Assembly: GCF_001425045.1 (NCBI RefSeq)
Contig: NZ_LMDJ01000031.1
Coordinates: 125,768 to 189,767, forward strand
Reading direction: 5' to 3'
Source of the DNA: Massilia sp. Root351
Lineage (GTDB): Bacteria > Pseudomonadota > Gammaproteobacteria > Burkholderiales > Burkholderiaceae_D
Length of the DNA: 64,000 nucleotides
Made by a program: the position numbers and the translations under genes
The notes under the pieces: model-generated
What the model was told of the DNA's origin: nothing
Seen by the model: the letters and a program-made list of their open reading frames with translations, nothing else
The model's database searches: none
Shown: positions 1-64,000 of the stretch, piece by piece
Numbering within the stretch: position 1 is the first letter of the stretch
How the letters are laid out: the number at the start of each line of letters is the position of its first letter

Positions 1-211
1 CCGTGCCGCAGCCGTCCAGCGCCTGCCAGGCTTCGCGCGTGGCGCGTCCGGCGTCGCCATGCTTGGCGAAGGGGAGTGCGCGGCATGCGGCGGGCAGCGT
101 GTAGCTCACTTCCAGCGCCTCAGGCGACAGCAGTTTCAGCTGGACATCGACTTCGGCTGCGGCGGATGCTTGCAGCAGTAGCAGTAATAAAGCAATGCCC
201 GGTGGGCGCAT
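1..211 (-). CDS. Secreted protein of unknown function, 5' part only
   Basis: The gene runs off the left edge; about 70 codons are visible. The start ATG is at 211. The first 19 residues form a typical signal peptide (MRPPGIALLLLLQASAAA, then AEVDV), so the product is exported. The following part contains two Cys (in PAACRAL and DGCGT) that could form a disulfide in the periplasm. I do not recognise the family. The antiporter gene that ends at 275 is on the same strand 63 bp upstream, so the two may be cotranscribed. Confidence 0.6.
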   Translation of the reverse strand, partial: MRPPGIALLLLLLQASAAAEVDVQLKLLSPEALEVSYTLPAACRALPFAKHGDAGRATREAWQALDGCGT

Positions 212-274
212 GCGGATTCGCCTGAAAGATGAAAGGGCGGATAATATCATATAGGCAACTCCGGCAGGGCCGGC

Positions 275-1711
275 CTAGTCGCTCCAGAAACGGTCGAACA
301 GGGGCTTGACGCTGATGCCGTGCACCGCGATGGACAGCATGATGACCACCAGCGTGATGTCGATTAGCTCCCGCGCCAGTGCCTGGGGCAGGCCGTGGTT
401 GATCGCGTACATCAGGTAGTACACGGAGCCGATGCCGCGCACGCCGAACCAGGCGCTGATGCCGCGCACCCGGCCGCGTACGGTGGAGCGCACCAGGCCC
501 AGGTAGACGCTCAGCGGCCGCGCCACCGCAAACAGGAACAGCGCCGTGCTCCAGGCGCGCCAATCCCATGCCTGCGCCGTGACGGCGCCGCCCAGCAGCA
601 GCACCAGCGTCAGTTCCGACAGCCGCTCCAGGTGCTCCTTGAAGATCAGCGATTCGCCGCTGACGGTGAGCGGCGCTTCGGCCGGCGTTTCCGCCGCTGC
701 CGCTGCGGGACCGGCAGCGGTAGCGGTGGGTGCCGGCGCATGGGACGCGCCGGGCCGTGCTTCGCCCTGGCTGGCGGCCGCCGCCGCGCCCGTTGCTGCC
801 AGCGTGGCGGCGCCCGGTGCTTGCTGCGTGGCCGCGCCTGCCGCCGCCTGGCCCGCGCAGGGCTCCTTGAGCAAGCCATGGCGGTCCTTGCCGGCGCCCG
901 CCAGCACCAGCTCGCGCTGGCGCAGCGCCACGCCGGCGAAGAACACCGCCAGGAAGCCCCAGGCGTGCAGCCACAGGCAGGCGCCGTACACCACCGCAAT
1001 CAGCCCCAGGCCCACCAGGTCGTCCAGCACGTCGTGCCTGGGATCGGTGTTGCGCAGCGCCCAGCCCAGCTGCGCCAGCGCCGCGCCGCCCGCGATGCCG
1101 ATCAACACCGCGCCCATCGTGCCCCACAGGACATCCATTGCCAGCCACCGCCAGCCGAAGTCGCCCAGCTCGTGCAGGCCCAGCAAGCCCAGCCCCAGCA
1201 TCACGAAGGGGAAGGCGCTGCCGTCGTTCATGCCGGCTTCGCTGGTCAGGGCGAAGCGCAGCTGGTCGCGGTCGCCGGCGTGGCGCACCTGCACATCGGT
1301 GGCCAGCACCGGGTCGGTCGGCGCCAGGATGGCGCCCAGCAGCACGGCCGCGCCGAGCGGCAGGCCCAGCACCAGCGTGCCGAAGGCCGCCATCAGCCCT
1401 ACCGAAATACTCATCGACAGCCACGCCAGGCGCAACGACGGCGCCCAGCGCGCCAGCGAGAACGGCACCGGCATTTTCACGCCGGCCGAAAAGAGGGAAA
1501 TCAGCACCGCCAGTTCGGTCATCACTTCCAGCACGCCGGCCTCGGCATAGGGATCGACCGCGAACACGCCGAAGAAGGCCGGCCCCAGCGCCAGCCCCAC
1601 GCCCAGATAGACGATAGCCGAGGTGACGGGCAGGCGCGCCAGCGTGGTGGCGGCCAGTCCGCGCGCCAGCATCAGGCAGCCGATCAGGATGAACCAGAGA
1701 GTGGTACTCAT
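275..1711 (-). CDS. CPA1/NhaP-type cation:proton antiporter
   Basis: 478-residue inner-membrane protein with about a dozen hydrophobic segments, expected to exchange Na+ or K+ for H+. The CPA1 signature regions are visible: PTDPVLATDV at residues 131-140 and EAGMNDGSAFPF at 158-169, the latter holding the ion-binding Asp. The start at 1711 (MSTTLWFILIG) was chosen because the open frame further upstream, to 2413, overlaps ureD and has no membrane character. Residues about 271-348 are an Ala/Pro/Gly-rich, low-complexity insertion between two membrane segments, absent from ordinary NhaP proteins. After it the transporter resumes normally (FKEHLERLSEL). The substrate ion cannot be told from sequence. 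The gene is divergent from the urease operon. Confidence 0.85.
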   Translation of the reverse strand: MSTTLWFILIGCLMLARGLAATTLARLPVTSAIVYLGVGLALGPAFFGVFAVDPYAEAGVLEVMTELAVLISLFSAGVKMPVPFSLARWAPSLRLAWLSMSISVGLMAAFGTLVLGLPLGAAVLLGAILAPTDPVLATDVQVRHAGDRDQLRFALTSEAGMNDGSAFPFVMLGLGLLGLHELGDFGWRWLAMDVLWGTMGAVLIGIAGGAALAQLGWALRNTDPRHDVLDDLVGLGLIAVVYGACLWLHAWGFLAVFFAGVALRQRELVLAGAGKDRHGLLKEPCAGQAAAGAATQQAPGAATLAATGAAAAASQGEARPGASHAPAPTATAAGPAAAAAETPAEAPLTVSGESLIFKEHLERLSELTLVLLLGGAVTAQAWDWRAWSTALFLFAVARPLSVYLGLVRSTVRGRVRGISAWFGVRGIGSVYYLMYAINHGLPQALARELIDITLVVIMLSIAVHGISVKPLFDRFWSD

Positions 1712-1797
1712 GCTGGAACAATATACGCTGTGCTTTGCTGCAATGGCGCGGCATTGCTGCGGGACGGGCGGCGGGCGAAGGGGGGCGGACCGGCCTT

Positions 1798-1831
1798 GCG
1801 CCAAGTTGGTGCGTGCGGTCCGAATTGGTGC
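1798..1831 (+). promoter_or_regulatory. Probable NtrC binding site(s) upstream of ureD
   Basis: GCGCCAAGTTGGTGC at 1798-1812 is a dyad matching the NtrC pattern GCAC(C/T)-N5-GGTGC with one change. A weaker second copy, GGTCCGAATTGGTGC, follows at 1817-1831. They sit about 65-100 bp upstream of the expected start site of the -24/-12 promoter at 1872, where enhancer sites are usually found. Binding by NtrC is inferred from family knowledge. Confidence 0.5.
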
Positions 1832-1871
1832 GCTCCGTCCAGCCAGCGGCGAGGTAAAAGCACGCAAGTGC

Positions 1872-1886
1872 TGGCATGCTACTTGC
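1872..1886 (+). promoter_or_regulatory. Sigma-54 (-24/-12) promoter of the urease operon
   Basis: TGGCATGCTACTTGC has the GG and GC dinucleotides separated by exactly 10 bases, the invariant feature of RpoN promoters, and agrees with TGGCAC-N5-TTGC. It lies 42 bp before the ureD start codon. The transcript would start near 1898. With the NtrC-like dyad upstream it suggests urease is induced under nitrogen limitation. Confidence 0.6.
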
Positions 1887-1928
1887 GTAATGCATGTCCA
1901 GTACATAACGAGACCAGAAATCCGCCGC

Positions 1929-2888
1929 ATGCCCGACACCGCCGCCAGCGCAGACCCGCTGTATAGCGCTACCAGCGCGATGAGCGCCTCCAGCACCGCC
2001 CCGGTCGCCCCACCGGCCGGGGCGGACGCTGCGCATCCGCCGTGGCAGGCCAGCCTGTCGCTGCGGTTCGCCGACGACCAGGGCACCACGCGCCTGGTGG
2101 AGCGCCGCCACAGCGGCCCGCTGCGCGTGCAGAAGCCGCTGTACCCGGAAGGCGGCGCGGTCTGCCATGCCATCATCGTCCATCCTCCCGGCGGCGTGGT
2201 CGGCGGCGACAAGCTCGAACTGAGCGCCACGGTGGGCGAGGGCGCGCACGCCTTCCTGACCACCCCCGGCGCGGCCAAGTGGTACAAGGCCAACGGCAAG
2301 GTGTCGCGCCAGACGGTGCGCCTGCACGCGGGCGCCGGCGCCGCCATCGAGTGGCTGCCGCAGGAAACCATTTTCTTTGACGACGCCCGCGTGGAACTGG
2401 CGCAGGACATCACGCTGGAGGCGGGGGCCAGCTACATCGGCTGCGAAATCCTGTGCATGGGCCGGCGCGCGTCGGGCGAAACCTTCCGCAGCGGCCGCGT
2501 GGCGCAGCGCACCCGCATCCGCCAGGGCGCGCGGCTGCTGTGGTGGGAGCAGGGTGCGCTCACGCCGCACGGCATCGCCAGCCCGCTGGGCATGGACGGG
2601 CATAGCGTGTGCGCCACCTTGCTGGCGGTGGGCGCCCCGCTGCCGGCCAGCGTGCTGGCCGCCATCCGCCGCGACGGCGCCGCCGCGACCGGCAGCGGCT
2701 CCGCCATGCCCGGCGCCGCCTCCAGCGCAGCCGTATTCGGCGCCACCCAAATGAAAGGCCTGCTGGCCGTGCGCTACCTCGGCGACGACAGCGAGGCCGC
2801 CCGTGAAATCATGCTGGCAGCCTGGCGCACCCTGCGGCCGGCACTGCTCGGCCGCGCCCCCTTCGACCCGCGCAGCTGGCGCACCTAG
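1929..2888 (+). CDS. ureD: Urease accessory protein UreD
   Basis: UreD (319 residues) is part of the cytoplasmic UreDFG complex that holds apo-urease open while nickel is inserted. The conserved N-terminal core begins WQASLSLRF, then RHSGPLRVQKPLYPEG and the HPPGGVVGGD loop, all typical of UreD. The start at 1929 gives about 40 extra residues before this core; an in-frame ATG at 1980 is a reasonable alternative closer to the family's usual length of about 280. It is the first gene of the operon, and ureA follows after 9 bp. Confidence 0.93.
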   Translation: MPDTAASADPLYSATSAMSASSTAPVAPPAGADAAHPPWQASLSLRFADDQGTTRLVERRHSGPLRVQKPLYPEGGAVCHAIIVHPPGGVVGGDKLELSATVGEGAHAFLTTPGAAKWYKANGKVSRQTVRLHAGAGAAIEWLPQETIFFDDARVELAQDITLEAGASYIGCEILCMGRRASGETFRSGRVAQRTRIRQGARLLWWEQGALTPHGIASPLGMDGHSVCATLLAVGAPLPASVLAAIRRDGAAATGSGSAMPGAASSAAVFGATQMKGLLAVRYLGDDSEAAREIMLAAWRTLRPALLGRAPFDPRSWRT

Positions 2889-2897
2889 GACAAGAAT

Positions 2898-3200
2898 ATG
2901 GACCTGACCCCACGCGAAAAAGACAAGCTGCTGATCTTCACTGCCGCCCTGCTGGCCGAGCGCCGCCGCGCGCGCGGCCTGAAACTGAACTATCCGGAAG
3001 CGGTGGCGCTGATCAGCGCCGCCATCATGGAAGGCGCGCGCGACGGCCGCAGCGTGGCCGAACTCATGTCCGACGGCGCGCAGATCCTCACGCGCGCCGA
3101 CGTCATGGAGGGCGTGCCCGAGATGATCCCCGACATCCAGGTCGAAGCGACATTCCCCGACGGCTCCAAGCTCGTCACCGTACACCACCCCATACCTTAA
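2898..3200 (+). CDS. ureA: Urease gamma subunit
   Basis: 100 residues, the standard length. It starts [14 protein letters not shown] and contains the canonical [11 protein letters not shown] and [18 protein letters not shown] segments. UreA, UreB and UreC form the (abc)3 cytoplasmic enzyme that hydrolyses urea to ammonia and carbamate. It is tightly packed between ureD (9 bp) and ureB (10 bp) and has an AGGACAAGA ribosome-binding region. Confidence 0.97.
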
Positions 3201-3210
3201 GGAGCACATC

Positions 3211-3537
3211 ATGATCCCTGGTGAATTCATGCTCGAAGAAGGAGAGATCGGCCTCAACCAGGGCCGTGAAACCGTCACCGTCGTCGTCGCCAACCGGGGC
3301 GACCGCCCGATCCAGGTCGGCTCGCACTTCCACTTTTTCGAGGTCAACCCCGCGCTGGGGTTCGAGCGCTGGAAAGCCTACGGCATGCGCCTGAACATCG
3401 CCGCCGGCACCGCCGTGCGCTTCGAGCCGGGCCAGACCCGCACCATCGAACTGGTGAAGCTGGCCGGCGACCGCGTGGTGCACGGCTTTAACGGCGCCGT
3501 CAACGGCAAGCTGGCCGACACTCCGCCGAAAGCGTAA
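3211..3537 (+). CDS. ureB: Urease beta subunit
   Basis: 108 residues, a typical separate beta subunit. It starts [13 protein letters not shown] and carries the family motif [14 protein letters not shown] and the C-terminal [14 protein letters not shown]. It contacts the alpha subunit and helps order the flap over the nickel site. A strong AAGGAG ribosome-binding site lies just upstream; ureC follows after 3 bp. Confidence 0.97.
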
Positions 3538-3540
3538 AAC

Positions 3541-5241
3541 ATGGCCACCATCCCGCGCGCCGCCTATGCCGAAATGTACGGCCCCACCACCGGGGACCGC
3601 ATCCGCCTGGCGGACACCGAACTGTTCATCGAGATCGAGCACGACTACGCCATCTACGGCGAGGAAGTGAAATTCGGCGGCGGCAAAGTGATCCGCGACG
3701 GCATGGGCCAGTCGCAGCGCCCGCACGCCGAGGTGATGGACACCGTCATCACCAATGCGGTGATCCTGGACCACTGGGGCATCGTCAAGGCCGACATCGG
3801 CCTGAAGAACGGCCTGATCGCCGCCATCGGCAAGGCCGGCAATCCCGATATCCAGTCCGGCGTGACCATGGCGATTGGCGCGGCCACCGAGATCATCGCC
3901 GGCGAAGGGCTGATCGTCACCGCCGGCGGCATCGACTCGCACATCCACTTCATCTGCCCGCAGCAGATCGAGGAAGCCTTGATGAGCGGCGTGACCACCA
4001 TGCTGGGCGGCGGCACCGGCCCGGCCGTGGGCACCGCCGCCACCACCTGCACGCCCGGTCCCTGGCATTTGCACGCCATGCTGAGCGCGGCCGACGCTTT
4101 CCCCATGAACCTGGGCTTTCTCGGCAAGGGCAATGTCAGCCAGCCCGTACCGCTGGAGGAGCAGATCCGGGCCGGCGCCATCGGCCTGAAGCTGCACGAG
4201 GACTGGGGCACCACTCCGGCCGCCATCGACAACTGCCTGTCCGTGGCCGACCGGCTCGACGTGCAGGTGGCCATCCACAGCGACACGCTGAACGAGGGCG
4301 GCTTCCTGGAGCACACGCTGGCCGCCTTCAAGGACCGCACCATCCACACCTTCCACACCGAAGGCGCGGGCGGCGGGCATGCGCCGGACATCATCGCGGC
4401 GGTGGGGCAGGGCAATGTGCTGCCCTCGTCGACCAATCCGACCCGGCCCTACACGGTCAACACGCTCGACGAGCACCTCGACATGCTGATGGTGTGCCAT
4501 CACCTCGACCCGGCCATCGCCGAGGACGTGGCCTTTGCCGAATCGCGCATCCGGCGCGAGACCATCGCCGCCGAGGACATCCTGCACGACATCGGCGCCA
4601 TTTCCATGATGTCGTCGGACTCGCAGGCCATGGGCCGGGTGGGAGAGGTCATCATGCGCACCTGGCAGACCGCACACAAGATGAAGGTACAGCGCGGATC
4701 GCTGGCCGAGGACAGCGCGCGGCACGACAATTTCCGCGCCCGGCGCTACATCGCCAAGTACACCATCAACCCCGCCATCACGCACGGCATTTCGCACGTG
4801 GTCGGTTCGCTGGAAGTGGGCAAGATCGCCGACATCGTGCTGTGGAAGCCGGCCTTCTTCGGCGTCAAGCCGTCCATGATACTGAAGGGCGGCATGATCG
4901 CCGCCGCGCAGATGGGCGACCCGAACGCGTCGATTCCCACGCCGCAGCCGGTGCACTACCGCATGATGTTCGGCGCCTACGGCGGCGGGCTGCGCAAGTC
5001 CTTCACCTTTGTGTCGCAGGCCGCGTTCGACGCCGATATCGGCGGCCAGCTGCGGCTGCAGAAGCAGACCATCGCCGTGAAAAACATGCGCACCCTGCGC
5101 AAGCGCGACATGATCCACAACGGCGCCACGCCGCACATGGAAGTCGATCCCGAAACCTATGAAGTGCGCGCCGACGGCCAGTTGCTGGTCTGCGAAGCGG
5201 CCGCCGTGCTGCCGATGGCGCAGCGCTATTTCCTGTTCTGA
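3541..5241 (+). CDS. ureC: Urease alpha (catalytic) subunit
   Basis: 566 residues, full length. It is an amidohydrolase-fold TIM barrel holding the di-nickel centre. The ligands are at the canonical positions: His134 and His136 in the SHIHF motif, and Lys217 in GLKLHEDWG, the lysine that is carbamylated to bridge the nickels. The flap Cys/His region is present (MVCHHLDP). No truncation or missing catalytic residue was seen, so the enzyme should be active once matured by UreDEFG. Confidence 0.98.
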
Positions 5242-5251
5242 CGAGGCCTGC

Positions 5252-5791
5252 ATGTTTACCCTCCATACCAAACTGCCCGCCAGCGCCGGCCCCGGCGCGG
5301 TGCAACCGTCCGCGCGCCTGGTGCTGCCTTACGAGCTGCGCGAAAAATGCCGCCTGCGCGCGGTGCTCAGCAACGGCGAAGAAGTGGGCGTATTCACCGT
5401 GCGCGGCACGGTGCTGCGCGACGGCGACCTGCTGGTGGGCGAAGACCGCAGCAAGGTGGTGCAGGTGGTGGCCGCGCGCGAACCGACCTACAAGGTCACC
5501 TGCGCCGACCCCCACACCTTGCTGCGCTGCGCTTTCCACCTTGGCAACCGCCACACGCAGGCGCAGGTGGGCGACGGCTTCCTGCGCATCCGCGCGGACG
5601 CGGTGCTGAAAGAGATGCTGGCCGGGCTGGGCGCCACCGTGGTGGCCGAAGACGCCGCATTCGAACCGGAATCGGGTGCCTACGGCGGCGGCCATGGCCA
5701 CAGCCACGACAGCCACGCCCACGGCGGCCATCCCTTGGCCCCCATTCCGCTGCGCCAAAAAATACACCGTCCCGGGGACAGTGCGGCATGA
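5252..5791 (+). CDS. ureE: Urease accessory protein UreE (nickel chaperone)
   Basis: 179-residue cytoplasmic metallochaperone that delivers Ni2+ to the UreDFG-apourease complex. The start at 5252 (MFTLHTKLPA) lies 10 bp after ureC. The core contains LPYELREKCRLRA and the CAFHLGNRH metal-binding segment. A His-rich tail (GHGHSHDSHAHGGH, about residues 148-161) is the usual extra nickel-binding stretch. The stop codon overlaps the start of a 36-codon frame (ATGA) leading to ureF. Confidence 0.93.
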   Translation: MFTLHTKLPASAGPGAVQPSARLVLPYELREKCRLRAVLSNGEEVGVFTVRGTVLRDGDLLVGEDRSKVVQVVAAREPTYKVTCADPHTLLRCAFHLGNRHTQAQVGDGFLRIRADAVLKEMLAGLGATVVAEDAAFEPESGAYGGGHGHSHDSHAHGGHPLAPIPLRQKIHRPGDSAA

Positions 5792-5898
5792 GCACGCGTC
5801 GCGTCGCCGCGGCAGGGCGGGATACGCCGCGCCGGCTAACCCGCCCTGCGGACCTGCGCTGCCTGCGCGTAGCCCGCCAAACCGGTGCCGCTCCATGA
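5788..5898 (+). CDS. Possible 36-codon coupling ORF between ureE and ureF
   Basis: A small frame ([16 protein letters not shown]...) begins with an ATGA overlap on the ureE stop and ends with an ATGA overlap on the ureF start. It bridges an otherwise unusual 103-bp gap in a tightly packed operon. The peptide is Arg-rich and resembles nothing I know, so it may serve only to carry ribosomes through to ureF rather than make a useful product. The double overlap could also be chance. Confidence 0.3.
5812..5849 (+). other. Hairpin in the ureE-ureF gap
   Basis: A perfect 10-bp inverted repeat (GCAGGGCGGG at 5812-5821, CCCGCCCTGC at 5840-5849) with an 18-nt loop and no T-run. It could slow RNA decay or tune translation of ureF. 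It is not a typical terminator. Confidence 0.45.
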
Positions 5899-6578
5899 TG
5901 CACGCGTCGGCCTTGCTGCACCTGCTGCAGTTCGCCAGCCCGGCCTTGCCGATCGGCGCCTACAGCTATTCGCAAGGACTGGAAGCGGCGCTCGAGTGCG
6001 GCGCCGTGCACAACGCGGACACGGCCCGCGCGTGGATCGCGCGCCAGCTGCACGAGGTGATGGCGCAATGGGAAGCGCCGGTCTGCTGGCGCCTGATGCA
6101 GGCATTCCGGCGCCGCGATGCGCAGGCCGTGGCGCAGTGGAGCGAGCGCTTCCTGGCCTCGCGCGACAGCGCCGAATTCCGCGCCGAGACGCTGCAAATG
6201 GGCTATTCGCTGGCCCGCCTGACGGCCGAACTGGGCATCGCCGACGCCGCCGTCACCGCCATGCTGCCGCCGGAAACCGAGCTGGCGCTGCCGGTCGCCT
6301 ACGCCTGCGCGGTGGCCGCGCTCGACATCCCGCACCAGGAAGCCTTGCTGGCCATGCTGTTCGCTTGGACCGAGAACCAGGTGCTGGTGTGCGTCAAGTC
6401 GGTCCCGCTCGGGCAGGTGGCGGGGCAGCGCATGCTGCTGTCGCTGCGCCCCGATCTGGAGGCGGCTGCGCTGCATGCGCAGCAGCTGGCCGACGAAGAC
6501 CTGAGCAACTGGGCGCCCGGCCTGTCGCTGCTGTCGATGCGGCACGAGGTGCAGTACAGCCGTTTATACCGATCTTAA
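5895..6578 (+). CDS. ureF: Urease accessory protein UreF
   Basis: 227 residues. It starts [30 protein letters not shown], of which [20 protein letters not shown] is the UreF hallmark. The protein gates the GTPase UreG in the nickel-insertion complex. Two adjacent ATGs (5895, 5898) are possible starts. The open frame extends to 5676, but that part is the ureE tail in another frame and is not UreF-like. ureG follows after 14 bp. Confidence 0.94.
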
Positions 6579-6592
6579 AGAAGGAAAATGAC

Positions 6593-7225
6593 ATGAACCC
6601 ATCCAACCCGCTGCGCGTCGGCATCGGCGGCCCGGTCGGCTCCGGCAAGACCGCGCTGTGCGAAATGCTGTGCAAAGGCATGCGCGATCACTACGACATG
6701 GCAGTCATCACCAACGACATCTACACCAAGGAGGACATGGAGATCCTGCTGCGCGCGGACGCCTTGCCGGCCGAGCGCCTGATGGGCGTGGAGACCGGCG
6801 GCTGTCCGCACACCGCCATCCGCGAGGATGCCTCCATCAACCTGGAAGCGATCGCCCGCATGCAGGCCGACTTCCCGGACCTGGACCTGATCCTGGTCGA
6901 ATCGGGCGGCGACAACCTGGCCGCCACCTTCAGCCCCGAGCTGTCCGACCTCACCATCTACGTGATCGACGTGGCTGGCGGCGAGAAGATACCGCGCAAG
7001 GGCGGGCCCGGCATCACGCGCTCGGACCTGCTCATCATTAACAAGACCGATCTGGCGCCGCACGTCGGCGCCGACCTGGCCGTCATGGCGCGCGACGCCA
7101 AACAGCAGCGCGGCGCAAGGCCGTTCCTGTTTACCAATCTGCGCAGCGGCGAAGGGGTGGCCGCCGTGATCGACTTTATCCGCGAACAAGGCCTGCTGGA
7201 ACAGGCGCACAAGGAGCAAGCATGA
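6593..7225 (+). CDS. ureG: Urease accessory GTPase UreG
   Basis: 210 residues, standard length. SIMIBI-class GTPase that powers nickel insertion. The P-loop [10 protein letters not shown] lies near residue 12. [13 protein letters not shown] and the [16 protein letters not shown] metal-binding Cys-Pro-His motif are intact, and NKTDLAPHV is the guanine-specificity motif. The start at 6593 follows an AAGGAAAA ribosome-binding region. The frame remains open upstream through ureF, but that is not part of UreG. The stop overlaps the ureJ start by 4 bp. Confidence 0.97.
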
Positions 7226-7860
7226 AAGCAAGCCTGAACATGAGCGTCAAGCTGACCCCGCGTAACGCCATACTGGTGCTGTTGACGGCAGGGGCGTGCC
7301 TGCCGGCGCTGGCCCATCCGGACGCCGCCGGCATCGCGCACGCCCATGCCGGCGCCGCCGAGCCGCTGCTGGCTGCCGCCCAGGCCAGCTGGATGGACGC
7401 CTTCCAGGCTGGTCTCCTGCATCCTTTCACCGGCTTCGACCACCTGCTGGCCATGCTGTCGGTCGGCATCTGGAGCGCGCGCCAGCCGCAGGGCAAGGCG
7501 CTGCCGCTGGTGTTCCTGGGGGCGATGCTGCTGGGGGCGCTGAGCGGCGTGGCGGGCGCCACTATCCCGGGACTGGAAGCGGGCATCGCCGCCACCGTGG
7601 TGCTGGCCGGGGTGCTGATCGCCATGGCCGCGCGCCTGCCACTGTGGGCCAGCGCCGCGCTGATCGCCGCCTTTGCGGTATTGCACGGCAACGCGCATGG
7701 CCACGAGCTGCCGCTGGCGGGCAGCGCCTTTGGCTTCCTGGCCGCGAGCGGCGTGCTGATGCTGGGTGGGCGCTGGTTCGGCCGGGCGGCCGGGCTGGAC
7801 ATGGTGCGCATCACCGGCGCTGGCATTGCCGCCACCGGCATGCTGCTGCTAGCCGCCTAG
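7222..7860 (+). CDS. ureJ: HupE/UreJ family membrane protein
   Basis: 212 residues with an N-terminal signal and about six membrane segments. The [16 protein letters not shown] motif (His/Asp, residues about 72-87) and HGNAHGHE are the HupE/UreJ signature, thought to pass Ni2+ across the inner membrane. Its position at the end of the urease operon, translationally coupled to ureG (ATGA overlap), supports nickel supply to urease. The 3' end overlaps the convergent acyltransferase by 4 bp. Confidence 0.88.
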
Positions 7861-8468
7861 TTCGGCTTGCGGTCCGACAGCACGATGGGCGCCGCGTTCT
7901 CCGGATGCAGGCCCTGGTGGCCTGCGTACACCGCGCGGATGGCGGCCATGTCGGCGTCCTGGTCGCCGCTCAGGAACAAATGGTCCCGGATGCCCAGGGT
8001 CTTGTTCGGGTAATCGATGTACACCAGGCACAGCGGCACTTTAGCCGCCAGCGCCAGGTGGTAAAAGCCGCTTTTCCAGCTGGCGCGGTAGCCGCGCGTG
8101 GCTTCGGGCGTAATGCCCAGCCAGTACCAGTCGGCGGCGTGCATGCGCTCGGCCTGGCGCTGTATCATGCCGGTCTTGGCGCTGCGGTCGACCGGTTCGC
8201 CGCCCATGGCGCGGAACCATGTTCCCAGCAGCGGGATCTTGAACAGCGTGTCCTTGGCCAGCCAGCGGAACGGCAGATTCAGCGCCCATTTGGTAAAGAT
8301 GCCGACCATGAAGTCCCAGTTCGAGGTGTGCGGATACACCACGCAAATGCCGCGCGGACCGGGCAGCGGCCGGTACAGCACGCGCCAGCCGAACAGCGTC
8401 AACACGCGCAGCGCGACACGCTGGCCCAGCTTGGGCAGGTCTGCCGGTTTCAGTTGATCATTGTTCAT
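7857..8468 (-). CDS. 1-acyl-sn-glycerol-3-phosphate acyltransferase-like protein
   Basis: 203 residues. A short PlsC-type fold: VVYPHTSNWDF (H-x4-D-like catalytic block, here HTSNWD) and ITPEATRGYR in place of the usual PEGTRS. This variant is typical of the small acyltransferases annotated as glycerol acyltransferases in proteobacteria. It probably acylates a lipid precursor at the inner-membrane face; the substrate is unknown. A good sigma-70 promoter lies 37 bp before the start. Confidence 0.8.
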   Translation of the reverse strand: MNNDQLKPADLPKLGQRVALRVLTLFGWRVLYRPLPGPRGICVVYPHTSNWDFMVGIFTKWALNLPFRWLAKDTLFKIPLLGTWFRAMGGEPVDRSAKTGMIQRQAERMHAADWYWLGITPEATRGYRASWKSGFYHLALAAKVPLCLVYIDYPNKTLGIRDHLFLSGDQDADMAAIRAVYAGHQGLHPENAAPIVLSDRKPN

Positions 8469-8504
8469 ATTGGTCTGCTTGCCTGTCGGAAAAAGTGCGC
8501 CGAC

Positions 8505-8533
8505 ATTCTATCCGGGTGGAAAGGCCGCGGCAA
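8505..8533 (-). promoter_or_regulatory. Sigma-70 promoter of the acyltransferase gene
   Basis: Read on the minus strand: -35 TTGCCG (8528-8533), a 17-bp spacer, -10 TAGAAT (8505-8510). Close to consensus, with an ideal spacer. Confidence 0.5.
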
Positions 8534-8654
8534 GCGCGGCGCGCCGCCGCACGGCTGCTCAACAGGAAAACAACGCTCAGCAGATTGAGCTCTGGTACAG
8601 TATGCATTGCTGTTTTGTCACTATTGCCAAGCAGGCCAGCACGGAGACTACGCA

Positions 8655-10097
8655 ATGACAACAAAAATACTGCTTTGCCTTACCCTGGGGACGTCCGCCC
8701 CGTCCGCCTGGTCCGCTGCTTCGCCGCGCGAGCTGGAGGCCTTGCTGCCGGGATGGGAATTGTGCCAGGCCGCCAATCTGCGCGACGCCAGCCGCCGGCT
8801 GCGCGGCCGCCGCTTCAGTGTAGGCCTGTTGCTGCTGGATTTCGAGCCGGACGGGGCCGACCCCGGCCCGTTGCTGGCCGGCATGGACGCCTTCCTGCGC
8901 GAACACCACCAGCCGTACTGGATCGCCGTGTGCCACCGCGCGCTGCTGCAGCGCGAGCCGTGCCGCCAGCTGGTGCGCGAACACTGCAGCGATTTCCACA
9001 CCTGGCCGCTGGATGGCGCCCGCCTGCAGCACACGCTGGGTCACGCGCTCGGCCTGGCTGCGCTGCGGGCCGCACCTTTGCCGGCGCCCGAGCCGGCGCA
9101 AGGCGGCCAGGCGCTTGCCGGCGCGGCGGCGGGCGCCTGGTCCGGGCCGTCCGGGCGCAGCCGGCTGATCGGCCACGCCCCCGCCATGCGGCGCCTGCAG
9201 GGCCAGATTGCGCGCGTGGCCCCGGCCGATGCGGCCGTGCTGATCTGGGGCGAGAGCGGTACCGGCAAGGAACTGGTGGCGCATGCCATACACGCCCGCT
9301 CCGGTGCGGCGGCCGGGCCCTTCGTGGCGGTCAATTGCGCCGCCATTGCACCCAGCCTGGCGCAGTCCGAGCTGTTCGGCTATGTGCGCGGCGCCTTTAC
9401 CGGCGCGGCGCAAGACCGGCGCGGGCTGCTGGAATCGGCCGACGGCGGCACCATTTTCCTGGACGAGATAGGCGACCTGCCGCTGGAGCTGCAAGCCAAT
9501 CTGTTGCGCTTCCTGCAAGAAAAGTGCGTGCTGCGCGTGGGCGGCACGCGCAGCGTGCCGGTCAATGCGCGCGTGGTCGCCGCCTCGCACGTTGACCTCG
9601 AGGCGGCGGTGGCGCGCGGCGCCTTCCGCCAGGATTTGTACTACCGCCTCAATGTGCTGGCGCTGCGCGTGCCGGCGCTGCGCGACCGCAAAGACGACCT
9701 GCCGCTGCTGGCTGAACATTTCTTCGAACAGTACGCCGCCGAGCGCGCGCCACGCATCCGGGGTTACAGCGCGGCCGCCCTGGCGGCCATGCGGCGCTAC
9801 GACTGGCCCGGCAATGTGCGCGAGCTGATCAACCGCATCCGGCGCGCGCTGATCATGGCAGAAGGCAAGCTGATCCAGCCAGCCGATCTTGGCCTGGACG
9901 GCGAGGCCGCGCCGGAGGGCTGCGAGCCGCTGGGAGGGGTGCGCGTGCGTGCCGAGCGGCAAGCCATCGAACTTGGCCTCGGCCTGGGCAAAAGCATGAC
10001 CCAGGTGGCCGGGGAACTGGGGGTGTCGCGCATGACCTTGTACCGCCTGATGGCCAAGCACGGCATCAGCCACCCGGCGCGCGTGCGCGGCAAATAG
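8655..10097 (+). CDS. Sigma-54-dependent enhancer-binding protein (VpsR-like architecture)
   Basis: 480 residues. The N-terminal third (1-160) is not a classical receiver and recalls the N-terminal module of VpsR-type regulators; its signal is unknown. The AAA+ domain (about 170-400) has Walker A GESGTGKE (199-206), the sigma-54-contacting GAFTGA loop (246-251) intact, and Walker B FLDEIGDL (268-275). A Fis-type helix-turn-helix ends the protein (VAGELGVSRMTLYRLM). The start at 8655 was preferred because the frame upstream overlaps the intergenic promoter region. The gene sits directly before a sigma-54 promoter and the amyloid-like operon, so it is the natural activator of that operon. Confidence 0.88.
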   Translation: MTTKILLCLTLGTSAPSAWSAASPRELEALLPGWELCQAANLRDASRRLRGRRFSVGLLLLDFEPDGADPGPLLAGMDAFLREHHQPYWIAVCHRALLQREPCRQLVREHCSDFHTWPLDGARLQHTLGHALGLAALRAAPLPAPEPAQGGQALAGAAAGAWSGPSGRSRLIGHAPAMRRLQGQIARVAPADAAVLIWGESGTGKELVAHAIHARSGAAAGPFVAVNCAAIAPSLAQSELFGYVRGAFTGAAQDRRGLLESADGGTIFLDEIGDLPLELQANLLRFLQEKCVLRVGGTRSVPVNARVVAASHVDLEAAVARGAFRQDLYYRLNVLALRVPALRDRKDDLPLLAEHFFEQYAAERAPRIRGYSAAALAAMRRYDWPGNVRELINRIRRALIMAEGKLIQPADLGLDGEAAPEGCEPLGGVRVRAERQAIELGLGLGKSMTQVAGELGVSRMTLYRLMAKHGISHPARVRGK

Positions 10098-10117
10098 CCC
10101 GGCCTCCCTCATAGCGT

Positions 10118-10152
10118 CGCGTCCGCCACAAGCGTGTTACACGCGGGACGCG
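10118..10152 (+). other. Nested inverted repeat after the enhancer-binding protein gene
   Basis: An outer dyad CGCGTCC (10118-10124) / GGACGCG (10146-10152) encloses a perfect 13-bp palindrome GCGTGTTACACGC (10132-10144). It lies 20 bp after the stop codon and 150-190 bp before the sigma-54 promoter. It has no T-run, so it may be a protein-binding site or a weak terminator. Confidence 0.35.
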
Positions 10153-10204
10153 GGCGCTGCCCAGCCAGATCAGCTTTCTTTGCCTGAAATCTGCGGCTGA
10201 GCAT

Positions 10205-10220
10205 GTCACGAAGCTGTGAC
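10205..10220 (+). promoter_or_regulatory. Candidate upstream activating sequence (dyad)
   Basis: GTCACGAAGCTGTGAC is a perfect 5-bp dyad with a 6-bp spacer, centred about 93 bp upstream of the -24 element. This is the usual place for an enhancer-binding-protein site. The neighbouring sigma-54 activator is the expected ligand (inference). Confidence 0.4.
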
Positions 10221-10304
10221 GGGTCCGCCGCCATAGCTTCCCCTTTCCTCCGGTGTTCCAGAAATTAGTCTGCGTTATCAAGCACTTGGCGCGCCGCGCC
10301 GGGC

Positions 10305-10320
10305 TGGCATCGCGCTTGCA
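10305..10320 (+). promoter_or_regulatory. Sigma-54 promoter of the amyloid-like operon
   Basis: TGGCATCGCGCTTGCA matches TGGCA(C/T)-N5-TTGCA at every defined base, with GG and GC 10 bp apart. It lies 66 bp before the first ATG of the operon. No comparable sigma-70 promoter was seen in this gap. Confidence 0.75.
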
Positions 10321-10385
10321 AATCAGCCTCTGACCGGGGCCAGTTCCCGGCGCTCTTTAACGTTGAACTTTTAACCTGGTGAGGC

Positions 10386-12098
10386 ATGGAAATGAAGATA
10401 ACATTGCTGGCAACAACCATCGCGATGCTCTGCTGCTCAAGCGCATATGCTCAAAGCGACCCTGAAACCAACGCCGACGCCATGGCGCGCGCCCTGTCCG
10501 ACGCCAAGGCGGCGGCGGACCGCGGCGCCACCGCGACGTCGAATCTGAGCAACGCCTTCAATCGGTCGTCCGCCACGGCGATCAGCCGCCTGAACGGCTC
10601 GGTCAGCGGCAACGCGGTCCACCACATTGGCAACACCGCCGGCAACTGGGGCGGCAGCAATGGCGGCAGCGCGCAAGGCGGCTACGGCGGCAATGCGACG
10701 GGCGGCTCGAACAGCGGGGCGAACGGCGGCAATGGCGCCACCGCGTTCGGCGGCGCAGGCGGCAGCGGCGCCTCGGCCTTCGGCGGCGCCGGCGGCAACG
10801 GCGGTACCGGCGGTACCGCGCAAAATGGCAGCGCCAGTTCCGGCGCGGCCGCCGGCGGCGAAGCCATGGGGGCCAACGGCGGCAACGGCGGCAACGCCAG
10901 CAACGCCAACAGCGGCCGGGCCGGTGACGGCGGCATGGGCGGCTACGGCGGCAACGGCGGCGCGGCGGGCGCCAGCAACGGCGGCTATGGCGGCAATGGC
11001 GGCGCCGGCGGGCTGGCCTCGGGCGGCGCGGGCGGCGCCACCGGTAACGCCAACGGCGGTGCCGGCGGCAATTCGGGCAGCGCCGGTGGCGCGAACGGCG
11101 GCTATGGCGGCGGCACCGGCGCGGCAAGCGGCGGCAACGGCGGCGGCAGCGGCGCGGCAGGCTACGGCGGCGCCGGCGGGGCCAGCGGCTCGGCCTCCAG
11201 CGGCAACGCGTCGGCCCAGCAGACCGCCTACGGCGGCAACGGGCAGGGCGGCGCCGCAGCCAGCACGGCCTCGGCCTCGTCCACCGGCCTGCCGGGCGGC
11301 GGCGGCATGCCGGGCGTCGGCGGCGGCCAGAGTGCCGACGCCACGTCCGGTGCCGGAACCGGCGGCTCGCCCAGCGCCGGCACCAATGGCGCCACGTCGG
11401 GTGCGCCCACCTCGGGCGCGGGCGGCGCGGGCGCGGCCGGCGGCGCGTCCGGTGACGGCGGAGCCGGTGCTGCGGCCAGCAACGCCGGCGGCGCGGCCGG
11501 CGACGGCGGCACCAACACCAGCGGCGGCGGCGGCGCGGGCGCCTCCGCCAGCAACACCGGCGGGGCCGGCGCGGCTGCCACCGGCGGCAATGGCGGCGGC
11601 GGCGCTGCCGGCGGCAACGGCGCCAGCACCGGCGGTGCGGGCGGAGCCGGGGCGGCAGGCGGGGCCGGCGGCACCAGCGGCACGGCCAGCAATACGGGCG
11701 GCGCCGGGGCAGCTGGCGGCGGCGCCACCGGCGGTGCAGGCAGCAGCGGTGCGGCCACCAACGGCAACGCCTCGGCCGGTGACGGCGGCAGCGGTGGCGC
11801 CGGCGGCGGCGGCAATACCGGCGGCGCGGGCGCGGCGGGCGGCGCAGCCAATGGCGGCGCGGGCGGCCAGGGCGGCACGCAGACGGCGGGCAACGCCGCC
11901 GGCGGTGCGGGCGAGGGCGGCAGCGGCGGGCAGGGCGGCAGCAACACCGTCAACGCCGGCACCTTCAACATGTCCAACACCATGAGCAGCGTGGGCCAGT
12001 CGGCTGCCGGCATCATGACCGTGAGCCAGAACAACGGCTTCTCGTCGCTGATCCAGCAGAGCGTCAACGTGCAGGCCAACCTGGCCGTCGGCAGGTAG
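10386..12098 (+). CDS. Large Gly-rich secreted protein, candidate amyloid subunit
   Basis: 570 residues. It has a signal peptide (MEMKITLLATTIAMLCCSSAYA, cut near residue 23) and a short non-repetitive head (to about 85) containing RLNGSVSGN. It then has more than 400 residues of Gly/Ala/Asn/Ser repeats of the GGNGGA, GGYGGN and GGAGAA type (DNA about 10640-11940). The compact C-terminal segment ends VSQNNGFSSLIQQSVNVQ. The repeat looks superficially like mycobacterial PE_PGRS proteins, but the signal peptide and operon differ. The last segment shares a QN-x5-LIQ motif with the next-door gene products. Export through the FapF-like porin encoded downstream is inferred. ATG 10392 is an alternative start. 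Confidence 0.75.
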   Translation: MEMKITLLATTIAMLCCSSAYAQSDPETNADAMARALSDAKAAADRGATATSNLSNAFNRSSATAISRLNGSVSGNAVHHIGNTAGNWGGSNGGSAQGGYGGNATGGSNSGANGGNGATAFGGAGGSGASAFGGAGGNGGTGGTAQNGSASSGAAAGGEAMGANGGNGGNASNANSGRAGDGGMGGYGGNGGAAGASNGGYGGNGGAGGLASGGAGGATGNANGGAGGNSGSAGGANGGYGGGTGAASGGNGGGSGAAGYGGAGGASGSASSGNASAQQTAYGGNGQGGAAASTASASSTGLPGGGGMPGVGGGQSADATSGAGTGGSPSAGTNGATSGAPTSGAGGAGAAGGASGDGGAGAAASNAGGAAGDGGTNTSGGGGAGASASNTGGAGAAATGGNGGGGAAGGNGASTGGAGGAGAAGGAGGTSGTASNTGGAGAAGGGATGGAGSSGAATNGNASAGDGGSGGAGGGGNTGGAGAAGGAANGGAGGQGGTQTAGNAAGGAGEGGSGGQGGSNTVNAGTFNMSNTMSSVGQSAAGIMTVSQNNGFSSLIQQSVNVQANLAVGR

Positions 12099-12100
12099 CG

Positions 12101-12601
12101 ATGGGCAGCGCTGTCAAGCTGGCGGGGGCCTCCACCCTCGCGCTGGCGCTGGCGGCGCCCGTCCTGTCCCAGGCGGGGCAGGACGGTGCGCCGCAGCTTC
12201 GGCCGGCGCCGGCCGCCGAGCAAGCGGCCGGCGTCGCGGGCACCGTTCCGCTCGCGCCGCGCGAGGCCGGTGCGGCCGGCGCCGTGGCCGCAGCGCCGTT
12301 GGGTGCGCCAGCCGGCGCTCCTGCCGGCGCCCCTGCCGGCGCCCCTGCCGGCGCCCCATTCGGCACGCCGCTCGACGACCGCCTGCTGGCGGTGCTGCGA
12401 GGCGGCAGCGACACGCCGTGGAGCGACATCAAGCTGAACGGCGCGGTCAGCGGCAATAGCGCGGTTTCGGTCGCCACGGGCGCCAATCTCATCACGGAAG
12501 GCGCGTTCAGCAGTGCGTCCGGCCTGCCCATGGTGATCCAGAACTCGGGCGCCAATGTGCTGATCCAGAACGCCACCATTGTGAACGTGCAGTTCAAATG
12601 A
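12101..12601 (+). CDS. Small secreted protein, candidate minor amyloid subunit
   Basis: 166 residues with a signal peptide (cleavage near residue 24). An Ala/Pro-rich stretch includes a perfect GAPA tetrapeptide run (residues about 68-86). The C-terminal half carries LNGAVSGNSAV, echoing LNGSVSGN in the Gly-rich protein. It ends VIQNSGANVLIQNATIVNVQ, with the QN-x5-LIQ motif. Starts 2 bp after the Gly-rich gene; its stop overlaps the C39 peptidase start (ATGA). Function is inferred from context: nucleator or minor fibre component. Confidence 0.65.
   Translation: MGSAVKLAGASTLALALAAPVLSQAGQDGAPQLRPAPAAEQAAGVAGTVPLAPREAGAAGAVAAAPLGAPAGAPAGAPAGAPAGAPFGTPLDDRLLAVLRGGSDTPWSDIKLNGAVSGNSAVSVATGANLITEGAFSSASGLPMVIQNSGANVLIQNATIVNVQFK
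12302..12358 (+). repeat. 12-bp tandem repeat coding GAPA
   Basis: Four and three-quarter copies of a 12-bp unit (GGCGCCCCTGCC and near variants) encode Gly-Ala-Pro-Ala. Slippage would change length without shifting frame. Confidence 0.7.
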
Positions 12602-13314
12602 GGACGCTGCGCACAGCCCGGCGCATCAGGGCGTGGCTGGCGCCGGCGGCGGCTGCGCTGCTGGCGCTGTGCCTGCCGGCGCCGTCTTCACTGGCCGCTG
12701 ACCTGGCCGGGGCCGACGGCGCCAGCTATGCGTTGCGTATTTCCAGCCTGAAAGAAGTACGCTTCCGTTCCACCGTGCGCCAGCAGTTCGACTACAGCTG
12801 CGGTTCGGCGGCGGTGGCGACACTGCTGACCTACCATTTCGACCACCCCGTCTCCGAGCAGGCGGCGTTCCAGCAGATGTATCTGCACGGCGACCAGCAG
12901 CGCATCCAGCGCGACGGCTTCTCGCTGCTGGACATCAAACGCTACCTGGCCAGCCTTGGCTACGCGGCGGACGGCTTCGAGCTGCCGCTGGAGAAGCTGG
13001 CCGAGGCCGGTTTGCCCGCCATCGTGCTGGTGGCGGAGCGGGGCTACCACCATTTCGTCGTCGTCAAGGGCGTGGCCGGCGGCCGCGTGCTGCTGGGCGA
13101 TCCGGCCGGCGGCACGCGGGCGCTGCCGCGCCGCCAGTTCGACGCCATCTGGCAGGGCGGCCTGCTGTTCGTGGTGCACGGCAGTCCGGGCACGCCGCGC
13201 TTCAACGCAGCCGCCGACTGGCGGGCCGCGCCGCAGGCGGTGCTGGCCGGCGGCATCGAGCGCGACAGCCTGCTGCGCCAGACCCTGCCCAAGTTGGGCG
13301 ACGGCAATTTTTAA
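12598..13314 (+). CDS. C39 peptidase-family protein, FapD-like
   Basis: 238 residues with a signal peptide, so periplasmic. The papain-like C39 fold is complete: catalytic Cys68 in DYSCGSAAVATLL, His152 in YHHFVVVKG, Asp168 in LLGDPAGG, and the RDGFSLLDIKRYL helix. In Pseudomonas, FapD is the C39 peptidase-like protein of the functional-amyloid operon, and the neighbours here (secreted subunits, FapF-like porin) match that role. It is translationally coupled to the gene before it (ATGA). It has no ABC transporter domain, so it is not a bacteriocin exporter. Confidence 0.85.
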   Translation: MRTLRTARRIRAWLAPAAAALLALCLPAPSSLAADLAGADGASYALRISSLKEVRFRSTVRQQFDYSCGSAAVATLLTYHFDHPVSEQAAFQQMYLHGDQQRIQRDGFSLLDIKRYLASLGYAADGFELPLEKLAEAGLPAIVLVAERGYHHFVVVKGVAGGRVLLGDPAGGTRALPRRQFDAIWQGGLLFVVHGSPGTPRFNAAADWRAAPQAVLAGGIERDSLLRQTLPKLGDGNF

Positions 13315-13324
13315 GGAGTGCGCG

Positions 13325-13795
13325 ATGACCCATCTGCGCTGCATCGCCGCCTTGTGCGGCTGCGTTTTTTCCGCCGGGGCGGCGGGGCTGCCGCCCGGCT
13401 GGACGCCGGTGCCGGACCAGACGCTGGAGGAGCGGCGCGGCGGTTTCGACACCGGCAGCGGCTTGCTGGTTTCGCTGGGCGTCGAGCGGCTGGTGGCCAT
13501 CAACGGCGGCACGGTCGCCAGCAGCCAGTTCCATATCGCCGACCTGGCGCGCATCACACCCGGCGAAGCCTTGCAGGCGCAGGCCGCCATCCAGCCCCTG
13601 CTGGTCCAGAACGGCATGGGCAATGCCGCCCCCGCCGGCGTCCCGGCGTTGTTTATTCAGAACACCGTCAACGATCAACTGATACAGAGCCAGACAACGA
13701 TCAATGCAGCCGTTTCCAGCTTATCTATGCTGACCAGTACCAATTTTGAAAGCAGCATGCGCGTTGCGCTGTCGAGTGCGCTCGCGCCCAGATAA
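13325..13795 (+). CDS. Small secreted protein of the amyloid-like operon (possible FapE counterpart)
   Basis: 156 residues. Signal peptide of about 20 residues, then RRGGFDTGSGLLVSLGVERL, a segment recurrent next to C39 peptidases in related loci as I recall them. The C-terminal half contains LFIQNTVNDQLIQSQTTINA, so it shares the QN-x5-LIQ motif with the two other secreted proteins. An AAGGAG ribosome-binding site precedes ATG 13325. An upstream in-frame extension lies inside the peptidase gene and is rejected. Role unknown: fibre tip, minor subunit or export helper. Confidence 0.65.
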   Translation: MTHLRCIAALCGCVFSAGAAGLPPGWTPVPDQTLEERRGGFDTGSGLLVSLGVERLVAINGGTVASSQFHIADLARITPGEALQAQAAIQPLLVQNGMGNAAPAGVPALFIQNTVNDQLIQSQTTINAAVSSLSMLTSTNFESSMRVALSSALAPR

Positions 13796-13805
13796 GGAGG
13801 AGTGC

Positions 13806-15173
13806 ATGCGCCTTGCAAATGTATTGCGCGCCGGCTCGGCCGGCGTGTCGATGATGGTCTGTATTACGCTGGCCCACGGCCAGACCGCCGCGCCCGGCAC
13901 CGCCGAGCTGGCGCTGGAAATCGAGGCGCTGAAACGGCAACTGGCCGAGCAGCGCGCCCTGCTGCAGCAGTTGCGCCAGCAGATTGCGGGGCAGGCGGGG
14001 CAGCCGCCAGCGCAGCAAATGGCGCAGCAGCCGACGCAGCAAGCGGCGCAGCTGCCGATGCAGCAGCCGATGCAGCAAGCGGCGCAGCCGGCGCCAGGCC
14101 CGCAGCCCGCTCCCAGGCCGCCGGTGGCGCAACAGCCTGCGGTCCCGCAACCCGCAGCGCGCCAGCGTGACGGCGCGCCGCCGGCGGTCGGCCAGGCGCC
14201 GCAGCGCGACGGCCGTCCGCCGGAGGTGGCGCCGCTGTTCGAAGCCCCCGGCGTGCTCACGCCCAAGGGCGGCTACGTGCTGGAACCGTCCTACCAGTTC
14301 GGCTATTCGTCCAGCAACCGGGTGGTGCTGGTCGGCTACACCATTATTCCCGCTTTGCTGATCGGCCTGGTCGACGTGCGCGAAGTCAAGCGCAACACCA
14401 TGACCGCCGCGCTGACCGGCCGCTACGGATTGACTCCGCGCACCGAGCTGGAACTGCGCATTCCCTACGTCTACCGTTCCGATTCCACCGTAAGCCGCGA
14501 AATTTTCACCGGCACGGCGGTGGAAAACGTGTTTGCCACCAGCGGCCGGGGCCGCGGCGATGTGGAACTGGCCGTGCGCCACCAGCTCAACGCCGGCGGT
14601 CCCGACCAGGCCTACTATGTGGCCGGCCTGCGCCTGAAAAGCCGCACCGGGCGCGACCCGTTCGAAGTAGTCACGGACTGCGTGCAGCGCTGCGTCGGCC
14701 CCAACGCCACCGGCACCGGCCTGCCGCTCGACCTGCCCACCGGCTCCGGCTTTTACGGCCTGCAACCCAGTATCACCTGGCTGTACCCGTCCGACCCTGC
14801 CGTGCTGTTCGGCAGCGTCAGCTACCTGCACAATGTGCAGCGCAGCGGCGTGCGCCGCCTGGTGCGCAACGGTGAATTCGAGGACCTAGGCAGGCTGAAA
14901 CCCGGCGGCGTGATCGGCTTCAACTTCGGCATGGGACTGGCGCTGAACGAGAAGACCACCCTCAGCCTTGGCTACAGCCACGACTCCATCGGCCGTACCA
15001 AGCAGAACGGTGTGCCGGTGCCGGGTGCGGTGCGCACCCAGCTTGGCACCTTGCTGATGGGCTTTTCCTATCGGCTCAGCGATAAGCGCGCGCTCAACGT
15101 CTCGGTGGGCGCCGGCCTCACGCGGGACACGCCCGATGTGACCCTGTCGGTGCGCTACCCGGTCAGTTTCTGA
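13806..15173 (+). CDS. FapF-like outer-membrane export porin
   Basis: 455 residues. Signal peptide to about 26, then a heptad-rich coiled coil (ALEIEALKRQLAEQRALLQQ, about 35-62), a Gln/Pro-rich linker (about 63-140) and a C-terminal beta-barrel (about 150-455). The barrel shows alternating aromatic and polar strands (LEPSYQFGYSS, LTGRYGLTPRTELELRIPYV) and ends in ..VRYPVSF. The coiled-coil plus barrel layout is that of FapF, the gated porin that secretes Fap amyloid subunits. A strong AGGAGG precedes the start. It is the last gene of the operon. Two Cys in TDCVQRCVG could form a loop disulfide. Confidence 0.8.
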   Translation: MRLANVLRAGSAGVSMMVCITLAHGQTAAPGTAELALEIEALKRQLAEQRALLQQLRQQIAGQAGQPPAQQMAQQPTQQAAQLPMQQPMQQAAQPAPGPQPAPRPPVAQQPAVPQPAARQRDGAPPAVGQAPQRDGRPPEVAPLFEAPGVLTPKGGYVLEPSYQFGYSSSNRVVLVGYTIIPALLIGLVDVREVKRNTMTAALTGRYGLTPRTELELRIPYVYRSDSTVSREIFTGTAVENVFATSGRGRGDVELAVRHQLNAGGPDQAYYVAGLRLKSRTGRDPFEVVTDCVQRCVGPNATGTGLPLDLPTGSGFYGLQPSITWLYPSDPAVLFGSVSYLHNVQRSGVRRLVRNGEFEDLGRLKPGGVIGFNFGMGLALNEKTTLSLGYSHDSIGRTKQNGVPVPGAVRTQLGTLLMGFSYRLSDKRALNVSVGAGLTRDTPDVTLSVRYPVSF

Positions 15174-15180
15174 GCGCCGT

Positions 15181-15235
15181 TGTTGCTGTTGCACACGTAT
15201 CGTATTTTTACGATATGATGTGCAATTCAACAACA
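15181..15235. promoter_or_regulatory. Long imperfect palindrome before the MBL hydrolase gene
   Basis: Nested dyads: TATCGTA (15198-15204) / TACGATA (15209-15215) around TTTT, then TTGCACA / TGTGCAA, then TGTTG (15181) / CAACA (15235). It overlaps a possible promoter (TTGCAC at 15189, TATGAT at 15214) and lies 19 bp before the start. It may be a repressor operator, or a terminator hairpin for the upstream operon. Confidence 0.45.
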
Positions 15236-15253
15236 TTCATCGAAAGAGCCACC

Positions 15254-16210
15254 ATGAATTCTCGTCGCATTCCCGCCGCCGTGGCCGTCGCCATTGCCGC
15301 CATCCTGGGCCAGGCGCCCGCGTTCGCCGCCGCGCCGCTGGCCAAGAGCCAGGCCCCCGGCTACTACCGCATGATGCTGGGCGACTTCGAAGTGACCGCG
15401 CTGAACGACGGCACGGTGGACCTGCCGGTCGACAAGCTGCTGCACGACAAGCCGGCCAAGACCAACCAGGCGCTCAGCAAGTCCTTCCTGAAAGCACCGC
15501 TGGAAACCTCGGTGAACGGCTACCTGGTCAACACCGGCAGCAAGCTGGTGCTGATCGACACTGGCGCGGCCGGCCTGTTCGGCCCCACCCTGGGCAAGCT
15601 GCTGGCCAACCTGAAAGCGTCCGGCTACCAGCCGGAGCAGGTCGATGAAATCTATATCACCCATTTGCATCCGGACCATGTGGGCGGTGCGGCGGCCGCC
15701 GGCAAGGCGGCTTTCCCGAACGCGGTGCTGCGCGCGGACAAGCACGACACCGATTTCTGGCTGAGCAAAGTGAACCTGGAGAAAGCGCCGGCCGACAAGA
15801 AGGGTTTCTTCCAGGGCGCGATGGCGTCGGTGTCGCCTTACAGCGACGCGGGCAAGCTGAACCCGTTTGAAGGCAATACCGAGCTGGTGCCGGGCATCAA
15901 GGCCGTGACCCGCTACGGCCACACGCCGGGCCACACCACCTATGTGGTGGAAAGCCAGGGTCAGAAGCTGGTGCTGCTGGGCGACCTGCTGCACGTGCAG
16001 GCCGTGCAGTTTGACGATCCATCGGTGACCATCGACTTTGACAGCGACAGCAAAGCCGCGCTGGCCCAGCGCAAGCTGGTGTTCGCGGAGGCGGCCAAGC
16101 AAGGCTACCTGGTCGCGGCGTCCCACCTGCAATTCCCGGGCATCGGCCACATCCGCAGCCAGGGCAAGGGTTACCAGTTCGTGCCGGTGAACTACACTAT
16201 TCCGCGCTGA
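15254..16210 (+). CDS. Secreted metallo-beta-lactamase-fold hydrolase
   Basis: 318 residues with a signal peptide (MNSRRIPAAVAVAIAAILGQ, cut near 29), so periplasmic. The zinc motif THLHPDHVGG, the VNGYLVNTGSKLVLIDTGAA strand and the YGHTPGHTTY and LLGDLLH blocks mark the MBL fold. The layout is closest to quorum-quenching or esterase-like MBL proteins rather than true beta-lactamases; the substrate is unknown. Start 15254 is followed by an ideal signal peptide; the upstream GAAAGAG serves as ribosome-binding site. A palindrome just upstream suggests specific control. Confidence 0.85.
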   Translation: MNSRRIPAAVAVAIAAILGQAPAFAAAPLAKSQAPGYYRMMLGDFEVTALNDGTVDLPVDKLLHDKPAKTNQALSKSFLKAPLETSVNGYLVNTGSKLVLIDTGAAGLFGPTLGKLLANLKASGYQPEQVDEIYITHLHPDHVGGAAAAGKAAFPNAVLRADKHDTDFWLSKVNLEKAPADKKGFFQGAMASVSPYSDAGKLNPFEGNTELVPGIKAVTRYGHTPGHTTYVVESQGQKLVLLGDLLHVQAVQFDDPSVTIDFDSDSKAALAQRKLVFAEAAKQGYLVAASHLQFPGIGHIRSQGKGYQFVPVNYTIPR

Positions 16211-16217
16211 GGCGGAA

Positions 16218-16237
16218 CCGGCTGGGCTGGCAGCCGG
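16218..16237. terminator. Hairpin between convergent genes
   Basis: CCGGCTG (16218-16224) and CAGCCGG (16231-16237) form a 7-bp stem with a 6-nt loop, followed by ATTTAAA. The U-run is weak. Its place between the MBL and chrA stop codons suggests it serves both directions. Confidence 0.4.
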
Positions 16238-16239
16238 AT

Positions 16240-16824
16240 TTAAACCAGCTGGAACCAGCCCAGCGCCGCGCCGCCCGCCAGCAGCCACAGCAAATGAAGG
16301 CGGGTGCGCCAGATCACCAGGCCGGCAGCGGCCGACAAGGCCCACAGCGGCCAGTGCGCTGCGGTGTCGGCGTTGGCGGTGGCCAGGATGATGCCGGTGG
16401 AAACCAGCAGGCCGACCACCACCGGCGCCATGCCCTGCTTGAACGCGCGCACGCCGCGCCGTTCGCGGTTGCGGTGCAGCCACTGCGCCGCCAGATACGT
16501 CAGCGTCGTGCTTGGCAGCATGATGCCGGTCATGGTCACCAGCACACCCAGCACGGCGGCTACCCAGCTGCCCGCGTTCAGTCCCACATTCCAGCCCATC
16601 AGCGCCACGAACAGCACGTTCGGGCCCGGCGCCGCCTGCGCAATGGCAATGGCGTCGTTGAACTGCGCCGGCGTCAGCCACTGGTGCTGCTCGACGAGGT
16701 AGCGATGCATTTCCGCCGTGGTGGAGATGGCGCCGCCGATCGACATCAGCGACAGCAGCAGGTAGTGGCCGAACAGGCTGATCCAGTCGCCCAGGCTCAA
16801 CACGATGTGGATGGGGGGAGTCAT
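16240..16824 (-). CDS. chrA: Chromate transporter, short CHR-domain subunit (second of pair)
   Basis: 194 residues, one CHR domain, about six membrane segments. Motifs: FLIGGAIST-like segment (LMSIGGAISTTAEMHRYLV) and IAQAAPGPNVLFVALMGWNVG, the conserved (A)PGPN block. It overlaps the preceding half by 4 bp (ATGA). Paired short CHR proteins act together as a chromate efflux pump in the inner membrane. The frame upstream of 16824 stays open through the other half but in a different reading frame. Confidence 0.85.
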   Translation of the reverse strand: MTPPIHIVLSLGDWISLFGHYLLLSLMSIGGAISTTAEMHRYLVEQHQWLTPAQFNDAIAIAQAAPGPNVLFVALMGWNVGLNAGSWVAAVLGVLVTMTGIMLPSTTLTYLAAQWLHRNRERRGVRAFKQGMAPVVVGLLVSTGIILATANADTAAHWPLWALSAAAGLVIWRTRLHLLWLLAGGAALGWFQLV

Positions 16825-17414
16825 GCCTTGATCCTGCGGTAGGTGAGGGCGCAGCACAGGCCGCCAAGGCCCAGCAGCACATAGGCGAGCGGCACGCGCA
16901 GGAAGGCCACCAGGGCCACGCCCAGCACGGCCGCCGGCAGGCTCCAGGCCAGCGGCAAGGGGTGCTTGCGCAGCGCTGTCGCAAGCTTGAGGCCGGTTGC
17001 CCCTATCATGCCCGCCGACACCGCCGCCATGCCGCGCAGGGCGCCTTGGACTCCCGGGTGATCGGCGTAGTGCGCGTGCAGCACGGCCAGCATCAGCACC
17101 ACGAGCAAGGGCACCGCCAGCATGCCGGCCAGCGCCGCCATGGCGCCGCGCAAGCCGAAATAGCGCGCGCCGATTACCAGCGACAGGTTGACCACATTGG
17201 GGCCAGGCATGATCTGTGCGACCGCCCATTCCTCCAGGAACTCCTCTTGCGTCAGCCAGCGCTTGCGTTCCACCATCTCGCGCTGGACCACGGCCAGCAC
17301 GCCGCCGAAGCCTTGCAAGGCCAGCAAGGTGAAGGAAATGAAGAGGTCGCTTAGCGACTTGGGCCGGGGCCGCTGCGCATCCGTTTCAGGAGGGAATTCA
17401 TTGCTGGATATCAT
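16821..17414 (-). CDS. chrA: Chromate transporter, short CHR-domain subunit (first of pair)
   Basis: 197 residues with one CHR domain: FTLLALQGFGGVLAVVQREM and VAQIMPGPNVVNLSLVIG are the two family signatures. The N-terminus is cytoplasmic and hydrophilic. It is translated first and coupled to its partner. Together the pair equals one full-length ChrA, probably in opposite membrane orientations, as known for split pairs. No chrB regulator is adjacent. Confidence 0.85.
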   Translation of the reverse strand: MISSNEFPPETDAQRPRPKSLSDLFISFTLLALQGFGGVLAVVQREMVERKRWLTQEEFLEEWAVAQIMPGPNVVNLSLVIGARYFGLRGAMAALAGMLAVPLLVVLMLAVLHAHYADHPGVQGALRGMAAVSAGMIGATGLKLATALRKHPLPLAWSLPAAVLGVALVAFLRVPLAYVLLGLGGLCCALTYRRIKA

Positions 17415-17427
17415 CCTGCCATTATCC

Positions 17428-17455
17428 TTGACTTTGGGATTTATTGTTCGATACT
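17428..17455 (+). promoter_or_regulatory. Probable sigma-70 promoter of the 74-codon gene
   Basis: TTGACT (17428-17433), a 16-bp spacer, GATACT (17450-17455), ending 41 bp before the ATG at 17496. Confidence 0.4.
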
Positions 17456-17495
17456 CCTTTCACCGGGCTTTACCGGCCCGCCCGACCTGTGAAGG

Positions 17496-17720
17496 ATGAT
17501 GATGGATGCAATGACACTTCCTGCCCAGTCCGAGAGGCTGGCGCCACCTCAACAGCGTTCGGATGAGCGCTGCAGCGAGATCGTGAACAAGGGCATTGCG
17601 GTGCAGAACTGCTTTAGCACCTTGTGCGCGATCGAGTATCTCAAGTCCAACAATGTCCGGCCGGACGTCATCGAGCGCGTGCTGCTGCATCCCGATCTGC
17701 GCCGAAAATTCCCCCATTAA
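17496..17720 (+). CDS. Small conserved-looking protein of unknown function
   Basis: 74 residues (first in-frame ATG at 17496; two further ATGs follow at once). A GAAGG ribosome-binding site precedes it. The sequence looks like a real compact helical protein (EIVNKGIAVQNCFSTLCAIE, then VRPDVIERVLLHPDLRR). It has its own promoter-like sequence and codon use like its neighbours. I do not recognise a domain. It is monocistronic, followed by 384 bp without a confident gene. Confidence 0.6.
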   Translation: MMMDAMTLPAQSERLAPPQQRSDERCSEIVNKGIAVQNCFSTLCAIEYLKSNNVRPDVIERVLLHPDLRRKFPH

Positions 17721-17775
17721 GTCTTAATTCCCGCAATTTCCGCCCGCTGCCGCAGCAATGCCCCGGCGGGCCGAC

Positions 17776-18000
17776 TTATGCACAAAAATTGGTAATAAGA
17801 AAATGCGCAAAAATATTTTGCGGACCCTTTGCTTCTTGAGCTAAGTGATTGATTTTTAAGGGTATAAAATCTGCCTTTTGAATGGGCAGTTTGTTGAAAA
17901 GCCCATAGATACGGGCTGTCTGGGCTGTCAAGTGGCCCTTATCCACAAAGATATCCACATTCGCTGTGGATATCGGAAAAAGCGCTTCAGAATCCGCCAC
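17776..18000 (-). CDS. Doubtful 74-codon frame inside AT-rich element A
   Basis: The frame begins with GTG and covers the repeat element that holds the DnaA boxes. Its middle (VDKGHLTA...FNKLP...KINHL) aligns without gaps to the frame in element B at 18871-19077 (VEKCHLTA...FNKMP...KINDL). The DNA itself is duplicated, so shared frame does not prove coding. No ribosome-binding site is evident, and the low G+C is unlike the neighbours. Confidence 0.15.
   Translation of the reverse strand: MADSEALFPISTANVDIFVDKGHLTAQTARIYGLFNKLPIQKADFIPLKINHLAQEAKGPQNIFAHFLITNFCA
17809..17987. repeat. AT-rich DnaA-box element, copy A
   Basis: About 180 bp, clearly poorer in G+C than its surroundings. It begins AAAAATATTTT and ends AAAAAGCGCTT. 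It contains TTATCCACA (17939-17947), then a perfect 9-bp inverted repeat ATATCCACA-TTCGC-TGTGGATAT (17951-17973). A small dyad AGCCC/GGGCT lies at 17900-17917. Copy B at 18905-19107 shares the ends, the GGGCTGTCAAGTGGC block and the box spacing. With 17721-17808 and 17988-18104, which hold only the LexA-like box, it fills the 384-bp gap between genes. Confidence 0.7.
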
Positions 18001-18069
18001 TTAGCGCAACGGCGAAGAACGATGGGGGTGTGTACGGGGCAAGATGCGGGGAGTTCCCAGCGAGATAAC

Positions 18070-18089
18070 TACTGTACGAGCATACAGTG
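18070..18089. promoter_or_regulatory. LexA-like (SOS) box without an obvious target gene
   Basis: TACTGTACGAGCATACAGTG has the CTGT-N8-ACAG core plus matching flanks. It lies 15 bp past the response-regulator stop codon. No confident gene starts nearby. A chance core match is possible: I estimate about 0.6 expected in 64 kb of this base composition. Confidence 0.35.
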
Positions 18090-18104
18090 ATTTGTCGAGG
18101 CGGC

Positions 18105-18803
18105 TTACCGGCGCTCCTCGCCGGCGTCGTCCGCAACCGCGCTCAGCACCAGTTTACGGCCCAGCAGCGCCTCTTCAGGGGCACCCAGCAGCGCGGCCGC
18201 CAGGCCGTTCAGTCCCAGGATGCGGCGCTGCTCGTCCAGCACGAAGCGCACACTGTTGTCGAGCTGGGCCTGGAGTTCCGCCAGGTGGCGGTCCGCCTCC
18301 ACCAGGTTGGCGTAGCCGCGCAGCGAGGAGATCACCGTGGTGAACAGCTTGCGGGTGGTGAGGTCGCTTTTGCACCAGAAATCGTTGATGTCGTAGTCCA
18401 GGATGATGCTGTGTTCCAGCGCCTGGCCGGGCTGGCCGGTGCGCAGCACGATGCGCACCAGCTTGTTGTGCAACTCGTCGCGGATCTGGCGCGCCACCTT
18501 CAGGCCCGCCTCGCTGGTTTCCATGATTACGTCCAACAACACCAGCGCCACGTCCGGTGTGGTGCGCAGGATGTGCAGCGCCTCGTCGCCGCTATAGGCG
18601 TGCAGGAAGCTCAGGCGGCGCCCCTGGAAGCAGGCGTTGCTGAGAGAAAATTTGGTGACCACATGGACATCCACGTCGTCATCGACGATCAGGACGCGCC
18701 AGGGCGCGAGGACGGGCGCGGGGCCGGACTGGTCCGCATTGGCAGGCATATCTTCTTCTATCATCCAGTCGGCGCTGGTATCTTCTTTCACGTCCATGCA
18801 CAA
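18105..18803 (-). CDS. Response regulator, receiver domain with C-terminal PAS-like tail
   Basis: 232 residues. The receiver (about 35-165) has VLIVDDDVDVH, the phospho-acceptor Asp in LVLLDVIMET, and the LRTGQPGQ and YDINDFWCKSDL segments. These are typical of regulators that continue into a DUF3369 and an HD-GYP or kinase domain. Here the protein instead ends with about 60 residues resembling the start of a PAS domain (VRFVLDEQRRILGLNG). No output domain is visible. A consensus -35 promoter lies upstream. MDVKED at 18797 is an equally good start. Confidence 0.8.
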   Translation of the reverse strand: MCMDVKEDTSADWMIEEDMPANADQSGPAPVLAPWRVLIVDDDVDVHVVTKFSLSNACFQGRRLSFLHAYSGDEALHILRTTPDVALVLLDVIMETSEAGLKVARQIRDELHNKLVRIVLRTGQPGQALEHSIILDYDINDFWCKSDLTTRKLFTTVISSLRGYANLVEADRHLAELQAQLDNSVRFVLDEQRRILGLNGLAAALLGAPEEALLGRKLVLSAVADDAGEERR

Positions 18804-18845
18804 TCCCGTGGGCTAGTAAAACTGTGAGTGCATCTGCTTCCGTCA

Positions 18846-18874
18846 ACACTATTCCTCGCCTGCATTTTTGTCAA
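18846..18874 (-). promoter_or_regulatory. Sigma-70 promoter of the response-regulator gene
   Basis: On the minus strand: perfect -35 TTGACA (18869-18874), 17-bp spacer, -10 TAGTGT (18846-18851). It lies 43 bp before the start codon. Confidence 0.5.
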
Positions 18875-19077
18875 AGGATTCTATCGGGCACTTCCCGGCA
18901 GGTGAAAAATATTTTTTCAACTGGCAAAAAACCAGTCCATGATGCGTCCAGATGCCTTTCCAAGTCGTTGATTTTATTGAGTTTAAAAACTGCCTGCCAA
19001 ACTGGCATTTTATTGAAACCCGCACCTGTGCTGGCTTTGCGGGCTGTCAAGTGGCACTTTTCCACATCGTTATCCAC
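18871..19077 (-). CDS. Doubtful 68-codon frame inside AT-rich element B
   Basis: A GTG-started frame that parallels the one in element A over about 40 codons (EKCHLTA, FNKMP, KINDL). It runs into the promoter of the response-regulator gene and has no clear ribosome-binding site. Probably a by-product of the duplicated DNA. Confidence 0.12.
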   Translation of the reverse strand: MDNDVEKCHLTARKASTGAGFNKMPVWQAVFKLNKINDLERHLDASWTGFLPVEKIFFTCREVPDRIL

Positions 19078-19107
19078 AGTTGATGTGGATAAGCTGAAAA
19101 AGCGCTT
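18905..19107. repeat. AT-rich DnaA-box element, copy B
   Basis: About 200 bp, begins AAAAATATTTT and ends AAAAAGCGCTT like copy A. It contains TTTTCCACA (19058-19066), then a perfect inverted repeat TTATCCACA-GTTGA-TGTGGATAA (19070-19092). The first box and the inverted repeat start 12 bp apart in both copies. A dyad CCCGCA (19019-19024) / TGCGGG (19038-19043) stands where copy A has AGCCC/GGGCT: different bases, same pairing. It lies between the HD hydrolase stop and the response-regulator promoter. Confidence 0.7.
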
Positions 19108-19120
19108 TAAAAACGGCTCT

Positions 19121-19762
19121 TTACAGCCGCTTCTTCAAGTTCTCCAATTCCGCCATAAAACGGTCACAGGCCAACGCCGGCGGCCACGGCTCCCAGGGGG
19201 CGCCGCCGTAAATGGCGTGCAGCGGATCGGTTTCCAGCACGCCGGCGCGTATCTTCAGCGTCCGCCGCACCTCCTCGGGCGACCAGCCCACCACATGCAC
19301 CGCCTCGCTGGCGGCCGCCAGGCGGTCGGCCTTTTTGTGGATGCGGTGCTCGGCCGGCGTCCAGCCCGGTACCCCGTAGCGCAGGAACACCGCGCGCTCG
19401 AGACGCTGGCTCAGCGCCCGAAAACTGTCGCCCAGGAACGGTTTCAATACCGAGATGCAGTCGAAGCCCAGCAAACCCTCCTCGGCGTCGTGCAGCAGTT
19501 CGCGCAGCTCCAGCACCGGGTTCATCGGCTTGCTAGCCCAGCCGCGCCGCAGCTGCAGCACCGACAGCGAATGCTGGGCAACCGACAAGGGTAGCGGCCA
19601 CGCCGAGTGCCCACCCCAGCGGTAAGTGCGCGCCAGGCCCAGGGCGAGGTCGCCATCGTCCCAGTCGAAGGGAGTGGGATCGAGCAGGTCCAGTCTCTTT
19701 CCGGAAGGCATGCGGACCCAGGCGCGGGTCTGGTCGCGGGTGTGGTGATTAACGCGGCTCAT
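19121..19762 (-). CDS. HD-domain phosphohydrolase
   Basis: 213 residues from ATG 19762. HD metal-binding motifs: His in VAQHSLSV and the His-Asp pair in LLHDAEEG, as in YfbR/5'-nucleotidase-like HD proteins. The later HKKADRLAAASEA helix completes the fold. It probably hydrolyses a nucleotide; the exact substrate is unknown. An upstream ATG at 19789 would place the -10 box inside the coding sequence, so 19762 is preferred. The gene is divergent from the FAD fusion gene. Confidence 0.8.
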   Translation of the reverse strand: MSRVNHHTRDQTRAWVRMPSGKRLDLLDPTPFDWDDGDLALGLARTYRWGGHSAWPLPLSVAQHSLSVLQLRRGWASKPMNPVLELRELLHDAEEGLLGFDCISVLKPFLGDSFRALSQRLERAVFLRYGVPGWTPAEHRIHKKADRLAAASEAVHVVGWSPEEVRRTLKIRAGVLETDPLHAIYGGAPWEPWPPALACDRFMAELENLKKRL

Positions 19763-19787
19763 CCCGCATTGTAATCCGGCCACGCCC

Positions 19788-19816
19788 ATTATGGAAATTG
19801 GTATGCTTTAGAGCAA
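19788..19816 (-). promoter_or_regulatory. Sigma-70 promoter of the HD hydrolase gene
   Basis: On the minus strand: TTGCTC (19811-19816), 17-bp spacer, CATAAT (19788-19793). It supports translation from 19762. Confidence 0.45.
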
Positions 19817-19871
19817 TACTGTGCATTTTTGCAATACACTGGCGGCTGTCCTTACCTACTCTGGAGACACC

Positions 19872-22800
19872 ATGGCGGCACGTCCTTCCTACCTCTATCC
19901 CGGCGGCTCGGTGATGATGCATTCCCCGCTGCAGCTGAAACAGTCCGATATGTACGGCTTTTTCGTCAAGGGCGACCTGGCCAGGCTGCAGCGCACGCTG
20001 GACGCCGGCCTGAACGCGGTGGCCAACGGCCGCATGCGCTTCCAGGCGCTGTCGCCTTACGTGATGCTGACCTTTACCCGCGTCAACCATGCCGACTCGG
20101 CGGTGGCGGCGGACCAGGCCAAGGGCTGGATCTCGGAGGTGGACATCGTCACCTGGATCATGACGGGCGCGATGGATGCGCAAGGCAAGCTGGACCATAT
20201 CTACTGGTATCCTTGCCACATCTTCGTCGATGACGCCATGGCGCTGATCAATGGCCGCGAGCTGTTCGGCTATCCCAAGTACTTGTGCGAGTACGAGATC
20301 CCGGAGGCGGGCGCGGCGCCGCTGCGCTGCTCGGTGGCGGCCAAGGGCTTCCATCCGTTCTCGCCCGACACGCGGATCGCCATGCACCCCTTGCTGGAAG
20401 TGAACGCCACCGAAAAGACCGGGCTCGACAAGCCGATCGGCAGCGTCGCCGACCTGCTCGAGGAAGCCATCACCCTGTTCCTGTCGCTGCCGGACTTCTT
20501 CAATATGGACCAGGACGGCTGGGACGACGTGCTGTCGCTGCTGCGCAACCCGCGCATCGACCAGCTTTTCCTCAAGCAGTTTCCCGACAGCGCCGGCATC
20601 AAGGCCGTGTACCAGGCCATCGTGGCCGCGCCGGCGGAGATAGACACGCTGCACAGCGCGCGCCTGCTCGGCTACGAATACGAATGCGTGCTGCATGCCT
20701 TCGACAGCTTCCCGCTGCACGAAACGCTGGGCCTGCAGCTGGGGCAGCAGCCAGCGATCCTGCCGTTCAATGTGAAGTTCGACTTCACCGCCATGCCAGG
20801 CGAGGAGCTGGTGGACAACTCCAGCATCGCGCCGGAAAAGATCGCCGTGCTGGGCGGCGGCGTCGGCTCGATGACGGCAGCCTACTACCTGACCGACCAG
20901 CCCGGCTGGCAGAACCGCTACGACATCACGGTCTACCAGCAGGGCTGGCGCCTGGGCGGCAAGGGCGCCAGCGGGCGCAATCCCGCCATGGGCGAGCGCA
21001 TCGAAGAGCACGGCCTGCACATCTGGTTCGGTTTTTACGCCAACGCCTTCCGGATGATCAAGGCCGCCTACGCCGACCCCGGCCGCACGCCCGGCCAGGC
21101 GCTGGCCACCTGGCAGGACGCGTTCAAGCAGCACGATTACGTGGCCCTGTCCGAGAAGGTCGGCCAGGAGTGGCGCAGCTGGTCCATCGTCTTCCCCACC
21201 TTGCCGGGCGAGCCGGGCGAGGGCGGTGGCGACGTCACGCTGTGGCAGATGGCGGTGGCCATGGTGGGCTGGATCGAACAATGGCTGCGCGACGTGCGCG
21301 CTGTGACTGCCGGGCTGGAGCACCAGCGGGAATTGCCGCGCGGCGACAGCCTGCCGGACTGGCTCCACAACATGGCCGACGCCGTGCGCGGCGAAGCGCT
21401 CGACCTGGCCGGCGACGTGGTGGTGTCGGCCGGCGCGCTGCTGGCGCTGGTGAGCAATTTGTCGCCGGATGCCAGCCTGCACGAGCGCGGCCAGCACCGG
21501 CTGCTGTCCAATTCGCTGGGCGGCATCCGCGCCTGGCTGCACGCGCGCTACCGGCAGTTAATCGACGGCAATGACGACCTGCGCCGCATTTTCATCTGCC
21601 TGGACCTCGGCATCACCGTGATGAAAGGCATGTTCGAGGACGACGTCTTCTCCGAAGGCTTCGACGTCATCAACCACATCGACTTCCGCGATTGGCTGCG
21701 CAAGCACGGCGGCGACGAGGAATACAGCGTCAACTCCGCCCCGGTGCGCGGCTTTTACGACCTGGTGTTCGCCTACGAAGGGGGCGATTTCGGCAAGCCC
21801 AACGTTGAAGCCGGCACCATCTTGCGCTCGATGGCGCGCATCGGCCTGGCCTACAAGGGCGGCATCATGTTCAAGATGCAGGCCGGCATGGGCGACACCA
21901 TCTTCACGCCGCTGTACGAAGTGCTCAAGGCGCGCGGCGTCAAGTTCGAGTTCTTCCATAAGGTAGACGAGCTGGTGCCGGACGGCGAGACTGTCGGCAG
22001 CATCCGCATGACGCAGCAAGTCAAGCTGGCCGGCGCCGAATACGACCCGCTGGTGACGGTGAAAAATCTGGGCTGCTGGCCCTCCGCGCCCAACTACAAG
22101 CAGCTCGACCCCGAGCAGGCCGAGCTGCTGCAGGTCAAGGACATCAATCTCGAATCGCACTGGAGCGACTGGCCGGCGGTGTACAGGGAAGCGTTCGGCC
22201 AGGAGCTGCCGCAGCGCGTGCTCAAGCGTGGCGTCGATTTCGACAAGGTGGTGTTCGGCATCTCGGTCGGCTCGCTGCCCGTGGTATGCCCGCAACTGCT
22301 GGCGCGCAGTCCCAAGCTGCGCCTGGCTGCCGAAAAAGTGCAGACCGTCGCCACCCAGGCCTACCAGGTCTGGCTCGACAAAGACCTGGCGCAGATGGGC
22401 TGGACCCACCAGCCCGGCGGCCAGCAGCCCGTGCTGAGCGGCTTCACGGAGCCCTACGACACCTGGGCGCCGATGGACCAATTGCTGTGCCGGGAACAGT
22501 GGCCGGCCGGGCTGGAGCCGAAGAACGTCAGCTACTTCTGCAGTGCGCTGCCGGTATCGGACTATCCCCCGATCAGCGACCACGGTTTCCCGGCGCGCAT
22601 GACGGAGGTGGCCAGGGCGGGCGCGCTGAACCAGGTCGGCAAGGATCTCTGCGCGCTATGGTCGGCTGCCGGCCCGTCGGGCGCCTTCCCGTGGCAATGG
22701 CTGATCGACCCGGCCGGCGGCAGCGGGCCGGCGCGCTTCGACAGCCAATACTGGCGCGCCAATGTCGACCCTTCCGAGCGCTACGTCATGTCGGTAGTGG

Positions 22801-22982
22801 GCAGCACCAAATACCGCCTCGCCACGGACGAATCGGGCTTTAGCAACCTCTACTTGACGGGCGACTGGATCAAGACCGGGCTCAACGCCGGCTGCGTCGA
22901 AGCAGCCGTCATGGCCGGCATGCAAACCTCGCGCGCCCTGACCGGCCACCCCGCCACCATCCACGGCGAGACCGACTTCTAA
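19872..22982 (+). CDS. Fusion of acetoacetate-decarboxylase-like domain and FAD-dependent amine-oxidase-like oxidoreductase
   Basis: 1036 residues. Residues about 20-270 resemble the acetoacetate decarboxylase fold (FGYPKYLCEYEIP corresponds to the family's GREIWGFPKK region). From 323 a Rossmann FAD motif begins (IAVLGGGVGSMTAAYYL, Gly328-Gly332), with GWRLGGKGASGRN and EHGLHIWFGFY. The C-terminal FAD block LYLTGDWIKTGLNAGCVEAA resembles carotenoid-desaturase/HpnE-type amine oxidases. Start 19872 follows a GGAG ribosome-binding site; a longer frame to 19821 lacks one. No signal peptide. Function unknown: perhaps oxidation of a polyketide, terpenoid or lipid precursor. No biosynthetic cluster surrounds it. 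Confidence 0.8.
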   Translation: MAARPSYLYPGGSVMMHSPLQLKQSDMYGFFVKGDLARLQRTLDAGLNAVANGRMRFQALSPYVMLTFTRVNHADSAVAADQAKGWISEVDIVTWIMTGAMDAQGKLDHIYWYPCHIFVDDAMALINGRELFGYPKYLCEYEIPEAGAAPLRCSVAAKGFHPFSPDTRIAMHPLLEVNATEKTGLDKPIGSVADLLEEAITLFLSLPDFFNMDQDGWDDVLSLLRNPRIDQLFLKQFPDSAGIKAVYQAIVAAPAEIDTLHSARLLGYEYECVLHAFDSFPLHETLGLQLGQQPAILPFNVKFDFTAMPGEELVDNSSIAPEKIAVLGGGVGSMTAAYYLTDQPGWQNRYDITVYQQGWRLGGKGASGRNPAMGERIEEHGLHIWFGFYANAFRMIKAAYADPGRTPGQALATWQDAFKQHDYVALSEKVGQEWRSWSIVFPTLPGEPGEGGGDVTLWQMAVAMVGWIEQWLRDVRAVTAGLEHQRELPRGDSLPDWLHNMADAVRGEALDLAGDVVVSAGALLALVSNLSPDASLHERGQHRLLSNSLGGIRAWLHARYRQLIDGNDDLRRIFICLDLGITVMKGMFEDDVFSEGFDVINHIDFRDWLRKHGGDEEYSVNSAPVRGFYDLVFAYEGGDFGKPNVEAGTILRSMARIGLAYKGGIMFKMQAGMGDTIFTPLYEVLKARGVKFEFFHKVDELVPDGETVGSIRMTQQVKLAGAEYDPLVTVKNLGCWPSAPNYKQLDPEQAELLQVKDINLESHWSDWPAVYREAFGQELPQRVLKRGVDFDKVVFGISVGSLPVVCPQLLARSPKLRLAAEKVQTVATQAYQVWLDKDLAQMGWTHQPGGQQPVLSGFTEPYDTWAPMDQLLCREQWPAGLEPKNVSYFCSALPVSDYPPISDHGFPARMTEVARAGALNQVGKDLCALWSAAGPSGAFPWQWLIDPAGGSGPARFDSQYWRANVDPSERYVMSVVGSTKYRLATDESGFSNLYLTGDWIKTGLNAGCVEAAVMAGMQTSRALTGHPATIHGETDF

Positions 22983-22995
22983 AACGTGCCGCCAA

Positions 22996-23168
22996 GACAA
23001 ATGGGGTCAGGGTTAATTATTCCGGAAATATTTCTTGAATAATTAACCCTGACCCCATTTGTCGTTCCGGAAATATTGGAAAAATTTCCTGGCTAGTTAA
23101 CCCTGAGCCTTTGTCGATTGGTCGCTTCAGAAATATTTCCCAAATAATTAACCCTGACCCCATTTGTC
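22996..23168. repeat. REP-like palindromic repeat cluster
   Basis: A perfect 26-bp inverted repeat: left arm 22996-23021, containing AATGGGGTCAGGGTTAATTA; right arm 23038-23063; 16-nt loop. A third exact copy of the right arm stands at 23143-23168, and a degraded copy (GTTAACCCTGAGCCTTTGTC) near 23095-23114. TTCCGGAAATATT-like spacers recur between copies, giving about three direct units of 45-60 bp. It sits between two convergent stop codons. Similar TTAACCCTGACCCCATT repeats are known to be scattered in betaproteobacterial genomes. Confidence 0.85.
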
Positions 23169-23178
23169 GGGGTGGCAA

Positions 23179-24264
23179 CTAGGGGTGCAGGCGGCGTTGG
23201 AGGAGGGCGAGCACGGCGGCTTCTTCGGGGCTGAGGGCGTGCAGGTCGGCGCTGAATTCGCGTTCGGTGCTGGCGCGCAGCGCGGCCATGTCGCCGCCGT
23301 CGAGGTAGGCTTCGATGACGGCGGGGTGGACGTAGCATTTGCGGCAGATCGTGGGCGTGTTGCCGAGCTTTTGCGCCACCGCTTCGATCGCGCGCACGAT
23401 GTTTTTCTTGGCCTGCGCCTCGCTGTCGAAGCGCTCGAACTCTTGCAGCGCGAGCGCCGCCAGCACCGTGCCGTACCAGGTGCGGAAGTCTTTGGCGGTG
23501 TAGTCCTCGCCGCTGATGCTGCGCAGGTAGTCGTTGACGTCGGCCGAGCCTATGCTGTGCGTGGCGCCGTCGTCGCCAACGTACTGGAACAGCTCCTGGC
23601 CGGGCAGCTCGCGCGTGCGCCCGATGATGCGCGCCAGGCGCCGGTCATTGACCGTGACGCGGTGCTCCACGCCGCTCTTGCCCCGGAAGTGGAATTCGAC
23701 CGCGCTGCCGTCTATCCGCACGTGGCGGTTGCGCAGGGTGGTCAGGCCGAAGGATTTGTTTTCGCGCGCGTACTCTTCGTTCCCGACCCGCATCATCGTC
23801 ACTTGCAGCAGGTGCACCACGGTGGCCAGCACTTTTTCACGCGGCAGGCCGGGCAGGCCGAGGGCGGCGTCCACCGCCGCGCGGATGCCGGGCAGGGCGC
23901 GGCCGAAGGCGAGCATGCGTTCGTATTTCACGTCGTCGCGCACGCTGCGCCAGCGCGCGTGGTAGCGGTATTGCTTGCGCCCGCGCGCGTCGCGCCCGGT
24001 GGCCTGCAGGTGGCCGTTGGCCTGCGCGCAGATCCAAACCTGTTCCCAGGCTGGCGGGATGGCCAGCGCCCGGATGCGGGACAGCGTGGCGGCGTCGCGC
24101 ACCGGCTTGCCGCCGGCGTCCACATAGCGGAAGCCTGTGGCGCTGCGCCTGCGCGCAATGCCGGGCTGCTGGTCGCCCACGTAGCGCAGCCCGGCTGCCT
24201 TGGCCGCTGCGGGTGCGTCGGCCGGTGGCAGGGGACTGTTGGCGGAGGGCGTGTCGCGTTTCAT
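23179..24264 (-). CDS. DNA topoisomerase IB
   Basis: 361 residues, the size of the short bacterial (poxvirus-like) type IB enzymes. It relaxes supercoils through a 3'-phosphotyrosine. The active residues are present: RVGNEEYARENKSFGLTTLR (Arg/Lys), the KGKSG-like FRGKSGVEH hairpin, and nucleophile Tyr311 in RKCYVHPAVIE. It follows the 7TMR kinase gene by 81 bp on the same strand. The Pro/Ala-rich N-terminus (to about 25) is likely disordered. Confidence 0.93.
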   Translation of the reverse strand: MKRDTPSANSPLPPADAPAAAKAAGLRYVGDQQPGIARRRSATGFRYVDAGGKPVRDAATLSRIRALAIPPAWEQVWICAQANGHLQATGRDARGRKQYRYHARWRSVRDDVKYERMLAFGRALPGIRAAVDAALGLPGLPREKVLATVVHLLQVTMMRVGNEEYARENKSFGLTTLRNRHVRIDGSAVEFHFRGKSGVEHRVTVNDRRLARIIGRTRELPGQELFQYVGDDGATHSIGSADVNDYLRSISGEDYTAKDFRTWYGTVLAALALQEFERFDSEAQAKKNIVRAIEAVAQKLGNTPTICRKCYVHPAVIEAYLDGGDMAALRASTEREFSADLHALSPEEAAVLALLQRRLHP

Positions 24265-24345
24265 CGCTGTCCTTGTGAATGGATGAGACGATGGTAGGGG
24301 CTTTTCGGCGGGAATTCCGTTCCCTGCCGCACATAGTCCGGCGGC

Positions 24346-27384
<3,039 letters not shown>

Positions 27385-27460
27385 AGGTATCGCGCTGGGA
27401 TAGTAGAATGGCGTAAATCTTGCCTTATTCTAATCGACTATTCATGGAATCCCTATTTTG

Positions 27461-28087
27461 ATGATCGCTCCCGAACAAATAGTTGCCTTTCTCGCCGCCG
27501 CGGTGGTGATCACTGTGTCGCCCGGCCCGGACAACCTGATGGTGCTGGGCGTGGGCATGTCGCGCGGACGGCTCAAGGGCATGGTGTTCGGGCTGGGCTG
27601 CGCGCTGGGCTGCCTGACGCACACCCTGCTGGCCACGCTGGGCGTGAGCGCGCTGATTGCGGCCTCGCCGCTGGCGTTTACGGCGCTGAAGGTGCTGGGC
27701 GGGGTGTATCTGATCTGGCTGGGCTGGGGCGCGCTGCGCAGCCCGGGCGGCGCGCGCGTGGAGGGCGGCGGCTTGCCGGACGAATCGCTGCTGCGCCTGT
27801 TCGGCAAAGGGCTGTTTGCCAACAGTATCAATCCGAAAGTGGTGCTGTTCTTCCTGTCCTTCCTGCCGCAGTTCGTGGTGGCGGGCAACGGGCCGGTGAG
27901 CTGGCAGACTGCGCAGCTGGGCCTGCTGTTTACTTTGCAGGCGTGCGTGCTGTTCGGCTTGCTTGGCTATTTCTCGGGCGCCATCGGCAAATGGCTGAAC
28001 CGCAGCCCGCGCGCCGGGCTGTGGATGGACCGCGTGGCCGGCACCATTTTTGTGGGCCTGGGCATCCGCCTTATCGTGGCGCGCTGA
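27461..28087 (+). CDS. LysE/RhtB family exporter
   Basis: 208 residues, about six membrane segments. The SPGPDNLMVLGVGMSRGRLKG motif near residue 22 is the LysE/RhtB signature. It exports amino acids or homoserine-lactone-like compounds; the substrate is not predictable. ATG 27461 is preferred to the TTG just before it. The 3' end overlaps the convergent YceI gene by 17 bp. Confidence 0.9.
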   Translation: MIAPEQIVAFLAAAVVITVSPGPDNLMVLGVGMSRGRLKGMVFGLGCALGCLTHTLLATLGVSALIAASPLAFTALKVLGGVYLIWLGWGALRSPGGARVEGGGLPDESLLRLFGKGLFANSINPKVVLFFLSFLPQFVVAGNGPVSWQTAQLGLLFTLQACVLFGLLGYFSGAIGKWLNRSPRAGLWMDRVAGTIFVGLGIRLIVAR

Positions 28088-28817
28088 GTTTCCCGCCCAC
28101 CGCGCTGATGTTGAAGCTGAGCTCGAGCTCGTCCTGCACGGCGAGCGCGCCGCCCATCACCGAAAACGGCTTGATGCCGAAGTCGCTTTGCTTGAGCCTG
28201 AACGTGCCGCTGGCGCTGACGCTGTCGGCGCGCGCGGTCAGCGCCGCCGGGATGGCGTAGCGGCGCGTCACGCCGTGCAGCTTGATGTCGGCCTGCAAGG
28301 GGCCTTGCGGGGTGGTCACCGCTGTCACTTCCACATAGGGATATTTTTCCGCGTCCAGCACCTTGGTCAGCATATTGCTGCGGGTGCCGGCGATGGCGTC
28401 GGCCGTGGTGACGCTGGGCAGCCCGGTTTCGGCGCGCAGCGCGCTTTCATCCACGGTTAATTGGTCCAGGCGGAAGCGGAAGCTGGTACTGCCCGGCTGG
28501 CCGTCGGCGGGCGCCGCGGCCTGGCCTTCGATGTGGCGGCTGGCCACCACGTGGTCGTGGCCCAGCTTGGCGAACAGGCCGCCGCGCCGCACCACCACCA
28601 GGATGCGGGAATGGCGGGTGTCGATCTGCAGCGGACTGGCGGCGGGCGCCGGCTTGGCCGCCTGGGGCCGTGGGGCCGCCGCGGCCCTGGTCGGGGCTGG
28701 CGCCGGGACGGCGGCTGCGGCGGGCGGCGCTGCCGGCGGCGCAGGCGCACAGGCGCCCAGCAATACTGGCAGGAGAACGGCGGAGAATGTGCAGATTGCT
28801 AGTGGCTTTTTCGTCAT
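28071..28817 (-). CDS. YceI-family lipoprotein
   Basis: 248 residues. Lipobox LLGAC with lipidation Cys at residue 23, then an Ala/Pro-rich linker (24-62), then a YceI lipocalin-like barrel (about 63-248: DTRHSRILVVVRRGG, KLHGVTRRYAIPA, SDFGIKPFSVMGG). YceI proteins bind long isoprenoid or lipid chains in the periplasm. A Pho box lies 97 bp upstream, but its repeats point away from this gene. Confidence 0.87.
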   Translation of the reverse strand: MTKKPLAICTFSAVLLPVLLGACAPAPPAAPPAAAAVPAPAPTRAAAAPRPQAAKPAPAASPLQIDTRHSRILVVVRRGGLFAKLGHDHVVASRHIEGQAAAPADGQPGSTSFRFRLDQLTVDESALRAETGLPSVTTADAIAGTRSNMLTKVLDAEKYPYVEVTAVTTPQGPLQADIKLHGVTRRYAIPAALTARADSVSASGTFRLKQSDFGIKPFSVMGGALAVQDELELSFNISAVGGKLSAPR

Positions 28818-28913
28818 TGTGACTTTTCGAGAGTTTTGCCGGCATTGCTTTGTACTAATCTATGCCGGTGAGCATGAGTAAGCAAGAGCAACCATAGCAC
28901 CGATGACTGTGCG

Positions 28914-28931
28914 CTGTCATTTCCCTGTCAT
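28914..28931 (+). promoter_or_regulatory. Pho box (PhoB binding site), rightward
   Basis: CTGTCATTTCCCTGTCAT is two perfect 7-bp CTGTCAT repeats with a 4-bp spacer, the PhoB consensus. A partial third repeat (CTGTGCG, 28936-28942) keeps the 11-bp pitch. GATGAT at 28942-28947 fits a -10 element 10 bp after the box. The repeat direction predicts transcription to the right, where no protein gene is encoded. Confidence 0.65.
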
Positions 28932-28953
28932 AACGCTGTGCGATGATGGTGCT

Positions 28954-29015
28954 GCTCAAATCTCTCCCGATTTGGATCCCTTGGCCCGCAATGCAACACA
29001 TTGCGGGTTTTTTTT
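28954..29015 (+). ncRNA. Candidate PhoB-controlled small RNA, about 60 nt
   Basis: Predicted from the Pho box and -10 (start near 28954) to the terminator T-run at 29015. The first hairpin CAAATC/GATTTG (28957-28962 / 28969-28974) displays a C-rich loop TCTCCC that could pair with GGGAG-type ribosome-binding sites. The second hairpin is the terminator. No protein gene lies on this strand between 28087 and 31282. Existence and start site are inferred. Confidence 0.45.
28985..29015 (+). terminator. Strong rho-independent terminator
   Basis: CCCGCAATG (28985-28993) and CATTGCGGG (28999-29007) form a perfect 9-bp stem with a 5-nt loop, followed by eight T. The T-run is on the plus strand only, so it ends rightward transcription and is not the terminator of the leftward chemoreceptor gene. 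Confidence 0.88.
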
Positions 29016-29035
29016 GTCCGCGCAGTCGCGTACGC

Positions 29036-31003
29036 TTACCTGAGCTGGAACACGCGCACCACCTGCGCCAGCGCGGCCGCTTCCTGCTGCAGCGAAGCGG
29101 CCGCGGCGGCCGCCTGTTCCACCAGCGCCGCGTTCTGCTGCGTCACTTCGTCCATGCGCGTGATGGCCGTGCTGACCTGGGCGATGCCGGCGTTCTGCTC
29201 CTGGCTGGCGGCCGAGATCTCGGTCATGATGCCGGTCACGTGGGCCACGCTGGAGACCACTTCGTCCATGGTCGAGCCGGCCTGCTGCACCAGCTTGCTG
29301 CCGGCTTCGACCTGTTCGACCGAGGCGTTGATCAGCTCCTTGATTTCCTTGGCCGCCGCCGCGCTGCGCTGGGCCAGGTTGCGCACTTCGGAGGCCACCA
29401 CGGCGAAGCCGCGCCCTTGTTCGCCGGCGCGCGCCGCTTCCACGGCCGCGTTCAGCGCCAGGATGTTGGTCTGGAAGGCAATGCCGTCGATGACGCTGAT
29501 GATGTCGACGATTTTGCGCGAAGACTGGTTGATCGAGCCCATGGTGTCCACCACTTGCGACACCACCTGGCCGCCGCGCGCGGCCGTGTCGGACGCGGCC
29601 AGCGCCAGGCGGTTGGCTTGCTGCGCATTGTCGGCGTTCTGGCTCACGGTGGAGGTCAGCTGTTCCATGGCGGCGGCAGTCTCCTCCAGGTTGGAGGCTT
29701 GCTGCTCGGTGCGCTGGCACAGGTCCTGGTTGCCGGTGGCGATCTGGGTGGTGGCGGTGGCGATGTGCTCGGCGCCTTCGCGCACCTGGCCCACCACGCG
29801 CGACAGGTTGCCGCTGATGCCGTTCATCGCGCCGCACAGTTTGCCGATCTCGTCGTTGCTGTTGGTGGCCAGGTTGACCGTCAGGTCGCCCTCGGCGATG
29901 CGGCCGGCCGCGCCTTCGGCTTCGGCCAGCGGCCGCGTCACGTAGTTGCGCACCAGGACCATCAGCGCGAAGGCGAAGGCGCCCAGCGCGACAAAGCCGA
30001 ACAGCACGTAGCGGTTGCGCAGGCGCACCGCGTCCACCGTGATCTCCTCGGTGTAGGCGCCGCCGGCGATCACCCAGTTCCAGTCCGGGAAGGCGGTGTA
30101 GGCCACCACCTTTTCGCGCGCGCTGCTCTCGCCGGGGTTCAGCCACGGGTAGCGGATGATGCCTTGCTTCTTCTCCAGGATTTCCTTGATGAATTCGCGG
30201 CCGCCGGCGTCCTTGCTCTCGAGGATGTTGGCGCCTTCCTTGGCCGGGTGCACCACCAGGGTGCCGTAGTTCTTGCCCGGGGTGGAGTTGAGCACGTAGA
30301 AATAGCCGGTCTGGCCCACTTTGATGGCCTTGATCTTGTCCTTCAGCGCCTGCAGCGGGGCGCTGATATCGACGCCCACGAACAGGATGCCGATCACCTT
30401 GCCGCCGGCGTCGCGGATCGGATCGTAGCGCGTCATATAGGTCTTGCCGAACAGGGTGGCCAGGCCGGTGTAGTTTTCGCCTGCGCGCAGCTTGGCGTAG
30501 CCGGGGTGGGCCCGGTCCAGCACGGTGCCGATGGCGCGCTCGCCGTTCTCTTTTTTCAGCGAGGTCGAGACGCGCATGAAGTCCTCGCCGGCGGCGGCGA
30601 AGATGGTGGCCACGCTGCCGCTGTTGCGCTGGAATTTGTCGGGCACGCTGAAGTCCATATTGACCACCCGCTCGCCGTTCTTCAGCGTGGGCGCCGGCTT
30701 GCCATCGACCGGAGTGCTGGTGGCTTGGTCCAGCGTGAACTTGTCGTCGAAGGAGGCGGCCAGCATGCCGGCGTAGCCCGCCGTTTGCGCTTTCAGCGTG
30801 GAGTTGAAGATGTCCACCATGTCGGTCACGCCCTTCAGTTCCTGGCCGACGGCGTGGGTGCTGTTGTCTTCCAGCAGATTGGTGGTGGCGTTGCTGATCA
30901 TCAAGATCAGGATGCCGATGATGGCGCTGACCAGGCCGAAGGTGAACACGGTGATCTTGGCGCCGACGCCCCATTGGCGGGGATCGAATGTGAGCTTACG
31001 CAT
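29036..31003 (-). CDS. Methyl-accepting chemotaxis protein with Cache sensor
   Basis: 655 residues. TM1 about 17-38, periplasmic Cache-type sensor (about 45-320; the [20 protein letters not shown] and [15 protein letters not shown] segments are typical of Cache_3/Cache_2 fusions), TM2 about 331-352, HAMP (about 353-406) and a cytoplasmic signalling domain with the conserved tip [20 protein letters not shown]. No C-terminal NWETF-type pentapeptide for CheR docking was seen; it ends VVRVFQLR. Chemotaxis genes are not nearby, so it feeds a distant array. Confidence 0.92.
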
Positions 31004-31021
31004 GCTGGGTCCCCTGTCGGA

Positions 31022-31051
31022 TTGTTATTTTTTTACTTATGTTGATTTAAT
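31022..31051 (+). promoter_or_regulatory. Possible promoter of the second small RNA candidate
   Basis: TTGTTA (31022-31027), an 18-bp spacer, TTTAAT (31046-31051) on the plus strand, in an AT-rich stretch. Weak but suitably placed. Confidence 0.3.
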
Positions 31052-31057
31052 GAAGTT

Positions 31058-31213
31058 CTAAGCCTTGCCGGACGGATTGCTGGCAAAGTGTCACCTGTAG
31101 CGCGCGGCCTCCTCCGCGCGCCAGGTTGCCGTATCCCTTAGATGCGGCACGATATCCCCGCGCTCTAAAAAGCGTTTTGACCGGCTCCCTCCAAAGATCG
31201 CCGGTCTTTTTTT
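31058..31213 (+). ncRNA. Candidate structured small RNA, about 155 nt
   Basis: The region holds a very stable hairpin: ACCTG + GCGCGCGG (31093-31107, 2-nt bulge) pairs with CCGCGCGC + CAGGT (31114-31126) around a CCTCCT loop. It ends in a canonical terminator. No protein gene lies upstream on this strand. The GST gene has its own promoter-like sequence after the terminator (TTGTAC, TACACT), so this looks like a separate transcript. A GST leader with attenuation is the alternative. Confidence 0.35.
31179..31213 (+). terminator. Rho-independent terminator
   Basis: GACCGGC (31179-31185) pairs with GCCGGTC (31200-31206) around a 14-nt loop, followed by seven T (31207-31213). It lies 68 bp upstream of the first GST gene. 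Confidence 0.75.
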
Positions 31214-31281
31214 GCCCGTTGTACCGGACAACCCAGTTTCGCCTACACTGGCGTGCACTGCAACTAAAAAGGGGCGTTCCG

Positions 31282-31989
31282 ATGATAGACCTGTACACCG
31301 CAGCAACACCCAACGGCCACAAGATTTCGATCGCGCTGGAAGAACTGGCGCTGCCCTATGAAATGCACGTGCTGGACCTGGCGGCAAACGTGCAAAAAGA
31401 GCCATGGTTCCTGGCCATCAACCCGAACGGCCGCATCCCGGCCATCGTCGACCGCGCAGCCGATCACTTCGCCGTGTTCGAGTCCGGCGCCATCCTGGTC
31501 TACCTGGCCGAAAAGACCGGGCGCCTGATGCCGTCCGATGCCAAGGGCCGCTCGCAGGTGCTGCAATGGCTGATGTTCCAGATGGGCGGCGTCGGCCCCA
31601 TGATGGGTCAGGCCAATGTGTTCCACCGCTACTTCCCTGAAAAGATCCAGGCCGCCATCGACCGCTACCAGGGCGAGAGCAAGCGGCTGTTCCGCGTGCT
31701 GGACGGCCACCTGGCGCAGCACGAGTACCTGGCCGGCGACTATTCGATTGCCGACATCGCCAACTGGGCCTGGGTGCGCACGCACAGCTGGTCCGGCGTG
31801 GACGTGGACGGCCTGCCGCACCTGCAGCGCTGGCTGGCGCTGGTGGGCGAGCGGCCCGCTGTGCGGCGCGGCATCCAGTTGCCGCCGTCGAAACTGGATC
31901 GCGGCGCCAGCCCCGAAAAAGCCGAGCAATTTGCAGCCGAAGCGCGCAAAATGCTGGAAACCGGTCAATCACGCGAGCAAGGCGTCTAG
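31282..31989 (+). CDS. Glutathione S-transferase (Ure2p/YfcG-like)
   Basis: 235 residues. Thioredoxin-fold N-domain starting [21 protein letters not shown], with [12 protein letters not shown] and [15 protein letters not shown] (glutathione-binding cis-Pro and Glu-Ser), then a helical C-domain ([10 protein letters not shown]). The TPNGHK motif is typical of Nu-class/YfcG-type proteins with disulfide-bond reductase activity. Start 31282 gives the standard N-terminus; the frame to 31126 is spurious. The second GST follows after 3 bp. Confidence 0.9.
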
Positions 31990-31992
31990 AGC

Positions 31993-32613
31993 ATGAAACT
32001 GTACACGAGCGCGCGCGCGCCCAATCCCCGCCGGGTGGCGATGTTCCTGGCCGAGAAGGGCGTCAGCCTGGACACCCAGCTGATCGACCTGGGCAAGCTG
32101 GAGAACCGCAGCGAGGCCTTCCTGGCCAAGAATCCCTTCGGCCGCGTGCCGGTGCTGGAGCTGGACGACGGCCGCGTGCTGTGCGAAACGCGCGCCATCT
32201 GTTCCTATCTTGAAGGCGCTTTTCCCGAACCTAACCTGATGGGGGAGGGCTTCGAGGAGCGCGCGTTCATCGAGATGGCGGACCGCCGCGTGGAATTGCA
32301 CGTGTTCGCCGGCATTGCCAACTGCGTGCGCCACACGCACCCGGGCCTGGCGGCGCTGGAGCAGCCGCAGTTTCCGGAGTACGGCGCGGCGCAGGGCGAG
32401 AAGATGCGCGAGTGGGCGCGCTGGCTGGACCAGACCCTGGCCACGCAGCCATACGTGGCGGGGCAGCGCTTCACCATCGCCGACATCACGGCGTTCTGCG
32501 CCATGGAGTTCGCGCGCGGGCTGATGAAGTTCCGCCCGGGGGCGGAGGGCATGGAGCACCTGCAAGCCTGGCGCGACCGCGTCGCCGAGCGTCCCAGCGC
32601 GGCGGCGGGGTGA
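31993..32613 (+). CDS. Glutathione S-transferase family protein
   Basis: 206 residues. MKLYTSARAPNPRRVAMFLAE, NPFGRVPVLELDDG and LCETRAICSYLEGAFP make the glutathione site; FTIADITAFCAMEF is the C-domain signature. It is a different GST class from its upstream neighbour, with which it forms an operon, so the two are not a recent duplication. Substrate unknown; general detoxification is likely. Confidence 0.9.
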   Translation: MKLYTSARAPNPRRVAMFLAEKGVSLDTQLIDLGKLENRSEAFLAKNPFGRVPVLELDDGRVLCETRAICSYLEGAFPEPNLMGEGFEERAFIEMADRRVELHVFAGIANCVRHTHPGLAALEQPQFPEYGAAQGEKMREWARWLDQTLATQPYVAGQRFTIADITAFCAMEFARGLMKFRPGAEGMEHLQAWRDRVAERPSAAAG

Positions 32614-32623
32614 TCCCCGGGCC

Positions 32624-33427
32624 ATGAGCGCCGCGCGCCCGTCCGGCCGGTTCGCCACGCGGCGGCGGGTGCTGCGCGGGGCACTTTCCCTTGCCGGGAC
32701 AGCCAGCGCGGGCAGCACCGGTGCTGCTGCCGCTGCGCCGGCGGCGCCGGCGGCGGCTGTGCTCAAGGTGGTGATCTTTGCGCTGGTCCCGTTCGGCATG
32801 CTGGACGCGGCGGGCCAGCCGGCCGGCGTTGCGGTCGAGCTGCAGAAGGCGCTGGCGCAGGAAAGCGGTCTGCCGATGGCCATACAGCTGGTGCCCTATC
32901 CGCGCGCCATCGCCATGGTGGCGGCGGGCGACGCTGACCTGGTGTTCAGTTTCCAGAATCAGCAACTGCAGGCACATGCGCACACGCTAGGCATGATTGC
33001 CAGCGGCGACGTGGTGGTGGTCGGCCGCGCGGGCAGCCGCTATGGCAGCCGGGCCGATTTGCGCGGCAAGAAGCTGGGCCACATCCGAGGCGCGCACTAC
33101 GACGCGCAGCTGCAGTCCGATCCCGCCATCGCACGCTACGAGGCGGTCTCGTACGAACAAATGGTGAAGATGCTGGTGGAAGGACGCTTCGATGCGGTGC
33201 TGGGCGCGCGCCTGTCGATACTGCACACGCTGCGCCTGCTGGGCATGCCGCGCGGAAGGCTGGGGCCGGAGCTGGTGGTCGGCAGGCGGGACATGCTGGT
33301 CCACTACGCCAACAAGCGCTACGACCCGCAGATCGCCGCCAGGCTGGAGCGCGCGCTGGCCGCCATGCGCGCGCGCGGCACGGCGGCCGCGCTGATGAAA
33401 CCCTACGAGGACGGCAGCGCGCCGTAG
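32624..33427 (+). CDS. Periplasmic amino-acid-type binding protein (SBP_bac_3-like)
   Basis: 267 residues. The N-terminus has a Tat-like RRRVLRGALSLAG signal. The mature part shows the type 2 periplasmic-binding fold (LKVVIFALVPFGMLDAAGQP, GVAVELQKALAQ, MVAAGDADLVF). No permease or ATPase gene is adjacent, so it is an orphan receptor-like protein. It follows the GST pair after 10 bp and may be cotranscribed. Confidence 0.75.
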   Translation: MSAARPSGRFATRRRVLRGALSLAGTASAGSTGAAAAAPAAPAAAVLKVVIFALVPFGMLDAAGQPAGVAVELQKALAQESGLPMAIQLVPYPRAIAMVAAGDADLVFSFQNQQLQAHAHTLGMIASGDVVVVGRAGSRYGSRADLRGKKLGHIRGAHYDAQLQSDPAIARYEAVSYEQMVKMLVEGRFDAVLGARLSILHTLRLLGMPRGRLGPELVVGRRDMLVHYANKRYDPQIAARLERALAAMRARGTAAALMKPYEDGSAP

Positions 33428-33433
33428 CGCCCT

Positions 33434-36139
<2,706 letters not shown>

Positions 36140-36196
36140 GCGGTGCTCCAAGGATGATTTTTCAAGTGAGCAATGTAGCCGCATTGGGCAGCGCGG

Positions 36197-37039
36197 TCAA
36201 TGTGCGGCGTGTTGCACGGCGTCTTGTGCGCCATGCGGCTCAGGCATGGGGAGCAGCATGGTCAGCTTCAGGTCTTGGCGCCGGGCCAAATGCAGCGTTA
36301 CCTGCTGATAGCCCAGCGCGCCGCGTGCCGGATGCTGGAATCGGCGCACGCCGCCTTCGCGGCCCAGCACGTCCTGCAAGTTCCACAGTTCACGGAACTC
36401 GCAGCTGTCGCGTGCGAGTTCCGCGATCAGCGAGGCCAGCGGCTCCTGGCCGGCGTGCTGGGCCGTGTCGGCGCGGAATTCCGCCACCAGGCGCTGCGCG
36501 CGGTGCGGCCAGTCCACAATCAGGTTGCGCGCGGCGCGCTGGCAGAACATAAAGCGCAGCAGATTCGGTGGCCGGCCGTGCTGGTCCGCGCCGCCGTCCA
36601 GCCATCCGGCAAACAAGGCTGCGGCGTCCGCATTCCACGCGGCGGCATCCCATTGCAGGTCCAGCACGTAGGCTGGCGCTTGCACTGCCTGCACGATGGC
36701 GTCCAGCTCGCGCGCCGTGCCGTCTTCCTGTCCGCCATGCGCGCCATGCATGGCCCGCTGCGGGTCCAGCCGCTCGGCCAGGCTGAACAGGTACGCCCGC
36801 TCGGCGCCGCTCAGCTGCAGCACATCGGCCAGCCGCGCCAGCATCTGGGCGGAAGCTGCCACCTGCCGGCCCTGCTCCAGCCAGGTCAGCCAGGTAGGGC
36901 TGATCTCGCACAGCTGGGCCAGCTCTTCGCGCCGCAAGCCGGGCGTGCGGCGCCGCCCGCCGCCGGGCAAGCCCGCGCTTTGCGGACTGACGCGCTCGCG
37001 GTGGCTGCGGATGAATTCTCCCAGTTTATTGGTCGTCAT
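36197..37039 (-). CDS. XRE-family regulator with MmyB-like ligand domain
   Basis: 280 residues from ATG 37039. N-terminal helix-turn-helix: GRRRTPGLRREELAQLCEIS and WLTWLEQGRQVAAS, the standard signature of this class. A PAS-like MmyB domain follows (about 110-275: YVLDLQWDAAAWNADAAALF, PHRAQRLVAEFRAD), which binds fatty-acid-like ligands in known relatives. It is divergent from a methyltransferase gene that it probably controls. Other ATGs (37048, further up) are possible starts. Confidence 0.88.
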   Translation of the reverse strand: MTTNKLGEFIRSHRERVSPQSAGLPGGGRRRTPGLRREELAQLCEISPTWLTWLEQGRQVAASAQMLARLADVLQLSGAERAYLFSLAERLDPQRAMHGAHGGQEDGTARELDAIVQAVQAPAYVLDLQWDAAAWNADAAALFAGWLDGGADQHGRPPNLLRFMFCQRAARNLIVDWPHRAQRLVAEFRADTAQHAGQEPLASLIAELARDSCEFRELWNLQDVLGREGGVRRFQHPARGALGYQQVTLHLARRQDLKLTMLLPMPEPHGAQDAVQHAAH

Positions 37040-37062
37040 CGTGTGCATGGCAGCATTTATAC

Positions 37063-37093
37063 CAGGATAAGTTGTGGTCTTGTTACAGGATAA
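37063..37093. promoter_or_regulatory. Direct-repeat operator candidate between regulator and methyltransferase
   Basis: CAGGATAA occurs at 37063-37070 and again at 37086-37093, 23 bp apart (about two helical turns), in the 99-bp divergent gap. Likely binding site of the XRE regulator. Confidence 0.4.
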
Positions 37094-37138
37094 AAGCCCG
37101 CCTATTCTGCAACAACTCGTCCCTTCATGGAGAATTAA

Positions 37139-37912
37139 ATGCAACAACAAAGCTATGTAGCCCAGCAATTCGGCAATACCGCCAGCAGCTATCTGAGCAG
37201 CAGCGTCCACGCGCAAGGGGCGGACCTGGCGGCGCTGCACGCCATCGCCCAGGGCATGCCGGCGCCCCGTGTGCTGGACCTGGGCTGCGGCGCCGGCCAC
37301 GCCAGTTTCGCCGTGGCGCCGGCCGCGCAATCGGTGGTGGCCTACGATTTGTCAGCGCAAATGCTGGACGTGGTGGCTGCCGCAAGCCGGGAACGGGGCC
37401 TGCGGAATATCGGCACGCGCCAGGGGGACGTTGGCAAACTGCCGTTCGCCGACGCCAGTTTCGAGCTGGTGGTGACGCGCTTTTCCGCCCACCACTGGCC
37501 GGACGTGCAGGCTGCCCTGCACGAGGTGCGGCGGGTGCTGTGCGCCGGCGGCCGCCTTGTCGTCATCGATATCGTTGCGCCGCAAGCTGCGCTGTTCGAC
37601 AGCACGCTGCAGGCCGTGGAGCTGCTGCGCGATGGCTCGCACGTGCGCGACTACCGGGTGTGCGAATGGGGTGCCAAGCTGGGAAACGCCGGTTTCGCGC
37701 ATCAGTTGTCGCGCCAGTGGAAGCTGAGGATGCAGTTTGGCGAATGGGTGGCGCGCATGCGCACGCCCGAACTGCGTGTGCAGGCGATCCGCAGCCTGTT
37801 TGACACGGCGCCGGACGAGGCGCGCGCGTATTTCAGCGTGCAGGAGGACTATTCCTTCGACATCGACGCCGCCATGTTCGATGCCGTTTGCGCGCCGCAG
37901 GAGATTTACTGA
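37139..37912 (+). CDS. Class I SAM-dependent methyltransferase
   Basis: 257 residues. SAM-binding VLDLGCGAGHASFAVAP (motif I), VVAYDLSAQML (motif II), RQGDVGKLPFADASFELVVT and RVLCAGGRLVVIDIVAP (post-I to III), as in UbiE/small-molecule methyltransferases. A GGAG site precedes ATG 37139. The substrate is unknown. It is divergent from an XRE-MmyB regulator; this gene pairing is common for regulators that control their neighbour. Confidence 0.88.
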   Translation: MQQQSYVAQQFGNTASSYLSSSVHAQGADLAALHAIAQGMPAPRVLDLGCGAGHASFAVAPAAQSVVAYDLSAQMLDVVAAASRERGLRNIGTRQGDVGKLPFADASFELVVTRFSAHHWPDVQAALHEVRRVLCAGGRLVVIDIVAPQAALFDSTLQAVELLRDGSHVRDYRVCEWGAKLGNAGFAHQLSRQWKLRMQFGEWVARMRTPELRVQAIRSLFDTAPDEARAYFSVQEDYSFDIDAAMFDAVCAPQEIY

Positions 37913-37931
37913 CGGCGCCCGGGCCGCGCCG

Positions 37932-38783
37932 CTAGGCGATGCGCTTGTACCAGGGCTGCAGCGGCAGCAAGGGCCGGTAGAAGGCGGCCAGGGCTTCGCT
38001 TTCGTCGAACTGGCGGTCCAGTGCCAGCACGCCAAACGGCGCCAGGCTGGCGTGGAACAGCTGCAGCACGCGCTGGCGCAGCAGCGGGCCGAAGTCGGGC
38101 AGGGCGCGGCGGCAGACGATGAGGTTGAATTCGTTGAAAGAGGCGTCCGTCACCAGGTTGTATTGCGCCCAGGTGATGCGGCTGCGCAGCTGCGGCAGCA
38201 GCACGGCGCGCCGGCCAACCACCTGGAAGTGGTCCATCAGGCGTCCGTGGCCCGCGCCGGCATGGTCATAGCTGGCCTGGCATTCGGCCACGCGCTCGAG
38301 CGGAATGGAGGCGTCCTGGGCTTCGGCCAGCAGCGCGTCGCTGGCGACGGTGCAATGCAGCTCGGTGCGCGCCAGCAGGCCTTGTTCGGCCAGCAGCACG
38401 GCCAGCGTCCAGGCCTGCTCGGCGCCGGCGCAGTCGGCCAGCCAGACCTTGGGCAGCGCCGCGCCGTGCAGGCAGGCGGCGGAGGCCTGGCGCAGCAGGC
38501 GCGCTTCTTCGGGATCATCGAACATGGTTGCCGGCGGCACGTGCAGCGCGCGCAGCACGGCGCTGGCGGCGCCGGGGTCGTGCAGCACCTGGCCTTGCAA
38601 GGCTGACAGCGTGCGCAGGCTGCGTTGCTGCAGCACGCCGCGCAGCTTGCGCCGCAGGATGGCGCGGTCGTGGCCCCGGAAGTCGTAGCCGTAGCGCTGG
38701 AACAGCGCTTCGGCCAGCAAGTCCAGTTCCAGTTCCTCGACTTCCGGCGGCGCGTCGCGCCGCATCGGGGACACATTTGTCAT
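37932..38783 (-). CDS. CheR-like protein, probably degenerate
   Basis: 283 residues with the CheR layout: N-terminal helical part (about 20-95) and a Rossmann methyltransferase part. Key motifs are altered: WLADCAGAEQAWTLAVLL replaces the usual W(S)AGCATGEEPYSLA, and FNLIVCRRALPDF replaces the CRNVLIYF block. The product may therefore not methylate receptors and may only bind. It lies 10 bp after the HAMP-array kinase on the same strand, so the two form an operon. Confidence 0.75.
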   Translation of the reverse strand: MTNVSPMRRDAPPEVEELELDLLAEALFQRYGYDFRGHDRAILRRKLRGVLQQRSLRTLSALQGQVLHDPGAASAVLRALHVPPATMFDDPEEARLLRQASAACLHGAALPKVWLADCAGAEQAWTLAVLLAEQGLLARTELHCTVASDALLAEAQDASIPLERVAECQASYDHAGAGHGRLMDHFQVVGRRAVLLPQLRSRITWAQYNLVTDASFNEFNLIVCRRALPDFGPLLRQRVLQLFHASLAPFGVLALDRQFDESEALAAFYRPLLPLQPWYKRIA

Positions 38784-38793
38784 CGCGCGCTCA

Positions 38794-43674
<4,881 letters not shown>

Positions 43675-43719
43675 CGGCGGAAATCCTCGGCAGGGGGAGC
43701 GGATATGGACGTAAAAGAT

Positions 43720-43739
43720 ACTCCGCTAAATAGCGGAGT
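43720..43739. promoter_or_regulatory. Perfect inverted repeat upstream of the HAMP-array kinase
   Basis: ACTCCGCTA-AA-TAGCGGAGT, 9-bp arms with a 2-bp centre, 45 bp before the kinase start codon. The tiny loop favours a protein-binding site over an RNA hairpin. Ligand unknown. Confidence 0.4.
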
Positions 43740-43871
43740 CAAGCAGTCGTTGCACGCAGCAACACGCTGCAAAAATAGTTAGTTTAGCAATAAGGCAATA
43801 CTGTTGGGAACTATTTCCAAAGATAAAACTTTCTGTCTTTCCGCCGCGCACGATAGGCGCAACGACAGCGC

Positions 43872-45917
43872 TTAGCCCAGCTGCTTGAGCAGGAAGGCGT
43901 AGGTCAGCGCCCACATCATGGCTTGCTGGTCGTTGTTGGCGGCGCCGGCATGGCCGCCCTCGGTATTTTCCCAGTACAGCACGTCGTGTCCCTGGCCTTG
44001 CATCAGCGCTGCCATCTTGCGCGCGTGGCCGGGATGGACGCGGTCGTCGCGGGTGGAAGTGGTGAACAGCACGCGCGGATAGCGCTTGCCGGCGTGCACG
44101 TTCTGGTAGGGCGAATAGCGCGCAATGTAGTCCCACTGCGCCGGATCGTCCGGGTCGCCGTATTCGCCCATCCAGGAGGCGCCGGCCAGCAGTTGATGGT
44201 AGCGCTTCATGTCCAGCAGCGGCACCTGGCACACCACGGCGTTGAACAGTTCGGGGCGCTGCGCCATGACGGCGCCCACCAGCAGGCCGCCGTTGCTGCC
44301 GCCCATGATGCCGAGGCGGCGCGGAGTGCTCAGGCCGCGCGCGAGCAGGTCTTCTGCCACGGCGATGAAGTCGTCGAAGGCGCGCTGGCGGTGTTCCTTC
44401 AGCGCCGCCTGGTGCCAGCGCGGGCCGAATTCGCCGCCGCCCCGGATGTTGGCCAGCACGTAGACGCCGCCTTGCTCCAGCCACGCGGAGCCGGTGACGG
44501 CGCTGTAGAAGGGCTTCAGCGACACCTCGAAACCGCCGTAGCCGTACAGCAGCGCCGGGCGTTCGGCGCCGGGCGCCGCGTCCTTGCCGCTGACGACGAA
44601 ATAGGGCACGGCAGTGCCGTCACGCGAGGTGGCCTGGAACTGCTGCACCCGGCATGGCGCGGCGTCGAAATAGGCGGGCAGGGCTTTCAGCTGCAGCCGC
44701 TCGTCGCTGCCGGCCTCGGCCAGGTAGAGCGTGGTGGGCGTGAGGAAGTCGGTGACGGACAGGAAGTACTGGTCGCTGTCGATGCTGTCGAGCGCGCTCG
44801 CGTCCAGGGTGCCGAAGGCGGGCGCGTTGACGGTGCGGCGCTGCCACGCGCCGTCCACGTGGCGCAGCTCGACGATGCGGTTCTTCACGTTGTCCAGTTC
44901 ATTCAGCAGCAGGGCCGAACGCGTGGCGCTGACGCCGTCGAGCGAGCTGGTGGGCGTGGGCGCGAACAGCACCGCGAAGTCGCGCTCGCCCCGCATGTGG
45001 CGCCGGAAATCCGTGGCCAGCAACGCGCCTTGCGGATAGACGGCGCCGTTCACCGTCCATTCGGAGCGCAGTTCGATGATGAGCTGGTCGCGCACGGTGT
45101 AGGCGGTGGCGTCGTCCGGCTTGTCCACCTTGACCAGGCCGGCGCCTTCGCGCAGGTACAGCTGGTTGGCGTAGAAGCTCATGGAGCGCCAGATCAGCTG
45201 GAACTCGTGGCCGGGCGTGAAGTCCTTGGCCGCGCCCACTGCCAGGTCGTCCGGCGCGCCTTCGAACACGGTCAGCGCCTGGTCCAGCGGCGTGCCCCGG
45301 CGCCATTCCTTGACGATGCGCGGGTAGCCGGAACTGGTCATGGACCCCGGGCCGAAGTCGGTGGCGACAAACAGGGTGTCGCGGTCGATCCAGGCCGAGC
45401 GCGTCTTCGCTTCCGGCAGCCTGAAGCCGTCCGCCACGAAGGCGAGGGTGGCAACGTCGAATTCGCGCAGCACGCAGGCATCGCCACCGCCGCGCGACAG
45501 CGACAGCAGGCAGCGCGTATCGCGGTGCAGGAAGTCGGCGCCGGCCCAGACCCAGTTCTCGTCCTCGGCGGCGGCCAGGGTGTCGAGGTCGAGCATGGTC
45601 TGCCACGCCGGATCGGCCAGCACGAACTGTTCCGGCGTGGTGCGGCGCCAGATGCCGCGCACATGGGTGGCGTCGCGCCAGAAGTTGTAGTAATAGCCTT
45701 CATGCAGGCTGACGTAAGGAATGCGGTCCTGCGAATTGAGGATGGTCTTGAAGCGCGCATGCAGCGCCGCGAACTGCGGCGTGGCTTCCAGTTCGCCGCT
45801 GGCGACGGCGTTTTGTCCGCGCACCCATTCCAGCGGCGCCTCGCCTGCCACGTCCTCAAGCCAGAGATGGGGATCGGCGCCGGTGGCGGTTTGGGCGGTA
45901 TTCTGTCGTGCGGGCAT
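43872..45917 (-). CDS. Prolyl oligopeptidase (S9A family)
   Basis: 681 residues, cytoplasmic (no signal peptide). N-terminal PHLWLEDVAGE, a beta-propeller, then the alpha/beta-hydrolase domain with GGSNGG (Ser541), Asp625 in RDDRVHPGHA and His656 in EGGHAGA: a complete triad. It cleaves short peptides after proline. Start MPARQN at 45917 has a GGAGA site 8 bp upstream; METC at 45929 is the alternative. Confidence 0.92.
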   Translation of the reverse strand: MPARQNTAQTATGADPHLWLEDVAGEAPLEWVRGQNAVASGELEATPQFAALHARFKTILNSQDRIPYVSLHEGYYYNFWRDATHVRGIWRRTTPEQFVLADPAWQTMLDLDTLAAAEDENWVWAGADFLHRDTRCLLSLSRGGGDACVLREFDVATLAFVADGFRLPEAKTRSAWIDRDTLFVATDFGPGSMTSSGYPRIVKEWRRGTPLDQALTVFEGAPDDLAVGAAKDFTPGHEFQLIWRSMSFYANQLYLREGAGLVKVDKPDDATAYTVRDQLIIELRSEWTVNGAVYPQGALLATDFRRHMRGERDFAVLFAPTPTSSLDGVSATRSALLLNELDNVKNRIVELRHVDGAWQRRTVNAPAFGTLDASALDSIDSDQYFLSVTDFLTPTTLYLAEAGSDERLQLKALPAYFDAAPCRVQQFQATSRDGTAVPYFVVSGKDAAPGAERPALLYGYGGFEVSLKPFYSAVTGSAWLEQGGVYVLANIRGGGEFGPRWHQAALKEHRQRAFDDFIAVAEDLLARGLSTPRRLGIMGGSNGGLLVGAVMAQRPELFNAVVCQVPLLDMKRYHQLLAGASWMGEYGDPDDPAQWDYIARYSPYQNVHAGKRYPRVLFTTSTRDDRVHPGHARKMAALMQGQGHDVLYWENTEGGHAGAANNDQQAMMWALTYAFLLKQLG

Positions 45918-45982
45918 GCAAGTCTCCATAGCGGCGCGTGGTCTCATCCGTCTATTGTGACATGCCCGGCGCATGCCTGTTG

Positions 45983-47674
45983 CTAGGGCGGCGCAGGCTG
46001 CTGGCTAACCCAGACCGGGGCGGACCACAGCACGGCGCCGTCGTCCTGGGTGATGCGCGCGTAGTAGAAGTGCTCGCCCGGCGTGGGGGTGATGGTGGTG
46101 CTGGCGGAGGCGCCCGGCAGCGGGGCGGCCGAGTTGCGGCGGCCGGGCTCGCCTTCGATGATGGCCAGCGCGGCTACCTGCTTGCCGCCAGCGCTGGCGT
46201 GCCGCACTTCCAGCGTCAGCGGCCCGCTGTTGCTAAAGCGCTCACCCATCAGGCGGCCGTTCGCGGTGAGAATGATCTGGGCCTGCTTGTCCATGGTGGC
46301 GAACACGCGCCGGGCGCGGATCGCCTCGAGGAAGGCGGTGGACGACAGCGCGGATGCTTGCGGTATCAATATTGCCGTGCGGTTGGGCGCCGACATGCCC
46401 CAGTTGGCGCAGTGGTTGTCCTGGTTGGTGGCAAAGGCCACGTGGTAGCCGGCCTCCAGGAGGCGCTGGCACGTTTCCTCGTAGGTGCTGCGGCGCGTTT
46501 CCGTTTCGGTGGTGTTGACGGAGAAGGCGTTGGTGTTCATCACTTCGCACAGCGCCATGGCGGCGTCGCCGTCTTCGGTGTAGCCCAGCGGCTTGCCGCC
46601 GGCGCGGAATTGGTTCTGCTTGGGATGGTTGAACTGGCCCAGCCAGCCGCGCTCGCGCATCAGCGTGTAGAGTGCGCCGTAGTCCCCCTTGGCGGTGGCG
46701 GTGTCGGCCAGCAGGTCGCCGCCGGCGTTGCGTTCCCAGCCCAGCAATTCCTGGCTGTTCAGGATGTTCAAGTGGCCGCCGCCGCTGATGACGCCCCATT
46801 CCAGGCCGTATACGGCCAGGAAGTCCGGGTGCGCTGCGCTGTAGGCGTTCGCCGCCGCCAGGCCGCTGCGGTACAAGCCGGTTGCGCGGGCCGGATCGGC
46901 GGACGCATCGGTGCCTTCCGAGCCGTCGTACATGTGGTTGTGTTCGGACGTCATCAGGAAATCCAGGCCGTGGCGGCGGGCGTAGTCGTACGCATCCTCC
47001 GGTCCGAAGGGTGCGCTTTGCGGCGCCTGGGCGCCGCTGCAATGCTCGATCGCACCGCCGCCGTCGCTGTGGCTGGTCTGGCTGTGCAGGTTGCCGTAGT
47101 AGACGGTATAGGGCAGTTCGCCGGCGGCCGGCTGCAGGCCAGCGGCGCTGCGCGCGGCGCGGGCGGTGGGCAGCGGGGCGAACTGCCGCATGGCCAGCGG
47201 CGCCGGGTGTCCCACCATGACTTCCCAGCGTTGCCGGATGACTTCGCGCGCGCGGCCGCTGCCGGCCTCTGCGCGCAGGCGCAGCTGGTAGACGCCGTCG
47301 GGCAGGGCGGGCGCCGCGCCCTGCCGCTGCGGGCGGCGAGCGGCGCAGCACGGCAGCGTCACAGTGCCTTCGCCGTCGCGTGCCCCGCTGGCGCCGCGTT
47401 GCGTGGTAGCCGCACCACGCCATTGCCGTACGGTGTTGCCGGCCGGGTCCACCAGCTGCAGGCGCCAGCCGACCTTGCGTCCCAGCGCGCGCGGCACGGT
47501 GAAATGCAGGCGCACCGCCGCATCCGCTGCGCCCGGGCCGCCGCTTGCCAGCTGCGCCGGCACTGCCAGCACCGCGTCGAATTCGCTGTGCTCCCGCTCT
47601 GCGGCGGTGCAATTTGCGCCCCATGCGAGGCCGGCAGCGATTACCATGGCGGATGGTCGTGGAATGGCATGCAT
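45983..47674 (-). CDS. Exported PHP-domain metallohydrolase (CehA/McbA-like)
   Basis: 563 residues with an N-terminal signal peptide (MHAIPRPSAMVIAAGLAWG, end near 26). The PHP metal site is visible: YYGNLHSQTSHSDGG, LDFLMTSEHNH and later GQFNHPKQN and ATNQDNH. The N-terminal 170 residues look like a beta-sandwich. Relatives include carbaryl-type esterases and phosphoesterases; the substrate is unknown. ATG 47674 is chosen because an ideal ribosome-binding site precedes it; the GTG at 47680 lies within that site. Confidence 0.82.
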   Translation of the reverse strand: MHAIPRPSAMVIAAGLAWGANCTAAEREHSEFDAVLAVPAQLASGGPGAADAAVRLHFTVPRALGRKVGWRLQLVDPAGNTVRQWRGAATTQRGASGARDGEGTVTLPCCAARRPQRQGAAPALPDGVYQLRLRAEAGSGRAREVIRQRWEVMVGHPAPLAMRQFAPLPTARAARSAAGLQPAAGELPYTVYYGNLHSQTSHSDGGGAIEHCSGAQAPQSAPFGPEDAYDYARRHGLDFLMTSEHNHMYDGSEGTDASADPARATGLYRSGLAAANAYSAAHPDFLAVYGLEWGVISGGGHLNILNSQELLGWERNAGGDLLADTATAKGDYGALYTLMRERGWLGQFNHPKQNQFRAGGKPLGYTEDGDAAMALCEVMNTNAFSVNTTETETRRSTYEETCQRLLEAGYHVAFATNQDNHCANWGMSAPNRTAILIPQASALSSTAFLEAIRARRVFATMDKQAQIILTANGRLMGERFSNSGPLTLEVRHASAGGKQVAALAIIEGEPGRRNSAAPLPGASASTTITPTPGEHFYYARITQDDGAVLWSAPVWVSQQPAPP

Positions 47675-47685
47675 GATCACCTCCT
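47675..47685 (-). promoter_or_regulatory. Extended Shine-Dalgarno sequence of the PHP gene
   Basis: On the minus strand AGGAGGTGATC directly abuts the ATG. It matches 11 bases of the perfect complement of the 16S rRNA 3' end. Far stronger than other sites in the window, so translation may be unusually efficient. It decides the start codon. Confidence 0.75.
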
Positions 47686-47858
47686 GCTCGTTGCTTAGAG
47701 CGCAAAAAGGAGCAGAGGTTCCGTGCTTGCCATAAAACCAATCCGCGCATCACTAGCGTGTTGCTAGCAGCGGCTATGGCCAGTTAGTTCTGGTTGAGAA
47801 ACCGTGTTTAATAGTATGCTGCTCCAATGCAAAACAACTTGGCATGAAGTGACCGTGA

Positions 47859-51017
<3,159 letters not shown>

Positions 51018-51024
51018 GATCTGG

Positions 51025-51064
51025 GGCCGGCGGAACGCGCGCTGACAGGCGCATGCCGCCGGCC
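51025..51064. terminator. GC-rich hairpin between convergent genes
   Basis: GGCCGGCGG (51025-51033) pairs with CCGCCGGCC (51056-51064), a 9-bp stem with a 22-nt loop. It lies in the 54-bp gap between the kinase and adhP stop codons. No T-run, so termination efficiency is uncertain. Confidence 0.4.
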
Positions 51065-51071
51065 GGACTGC

Positions 51072-52100
51072 TCAATGCGATAGGTCCAGCACCACCCGGC
51101 CTTCGATATCGCCCTCGCGCATGCGGTCGAAGACCTGGTTGATGTTGTCCAGGCGGTCGGTCGAGACGGTCGCTTTGACCTTGCCTTCGTCGGCGAACGC
51201 CAGCGATTCCTGCAGGTCCAGGCGGGTGCCGACGATGGAGCCGCGCACTGTGATGCCGTTCAGTACCATGTCGAATATGGGCAGCGGGAAGTCGCCCGGC
51301 GGCAGGCCGTTCAGGGAAACCGTGCCGCCCCGCCGAACCATGCCCAGCGCCTGGGAGAAGGCCTTGGGCGACACCGCCGTTACCAGCACGCCATGTGCGC
51401 CGCCGATCTCTTTCTTGATCGCAGCCGCCGGGTCGGCGGTGCTGGCGTTGACGGTGAGGGCGGCGCCCAGCCGCCGCGCCAGGGCCAGCTTGCGCTCGTC
51501 GATATCGACCGCCACCACGTTCAGTCCCATGGCCCTGGCGTATTGCACCGCCATATGCCCAAGCCCACCGATGCCGGAGATGACAACCCAGTCGCCCGGC
51601 TTGGTGTCGGTTACCTTCAAGCCCTTGTAAACGGTGACGCCGGCGCACAGGATGGGGGCAATGTCGACAAATGCGATGTCCTTCGGCAGGTGGCCCACGT
51701 AGCCGGCATCGGCCAGCGCGTATTCGGCGAACCCGCCGTTGACGGAGTAGCCGGTGTTTTGCTGCGATTCGCACAGCGTTTCCCAGCCGCCCAGGCAATG
51801 CGGGCAGTGTCCGCAGGCCGAGTACAGCCAGGGGATGCCGACCCGGTCGCCGGCCTTGACGTGCTTGACGCCCGCGCCGACTTCGGCCACGTAGCCTACG
51901 CCTTCATGGCCGGGGATAAAGGGCGGATTGGGCTTGACCGGCCAGTCGCCGCAGGCCGCGTGCAGGTCCGTGTGGCAGACGCCGCACGCCTCGATCTTGA
52001 CCAGGACTTGCCCGGGACCCGGCGCCGGCACGGCCACGTCTTCAATGTGCAGCGGCTGGCCGAAGGCCCGTACCACCGCTGCTTTCATCATCTTGCTCAT
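51072..52100 (-). CDS. adhP: Zinc-dependent alcohol dehydrogenase AdhP
   Basis: 342 residues, the size of ethanol-active AdhP. Catalytic zinc: Cys42 and His65 ([15 protein letters not shown]) plus Cys in [13 protein letters not shown]. Structural zinc: Cys96, 99, 102, 110 ([17 protein letters not shown]). NAD+ Rossmann motif [15 protein letters not shown]. It interconverts primary alcohols and aldehydes in the cytosol. An FNR-type box and a matching -10 upstream suggest induction at low oxygen. Confidence 0.95.
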
Positions 52101-52147
52101 GGAATCTCCCTGTCGAGTGTGGGGGCCACCAGGCCCGCGTCTCAGTG

Positions 52148-52189
52148 ATCGTAAGAAATTAATCCGCCCAAACCTTTGATCTCGATCAA
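52148..52189 (-). promoter_or_regulatory. FNR/ANR-type promoter of adhP
   Basis: TTGATCTCGATCAA (52176-52189) is a perfect FNR box, TTGAT-N4-ATCAA. On the minus strand TACGAT at 52148-52153 serves as -10. This puts the box centre 41.5 bp before a start site near 52141, the class II activation position. Confidence 0.7.
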
Positions 52190-52303
52190 AAACACCGGGA
52201 ACGGATCACCTTCATTGCGTTAAATCCGGCAGGCAACAGTGCAAGTCGTGTTCGATAGTTGTCCTAGAATGGTTCGCGTCACCAGCCCCGGAGGATGCGA
52301 ACC

Positions 52304-52963
52304 ATGGATGAGTTACCCGGTACCAAGATCTCCCGCCGCGACCTGCTGATCGCGGGTGCGCTGTCCGCCACGGCGGCCGCCATTCCGCCCGTGGCGCTGG
52401 CCAAGGCACAGGACGGCGCAGCGCCGCCGGCCAGCCTGCCGCCGGTCAAGTGCGCCTTGACGGTGAACGCCGCCAGGCACGAGCTCAATGTGGACGCGCG
52501 CACTTCGCTGCTCGACGCGCTGCGCGAGCATCTGCACCTCACCGGCACCAAGAAGGGCTGCGACCACGGCCAGTGCGGCGCCTGCACCGTGCTGCTCGAT
52601 GGGCGGCGCATCAATTCCTGCCTGACACTGGCTGTGATGCACGAGGGCGCGCAGGTCACCACCATTGAGGGGCTCGGCAATCCGGACAGGCTGCACCCCA
52701 TGCAGGCCGCCTTCGTCCGGCACGACGGCTACCAGTGCGGTTACTGTACCCCCGGCCAGGTCTGTTCGGCGGTGGCGGTGCTGGATGAGATCAGCCAGGG
52801 CAAGCCCAGCCACGTGACGGCGGACCTGACCGCCAGGCCCATGCTCAGCGTGGAGGAAATCCGCGAGCGCATGAGCGGCAACATCTGCCGTTGCGGCGCC
52901 TACTCCAACATCGTGGACGCCATCGTCGAGGTGGGCAGCGGCGCGGCCGGGAGGGCGGCATGA
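52304..52963 (+). CDS. paoA: Aldehyde oxidoreductase iron-sulfur subunit PaoA
   Basis: 219 residues. A Tat signal ([19 protein letters not shown], residues about 8-26) directs the assembled complex to the periplasm. Two [2Fe-2S] clusters: a plant-ferredoxin type ([23 protein letters not shown]) and a helical one ([16 protein letters not shown]). It is the small subunit of the PaoABC molybdenum enzyme that oxidises aldehydes. GGAGG precedes ATG 52304. It overlaps paoB by 4 bp. Confidence 0.94.
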
Positions 52964-53913
52964 GAGCCTTCACTTATCAGCGCGTGCAGTCGCCGGCCGA
53001 GGCCGCGGCGGCCGCGCAGCGTGCGCCCGGCAGCCGCTTCATCGCCGGCGGCACCAATCTGCTGGACCTGATGAAGCTGGAAATCGAAACCCCGGCGCAC
53101 CTGATCGACGTGAACGGGCTGGCGCTGGACCAGATCGAAGTGCTGCCGGACGGCGGCCTGCGGGTGGGCGCGCTGGTGCGCAACACCGACCTGGCTTCCG
53201 ACGAACGCGTGCGGCGCGACTACGGCGTGCTGGCGCGCGCGCTGCTGGCCGGAGCGTCGATGCAGCTGCGTAACCGCGCCACCACGGCCGGCAACCTGCT
53301 GCAGCGCACCCGTTGCCCCTATTTTTACGACACCAACCAGCCCTGCAACAAGCGCCAGCCGGGCAGCGGCTGTTCGGCCATCGGCGGCTACACGCGGCAT
53401 CACGCGGTGGTCGGCGGCAGCGACGCCTGCATCGCTACCCATCCGAGCGACATGGCGGTTGCCATGCGCCTGCTGGACGCGGAAGTGGAAACCGTGAAAC
53501 CGGACGGTTCGGCGCGCACCATCCCCATCGTGTCGCTGCACCGCCTGCCGGGCAATACGCCGCATATCGAAACGGCGCTGGAAGCGGGCGAACTGATCAC
53601 GTCGGTGAAGCTGCCCAGGCCGTTGGGCGGCAAACATGTCTACCGCAAGGTGCGCGACCGCGCGTCGTATGCGTTCGCGCTGGTGTCGGTGGCCGCCATC
53701 GTCCAGCCGGACGGCAGCGGGCGGGTGGCGCTGGGCGGCGTGGCGCACAAGCCGTGGCGCATCGAAGCCGCCGAGCAGAACCTGGCGCGCGGCGCCGGGC
53801 CGGTGGCCGAGCAGATGCTGGCCGGCGCCCGCACCACGCCGGACAACGCCTTCAAGATCCAGCTGGTGCAGCGCACCCTGGCTTCCGTGCTGGCCGAAGC
53901 GAAGAAAGGTTGA
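52960..53913 (+). CDS. paoB: Aldehyde oxidoreductase FAD subunit PaoB
   Basis: 317 residues of the CO-dehydrogenase-flavoprotein/XDH medium-chain fold: [16 protein letters not shown] (FAD loop) and [16 protein letters not shown]. The Cys-rich insertion [20 protein letters not shown] holds the extra [4Fe-4S] cluster characteristic of PaoB-type subunits. Start 52960 overlaps the paoA stop (ATGA). Electrons pass from the molybdenum centre through PaoA to this FAD. Confidence 0.93.
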
Positions 53914-53916
53914 GCC

Positions 53917-56124
53917 ATGAAATTCAACACTCCCGCAGGCACCAATCCCATCGACCAGCTCAAAGTGGTGGGCCGCGCCACGGACCGCATCGACGGGCCG
54001 ATGAAAACCAGCGGCACCGCGCCCTATGCCTACGAACAGCATGGGGTAGCGCCCGGCGCGGCCTACGGCTACGTGGTCGGCTCGGCCATCGCCAAGGGCC
54101 GCATCGCTTCCATGGACGTGGTCATGGCGCAGCGCGCGCCTGGCGTGCTGGCGGTGGTCACCGCCGCCAATGCGGGCAAGCTGGGCAAAGGCAAGTTCAA
54201 TACCGCCAAACTGCTGGGCGGCCCCGAAATCCAGCACTACCACCAGGCCATCGCGCTGGTGGTGGCCGACACCTTCGAGCAGGCGCGCGCCGCCGCGCAA
54301 CTGATCAAGGTGAAATACGTGCGCGAGAAGGGCGCCTATGACCTGGCGAAGGCCAAGGACAAGGCCAGGTCGCCCAGGCCCGACCCGGATTCGCCGGCCG
54401 ATTCCAAGGCGGGCAACTTCGATGCCGGCTTCGCGGCGGCGCCTGTCAAGCTGGACTTGCACTACACCACGCCGGACCAGTCGCACGCCATGATGGAGCC
54501 GCACGCTTCGGTGGCCTCATGGAAGGGCGACCACGTCACCGTCTGGACCTCGAACCAGATGATCGCCTGGGGCAAGGGCGACTTGGCCAAAACGCTGGGC
54601 ATCCCGAAAGAGCAGGTGCGGCTGGTGTCGCCGTATATCGGCGGCGGTTTCGGCGGCAAGCTGTTCGTGCGCGCCGAGGCGCTGCTGGCGGCGCTGGGCG
54701 CGCGCGCGGCCAGGCGGCCGGTGAAGGTGGCGCTGCAGCGGCCCCTCATGATGAACAACACCACGCACCGTCCCGCCACCATCCAGCGCATCCGCATCGG
54801 CGCCACGCGCGACGGCAAGATCACCGCCATCGGCCATGAGTCCTGGTCCGGCGATCTGCCCGGCGGCAAGCCGGAAGTGGCGGTGCAGCAGACCCGCTTG
54901 CTGTACGCCGGCGCCAACCGCATGACCAAGACCCGCCTGGCGGTGCTCGACCTGCCGGAGGGGAACGCCATGCGCGCCCCCGGCGAAGCGCCCGGCCTGA
55001 TGGCACTGGAAATCGCGATGGACGAGATGGCCGAGAAGCTGCAGATGGACCCGGTGCGCTTCCGCATCCTGAACGACACCAAGGTCGATCCCGAAAAGCC
55101 CGGCCGGCCGTTCTCGCAGCGGCGCCTGATCGACTGCTTGCGCAGTGGGGCGGAACGCTTCGGCTGGAACGCGCGCAAGCCGGTGCCGGCCAGCGTGCGC
55201 GACGGCCGCTGGCTGGTGGGCATGGGCGTGGCGTCCGCTTTCCGCAACAACCTGGTGATGAAGTCGGCCGCGCGCGTGCGGCTGGAGCGGGACGGCAGCG
55301 TCACCGTGGAAACCGACATGACCGACATCGGCACCGGCAGCTACACCATCATTGCGCAAACCGCGGCCGAAATGCTGGGCGTGCCGCTGGCCAGCGTGGC
55401 CGTGCGCCTGGGCGATTCGGAATTTCCCGTCTCGGCCGGCTCCGGCGGGCAGTGGGGCGGCAACAGCGCCACCTCCGGGGTGTACGCGGCATGCGTGAAA
55501 CTGCGCGAGGAGGTGGCGCGCAAGGCTGGCTACCCACCGGCGGACGCCGTGTTCGCCGATGGCCAGGTGAGCGCGGGCGGCAAGTCCACGCCGCTGGCCA
55601 AGCTGGCCGAAAGCGGCGAAATCGTGGGCGAGGACGCCATCGAATTCGGCAAGCTGGACAAGGAATTCCAGCAATCGACCTTCGGTGCGCATTTCGTCGA
55701 AGTGGGCGTGGACGCGGCCACCGGCGAAACCCGCGTGCGGCGCATGCTGGCCGTGTGCGCGGCCGGGCGCATCCTCAACCCCAAGTCGGCGCGCAGCCAG
55801 GTGATCGGCGCCATGACCATGGGCGTGGGCGCCGCGCTGATGGAGCACCTGGCGCTGGACAAGCGCCACGGCTTCTTTGTCAACCACGACCTGGCCGGTT
55901 ACGAAGTGCCGGTGCACGCCGACATACCGCACCAGGATGTGATCTTCCTGGATGAAACCGACCCCATTTCCTCGCCCATGAAGGCCAAGGGGGTGGGCGA
56001 GCTGGGCATCTGCGGGGTCGGTGCGGCGGTGGCCAACGCCATCTACAACGCCAGCGGGGTGCGGGTGCGGGATTATCCCATTACGCTGGACAAGCTGCTG
56101 GCGCGAATGCCGGCCTACACTTAA
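53917..56124 (+). CDS. paoC: Aldehyde oxidoreductase molybdenum subunit PaoC
   Basis: 735 residues, matching PaoC. It has the molybdopterin-cytosine-dinucleotide domains of the xanthine oxidase family (YIGGGFGGKLFVRAEALLAA, MRAPGEAPGLMALE). The catalytic Glu lies in KGVGELGICGVG near the C-terminus. No signal of its own, so it is carried out with PaoA by the Tat system. The MCD-insertion chaperone gene paoD is not next to it and must lie elsewhere. Confidence 0.95.
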   Translation: MKFNTPAGTNPIDQLKVVGRATDRIDGPMKTSGTAPYAYEQHGVAPGAAYGYVVGSAIAKGRIASMDVVMAQRAPGVLAVVTAANAGKLGKGKFNTAKLLGGPEIQHYHQAIALVVADTFEQARAAAQLIKVKYVREKGAYDLAKAKDKARSPRPDPDSPADSKAGNFDAGFAAAPVKLDLHYTTPDQSHAMMEPHASVASWKGDHVTVWTSNQMIAWGKGDLAKTLGIPKEQVRLVSPYIGGGFGGKLFVRAEALLAALGARAARRPVKVALQRPLMMNNTTHRPATIQRIRIGATRDGKITAIGHESWSGDLPGGKPEVAVQQTRLLYAGANRMTKTRLAVLDLPEGNAMRAPGEAPGLMALEIAMDEMAEKLQMDPVRFRILNDTKVDPEKPGRPFSQRRLIDCLRSGAERFGWNARKPVPASVRDGRWLVGMGVASAFRNNLVMKSAARVRLERDGSVTVETDMTDIGTGSYTIIAQTAAEMLGVPLASVAVRLGDSEFPVSAGSGGQWGGNSATSGVYAACVKLREEVARKAGYPPADAVFADGQVSAGGKSTPLAKLAESGEIVGEDAIEFGKLDKEFQQSTFGAHFVEVGVDAATGETRVRRMLAVCAAGRILNPKSARSQVIGAMTMGVGAALMEHLALDKRHGFFVNHDLAGYEVPVHADIPHQDVIFLDETDPISSPMKAKGVGELGICGVGAAVANAIYNASGVRVRDYPITLDKLLARMPAYT

Positions 56125-56176
56125 AGCCGGTCTGGGGTGATAATGGCGGTTCCGGCGCCGCCTTTACACTTCATCT

Positions 56177-59100
56177 ATGGAATCAAGCATCACCCCAGGC
56201 CTGTTGATCCTGCATGGCAACCAGATGGAATTGCTGCGCGCGGCCGTGTTCCAGTGGCTGCGCAACCATCCGCTGGCGCCGCTGGAGTCCGACATTTTCC
56301 TGGTGCAGTCGAACGGCGTGGCCGAATGGCTGAAAATTGCGCTGGCCGAGGAAATGGGCGTGTGCGCCGCCAACCGCGTGGCGCTGCCGGCGCGCTTCCT
56401 GTGGGAGACTTACCGCGGGATGCTGGGGCGCGACCGGGTGCCGCGCATTTCCGCTTTCGACAAAGGGCCGCTGACCTGGCGCCTGATGCGCTTGCTGCCT
56501 ACGCTGCTGGCCGACGAGGTGTTCGCGCCGCTGCGCCACTTCCTCGGCGACGGCGACCCGGAACGCCGGCTGCAGCTGGCCGAACGCCTGGCCGACTTGT
56601 TCGACCAGTACCAGGTCTACCGCGCCGACTGGCTCACCGACTGGGCCGAAGGGCGCGACGCGCTGCGCACGGCGCGCGGCGAGAGCATCCCGCTGGCGCC
56701 GGACCAGCAATGGCAGGGCGCGTTGTGGCGCGCAGTGATCGCCAGCGTGCCGGAGCAGGATCGCGGGCTGGGGCGCGCCACCGTGCACACCGAGTTCGTG
56801 CTGGCCGCCGAGCGCGGCGAACAGCCGCAGGGCAAGCTGCCGCGCCGCATCGTGCTGTTCGGCGTGTCGGCGCTGCCGTACCAGACCTTGCAGGCGCTGG
56901 CCTCGCTGGCGCGCTACACGCAGGTGGTGCTGGCGGTGCCCAATCCCTGCCAGTTCTACTGGGGCGACATCATCGAAGGGCGCGATCTGCTGCGTTCGGC
57001 GCATCGCCGGCAGCAGCTGCGCAACGGCGTGGACCTGGGACTGATTCCGCTGGAGGAACTGCACGCGCACAGCCACCCGCTGCTGGCGAGCTGGGGCCGC
57101 CAGGGGCGCGACTTCGTGCGCATGCTGGACGAGTTCGACGCGGCTGCCAACGAGGCAGCGCAGCTGGCGCAGGAACGCGGCGACGGTGGCGCCTTGGCGC
57201 CGCTGCGGGTGGACCTGTTCAGCGACGGCGACGGCGACACCATGCTGGCGCAGATGCAGGCCGCGGTGCGCGACCTGCTGCCGCTGTCCGACCACCACTA
57301 CCCGCAGCCGCCGGACGATGACCGCTCCATCGAGCTGCACGTGGCGCACAGCGTGCAGCGCGAAGTGGAAGTGCTGCACGACCAGCTGCTGGCCATGTTC
57401 GCCGCCGCCCAGCACACAGACCGCCCGCTGCGTCCGCGCGACGTGGTGGTGATGGTGCCGGATATCGACGTCTTCAGCGCAGCCATCCACGCCGTCTTCG
57501 CGCAGCACAAGCGCAGCGACCCGCGCTACATCCCGTTCGAAATCGGCGACGTGAACGACCGCAGCGTGAATCCGCTGCTGGTGGCGCTGGAATGGCTGCT
57601 GCGCCTGCCGCAGCAGCGTTGCCGGCAGAGCGAGGTGCGCGACTTGCTGGACGTGCCTGCGCTGGCGGCCCGTTTCGGCCTGGAGGAAGAAGACCTGCCC
57701 ACGCTGGGCCTGTGGATCGAGGGCGCCGGCGTGCGCTGGGGCCTGGACCAGCAGCACCGCGCCGGCCTGGGCCTGGCGCCGGCCGGCGAGCAGAATGCGT
57801 GGATCTTCGGCGTGCGGCGCATGCTGCTCGGCTACGCCAGCGGCAGGGACACGGCCTTCAGCGGCATCGAATCGTACGGCGAAGTAGGCGGGCTGGACGC
57901 CGCGCTGGCCGGCTCGCTGGCGCAACTGGTGGAAGCCTTGCTGCACTGGCGCGCCTTGCTGGCGCAGCCGCGTTCCCCTGCTGAATGGGGCGTGCAGGCG
58001 CGCGCGCTGCTGGCGGCCTTCTTCAACGCGCGCGAGGAGGGCGACCGCCTGACTTTGGCACTGCTGGACGACACACTGAACCGCTGGCTGGAGACCTGCG
58101 AAGGCGCGGGCTTCGACGAAGCGGTGCCGCTGGCGGTGCTGCGCGAGTCCTGGCTCGGCGCGCTGGACGAGCCGACGCTGGACCACCAGTTCGTGTCTGG
58201 CGGCGTCACCTTCTGCACCTTGATGCCGATGCGCGCGGTGCCGTTCCGCGTGGTCTGCCTGCTGGGCATGAACGACGGCGACTTCCCGCGCCGCGCCCGC
58301 AAGGCCGACTTCGACCTGCTGGCGCTGCCCGGCATGGCCCGTCCGGGCGACCGCTCGCGCCGCGACGATGACCGCTACCTGATGCTGGAAGCGGTACTGG
58401 CCGCGCGCGACAAGCTGTACCTCAGCTGGGTGGGCCGCCATGTGCGCGACAACAGCGAACAGCCGCCGTCGGTGCTGGTGGCGCAGCTGTGCGACTACCT
58501 GAAGGCCGGCTGGCATGTGGACTTGGCCGCGCGCACCACCGAACACGCCCTGCAGCCCTTCAGCCGCCGCTACTTCGAAGCCGGCGGCCTGCTGACCTAC
58601 GCCGGCGAATGGCGCACCGCGCACACCGCCGCACCGGCGTCCGCGTCCGATGCCGGCGGCGCCGCGCCAGGCGCCCGCGCAGCTGCCGGTACCGCCGCGC
58701 CTGACGCCGGCGCCGATGCCGCCGCGCCGTCCGTGACCGCCGGCATTCCGCCCTACGAGCTCGAACCCAGTTTCCGCCTGCGCCTGAACAACCTGGCCAG
58801 CTTCATGCGCCAGCCGGTGCGCTACTTCTTCCGCCAGCGCCTGGGCGTGATGTTCGCCGAAGCGGCGGTGGTGGGCGAGGACGAGGAACCGTTCGCCCTG
58901 AATGCGCTGCAGCGCTACCAGCTGGAAGACCTGATGCTGGACGACAGCGGCGAACCTGAACCGATGGCCGATGTGCGCGCCAACCTCACCGAGCGCGCCG
59001 AGCAGCTGGGCCGCGAAGGCCGCTTGCCGATAGGCCTGATCGGCAAGCAGGAACAGGCCAAACTGGTCGACGCCCTGGTACCGGTGCGCACCGCGTGGCT

Positions 59101-59716
59101 GCAGCTGTGCGCCCGCTACCCGCTGCCCGCGCCCAAACTTCCGGTCAGCCTGGAATTCGGCGCGGCGGGGGACAGCATCGTCCTGGAAGACTGGGTCGAC
59201 CAGCTGCGCAGCAACGGCACCGACAAAGTCTGGCTGGCGCAAATCTCCTCCAAGGCCGCCACCAAGGCCAAGGATGAATACAAAGGCCGTGGCGACAAGC
59301 TCATTCTTATGTGGCTGCGTCAGCTGGCCGCCGCCGCGCAAGGCGAATCCGTTACCGGCTACCTGGCCGCGCGCGACGTGATCGTCAAGATGGACCCGCT
59401 CGGCTTGCAGCACGCGCGCGAAACGCTGGCCCGCGTGGTCGCCATCTGGCGCGACGGCATGAACCGCCCATTGCCCACCGCCTGCAAGACCGGCCTGGCG
59501 CTGGTGCAGGGCGGCGACCCGCGCGCCACGTACGACGGCGGCTTTGAAGTGAACGGCGAGAGCGACGACCTGTGCCTGGCCCGCCTGTGGCCGGACTTCG
59601 CGGCGCTGGCCGGCGAAGCCGAATGGGCCGACGTCGCGCAGGAACTCTACGGCCCGCTGGCCGAATGGATGGCGCAGCAAATAACGATAACGCCCATCGC
59701 AGGCGAGGACGAATAA
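56177..59716 (+). CDS. recC: Exodeoxyribonuclease V gamma subunit RecC
   Basis: 1179 residues, about the size of E. coli RecC. It begins LILHGNQMELL and has FLVQSNGVAEWLK and RFLWETYRGML, typical of the RecC helicase-like N-terminus whose ATPase motifs are dead. A low-complexity Ala-rich insert (about 815-855) interrupts it. RecC splits the DNA strands and recognises Chi in the RecBCD repair complex. Its stop shares a base with the recB start (TAATG). Confidence 0.94.
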   Translation: MESSITPGLLILHGNQMELLRAAVFQWLRNHPLAPLESDIFLVQSNGVAEWLKIALAEEMGVCAANRVALPARFLWETYRGMLGRDRVPRISAFDKGPLTWRLMRLLPTLLADEVFAPLRHFLGDGDPERRLQLAERLADLFDQYQVYRADWLTDWAEGRDALRTARGESIPLAPDQQWQGALWRAVIASVPEQDRGLGRATVHTEFVLAAERGEQPQGKLPRRIVLFGVSALPYQTLQALASLARYTQVVLAVPNPCQFYWGDIIEGRDLLRSAHRRQQLRNGVDLGLIPLEELHAHSHPLLASWGRQGRDFVRMLDEFDAAANEAAQLAQERGDGGALAPLRVDLFSDGDGDTMLAQMQAAVRDLLPLSDHHYPQPPDDDRSIELHVAHSVQREVEVLHDQLLAMFAAAQHTDRPLRPRDVVVMVPDIDVFSAAIHAVFAQHKRSDPRYIPFEIGDVNDRSVNPLLVALEWLLRLPQQRCRQSEVRDLLDVPALAARFGLEEEDLPTLGLWIEGAGVRWGLDQQHRAGLGLAPAGEQNAWIFGVRRMLLGYASGRDTAFSGIESYGEVGGLDAALAGSLAQLVEALLHWRALLAQPRSPAEWGVQARALLAAFFNAREEGDRLTLALLDDTLNRWLETCEGAGFDEAVPLAVLRESWLGALDEPTLDHQFVSGGVTFCTLMPMRAVPFRVVCLLGMNDGDFPRRARKADFDLLALPGMARPGDRSRRDDDRYLMLEAVLAARDKLYLSWVGRHVRDNSEQPPSVLVAQLCDYLKAGWHVDLAARTTEHALQPFSRRYFEAGGLLTYAGEWRTAHTAAPASASDAGGAAPGARAAAGTAAPDAGADAAAPSVTAGIPPYELEPSFRLRLNNLASFMRQPVRYFFRQRLGVMFAEAAVVGEDEEPFALNALQRYQLEDLMLDDSGEPEPMADVRANLTERAEQLGREGRLPIGLIGKQEQAKLVDALVPVRTAWLQLCARYPLPAPKLPVSLEFGAAGDSIVLEDWVDQLRSNGTDKVWLAQISSKAATKAKDEYKGRGDKLILMWLRQLAAAAQGESVTGYLAARDVIVKMDPLGLQHARETLARVVAIWRDGMNRPLPTACKTGLALVQGGDPRATYDGGFEVNGESDDLCLARLWPDFAALAGEAEWADVAQELYGPLAEWMAQQITITPIAGEDE

Positions 59717-62700
59717 TGAGCTTGCTCGCACCACTGACTTTCCCGCTGCACGGCTCGCGGCTGATCGAAGCCAGCGCCGGCACCGGCAAAACCTGGACCA
59801 TCGCCGCATTGTATGTGCGGCTGGTGCTGGGCCACGGCGGCGAGCATGCCTACCGCCGTCCGCTGCTGCCGGCCGATATCCTGGTAATGACCTTTACCCG
59901 CGCCGCCACGCGCGAACTGTCCAACCGCGTGCGCGAGCGGCTGATTGAAGCGGCGGCCTACTTCCGTGGCCAGTCCGATAAACAGGACGGCTACCTGGAC
60001 GCCCTGCTCGACTCGTATCCCTCGCACGAAGCGCGCCAGCAGGCCGCGCACCGGCTCATGCTGGCTGCCGAGACCATGGACGAAGCGGCCATCTTCACCA
60101 TCGACGCCTGGTGCCAGCGCATGCTGCGCGAGCACGCTTTCGACAGCGGCAGCCTGTTCGACGAGGAACTGGTGGGCGACGAGGGCGCGCTGTTCGAGGA
60201 CGCCGCGCACGACTACTGGCGCCAGCACGTCTATCCCTTGAAGGAAGCTGCGCTGGAGCAGTTGCTGGGCTGCTGGCCGGACGTGGAAGCGCTCAAGCGC
60301 AGCGTGCGCGAACTGTCGCGCCGCAGCGAGTTCGTCGCCGAGGCGGATAGCGAGCATACCGCGCAGCCGGGCCTGCCATCGCAGCCAGAACCGCTGGACG
60401 CGCTGATCGCGCGCGTGCTGCGCTTCCAGCGCTCCCAGCTGCTGGAGCTGAAAGACGGCTGGGGCGAGCGCGCCAACCGCATGGAGCAGTGGATCGCGCA
60501 GCAGCGCGAAGCCGCGCCCAAGTGCTTCAACGGCGTGAAGATGAAACCGGAAACACTGGTCAAATGGTTCGACGGCTTGCGCGCGTGGGCCCAGGACGAC
60601 TATCAGGTCTTGCCCGACATCAGCGACACGGCCTGGCGCCGCCTGACCCCTGACGGCATCGCCGATGCTTGCGCCAAGGGCTACAGCCCGGCGGTGCCGG
60701 ACGACTTCGACGCCACCGCGCTGCTGGCGGCCGGCCTGAAAGAGATCGAGCCGCTGGCGCACCCGCTGTACCGCCACGCGGCAGCGGCCATCGCCCGCCG
60801 CATGGCGGAACTGAAGCGCCGCACGCGCCAGTTCGGCTTTGCCGACATGCTGGAACGCCTGCGCGCCGCGCTGCTGGGCGAGAACGGCGCCGCGCTGCGC
60901 AAGCGCATCACCGAGCAGTACCCGGTGGCCATGGTGGACGAATTCCAGGATACCGCGCCGATCCAGTACCAGATCTTCGACCTGTTGTACCGCGTGGCGG
61001 CCAACGAAGCCGAGACCGGCCTGTTCCTGATCGGCGACCCCAAGCAGTCGATCTACGGCTTCCGTGGCGCCGACATCCACAGCTACCTGTCGGCGCGGCT
61101 GGCCACCGAAGGGCGGCACTACCAGCTGGGCACCAACTTCCGCTCCACGGCGGCGCTGGTGGCGGCGGTCAACCAGGTCTTCCTGCACGCCGAGGGGGCG
61201 GCCCCCGGCGAAGGCCTGGCGCGCGGAGCCTTCCGCTTCCGCAAGGCCGACGGCAGCAACCCGCTGCCCTTCGACGCGGTGGGCGCAAACGGACGCAAGG
61301 AGCGGCTGGTCGGCGCCGCCGGCCAGGTAGAGGCGCTGACGGTATCCTGCAGCGTGGCCGACGACATGAAGGCGGACGCCTACCGGGAATTTTTCGCCTG
61401 GCATTGCGCCGAGCACATCACCGCCATGCTGAACGACCCGCGCGCCGGATTCGACGGGCCGGACGGCTTCAAGCGCCTGCAGCCGGCCGACATCGCGGTG
61501 CTGGTGCGGGACGGCAAAGAGGCGGCGGCGATCCGGCGCGCGCTGCAACGGCGCAAGGTGATCAGCGTCTACCTGTCGGACAAGGATTCGGTGCTGGAGA
61601 GCGAGGAAGCGGGCGACGTGCTGCGCTGGCTGTCGGCGCTGGCCAATCCGCTGGACGGCGGCCTGGCGCGGGCCGCGTTCGCCACGCGCACGGCGGGCTT
61701 GCCGCTGGCCGAACTGGCGCGCCTGTCGGCCGACGAGCTGGCGTGGGAAGCGCGCGTGGAGCAGCTCAAGGCGCTGCACGTGGTGTGGCAGCGGCAGGGC
61801 GTGCTGGCCATGCTGCGCCGCTTCATCCACGAACTGAACCTGCCGGCCAGCTTGCTGGCGCAGGCGGGCGGCGAACGCCGGCTAACCAACCTGCTGCACC
61901 TGGCCGAACTGCTGCAGTCGGCCAGCCGCCAGCTCGACGGCGAGCAGGCGCTGATACGCTGGCTCGCCGAGCAGGTCGAGGGCGGCGGCGAGGGCGGCGA
62001 CGAGCGGGTGCTGCGGCTGGAAAGCGACGCGGAGCTGGTGCAGGTGGTCACGGTGCACAAGTCCAAGGGCCTGGAGTATCCGCTGGTGTATCTGCCGTTC
62101 GCCACCACGGCGCGCAAGGTGGACCGGCGCAACCGCAGCTTCTTCGAATACACGGGAGAGGACGGCAAGCGCAGGATAGACATGTCGCTGTCGGACGAGG
62201 CGCTGGCGGCGGCGGAGGCGGCGCGGCTGGAAGAGGACTTGCGGCTACTGTACGTGGCGCTCACGCGTCCGCGCCATTTCCTGTGGCTGGGCGTGGCCGC
62301 GCGCGGCGCCAGCTTGCTGCACGACTCGGCGCTGGGCTATCTGCTGACCGGCGGCGAACCCTTGCCGGGGGCTGAGCTGCTGGCGCGCTGGGAACAGGTG
62401 AAAGGCGGTTGCGAGGCGATTTCCGTACGCGCGCTGGAGCAGGCCGGCGCGCTGACCATGCTGAACCGTGTCGAACAGCGCCCGGAGCTGGTCGAGGCGC
62501 AGCGCTTCGAGGGCGACTTCGAACGCGACTGGTCGGTCGGCAGCTTCACCTCGCTGGCGCGGCGCGGCAACGGCCCCGGCGCCGCAGCCTACGGCGGCGC
62601 GCATGCATCGGGCCACGGCGCATCGCTGGCCAGCACCGGCGCACCATCGGCCGCTGCCGGCGCGCCGTTCGACTCGCCGTTCGACACACCTGCCGGCGAA

Positions 62701-63552
62701 CCGTTCGGCGCCGCCGGCCTGGCTGGCGGCCGCCACGTGCCGCGCAGCTCGGGCGAGGAAAAGCTGCTGGAAGGGCTGGACGCGCCGCCCATCCTGCGTC
62801 CCGAGGACGCCCCCTGGCACCGCTTCCCGCGCGGCTCGGTGCCCGGCAACTTCCTGCACGAGCAGCTGGAGTGGATGGGCCAGGAAGGCTTCGGCGAGGT
62901 GCACGATCCGCACTTCGACCAGCGCCTGTTACGCCGCATCGAGCGCGCCGGGTGGTCCAACCGCGCCGACGACACGCTGGCCTGGCTGCGCGCCATCGCC
63001 ACGACGCCGCTGCCGCAACTCGGCGCGTCGCTGTCCGGCCTGCACGCCGTGCTGCCCGAGATGGAATTCTGGTTCCCCAGCGAGCGCCTCCGCACTGGCG
63101 CGCTGGACCGCCTGTGCCGGCGCCACCTGCTGTGCGGCGTGCCGCGCCCAACGCTGCCCGAGCGCCAGCTGCACGGCATGCTGAAAGGCTTCACCGACCT
63201 GGTGTTCGAGCACGAAGGGCGTTACTGGGTGCTGGACTACAAATCGAACGCGCTGGGCGCGGGCGACGCGGCCTACCAGACGCCGTCGCTGGCGGCCGGC
63301 ATGGCCGAGCACCGCTATGACATCCAGGGCGCCATCTACATGCAGGCGCTGCACCGCCTGCTGCGCAACCGCATGGGCGAGGCCTACGATCCGGCCCAGC
63401 ACCTGGGCGGCGCCATCTTCTTCTTCCTGCGCGGCGTGGGCAACGCGCACACGCGCGGCTGTTACCTGCTGGAGCCGGAGGCGGCCCTGCTGGACGGGCT
63501 GGACGAATTACTGAACGAGGCACCACAGCTTGGACACATCCATGAAACCTGA
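59716..63552 (+). CDS. recB: Exodeoxyribonuclease V beta subunit RecB
   Basis: 1278 residues. UvrD-type helicase: Walker A ASAGTGKTW (19-27), VMTFTRAATRELSNRVRERL (motif Ia), VDEFQDTAPIQ (motif II), GDPKQSIYGFRGADI (motif III), VVTVHKSKGLEYPLV and YVALTRPRHFLWLG (motifs V-VI). The C-terminal nuclease domain has FTDLVFEHEGRYWVLDYKSN (Asp, Asp-x-Lys) and YDIQGAIYMQALHRLL. The start at 59716 overlaps the recC stop. The frame stays open upstream but not as RecB. Confidence 0.96.
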   Translation: MSLLAPLTFPLHGSRLIEASAGTGKTWTIAALYVRLVLGHGGEHAYRRPLLPADILVMTFTRAATRELSNRVRERLIEAAAYFRGQSDKQDGYLDALLDSYPSHEARQQAAHRLMLAAETMDEAAIFTIDAWCQRMLREHAFDSGSLFDEELVGDEGALFEDAAHDYWRQHVYPLKEAALEQLLGCWPDVEALKRSVRELSRRSEFVAEADSEHTAQPGLPSQPEPLDALIARVLRFQRSQLLELKDGWGERANRMEQWIAQQREAAPKCFNGVKMKPETLVKWFDGLRAWAQDDYQVLPDISDTAWRRLTPDGIADACAKGYSPAVPDDFDATALLAAGLKEIEPLAHPLYRHAAAAIARRMAELKRRTRQFGFADMLERLRAALLGENGAALRKRITEQYPVAMVDEFQDTAPIQYQIFDLLYRVAANEAETGLFLIGDPKQSIYGFRGADIHSYLSARLATEGRHYQLGTNFRSTAALVAAVNQVFLHAEGAAPGEGLARGAFRFRKADGSNPLPFDAVGANGRKERLVGAAGQVEALTVSCSVADDMKADAYREFFAWHCAEHITAMLNDPRAGFDGPDGFKRLQPADIAVLVRDGKEAAAIRRALQRRKVISVYLSDKDSVLESEEAGDVLRWLSALANPLDGGLARAAFATRTAGLPLAELARLSADELAWEARVEQLKALHVVWQRQGVLAMLRRFIHELNLPASLLAQAGGERRLTNLLHLAELLQSASRQLDGEQALIRWLAEQVEGGGEGGDERVLRLESDAELVQVVTVHKSKGLEYPLVYLPFATTARKVDRRNRSFFEYTGEDGKRRIDMSLSDEALAAAEAARLEEDLRLLYVALTRPRHFLWLGVAARGASLLHDSALGYLLTGGEPLPGAELLARWEQVKGGCEAISVRALEQAGALTMLNRVEQRPELVEAQRFEGDFERDWSVGSFTSLARRGNGPGAAAYGGAHASGHGASLASTGAPSAAAGAPFDSPFDTPAGEPFGAAGLAGGRHVPRSSGEEKLLEGLDAPPILRPEDAPWHRFPRGSVPGNFLHEQLEWMGQEGFGEVHDPHFDQRLLRRIERAGWSNRADDTLAWLRAIATTPLPQLGASLSGLHAVLPEMEFWFPSERLRTGALDRLCRRHLLCGVPRPTLPERQLHGMLKGFTDLVFEHEGRYWVLDYKSNALGAGDAAYQTPSLAAGMAEHRYDIQGAIYMQALHRLLRNRMGEAYDPAQHLGGAIFFFLRGVGNAHTRGCYLLEPEAALLDGLDELLNEAPQLGHIHET

Positions 63553-64000
63553 CGCGCATGCCGCTACGCCGCAGGCCGCAGCAATGCAAGCGGCGGCGCT
63601 GCTGGAGCAGATCGACGCGCTGACCGAAGCGGGCCAACTGCGGCGCCTGAGCGGCGCCTTTGCGCGCTTTGTCGGCTCGCTGGGCCACAACTCGCCGCCG
63701 CTGATGCTGGCTTGCGTGCTGTTGTCCGAGCTGGAAGGGCGCGGCCACAGCTGCCTGCTGCTGTCCGAGCTGGCCGGCGACCCGCGCACCCTGCTGGGCT
63801 GGAACGAGGACGACTGGAGCGCCTTGCGCAACGCCGCCGGCGCGCTGCCCAAATCGGTCGCCGCCTGGCGCGCCATGCTCTACCAATGCGAGCAGGTCTG
63901 GCCGGTGCAGGACTTGGACTTCCAGCAGCCGCTGGTGCTGGACGGAGAACGCCTCTACCTGCGCCGCTACTGGCGCGACGAAACCACGGTGGCGCACGCG
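63542..64000 (+). CDS. recD: Exodeoxyribonuclease V alpha subunit RecD, N-terminal part
   Basis: 153 codons are visible before the window ends. The start ATG 63542 overlaps the recB 3' end by 11 bp. The visible part (AFARFVGSLGHNS, RLYLRRYWRDE) is the RecD N-terminal domain that docks on RecC; LYLRRYW is a recognised RecD motif. The helicase motifs lie beyond the edge. Order recC-recB-recD without a ptr gene. Confidence 0.93.
   Translation, partial: MKPDAHAATPQAAAMQAAALLEQIDALTEAGQLRRLSGAFARFVGSLGHNSPPLMLACVLLSELEGRGHSCLLLSELAGDPRTLLGWNEDDWSALRNAAGALPKSVAAWRAMLYQCEQVWPVQDLDFQQPLVLDGERLYLRRYWRDETTVAHA

Follow-up and report, generated by a model that had tools for sequence, protein, structure and literature searches.

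The question raised by this locus is why three neighbouring genes of a soil-type bacterium encode proteins with the same ending, QN-x5-LIQ, and whether this ending belongs to a building block, an export tag or a protease site. The common ending had been pointed out in the first-pass annotation, and all three copies are found by coordinate. In the window, that is the whole 64,000-nucleotide stretch analysed here, the pattern occurs three times among 80,521 residues of six-frame, stop-to-stop open reading frames (ORFs) of at least 100 aa, each time in one of these three genes. The genes and sites considered are the following.

8655..10097, + strand: sigma54-dependent activator with a VpsR-type N-terminal domain (Pfam Sigma54_activat, 1.3e-67; VpsR, 6.7e-12)
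10305..10320, + strand: sigma54-type −24/−12 promoter-like site TGGCATCGCGCTTGCA, upstream of the Gly-rich gene
10386..12098, + strand: Gly-rich protein, 570 aa, matching nothing in Pfam or NCBIfam at E 1; proposed major subunit with a putative FapC-like role
10590..10613, + strand: LNGSVSGN, ahead of the Gly-rich domain, likely the module's N-terminal half
12027..12056, + strand: QNNGFSSLIQ in the Gly-rich protein (ORF 10386..12098), C-terminal half of the module
12101..12601, + strand: small protein (12101 product), 166 aa, whose predicted mature part of 64 aa is the module; proposed FapB-like role
12371..12406, + strand: double-glycine leader LDDRLLAVLRGG of the small protein, with predicted C39 cleavage after it
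12539..12568, + strand: QNSGANVLIQ in the small protein (ORF 12101..12601)
12598..13314, + strand: C39 peptidase, FapD-like (PF03412, 5.5e-21; NF058616 FapD, 5.9e-37, below cut-off)
13325..13795, + strand: FapE-like protein (13325 product; family profile against FapE 35.05, shuffle maximum 20.8 of 40)
13409..13444, + strand: double-glycine leader VPDQTLEERRGG of the FapE-like protein, with Arg at −4
13658..13687, + strand: QNTVNDQLIQ in the FapE-like protein (ORF 13325..13795)
13806..15173, + strand: FapF-like outer-membrane transporter whose N-terminus looks coiled-coil-like by eye (NF058560, 9.8e-43, below cut-off; PDB 5o67 FapF, 1.8e-28)

Sequence comparison indicates that these genes form a conserved operon. 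Homologues of the Gly-rich, small, C39, FapE-like and FapF-like proteins stand together in all 22 loci whose C39 matches rank best, and the activator, which carries GAFTGA at 9390-9407, has a homologue in 19 of them, the other three starting at a contig end. Among 110 wider loci, which include some genomes twice, the small protein is found in 109, the C39 peptidase in 109 (93 distinct sequences), the FapE-like protein in 108 and the FapF-like transporter in 107. By profile, FapE-like proteins number 109 of 110 loci, one being the small protein of L169; this locus, where no C39 gene was found, is left out of the later counts of both families. Of 70 loci searched with the sigma54 consensus, 66 have a promoter-like site scoring at least 9/11 upstream of the Gly-rich gene, and in 63 it lies in a 60-130 nt slot (control, 1.9%). 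Nothing reaches the Rfam gathering score in 9900-15400, no terminator was found in 15100-15330, and literature searches, partly obscured by an unrelated abbreviation, returned no description of the operon.

Profile comparisons indicate that QN-x5-LIQ is the end, namely the C-terminal half, of a longer N/Q module of about 45 residues. The shared LNG-x-VSGN reported earlier for the Gly-rich and small proteins is present, with LNG-x-V at 10590-10604 and 12434-12448, and the FapE-like protein has INGGTV at 13499-13516, the matching position in the profile alignment. The small protein aligns with the Gly-rich C-terminus at a score of 31.1, which none of 300 shuffles reaches (best 23.0). The small and FapE-like families align at 65.5 over 82 columns (shuffle maximum 18.7 of 40), in three ordered blocks that include the RGG leader; the three proteins had been described as otherwise unlike, which does not hold for this pair. 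The Gly-rich and FapE-like profiles have no direct match (8.9; 51 of 60 shuffles as high). Distant major and minor subunits match at 42.4 over 44 columns (maximum of 150 shuffles, 18.9), using hand-picked modules (14 major, 11 minor and 20 random rows of the small-protein family, with junk rows left out). These comparisons support a common N/Q-bearing unit in the three proteins, all apparently exported, of this Fap-like operon.

In whole-genome searches, the small-protein profile recovers the adjoining major subunit in G487, G539, G570 and G321, and two copies within one ORF of G345, but it misses its neighbour in the majority of genomes that have the module, including that of the window, where no further copies appear at E 0.01. 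Locus L238, included because of a hit in G106, one of 15 genomes in one of these searches, was judged a chance match in an unrelated enzyme. The module has no match in a PDB profile search at E 10, and Pfam gives two single weak matches only for 25 members of the small-protein family.

Conservation was assessed in 30 loci located via the C39 or FapF gene and not by the motif, so that counts on them, which refer to profile-assigned rows, are unbiased for the motif; a set of 80 loci was picked by a pattern that includes the motif, and motif counts on these are biased. In the 30 loci, QN-x5-(L/I/V)IQ is present in 29/29 proteins of the small-protein family and a QN-x5-L(V/I)Q-like form in 27/28 Gly-rich-type proteins, and the FapE-like proteins have QN in 29/29 and exact LIQ in 1/29. 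No columns of the FapE-like family are better conserved than Q and N, but LIQ is replaced by LIR or AIR in 57 of 109 rows; the wider set has LIQ in 4/108 (5/109 before L169 was removed). Two loci, L126 and L237, keep the operon with a FapE-like protein that lacks QN; that of L126 is a weak match (E 0.01), and this locus has no small-protein row. The exact LIQ of the window's own FapE-like protein is a rare form in its family.

The QN motif had also been proposed as a possible export tag read by the C39/porin pair. As the tag for the C39 peptidase it is not supported; a separate motif fits better, and the tag is probably a double-glycine leader ending in RGG in the small and FapE-like proteins; the Gly-rich-type proteins have QN and show the leader pattern in 0/68 cases (L-x3-RGG anywhere, 1/68). 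Double-glycine leaders have hydrophobic residues at −12, −7 and −4 and Gly-Gly at −2 and −1. The leader of the small protein fits all these positions, and that of the FapE-like protein deviates at −4. A leader anchor is found in 88/93 rows of the small-protein family and 81/93 FapE-like rows; the percentages that follow use these anchored rows only (5/93 and 12/93 are without anchor), with −7 and RGG fixed by the anchor. Hydrophobic residues stand at −12 in 77% of the former and 88% of the latter, and at −4 in only 61% and 36%; the strict pattern fits only 21/92 and 65/92 proteins of the two families. The match between the 13325-family and FapE profiles falls at this leader site, and a similar site, (L/I)-x-D-x-x-(L/M)-x3-(R/H)-G-(K/R), occurs in 14/14 FapE proteins examined against a background of 3/5228 ORFs, a figure that measures conservation and is not a blind test, the pattern having been written after seeing FapE sequences. 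Two of the three proteins carry a site that may indicate the cleavage target of this unusual protease.

The likeness to amyloid subunit repeats raised earlier is supported by a module profile with distant relatives, which matches FapB repeats at 22.3 and FapB plus FapC repeats at 20.3 in the same register (0/150 shuffles each), and by one relative (L230) with two tandem module copies in a single protein. FapC repeats by themselves give no clear match even to the profile with relatives (17.1; 1/150 shuffles reach it), and the small-protein profile alone is marginal against Fap repeats (3/300 and 1/300 shuffles reach the score). A comparison of the small protein with FapE yielded nothing clear (13.4, with 10/60 shuffles as high; 18.94, where the best shuffle has 18.9). 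Two AlphaFold2 models were both too weak to use. That of the small protein, from 25 rows, has a mean pLDDT of 53.9 and shows two strands of 3 residues and a short helix at 93-99, directly ahead of RGG; that of the Gly-rich protein, from 21 rows, has a pLDDT of 37.8.

We consider it rather likely that the locus is a sister operon of Fap, the functional-amyloid system of biofilm fibres, in which three apparently exported proteins each carry one repeat unit of about 45 residues, with QN-x5-LIQ as its C-terminal half, and that these modules stack as cross-beta. The VpsR/NtrC-like activator would switch on the sigma54 promoter, and the Gly-rich, small and FapE-like proteins would enter the periplasm by Sec. 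There the C39 peptidase, which has a signal-like N-terminus (by eye) and all of the Cys68, His and Asp motifs, would cut the small and FapE-like proteins after the double-glycine leader, leaving the former as an essentially bare 64-residue module. All three proteins would leave through the FapF-like trimer, and outside the cell their modules would stack as one-layer cross-beta units of a putative amyloid with a possible role in biofilm. The small protein may nucleate or cap the fibre, and the Gly-rich protein would provide its bulk, with the low-complexity part as a loop; the two module halves of the Gly-rich protein may pair with each other across this Gly-rich insert. Of this picture, the sequences show the common module, the leaders, the promoter-like site and the conservation of the operon, and from these we infer export, cleavage, stacking, the amyloid nature and the part played in biofilm.

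The module might instead be a secretion signal for the FapF-like pore (or for the N-terminal domain of the pore), with polymerisation through it not needed. In favour of this, each of the three proteins has it at its C-terminus or close by, and the major subunit otherwise varies freely; by eye, the low-complexity part precedes the module in L125, L231 and L233. Tandem copies in one protein argue against a mere signal, as does the remote relation to Fap repeats, of which the core of the fibre consists according to cryo-EM (PMC12392863), and we regard this explanation as unlikely. Still less probable is a non-amyloid coat, either a Gly-rich adhesive or a layer of polyglycine helices, in which the module would be no more than a small folded cap. 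It would suit the single module of each protein and the 23-35% glycine in 26/28 Gly-rich-type major subunits; the exceptions are L122 with 9% and L125 with 6% glycine (Asn plus Asp 23% and 30%, respectively). Against it, major subunits elsewhere that are not Gly-rich retain the module, so that the module and not glycine is the constant part; the Gly-rich model contains no polyglycine fold, at a confidence that is useless. Convergence of N/Q-rich strands within one operon, without common descent, would agree with the missing Gly-rich/FapE-like match and with the poor conservation of LIQ in the FapE-like family, but it is very improbable in view of the three ordered blocks with the RGG leader and of the small/Gly-rich, small/FapE-like and major/minor scores that no column shuffle reaches.

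Beyond the stacking of cross-beta modules in this operon, we suggest more tentatively that a large sister group of Fap exists with one-repeat subunits, in which low-complexity filler is exchangeable or inserted in the repeat, and that C39/FapF machines (Fap, this group and Fil) remove a periplasmic double-glycine-type leader. If so, the long-missing FapD target in Pseudomonas would lie in FapE, at its site L-x-D-x-E-(L/M)-x-x-L-R-G-(K/R). With leaders in two proteins here, and the FapE-like one aligning with a conserved near-leader in FapE, an open question would become a point-mutation test. The group would also offer a natural series, with constant repeat and varying filler, that helps to separate assembly from decoration.

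By sequence, this is a sister operon of Fap and not Fap itself, because its C39 clade is separate and its exported proteins match no NCBIfam Fap subunit model. In a tree of 73 C39 proteins, the clade is separated from Fap with support of 99/94 and 100/99. The FapB, FapC and FapE models find nothing in the exported proteins at E 1 (the FapB and FapC models work on a Fap control), and the FapA model has no match among the operon's six proteins. The transporter matches NF058560 over 27-455 with 146.5 bits, where the cut-off is 700, and so is homologous but outside the curated equivalog, and the peptidase matches NF058616 with 127.1 bits against 330. The Fap literature describes FapD and FapF as members of larger families, co-localised in five further phyla. 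Like Fap of Pseudomonas (FapA-F), the operon has a FapF-type pore, a periplasmic C39 peptidase and a FapE-like protein in the order D-E-F, with several exported proteins that have an N/Q repeat in common, as FapB, FapC and FapE likewise have their own; a regulator of the same type adjoins 10 of 13 Fap operons fetched. Unlike Fap, each subunit has one module instead of the three imperfect repeats of 38-39 residues in FapB and FapC, the major subunit is Gly-rich or Asn/Asp-rich, the leader ends in RGG instead of the RG(K/R) of FapE and occurs also in the small subunit, and there is no FapA, whose gene is often deleted in Fap operons (PMC3792158).

The Fil putative pilus system (FilA, FilB, FilC) similarly has a C39 peptidase and a FapF-like barrel side by side, and in some loci its FilA-like proteins have a stretch that resembles a leader and ends in TGQ; it differs in its own C39 clade, named from L136 proteins whose best matches are Fil models below cut-offs, and in having no QN module. 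The genome of the window gives a single C39 match. Curli combines a major and a minor subunit (CsgA/CsgB) with a common repeat and conserved Gln/Asn. The operon shares with it the idea of major and minor subunits with one repeat in common; the secretion machinery differs, and the three proteins match no Pfam family at E 1, curlin repeats included. C39-processed double-glycine peptides (bacteriocins) have a leader with these hydrophobic and Gly-Gly positions, which the small protein has in full and the FapE-like protein except for −4; here, by contrast, a signal-like N-terminus precedes the leader, and the protease stands by itself as an apparently periplasmic protein instead of belonging to an ABC exporter.

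The operon comprises, from left to right, genes for a sigma54 activator whose N-terminal domain is of the VpsR type, a Gly-rich protein (10386-12098, the proposed major subunit), the small 12101 product (12101-12601, the proposed minor subunit), a C39 protease (12598-13314), the FapE-like 13325 product (13325-13795) and an outer-membrane barrel (13806-15173). The protease is a homologue of FapD (NCBIfam E 5.9e-37) and the barrel of FapF (NCBIfam E 9.8e-43; PDB FapF E 1.8e-28), both NCBIfam matches scoring far below the curated cut-offs. Signal peptides were assigned by eye. The features discussed below are:

10305-10320, sigma54-type site TGGCATCGCGCTTGCA, upstream of the Gly-rich gene
10590-10613, LNGSVSGN, preceding the Gly-rich part of the Gly-rich protein
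12371-12406, predicted leader of the 12101 product LDDRLLAVLRGG, upstream of the module
13409-13444, predicted leader of the 13325 product VPDQTLEERRGG, upstream of the module

The first-pass annotation reported QN-x5-LIQ at the ends of three secreted proteins, and its positions are correct. The six-frame ORFs of the window, 80,521 residues in total, contain the motif three times, all within the Gly-rich, 12101 and 13325 genes, and its three-fold presence in one operon is probably not due to chance. Among the proteins assigned in 30 loci selected independently of the motif, we identified QN-x5-(L/I/V)IQ in 29/29 members of the 12101 family and the corresponding form in 27 of 28 Gly-rich-type proteins. 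FapE-like proteins have QN in 29/29 and LIQ in 1/29. Within the aligned part of the 13325 family, the motif Q and N are the two most conserved columns (92/92 rows), and 57 of 109 rows have LIR or AIR in place of LIQ. Proteins conserved without the QN and LIQ positions, which the annotation had named as counter-evidence, were therefore found only for the LIQ of this one protein. Two of the relatives' loci, L126 and L237, lack QN in the FapE-like protein, and their small protein is altered as well.

The motif is the C-terminal half of an N/Q repeat module, whose relationships were assessed by profile-profile comparison with column shuffles as controls. The 12101 profile matched the Gly-rich C-terminus with a score of 31.1 (reached by 0/60 and then 0/300 shuffles) and the C-terminal part of 13325 with 31.3 (0/60). 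With the leader included, 12101 and 13325 scored 65.5 over 82 columns (top of 40 shuffles, 18.7). Their alignment falls into three blocks: L-x-x-x-RGG-x-D; (L/I)NG-x-V; and V-IQNS, after which come I and T. The Gly-rich and 13325 profiles gave no direct match (8.9; 51/60 shuffles as high), and their link therefore goes through 12101. Most distant relatives have a major subunit without ten extra residues present in that of the window, and among distant relatives major and minor modules scored 42.4 over 44 columns (top of 150 shuffles, 18.9). The expectation that one profile would find the other proteins was partly borne out: searches of whole genomes with the 12101 profile recovered the adjoining major subunit in genomes G487, G539, G570 and G321, and missed it in the remaining 12101-positive genomes, its own included. 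The same searches identified one protein with two tandem module copies in G345. Locus L230 encodes a major-type subunit with two modules in tandem and no low-complexity filler (481-993), and a second ORF of this type (3-377) runs past the end of the piece. AlphaFold2 models of the 12101 product and the Gly-rich protein gave no usable structure.

The Gly-rich filler of the window protein sits between LNGSVSGN and the C-terminal module half, as in most close relatives in which the pattern was found; in L125, L231 and L233 an Asn/Asp/Ser-rich part appeared, by eye, N-terminal to an uninterrupted module. Glycine content is 23-35% in 26 of 28 Gly-rich-type proteins, 9% in L122 and 6% in L125, some of the 28 being cut off at contig ends. 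In L125 (2-4367), the small protein, C39 and FapE-like genes are duplicated in tandem around the Asn/Asp/Ser-rich subunit.

The 22 loci that match best by C39 all have homologues of each of the five structural genes, the FapF gene of L059 and L060 being on the opposite strand. Across 110 wider loci we identified 12101 in 109, C39 in 109 (93 distinct proteins), FapF in 107 and the FapE-like protein in 108 (109 by profile, but the row of L169 is its 12101 protein). By profile, L169 has 12101 and FapF genes; C39 and a separate FapE-like gene were not found, and this operon is possibly decayed. The 12101 module is present in 24/300 genomes drawn from the order and 15/398 from the phylum, each count including the own genome and the latter one match judged to be chance (G106). 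A single named-genome scan gave 561 relatives, and the 80 kept include Massilia, Duganella, Pseudoduganella, Rugamonas, Cupriavidus, Ralstonia, Variovorax and Rhodoferax.

Hydrophobic residues at -12 and -4 belong to the C39 leader consensus. An anchored L-x3-RGG-type site is present in 88/93 rows of the 12101 family and 81/93 of the 13325 family. Outside the anchor, position -12 is hydrophobic in 77% of the former and 88% of the latter, and position -4 in 61% and 36%, respectively. The strict leader pattern was matched by 21/92 and 65/92 members and by 3/5228 other ORFs; for the Gly-rich type it was found in 0/68 and L-x3-RGG in 1/68. The predicted mature 12101 protein after RGG has a median of 64 residues (range 62-70, n=86), which corresponds to the conserved module alone, and the sequence before RGG is poorly conserved. 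All 14 FapE examined (L109-L121, L077) carry (L/I)-x-D-x-x-(L/M)-x3-(R/H)-G-(K/R) at or near the aligned place, for example LKDQELAQLRGK; in the 14 Fap loci 19 of 652 ORFs match, 15 of which are FapE (one, by position, a second copy in L118). This near double-glycine leader is a candidate FapD site. The sections of Rouse and colleagues (PMC5557850) consulted describe the FapD Cys as essential for FapC secretion, the FapD target as unclear and peptides of the FapE N-terminus as undetected by mass spectrometry. By eye, FapA of L109 and L111 has an L-S-D-x-D stretch and then SG. Proteins near C39/FapF-like genes in Fil-type loci L131 and L134-L137 (those of L136 being DUF6160/FilA-like) show a leader-like stretch with TGQ at its end, caught by the leader pattern in 4/23 Fil-type loci and by eye in L131.

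In 66 of 70 loci the Gly-rich gene is preceded by a sigma54-type site (at least 9/11), which in 63 falls 60-130 nt before the start, compared with 1.9% of random stretches from the same loci. Together with the adjoining sigma54 activator, this suggests that operon and activator may form a closed regulatory unit. A VpsR/NtrC-like regulator of the window type adjoins 10 of 13 Fap operons fetched (L109-L116, L119, L120); the fap operon itself is without an encoded regulator in the account of a review consulted in part (PMC6173800).

In an unrooted tree of 73 C39 proteins, with long branches (the longest being L126), the 36 sampled window-type, 14 Fap and 23 Fil-like proteins are each set apart from the rest by a single branch (support 99/94, 100/99 and 100/99, respectively). 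NCBIfam models of FapA, FapB, FapC and FapE, which recognise the Fap control, had no match to window proteins at E 1. Because of this separate C39 clade and the absence of model matches, assignment of the operon to Fap was ruled out, and by sequence it is placed as a sister system of Fap. A divergent operon in L126 (9379-12457) encodes a Gly-rich protein, C39 and a FapE-like protein without QN, together with a small protein in which an LRGR leader and an N/G-rich stretch resembling Fap were noted by eye; this operon is perhaps an intermediate.

Compared with Fap repeats, 12101 alone was marginal (3/300 and 1/300 shuffles as good). When its distant relatives were added, the module reached 22.3 with FapB repeats and 20.3 with FapB plus FapC (each 0/150 shuffles and nearly gapless), and 17.1 with FapC alone (1/150 as good); in the FapB alignment QNSG falls on Q-x-A-G. 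The repeats of the two systems likely descend from a common ancestor, judging from these profiles. FapE (eight sequences) carries the FapB/FapC repeat (30.0; 0/300 shuffles), and the part consulted of PMC5557850 describes sequences akin to Fap repeats at its C-terminus. FapE, FapB and FapC thus share a repeat as the window proteins share the module, and therefore, in Fap as in the window system, one repeat is common to the exported proteins.
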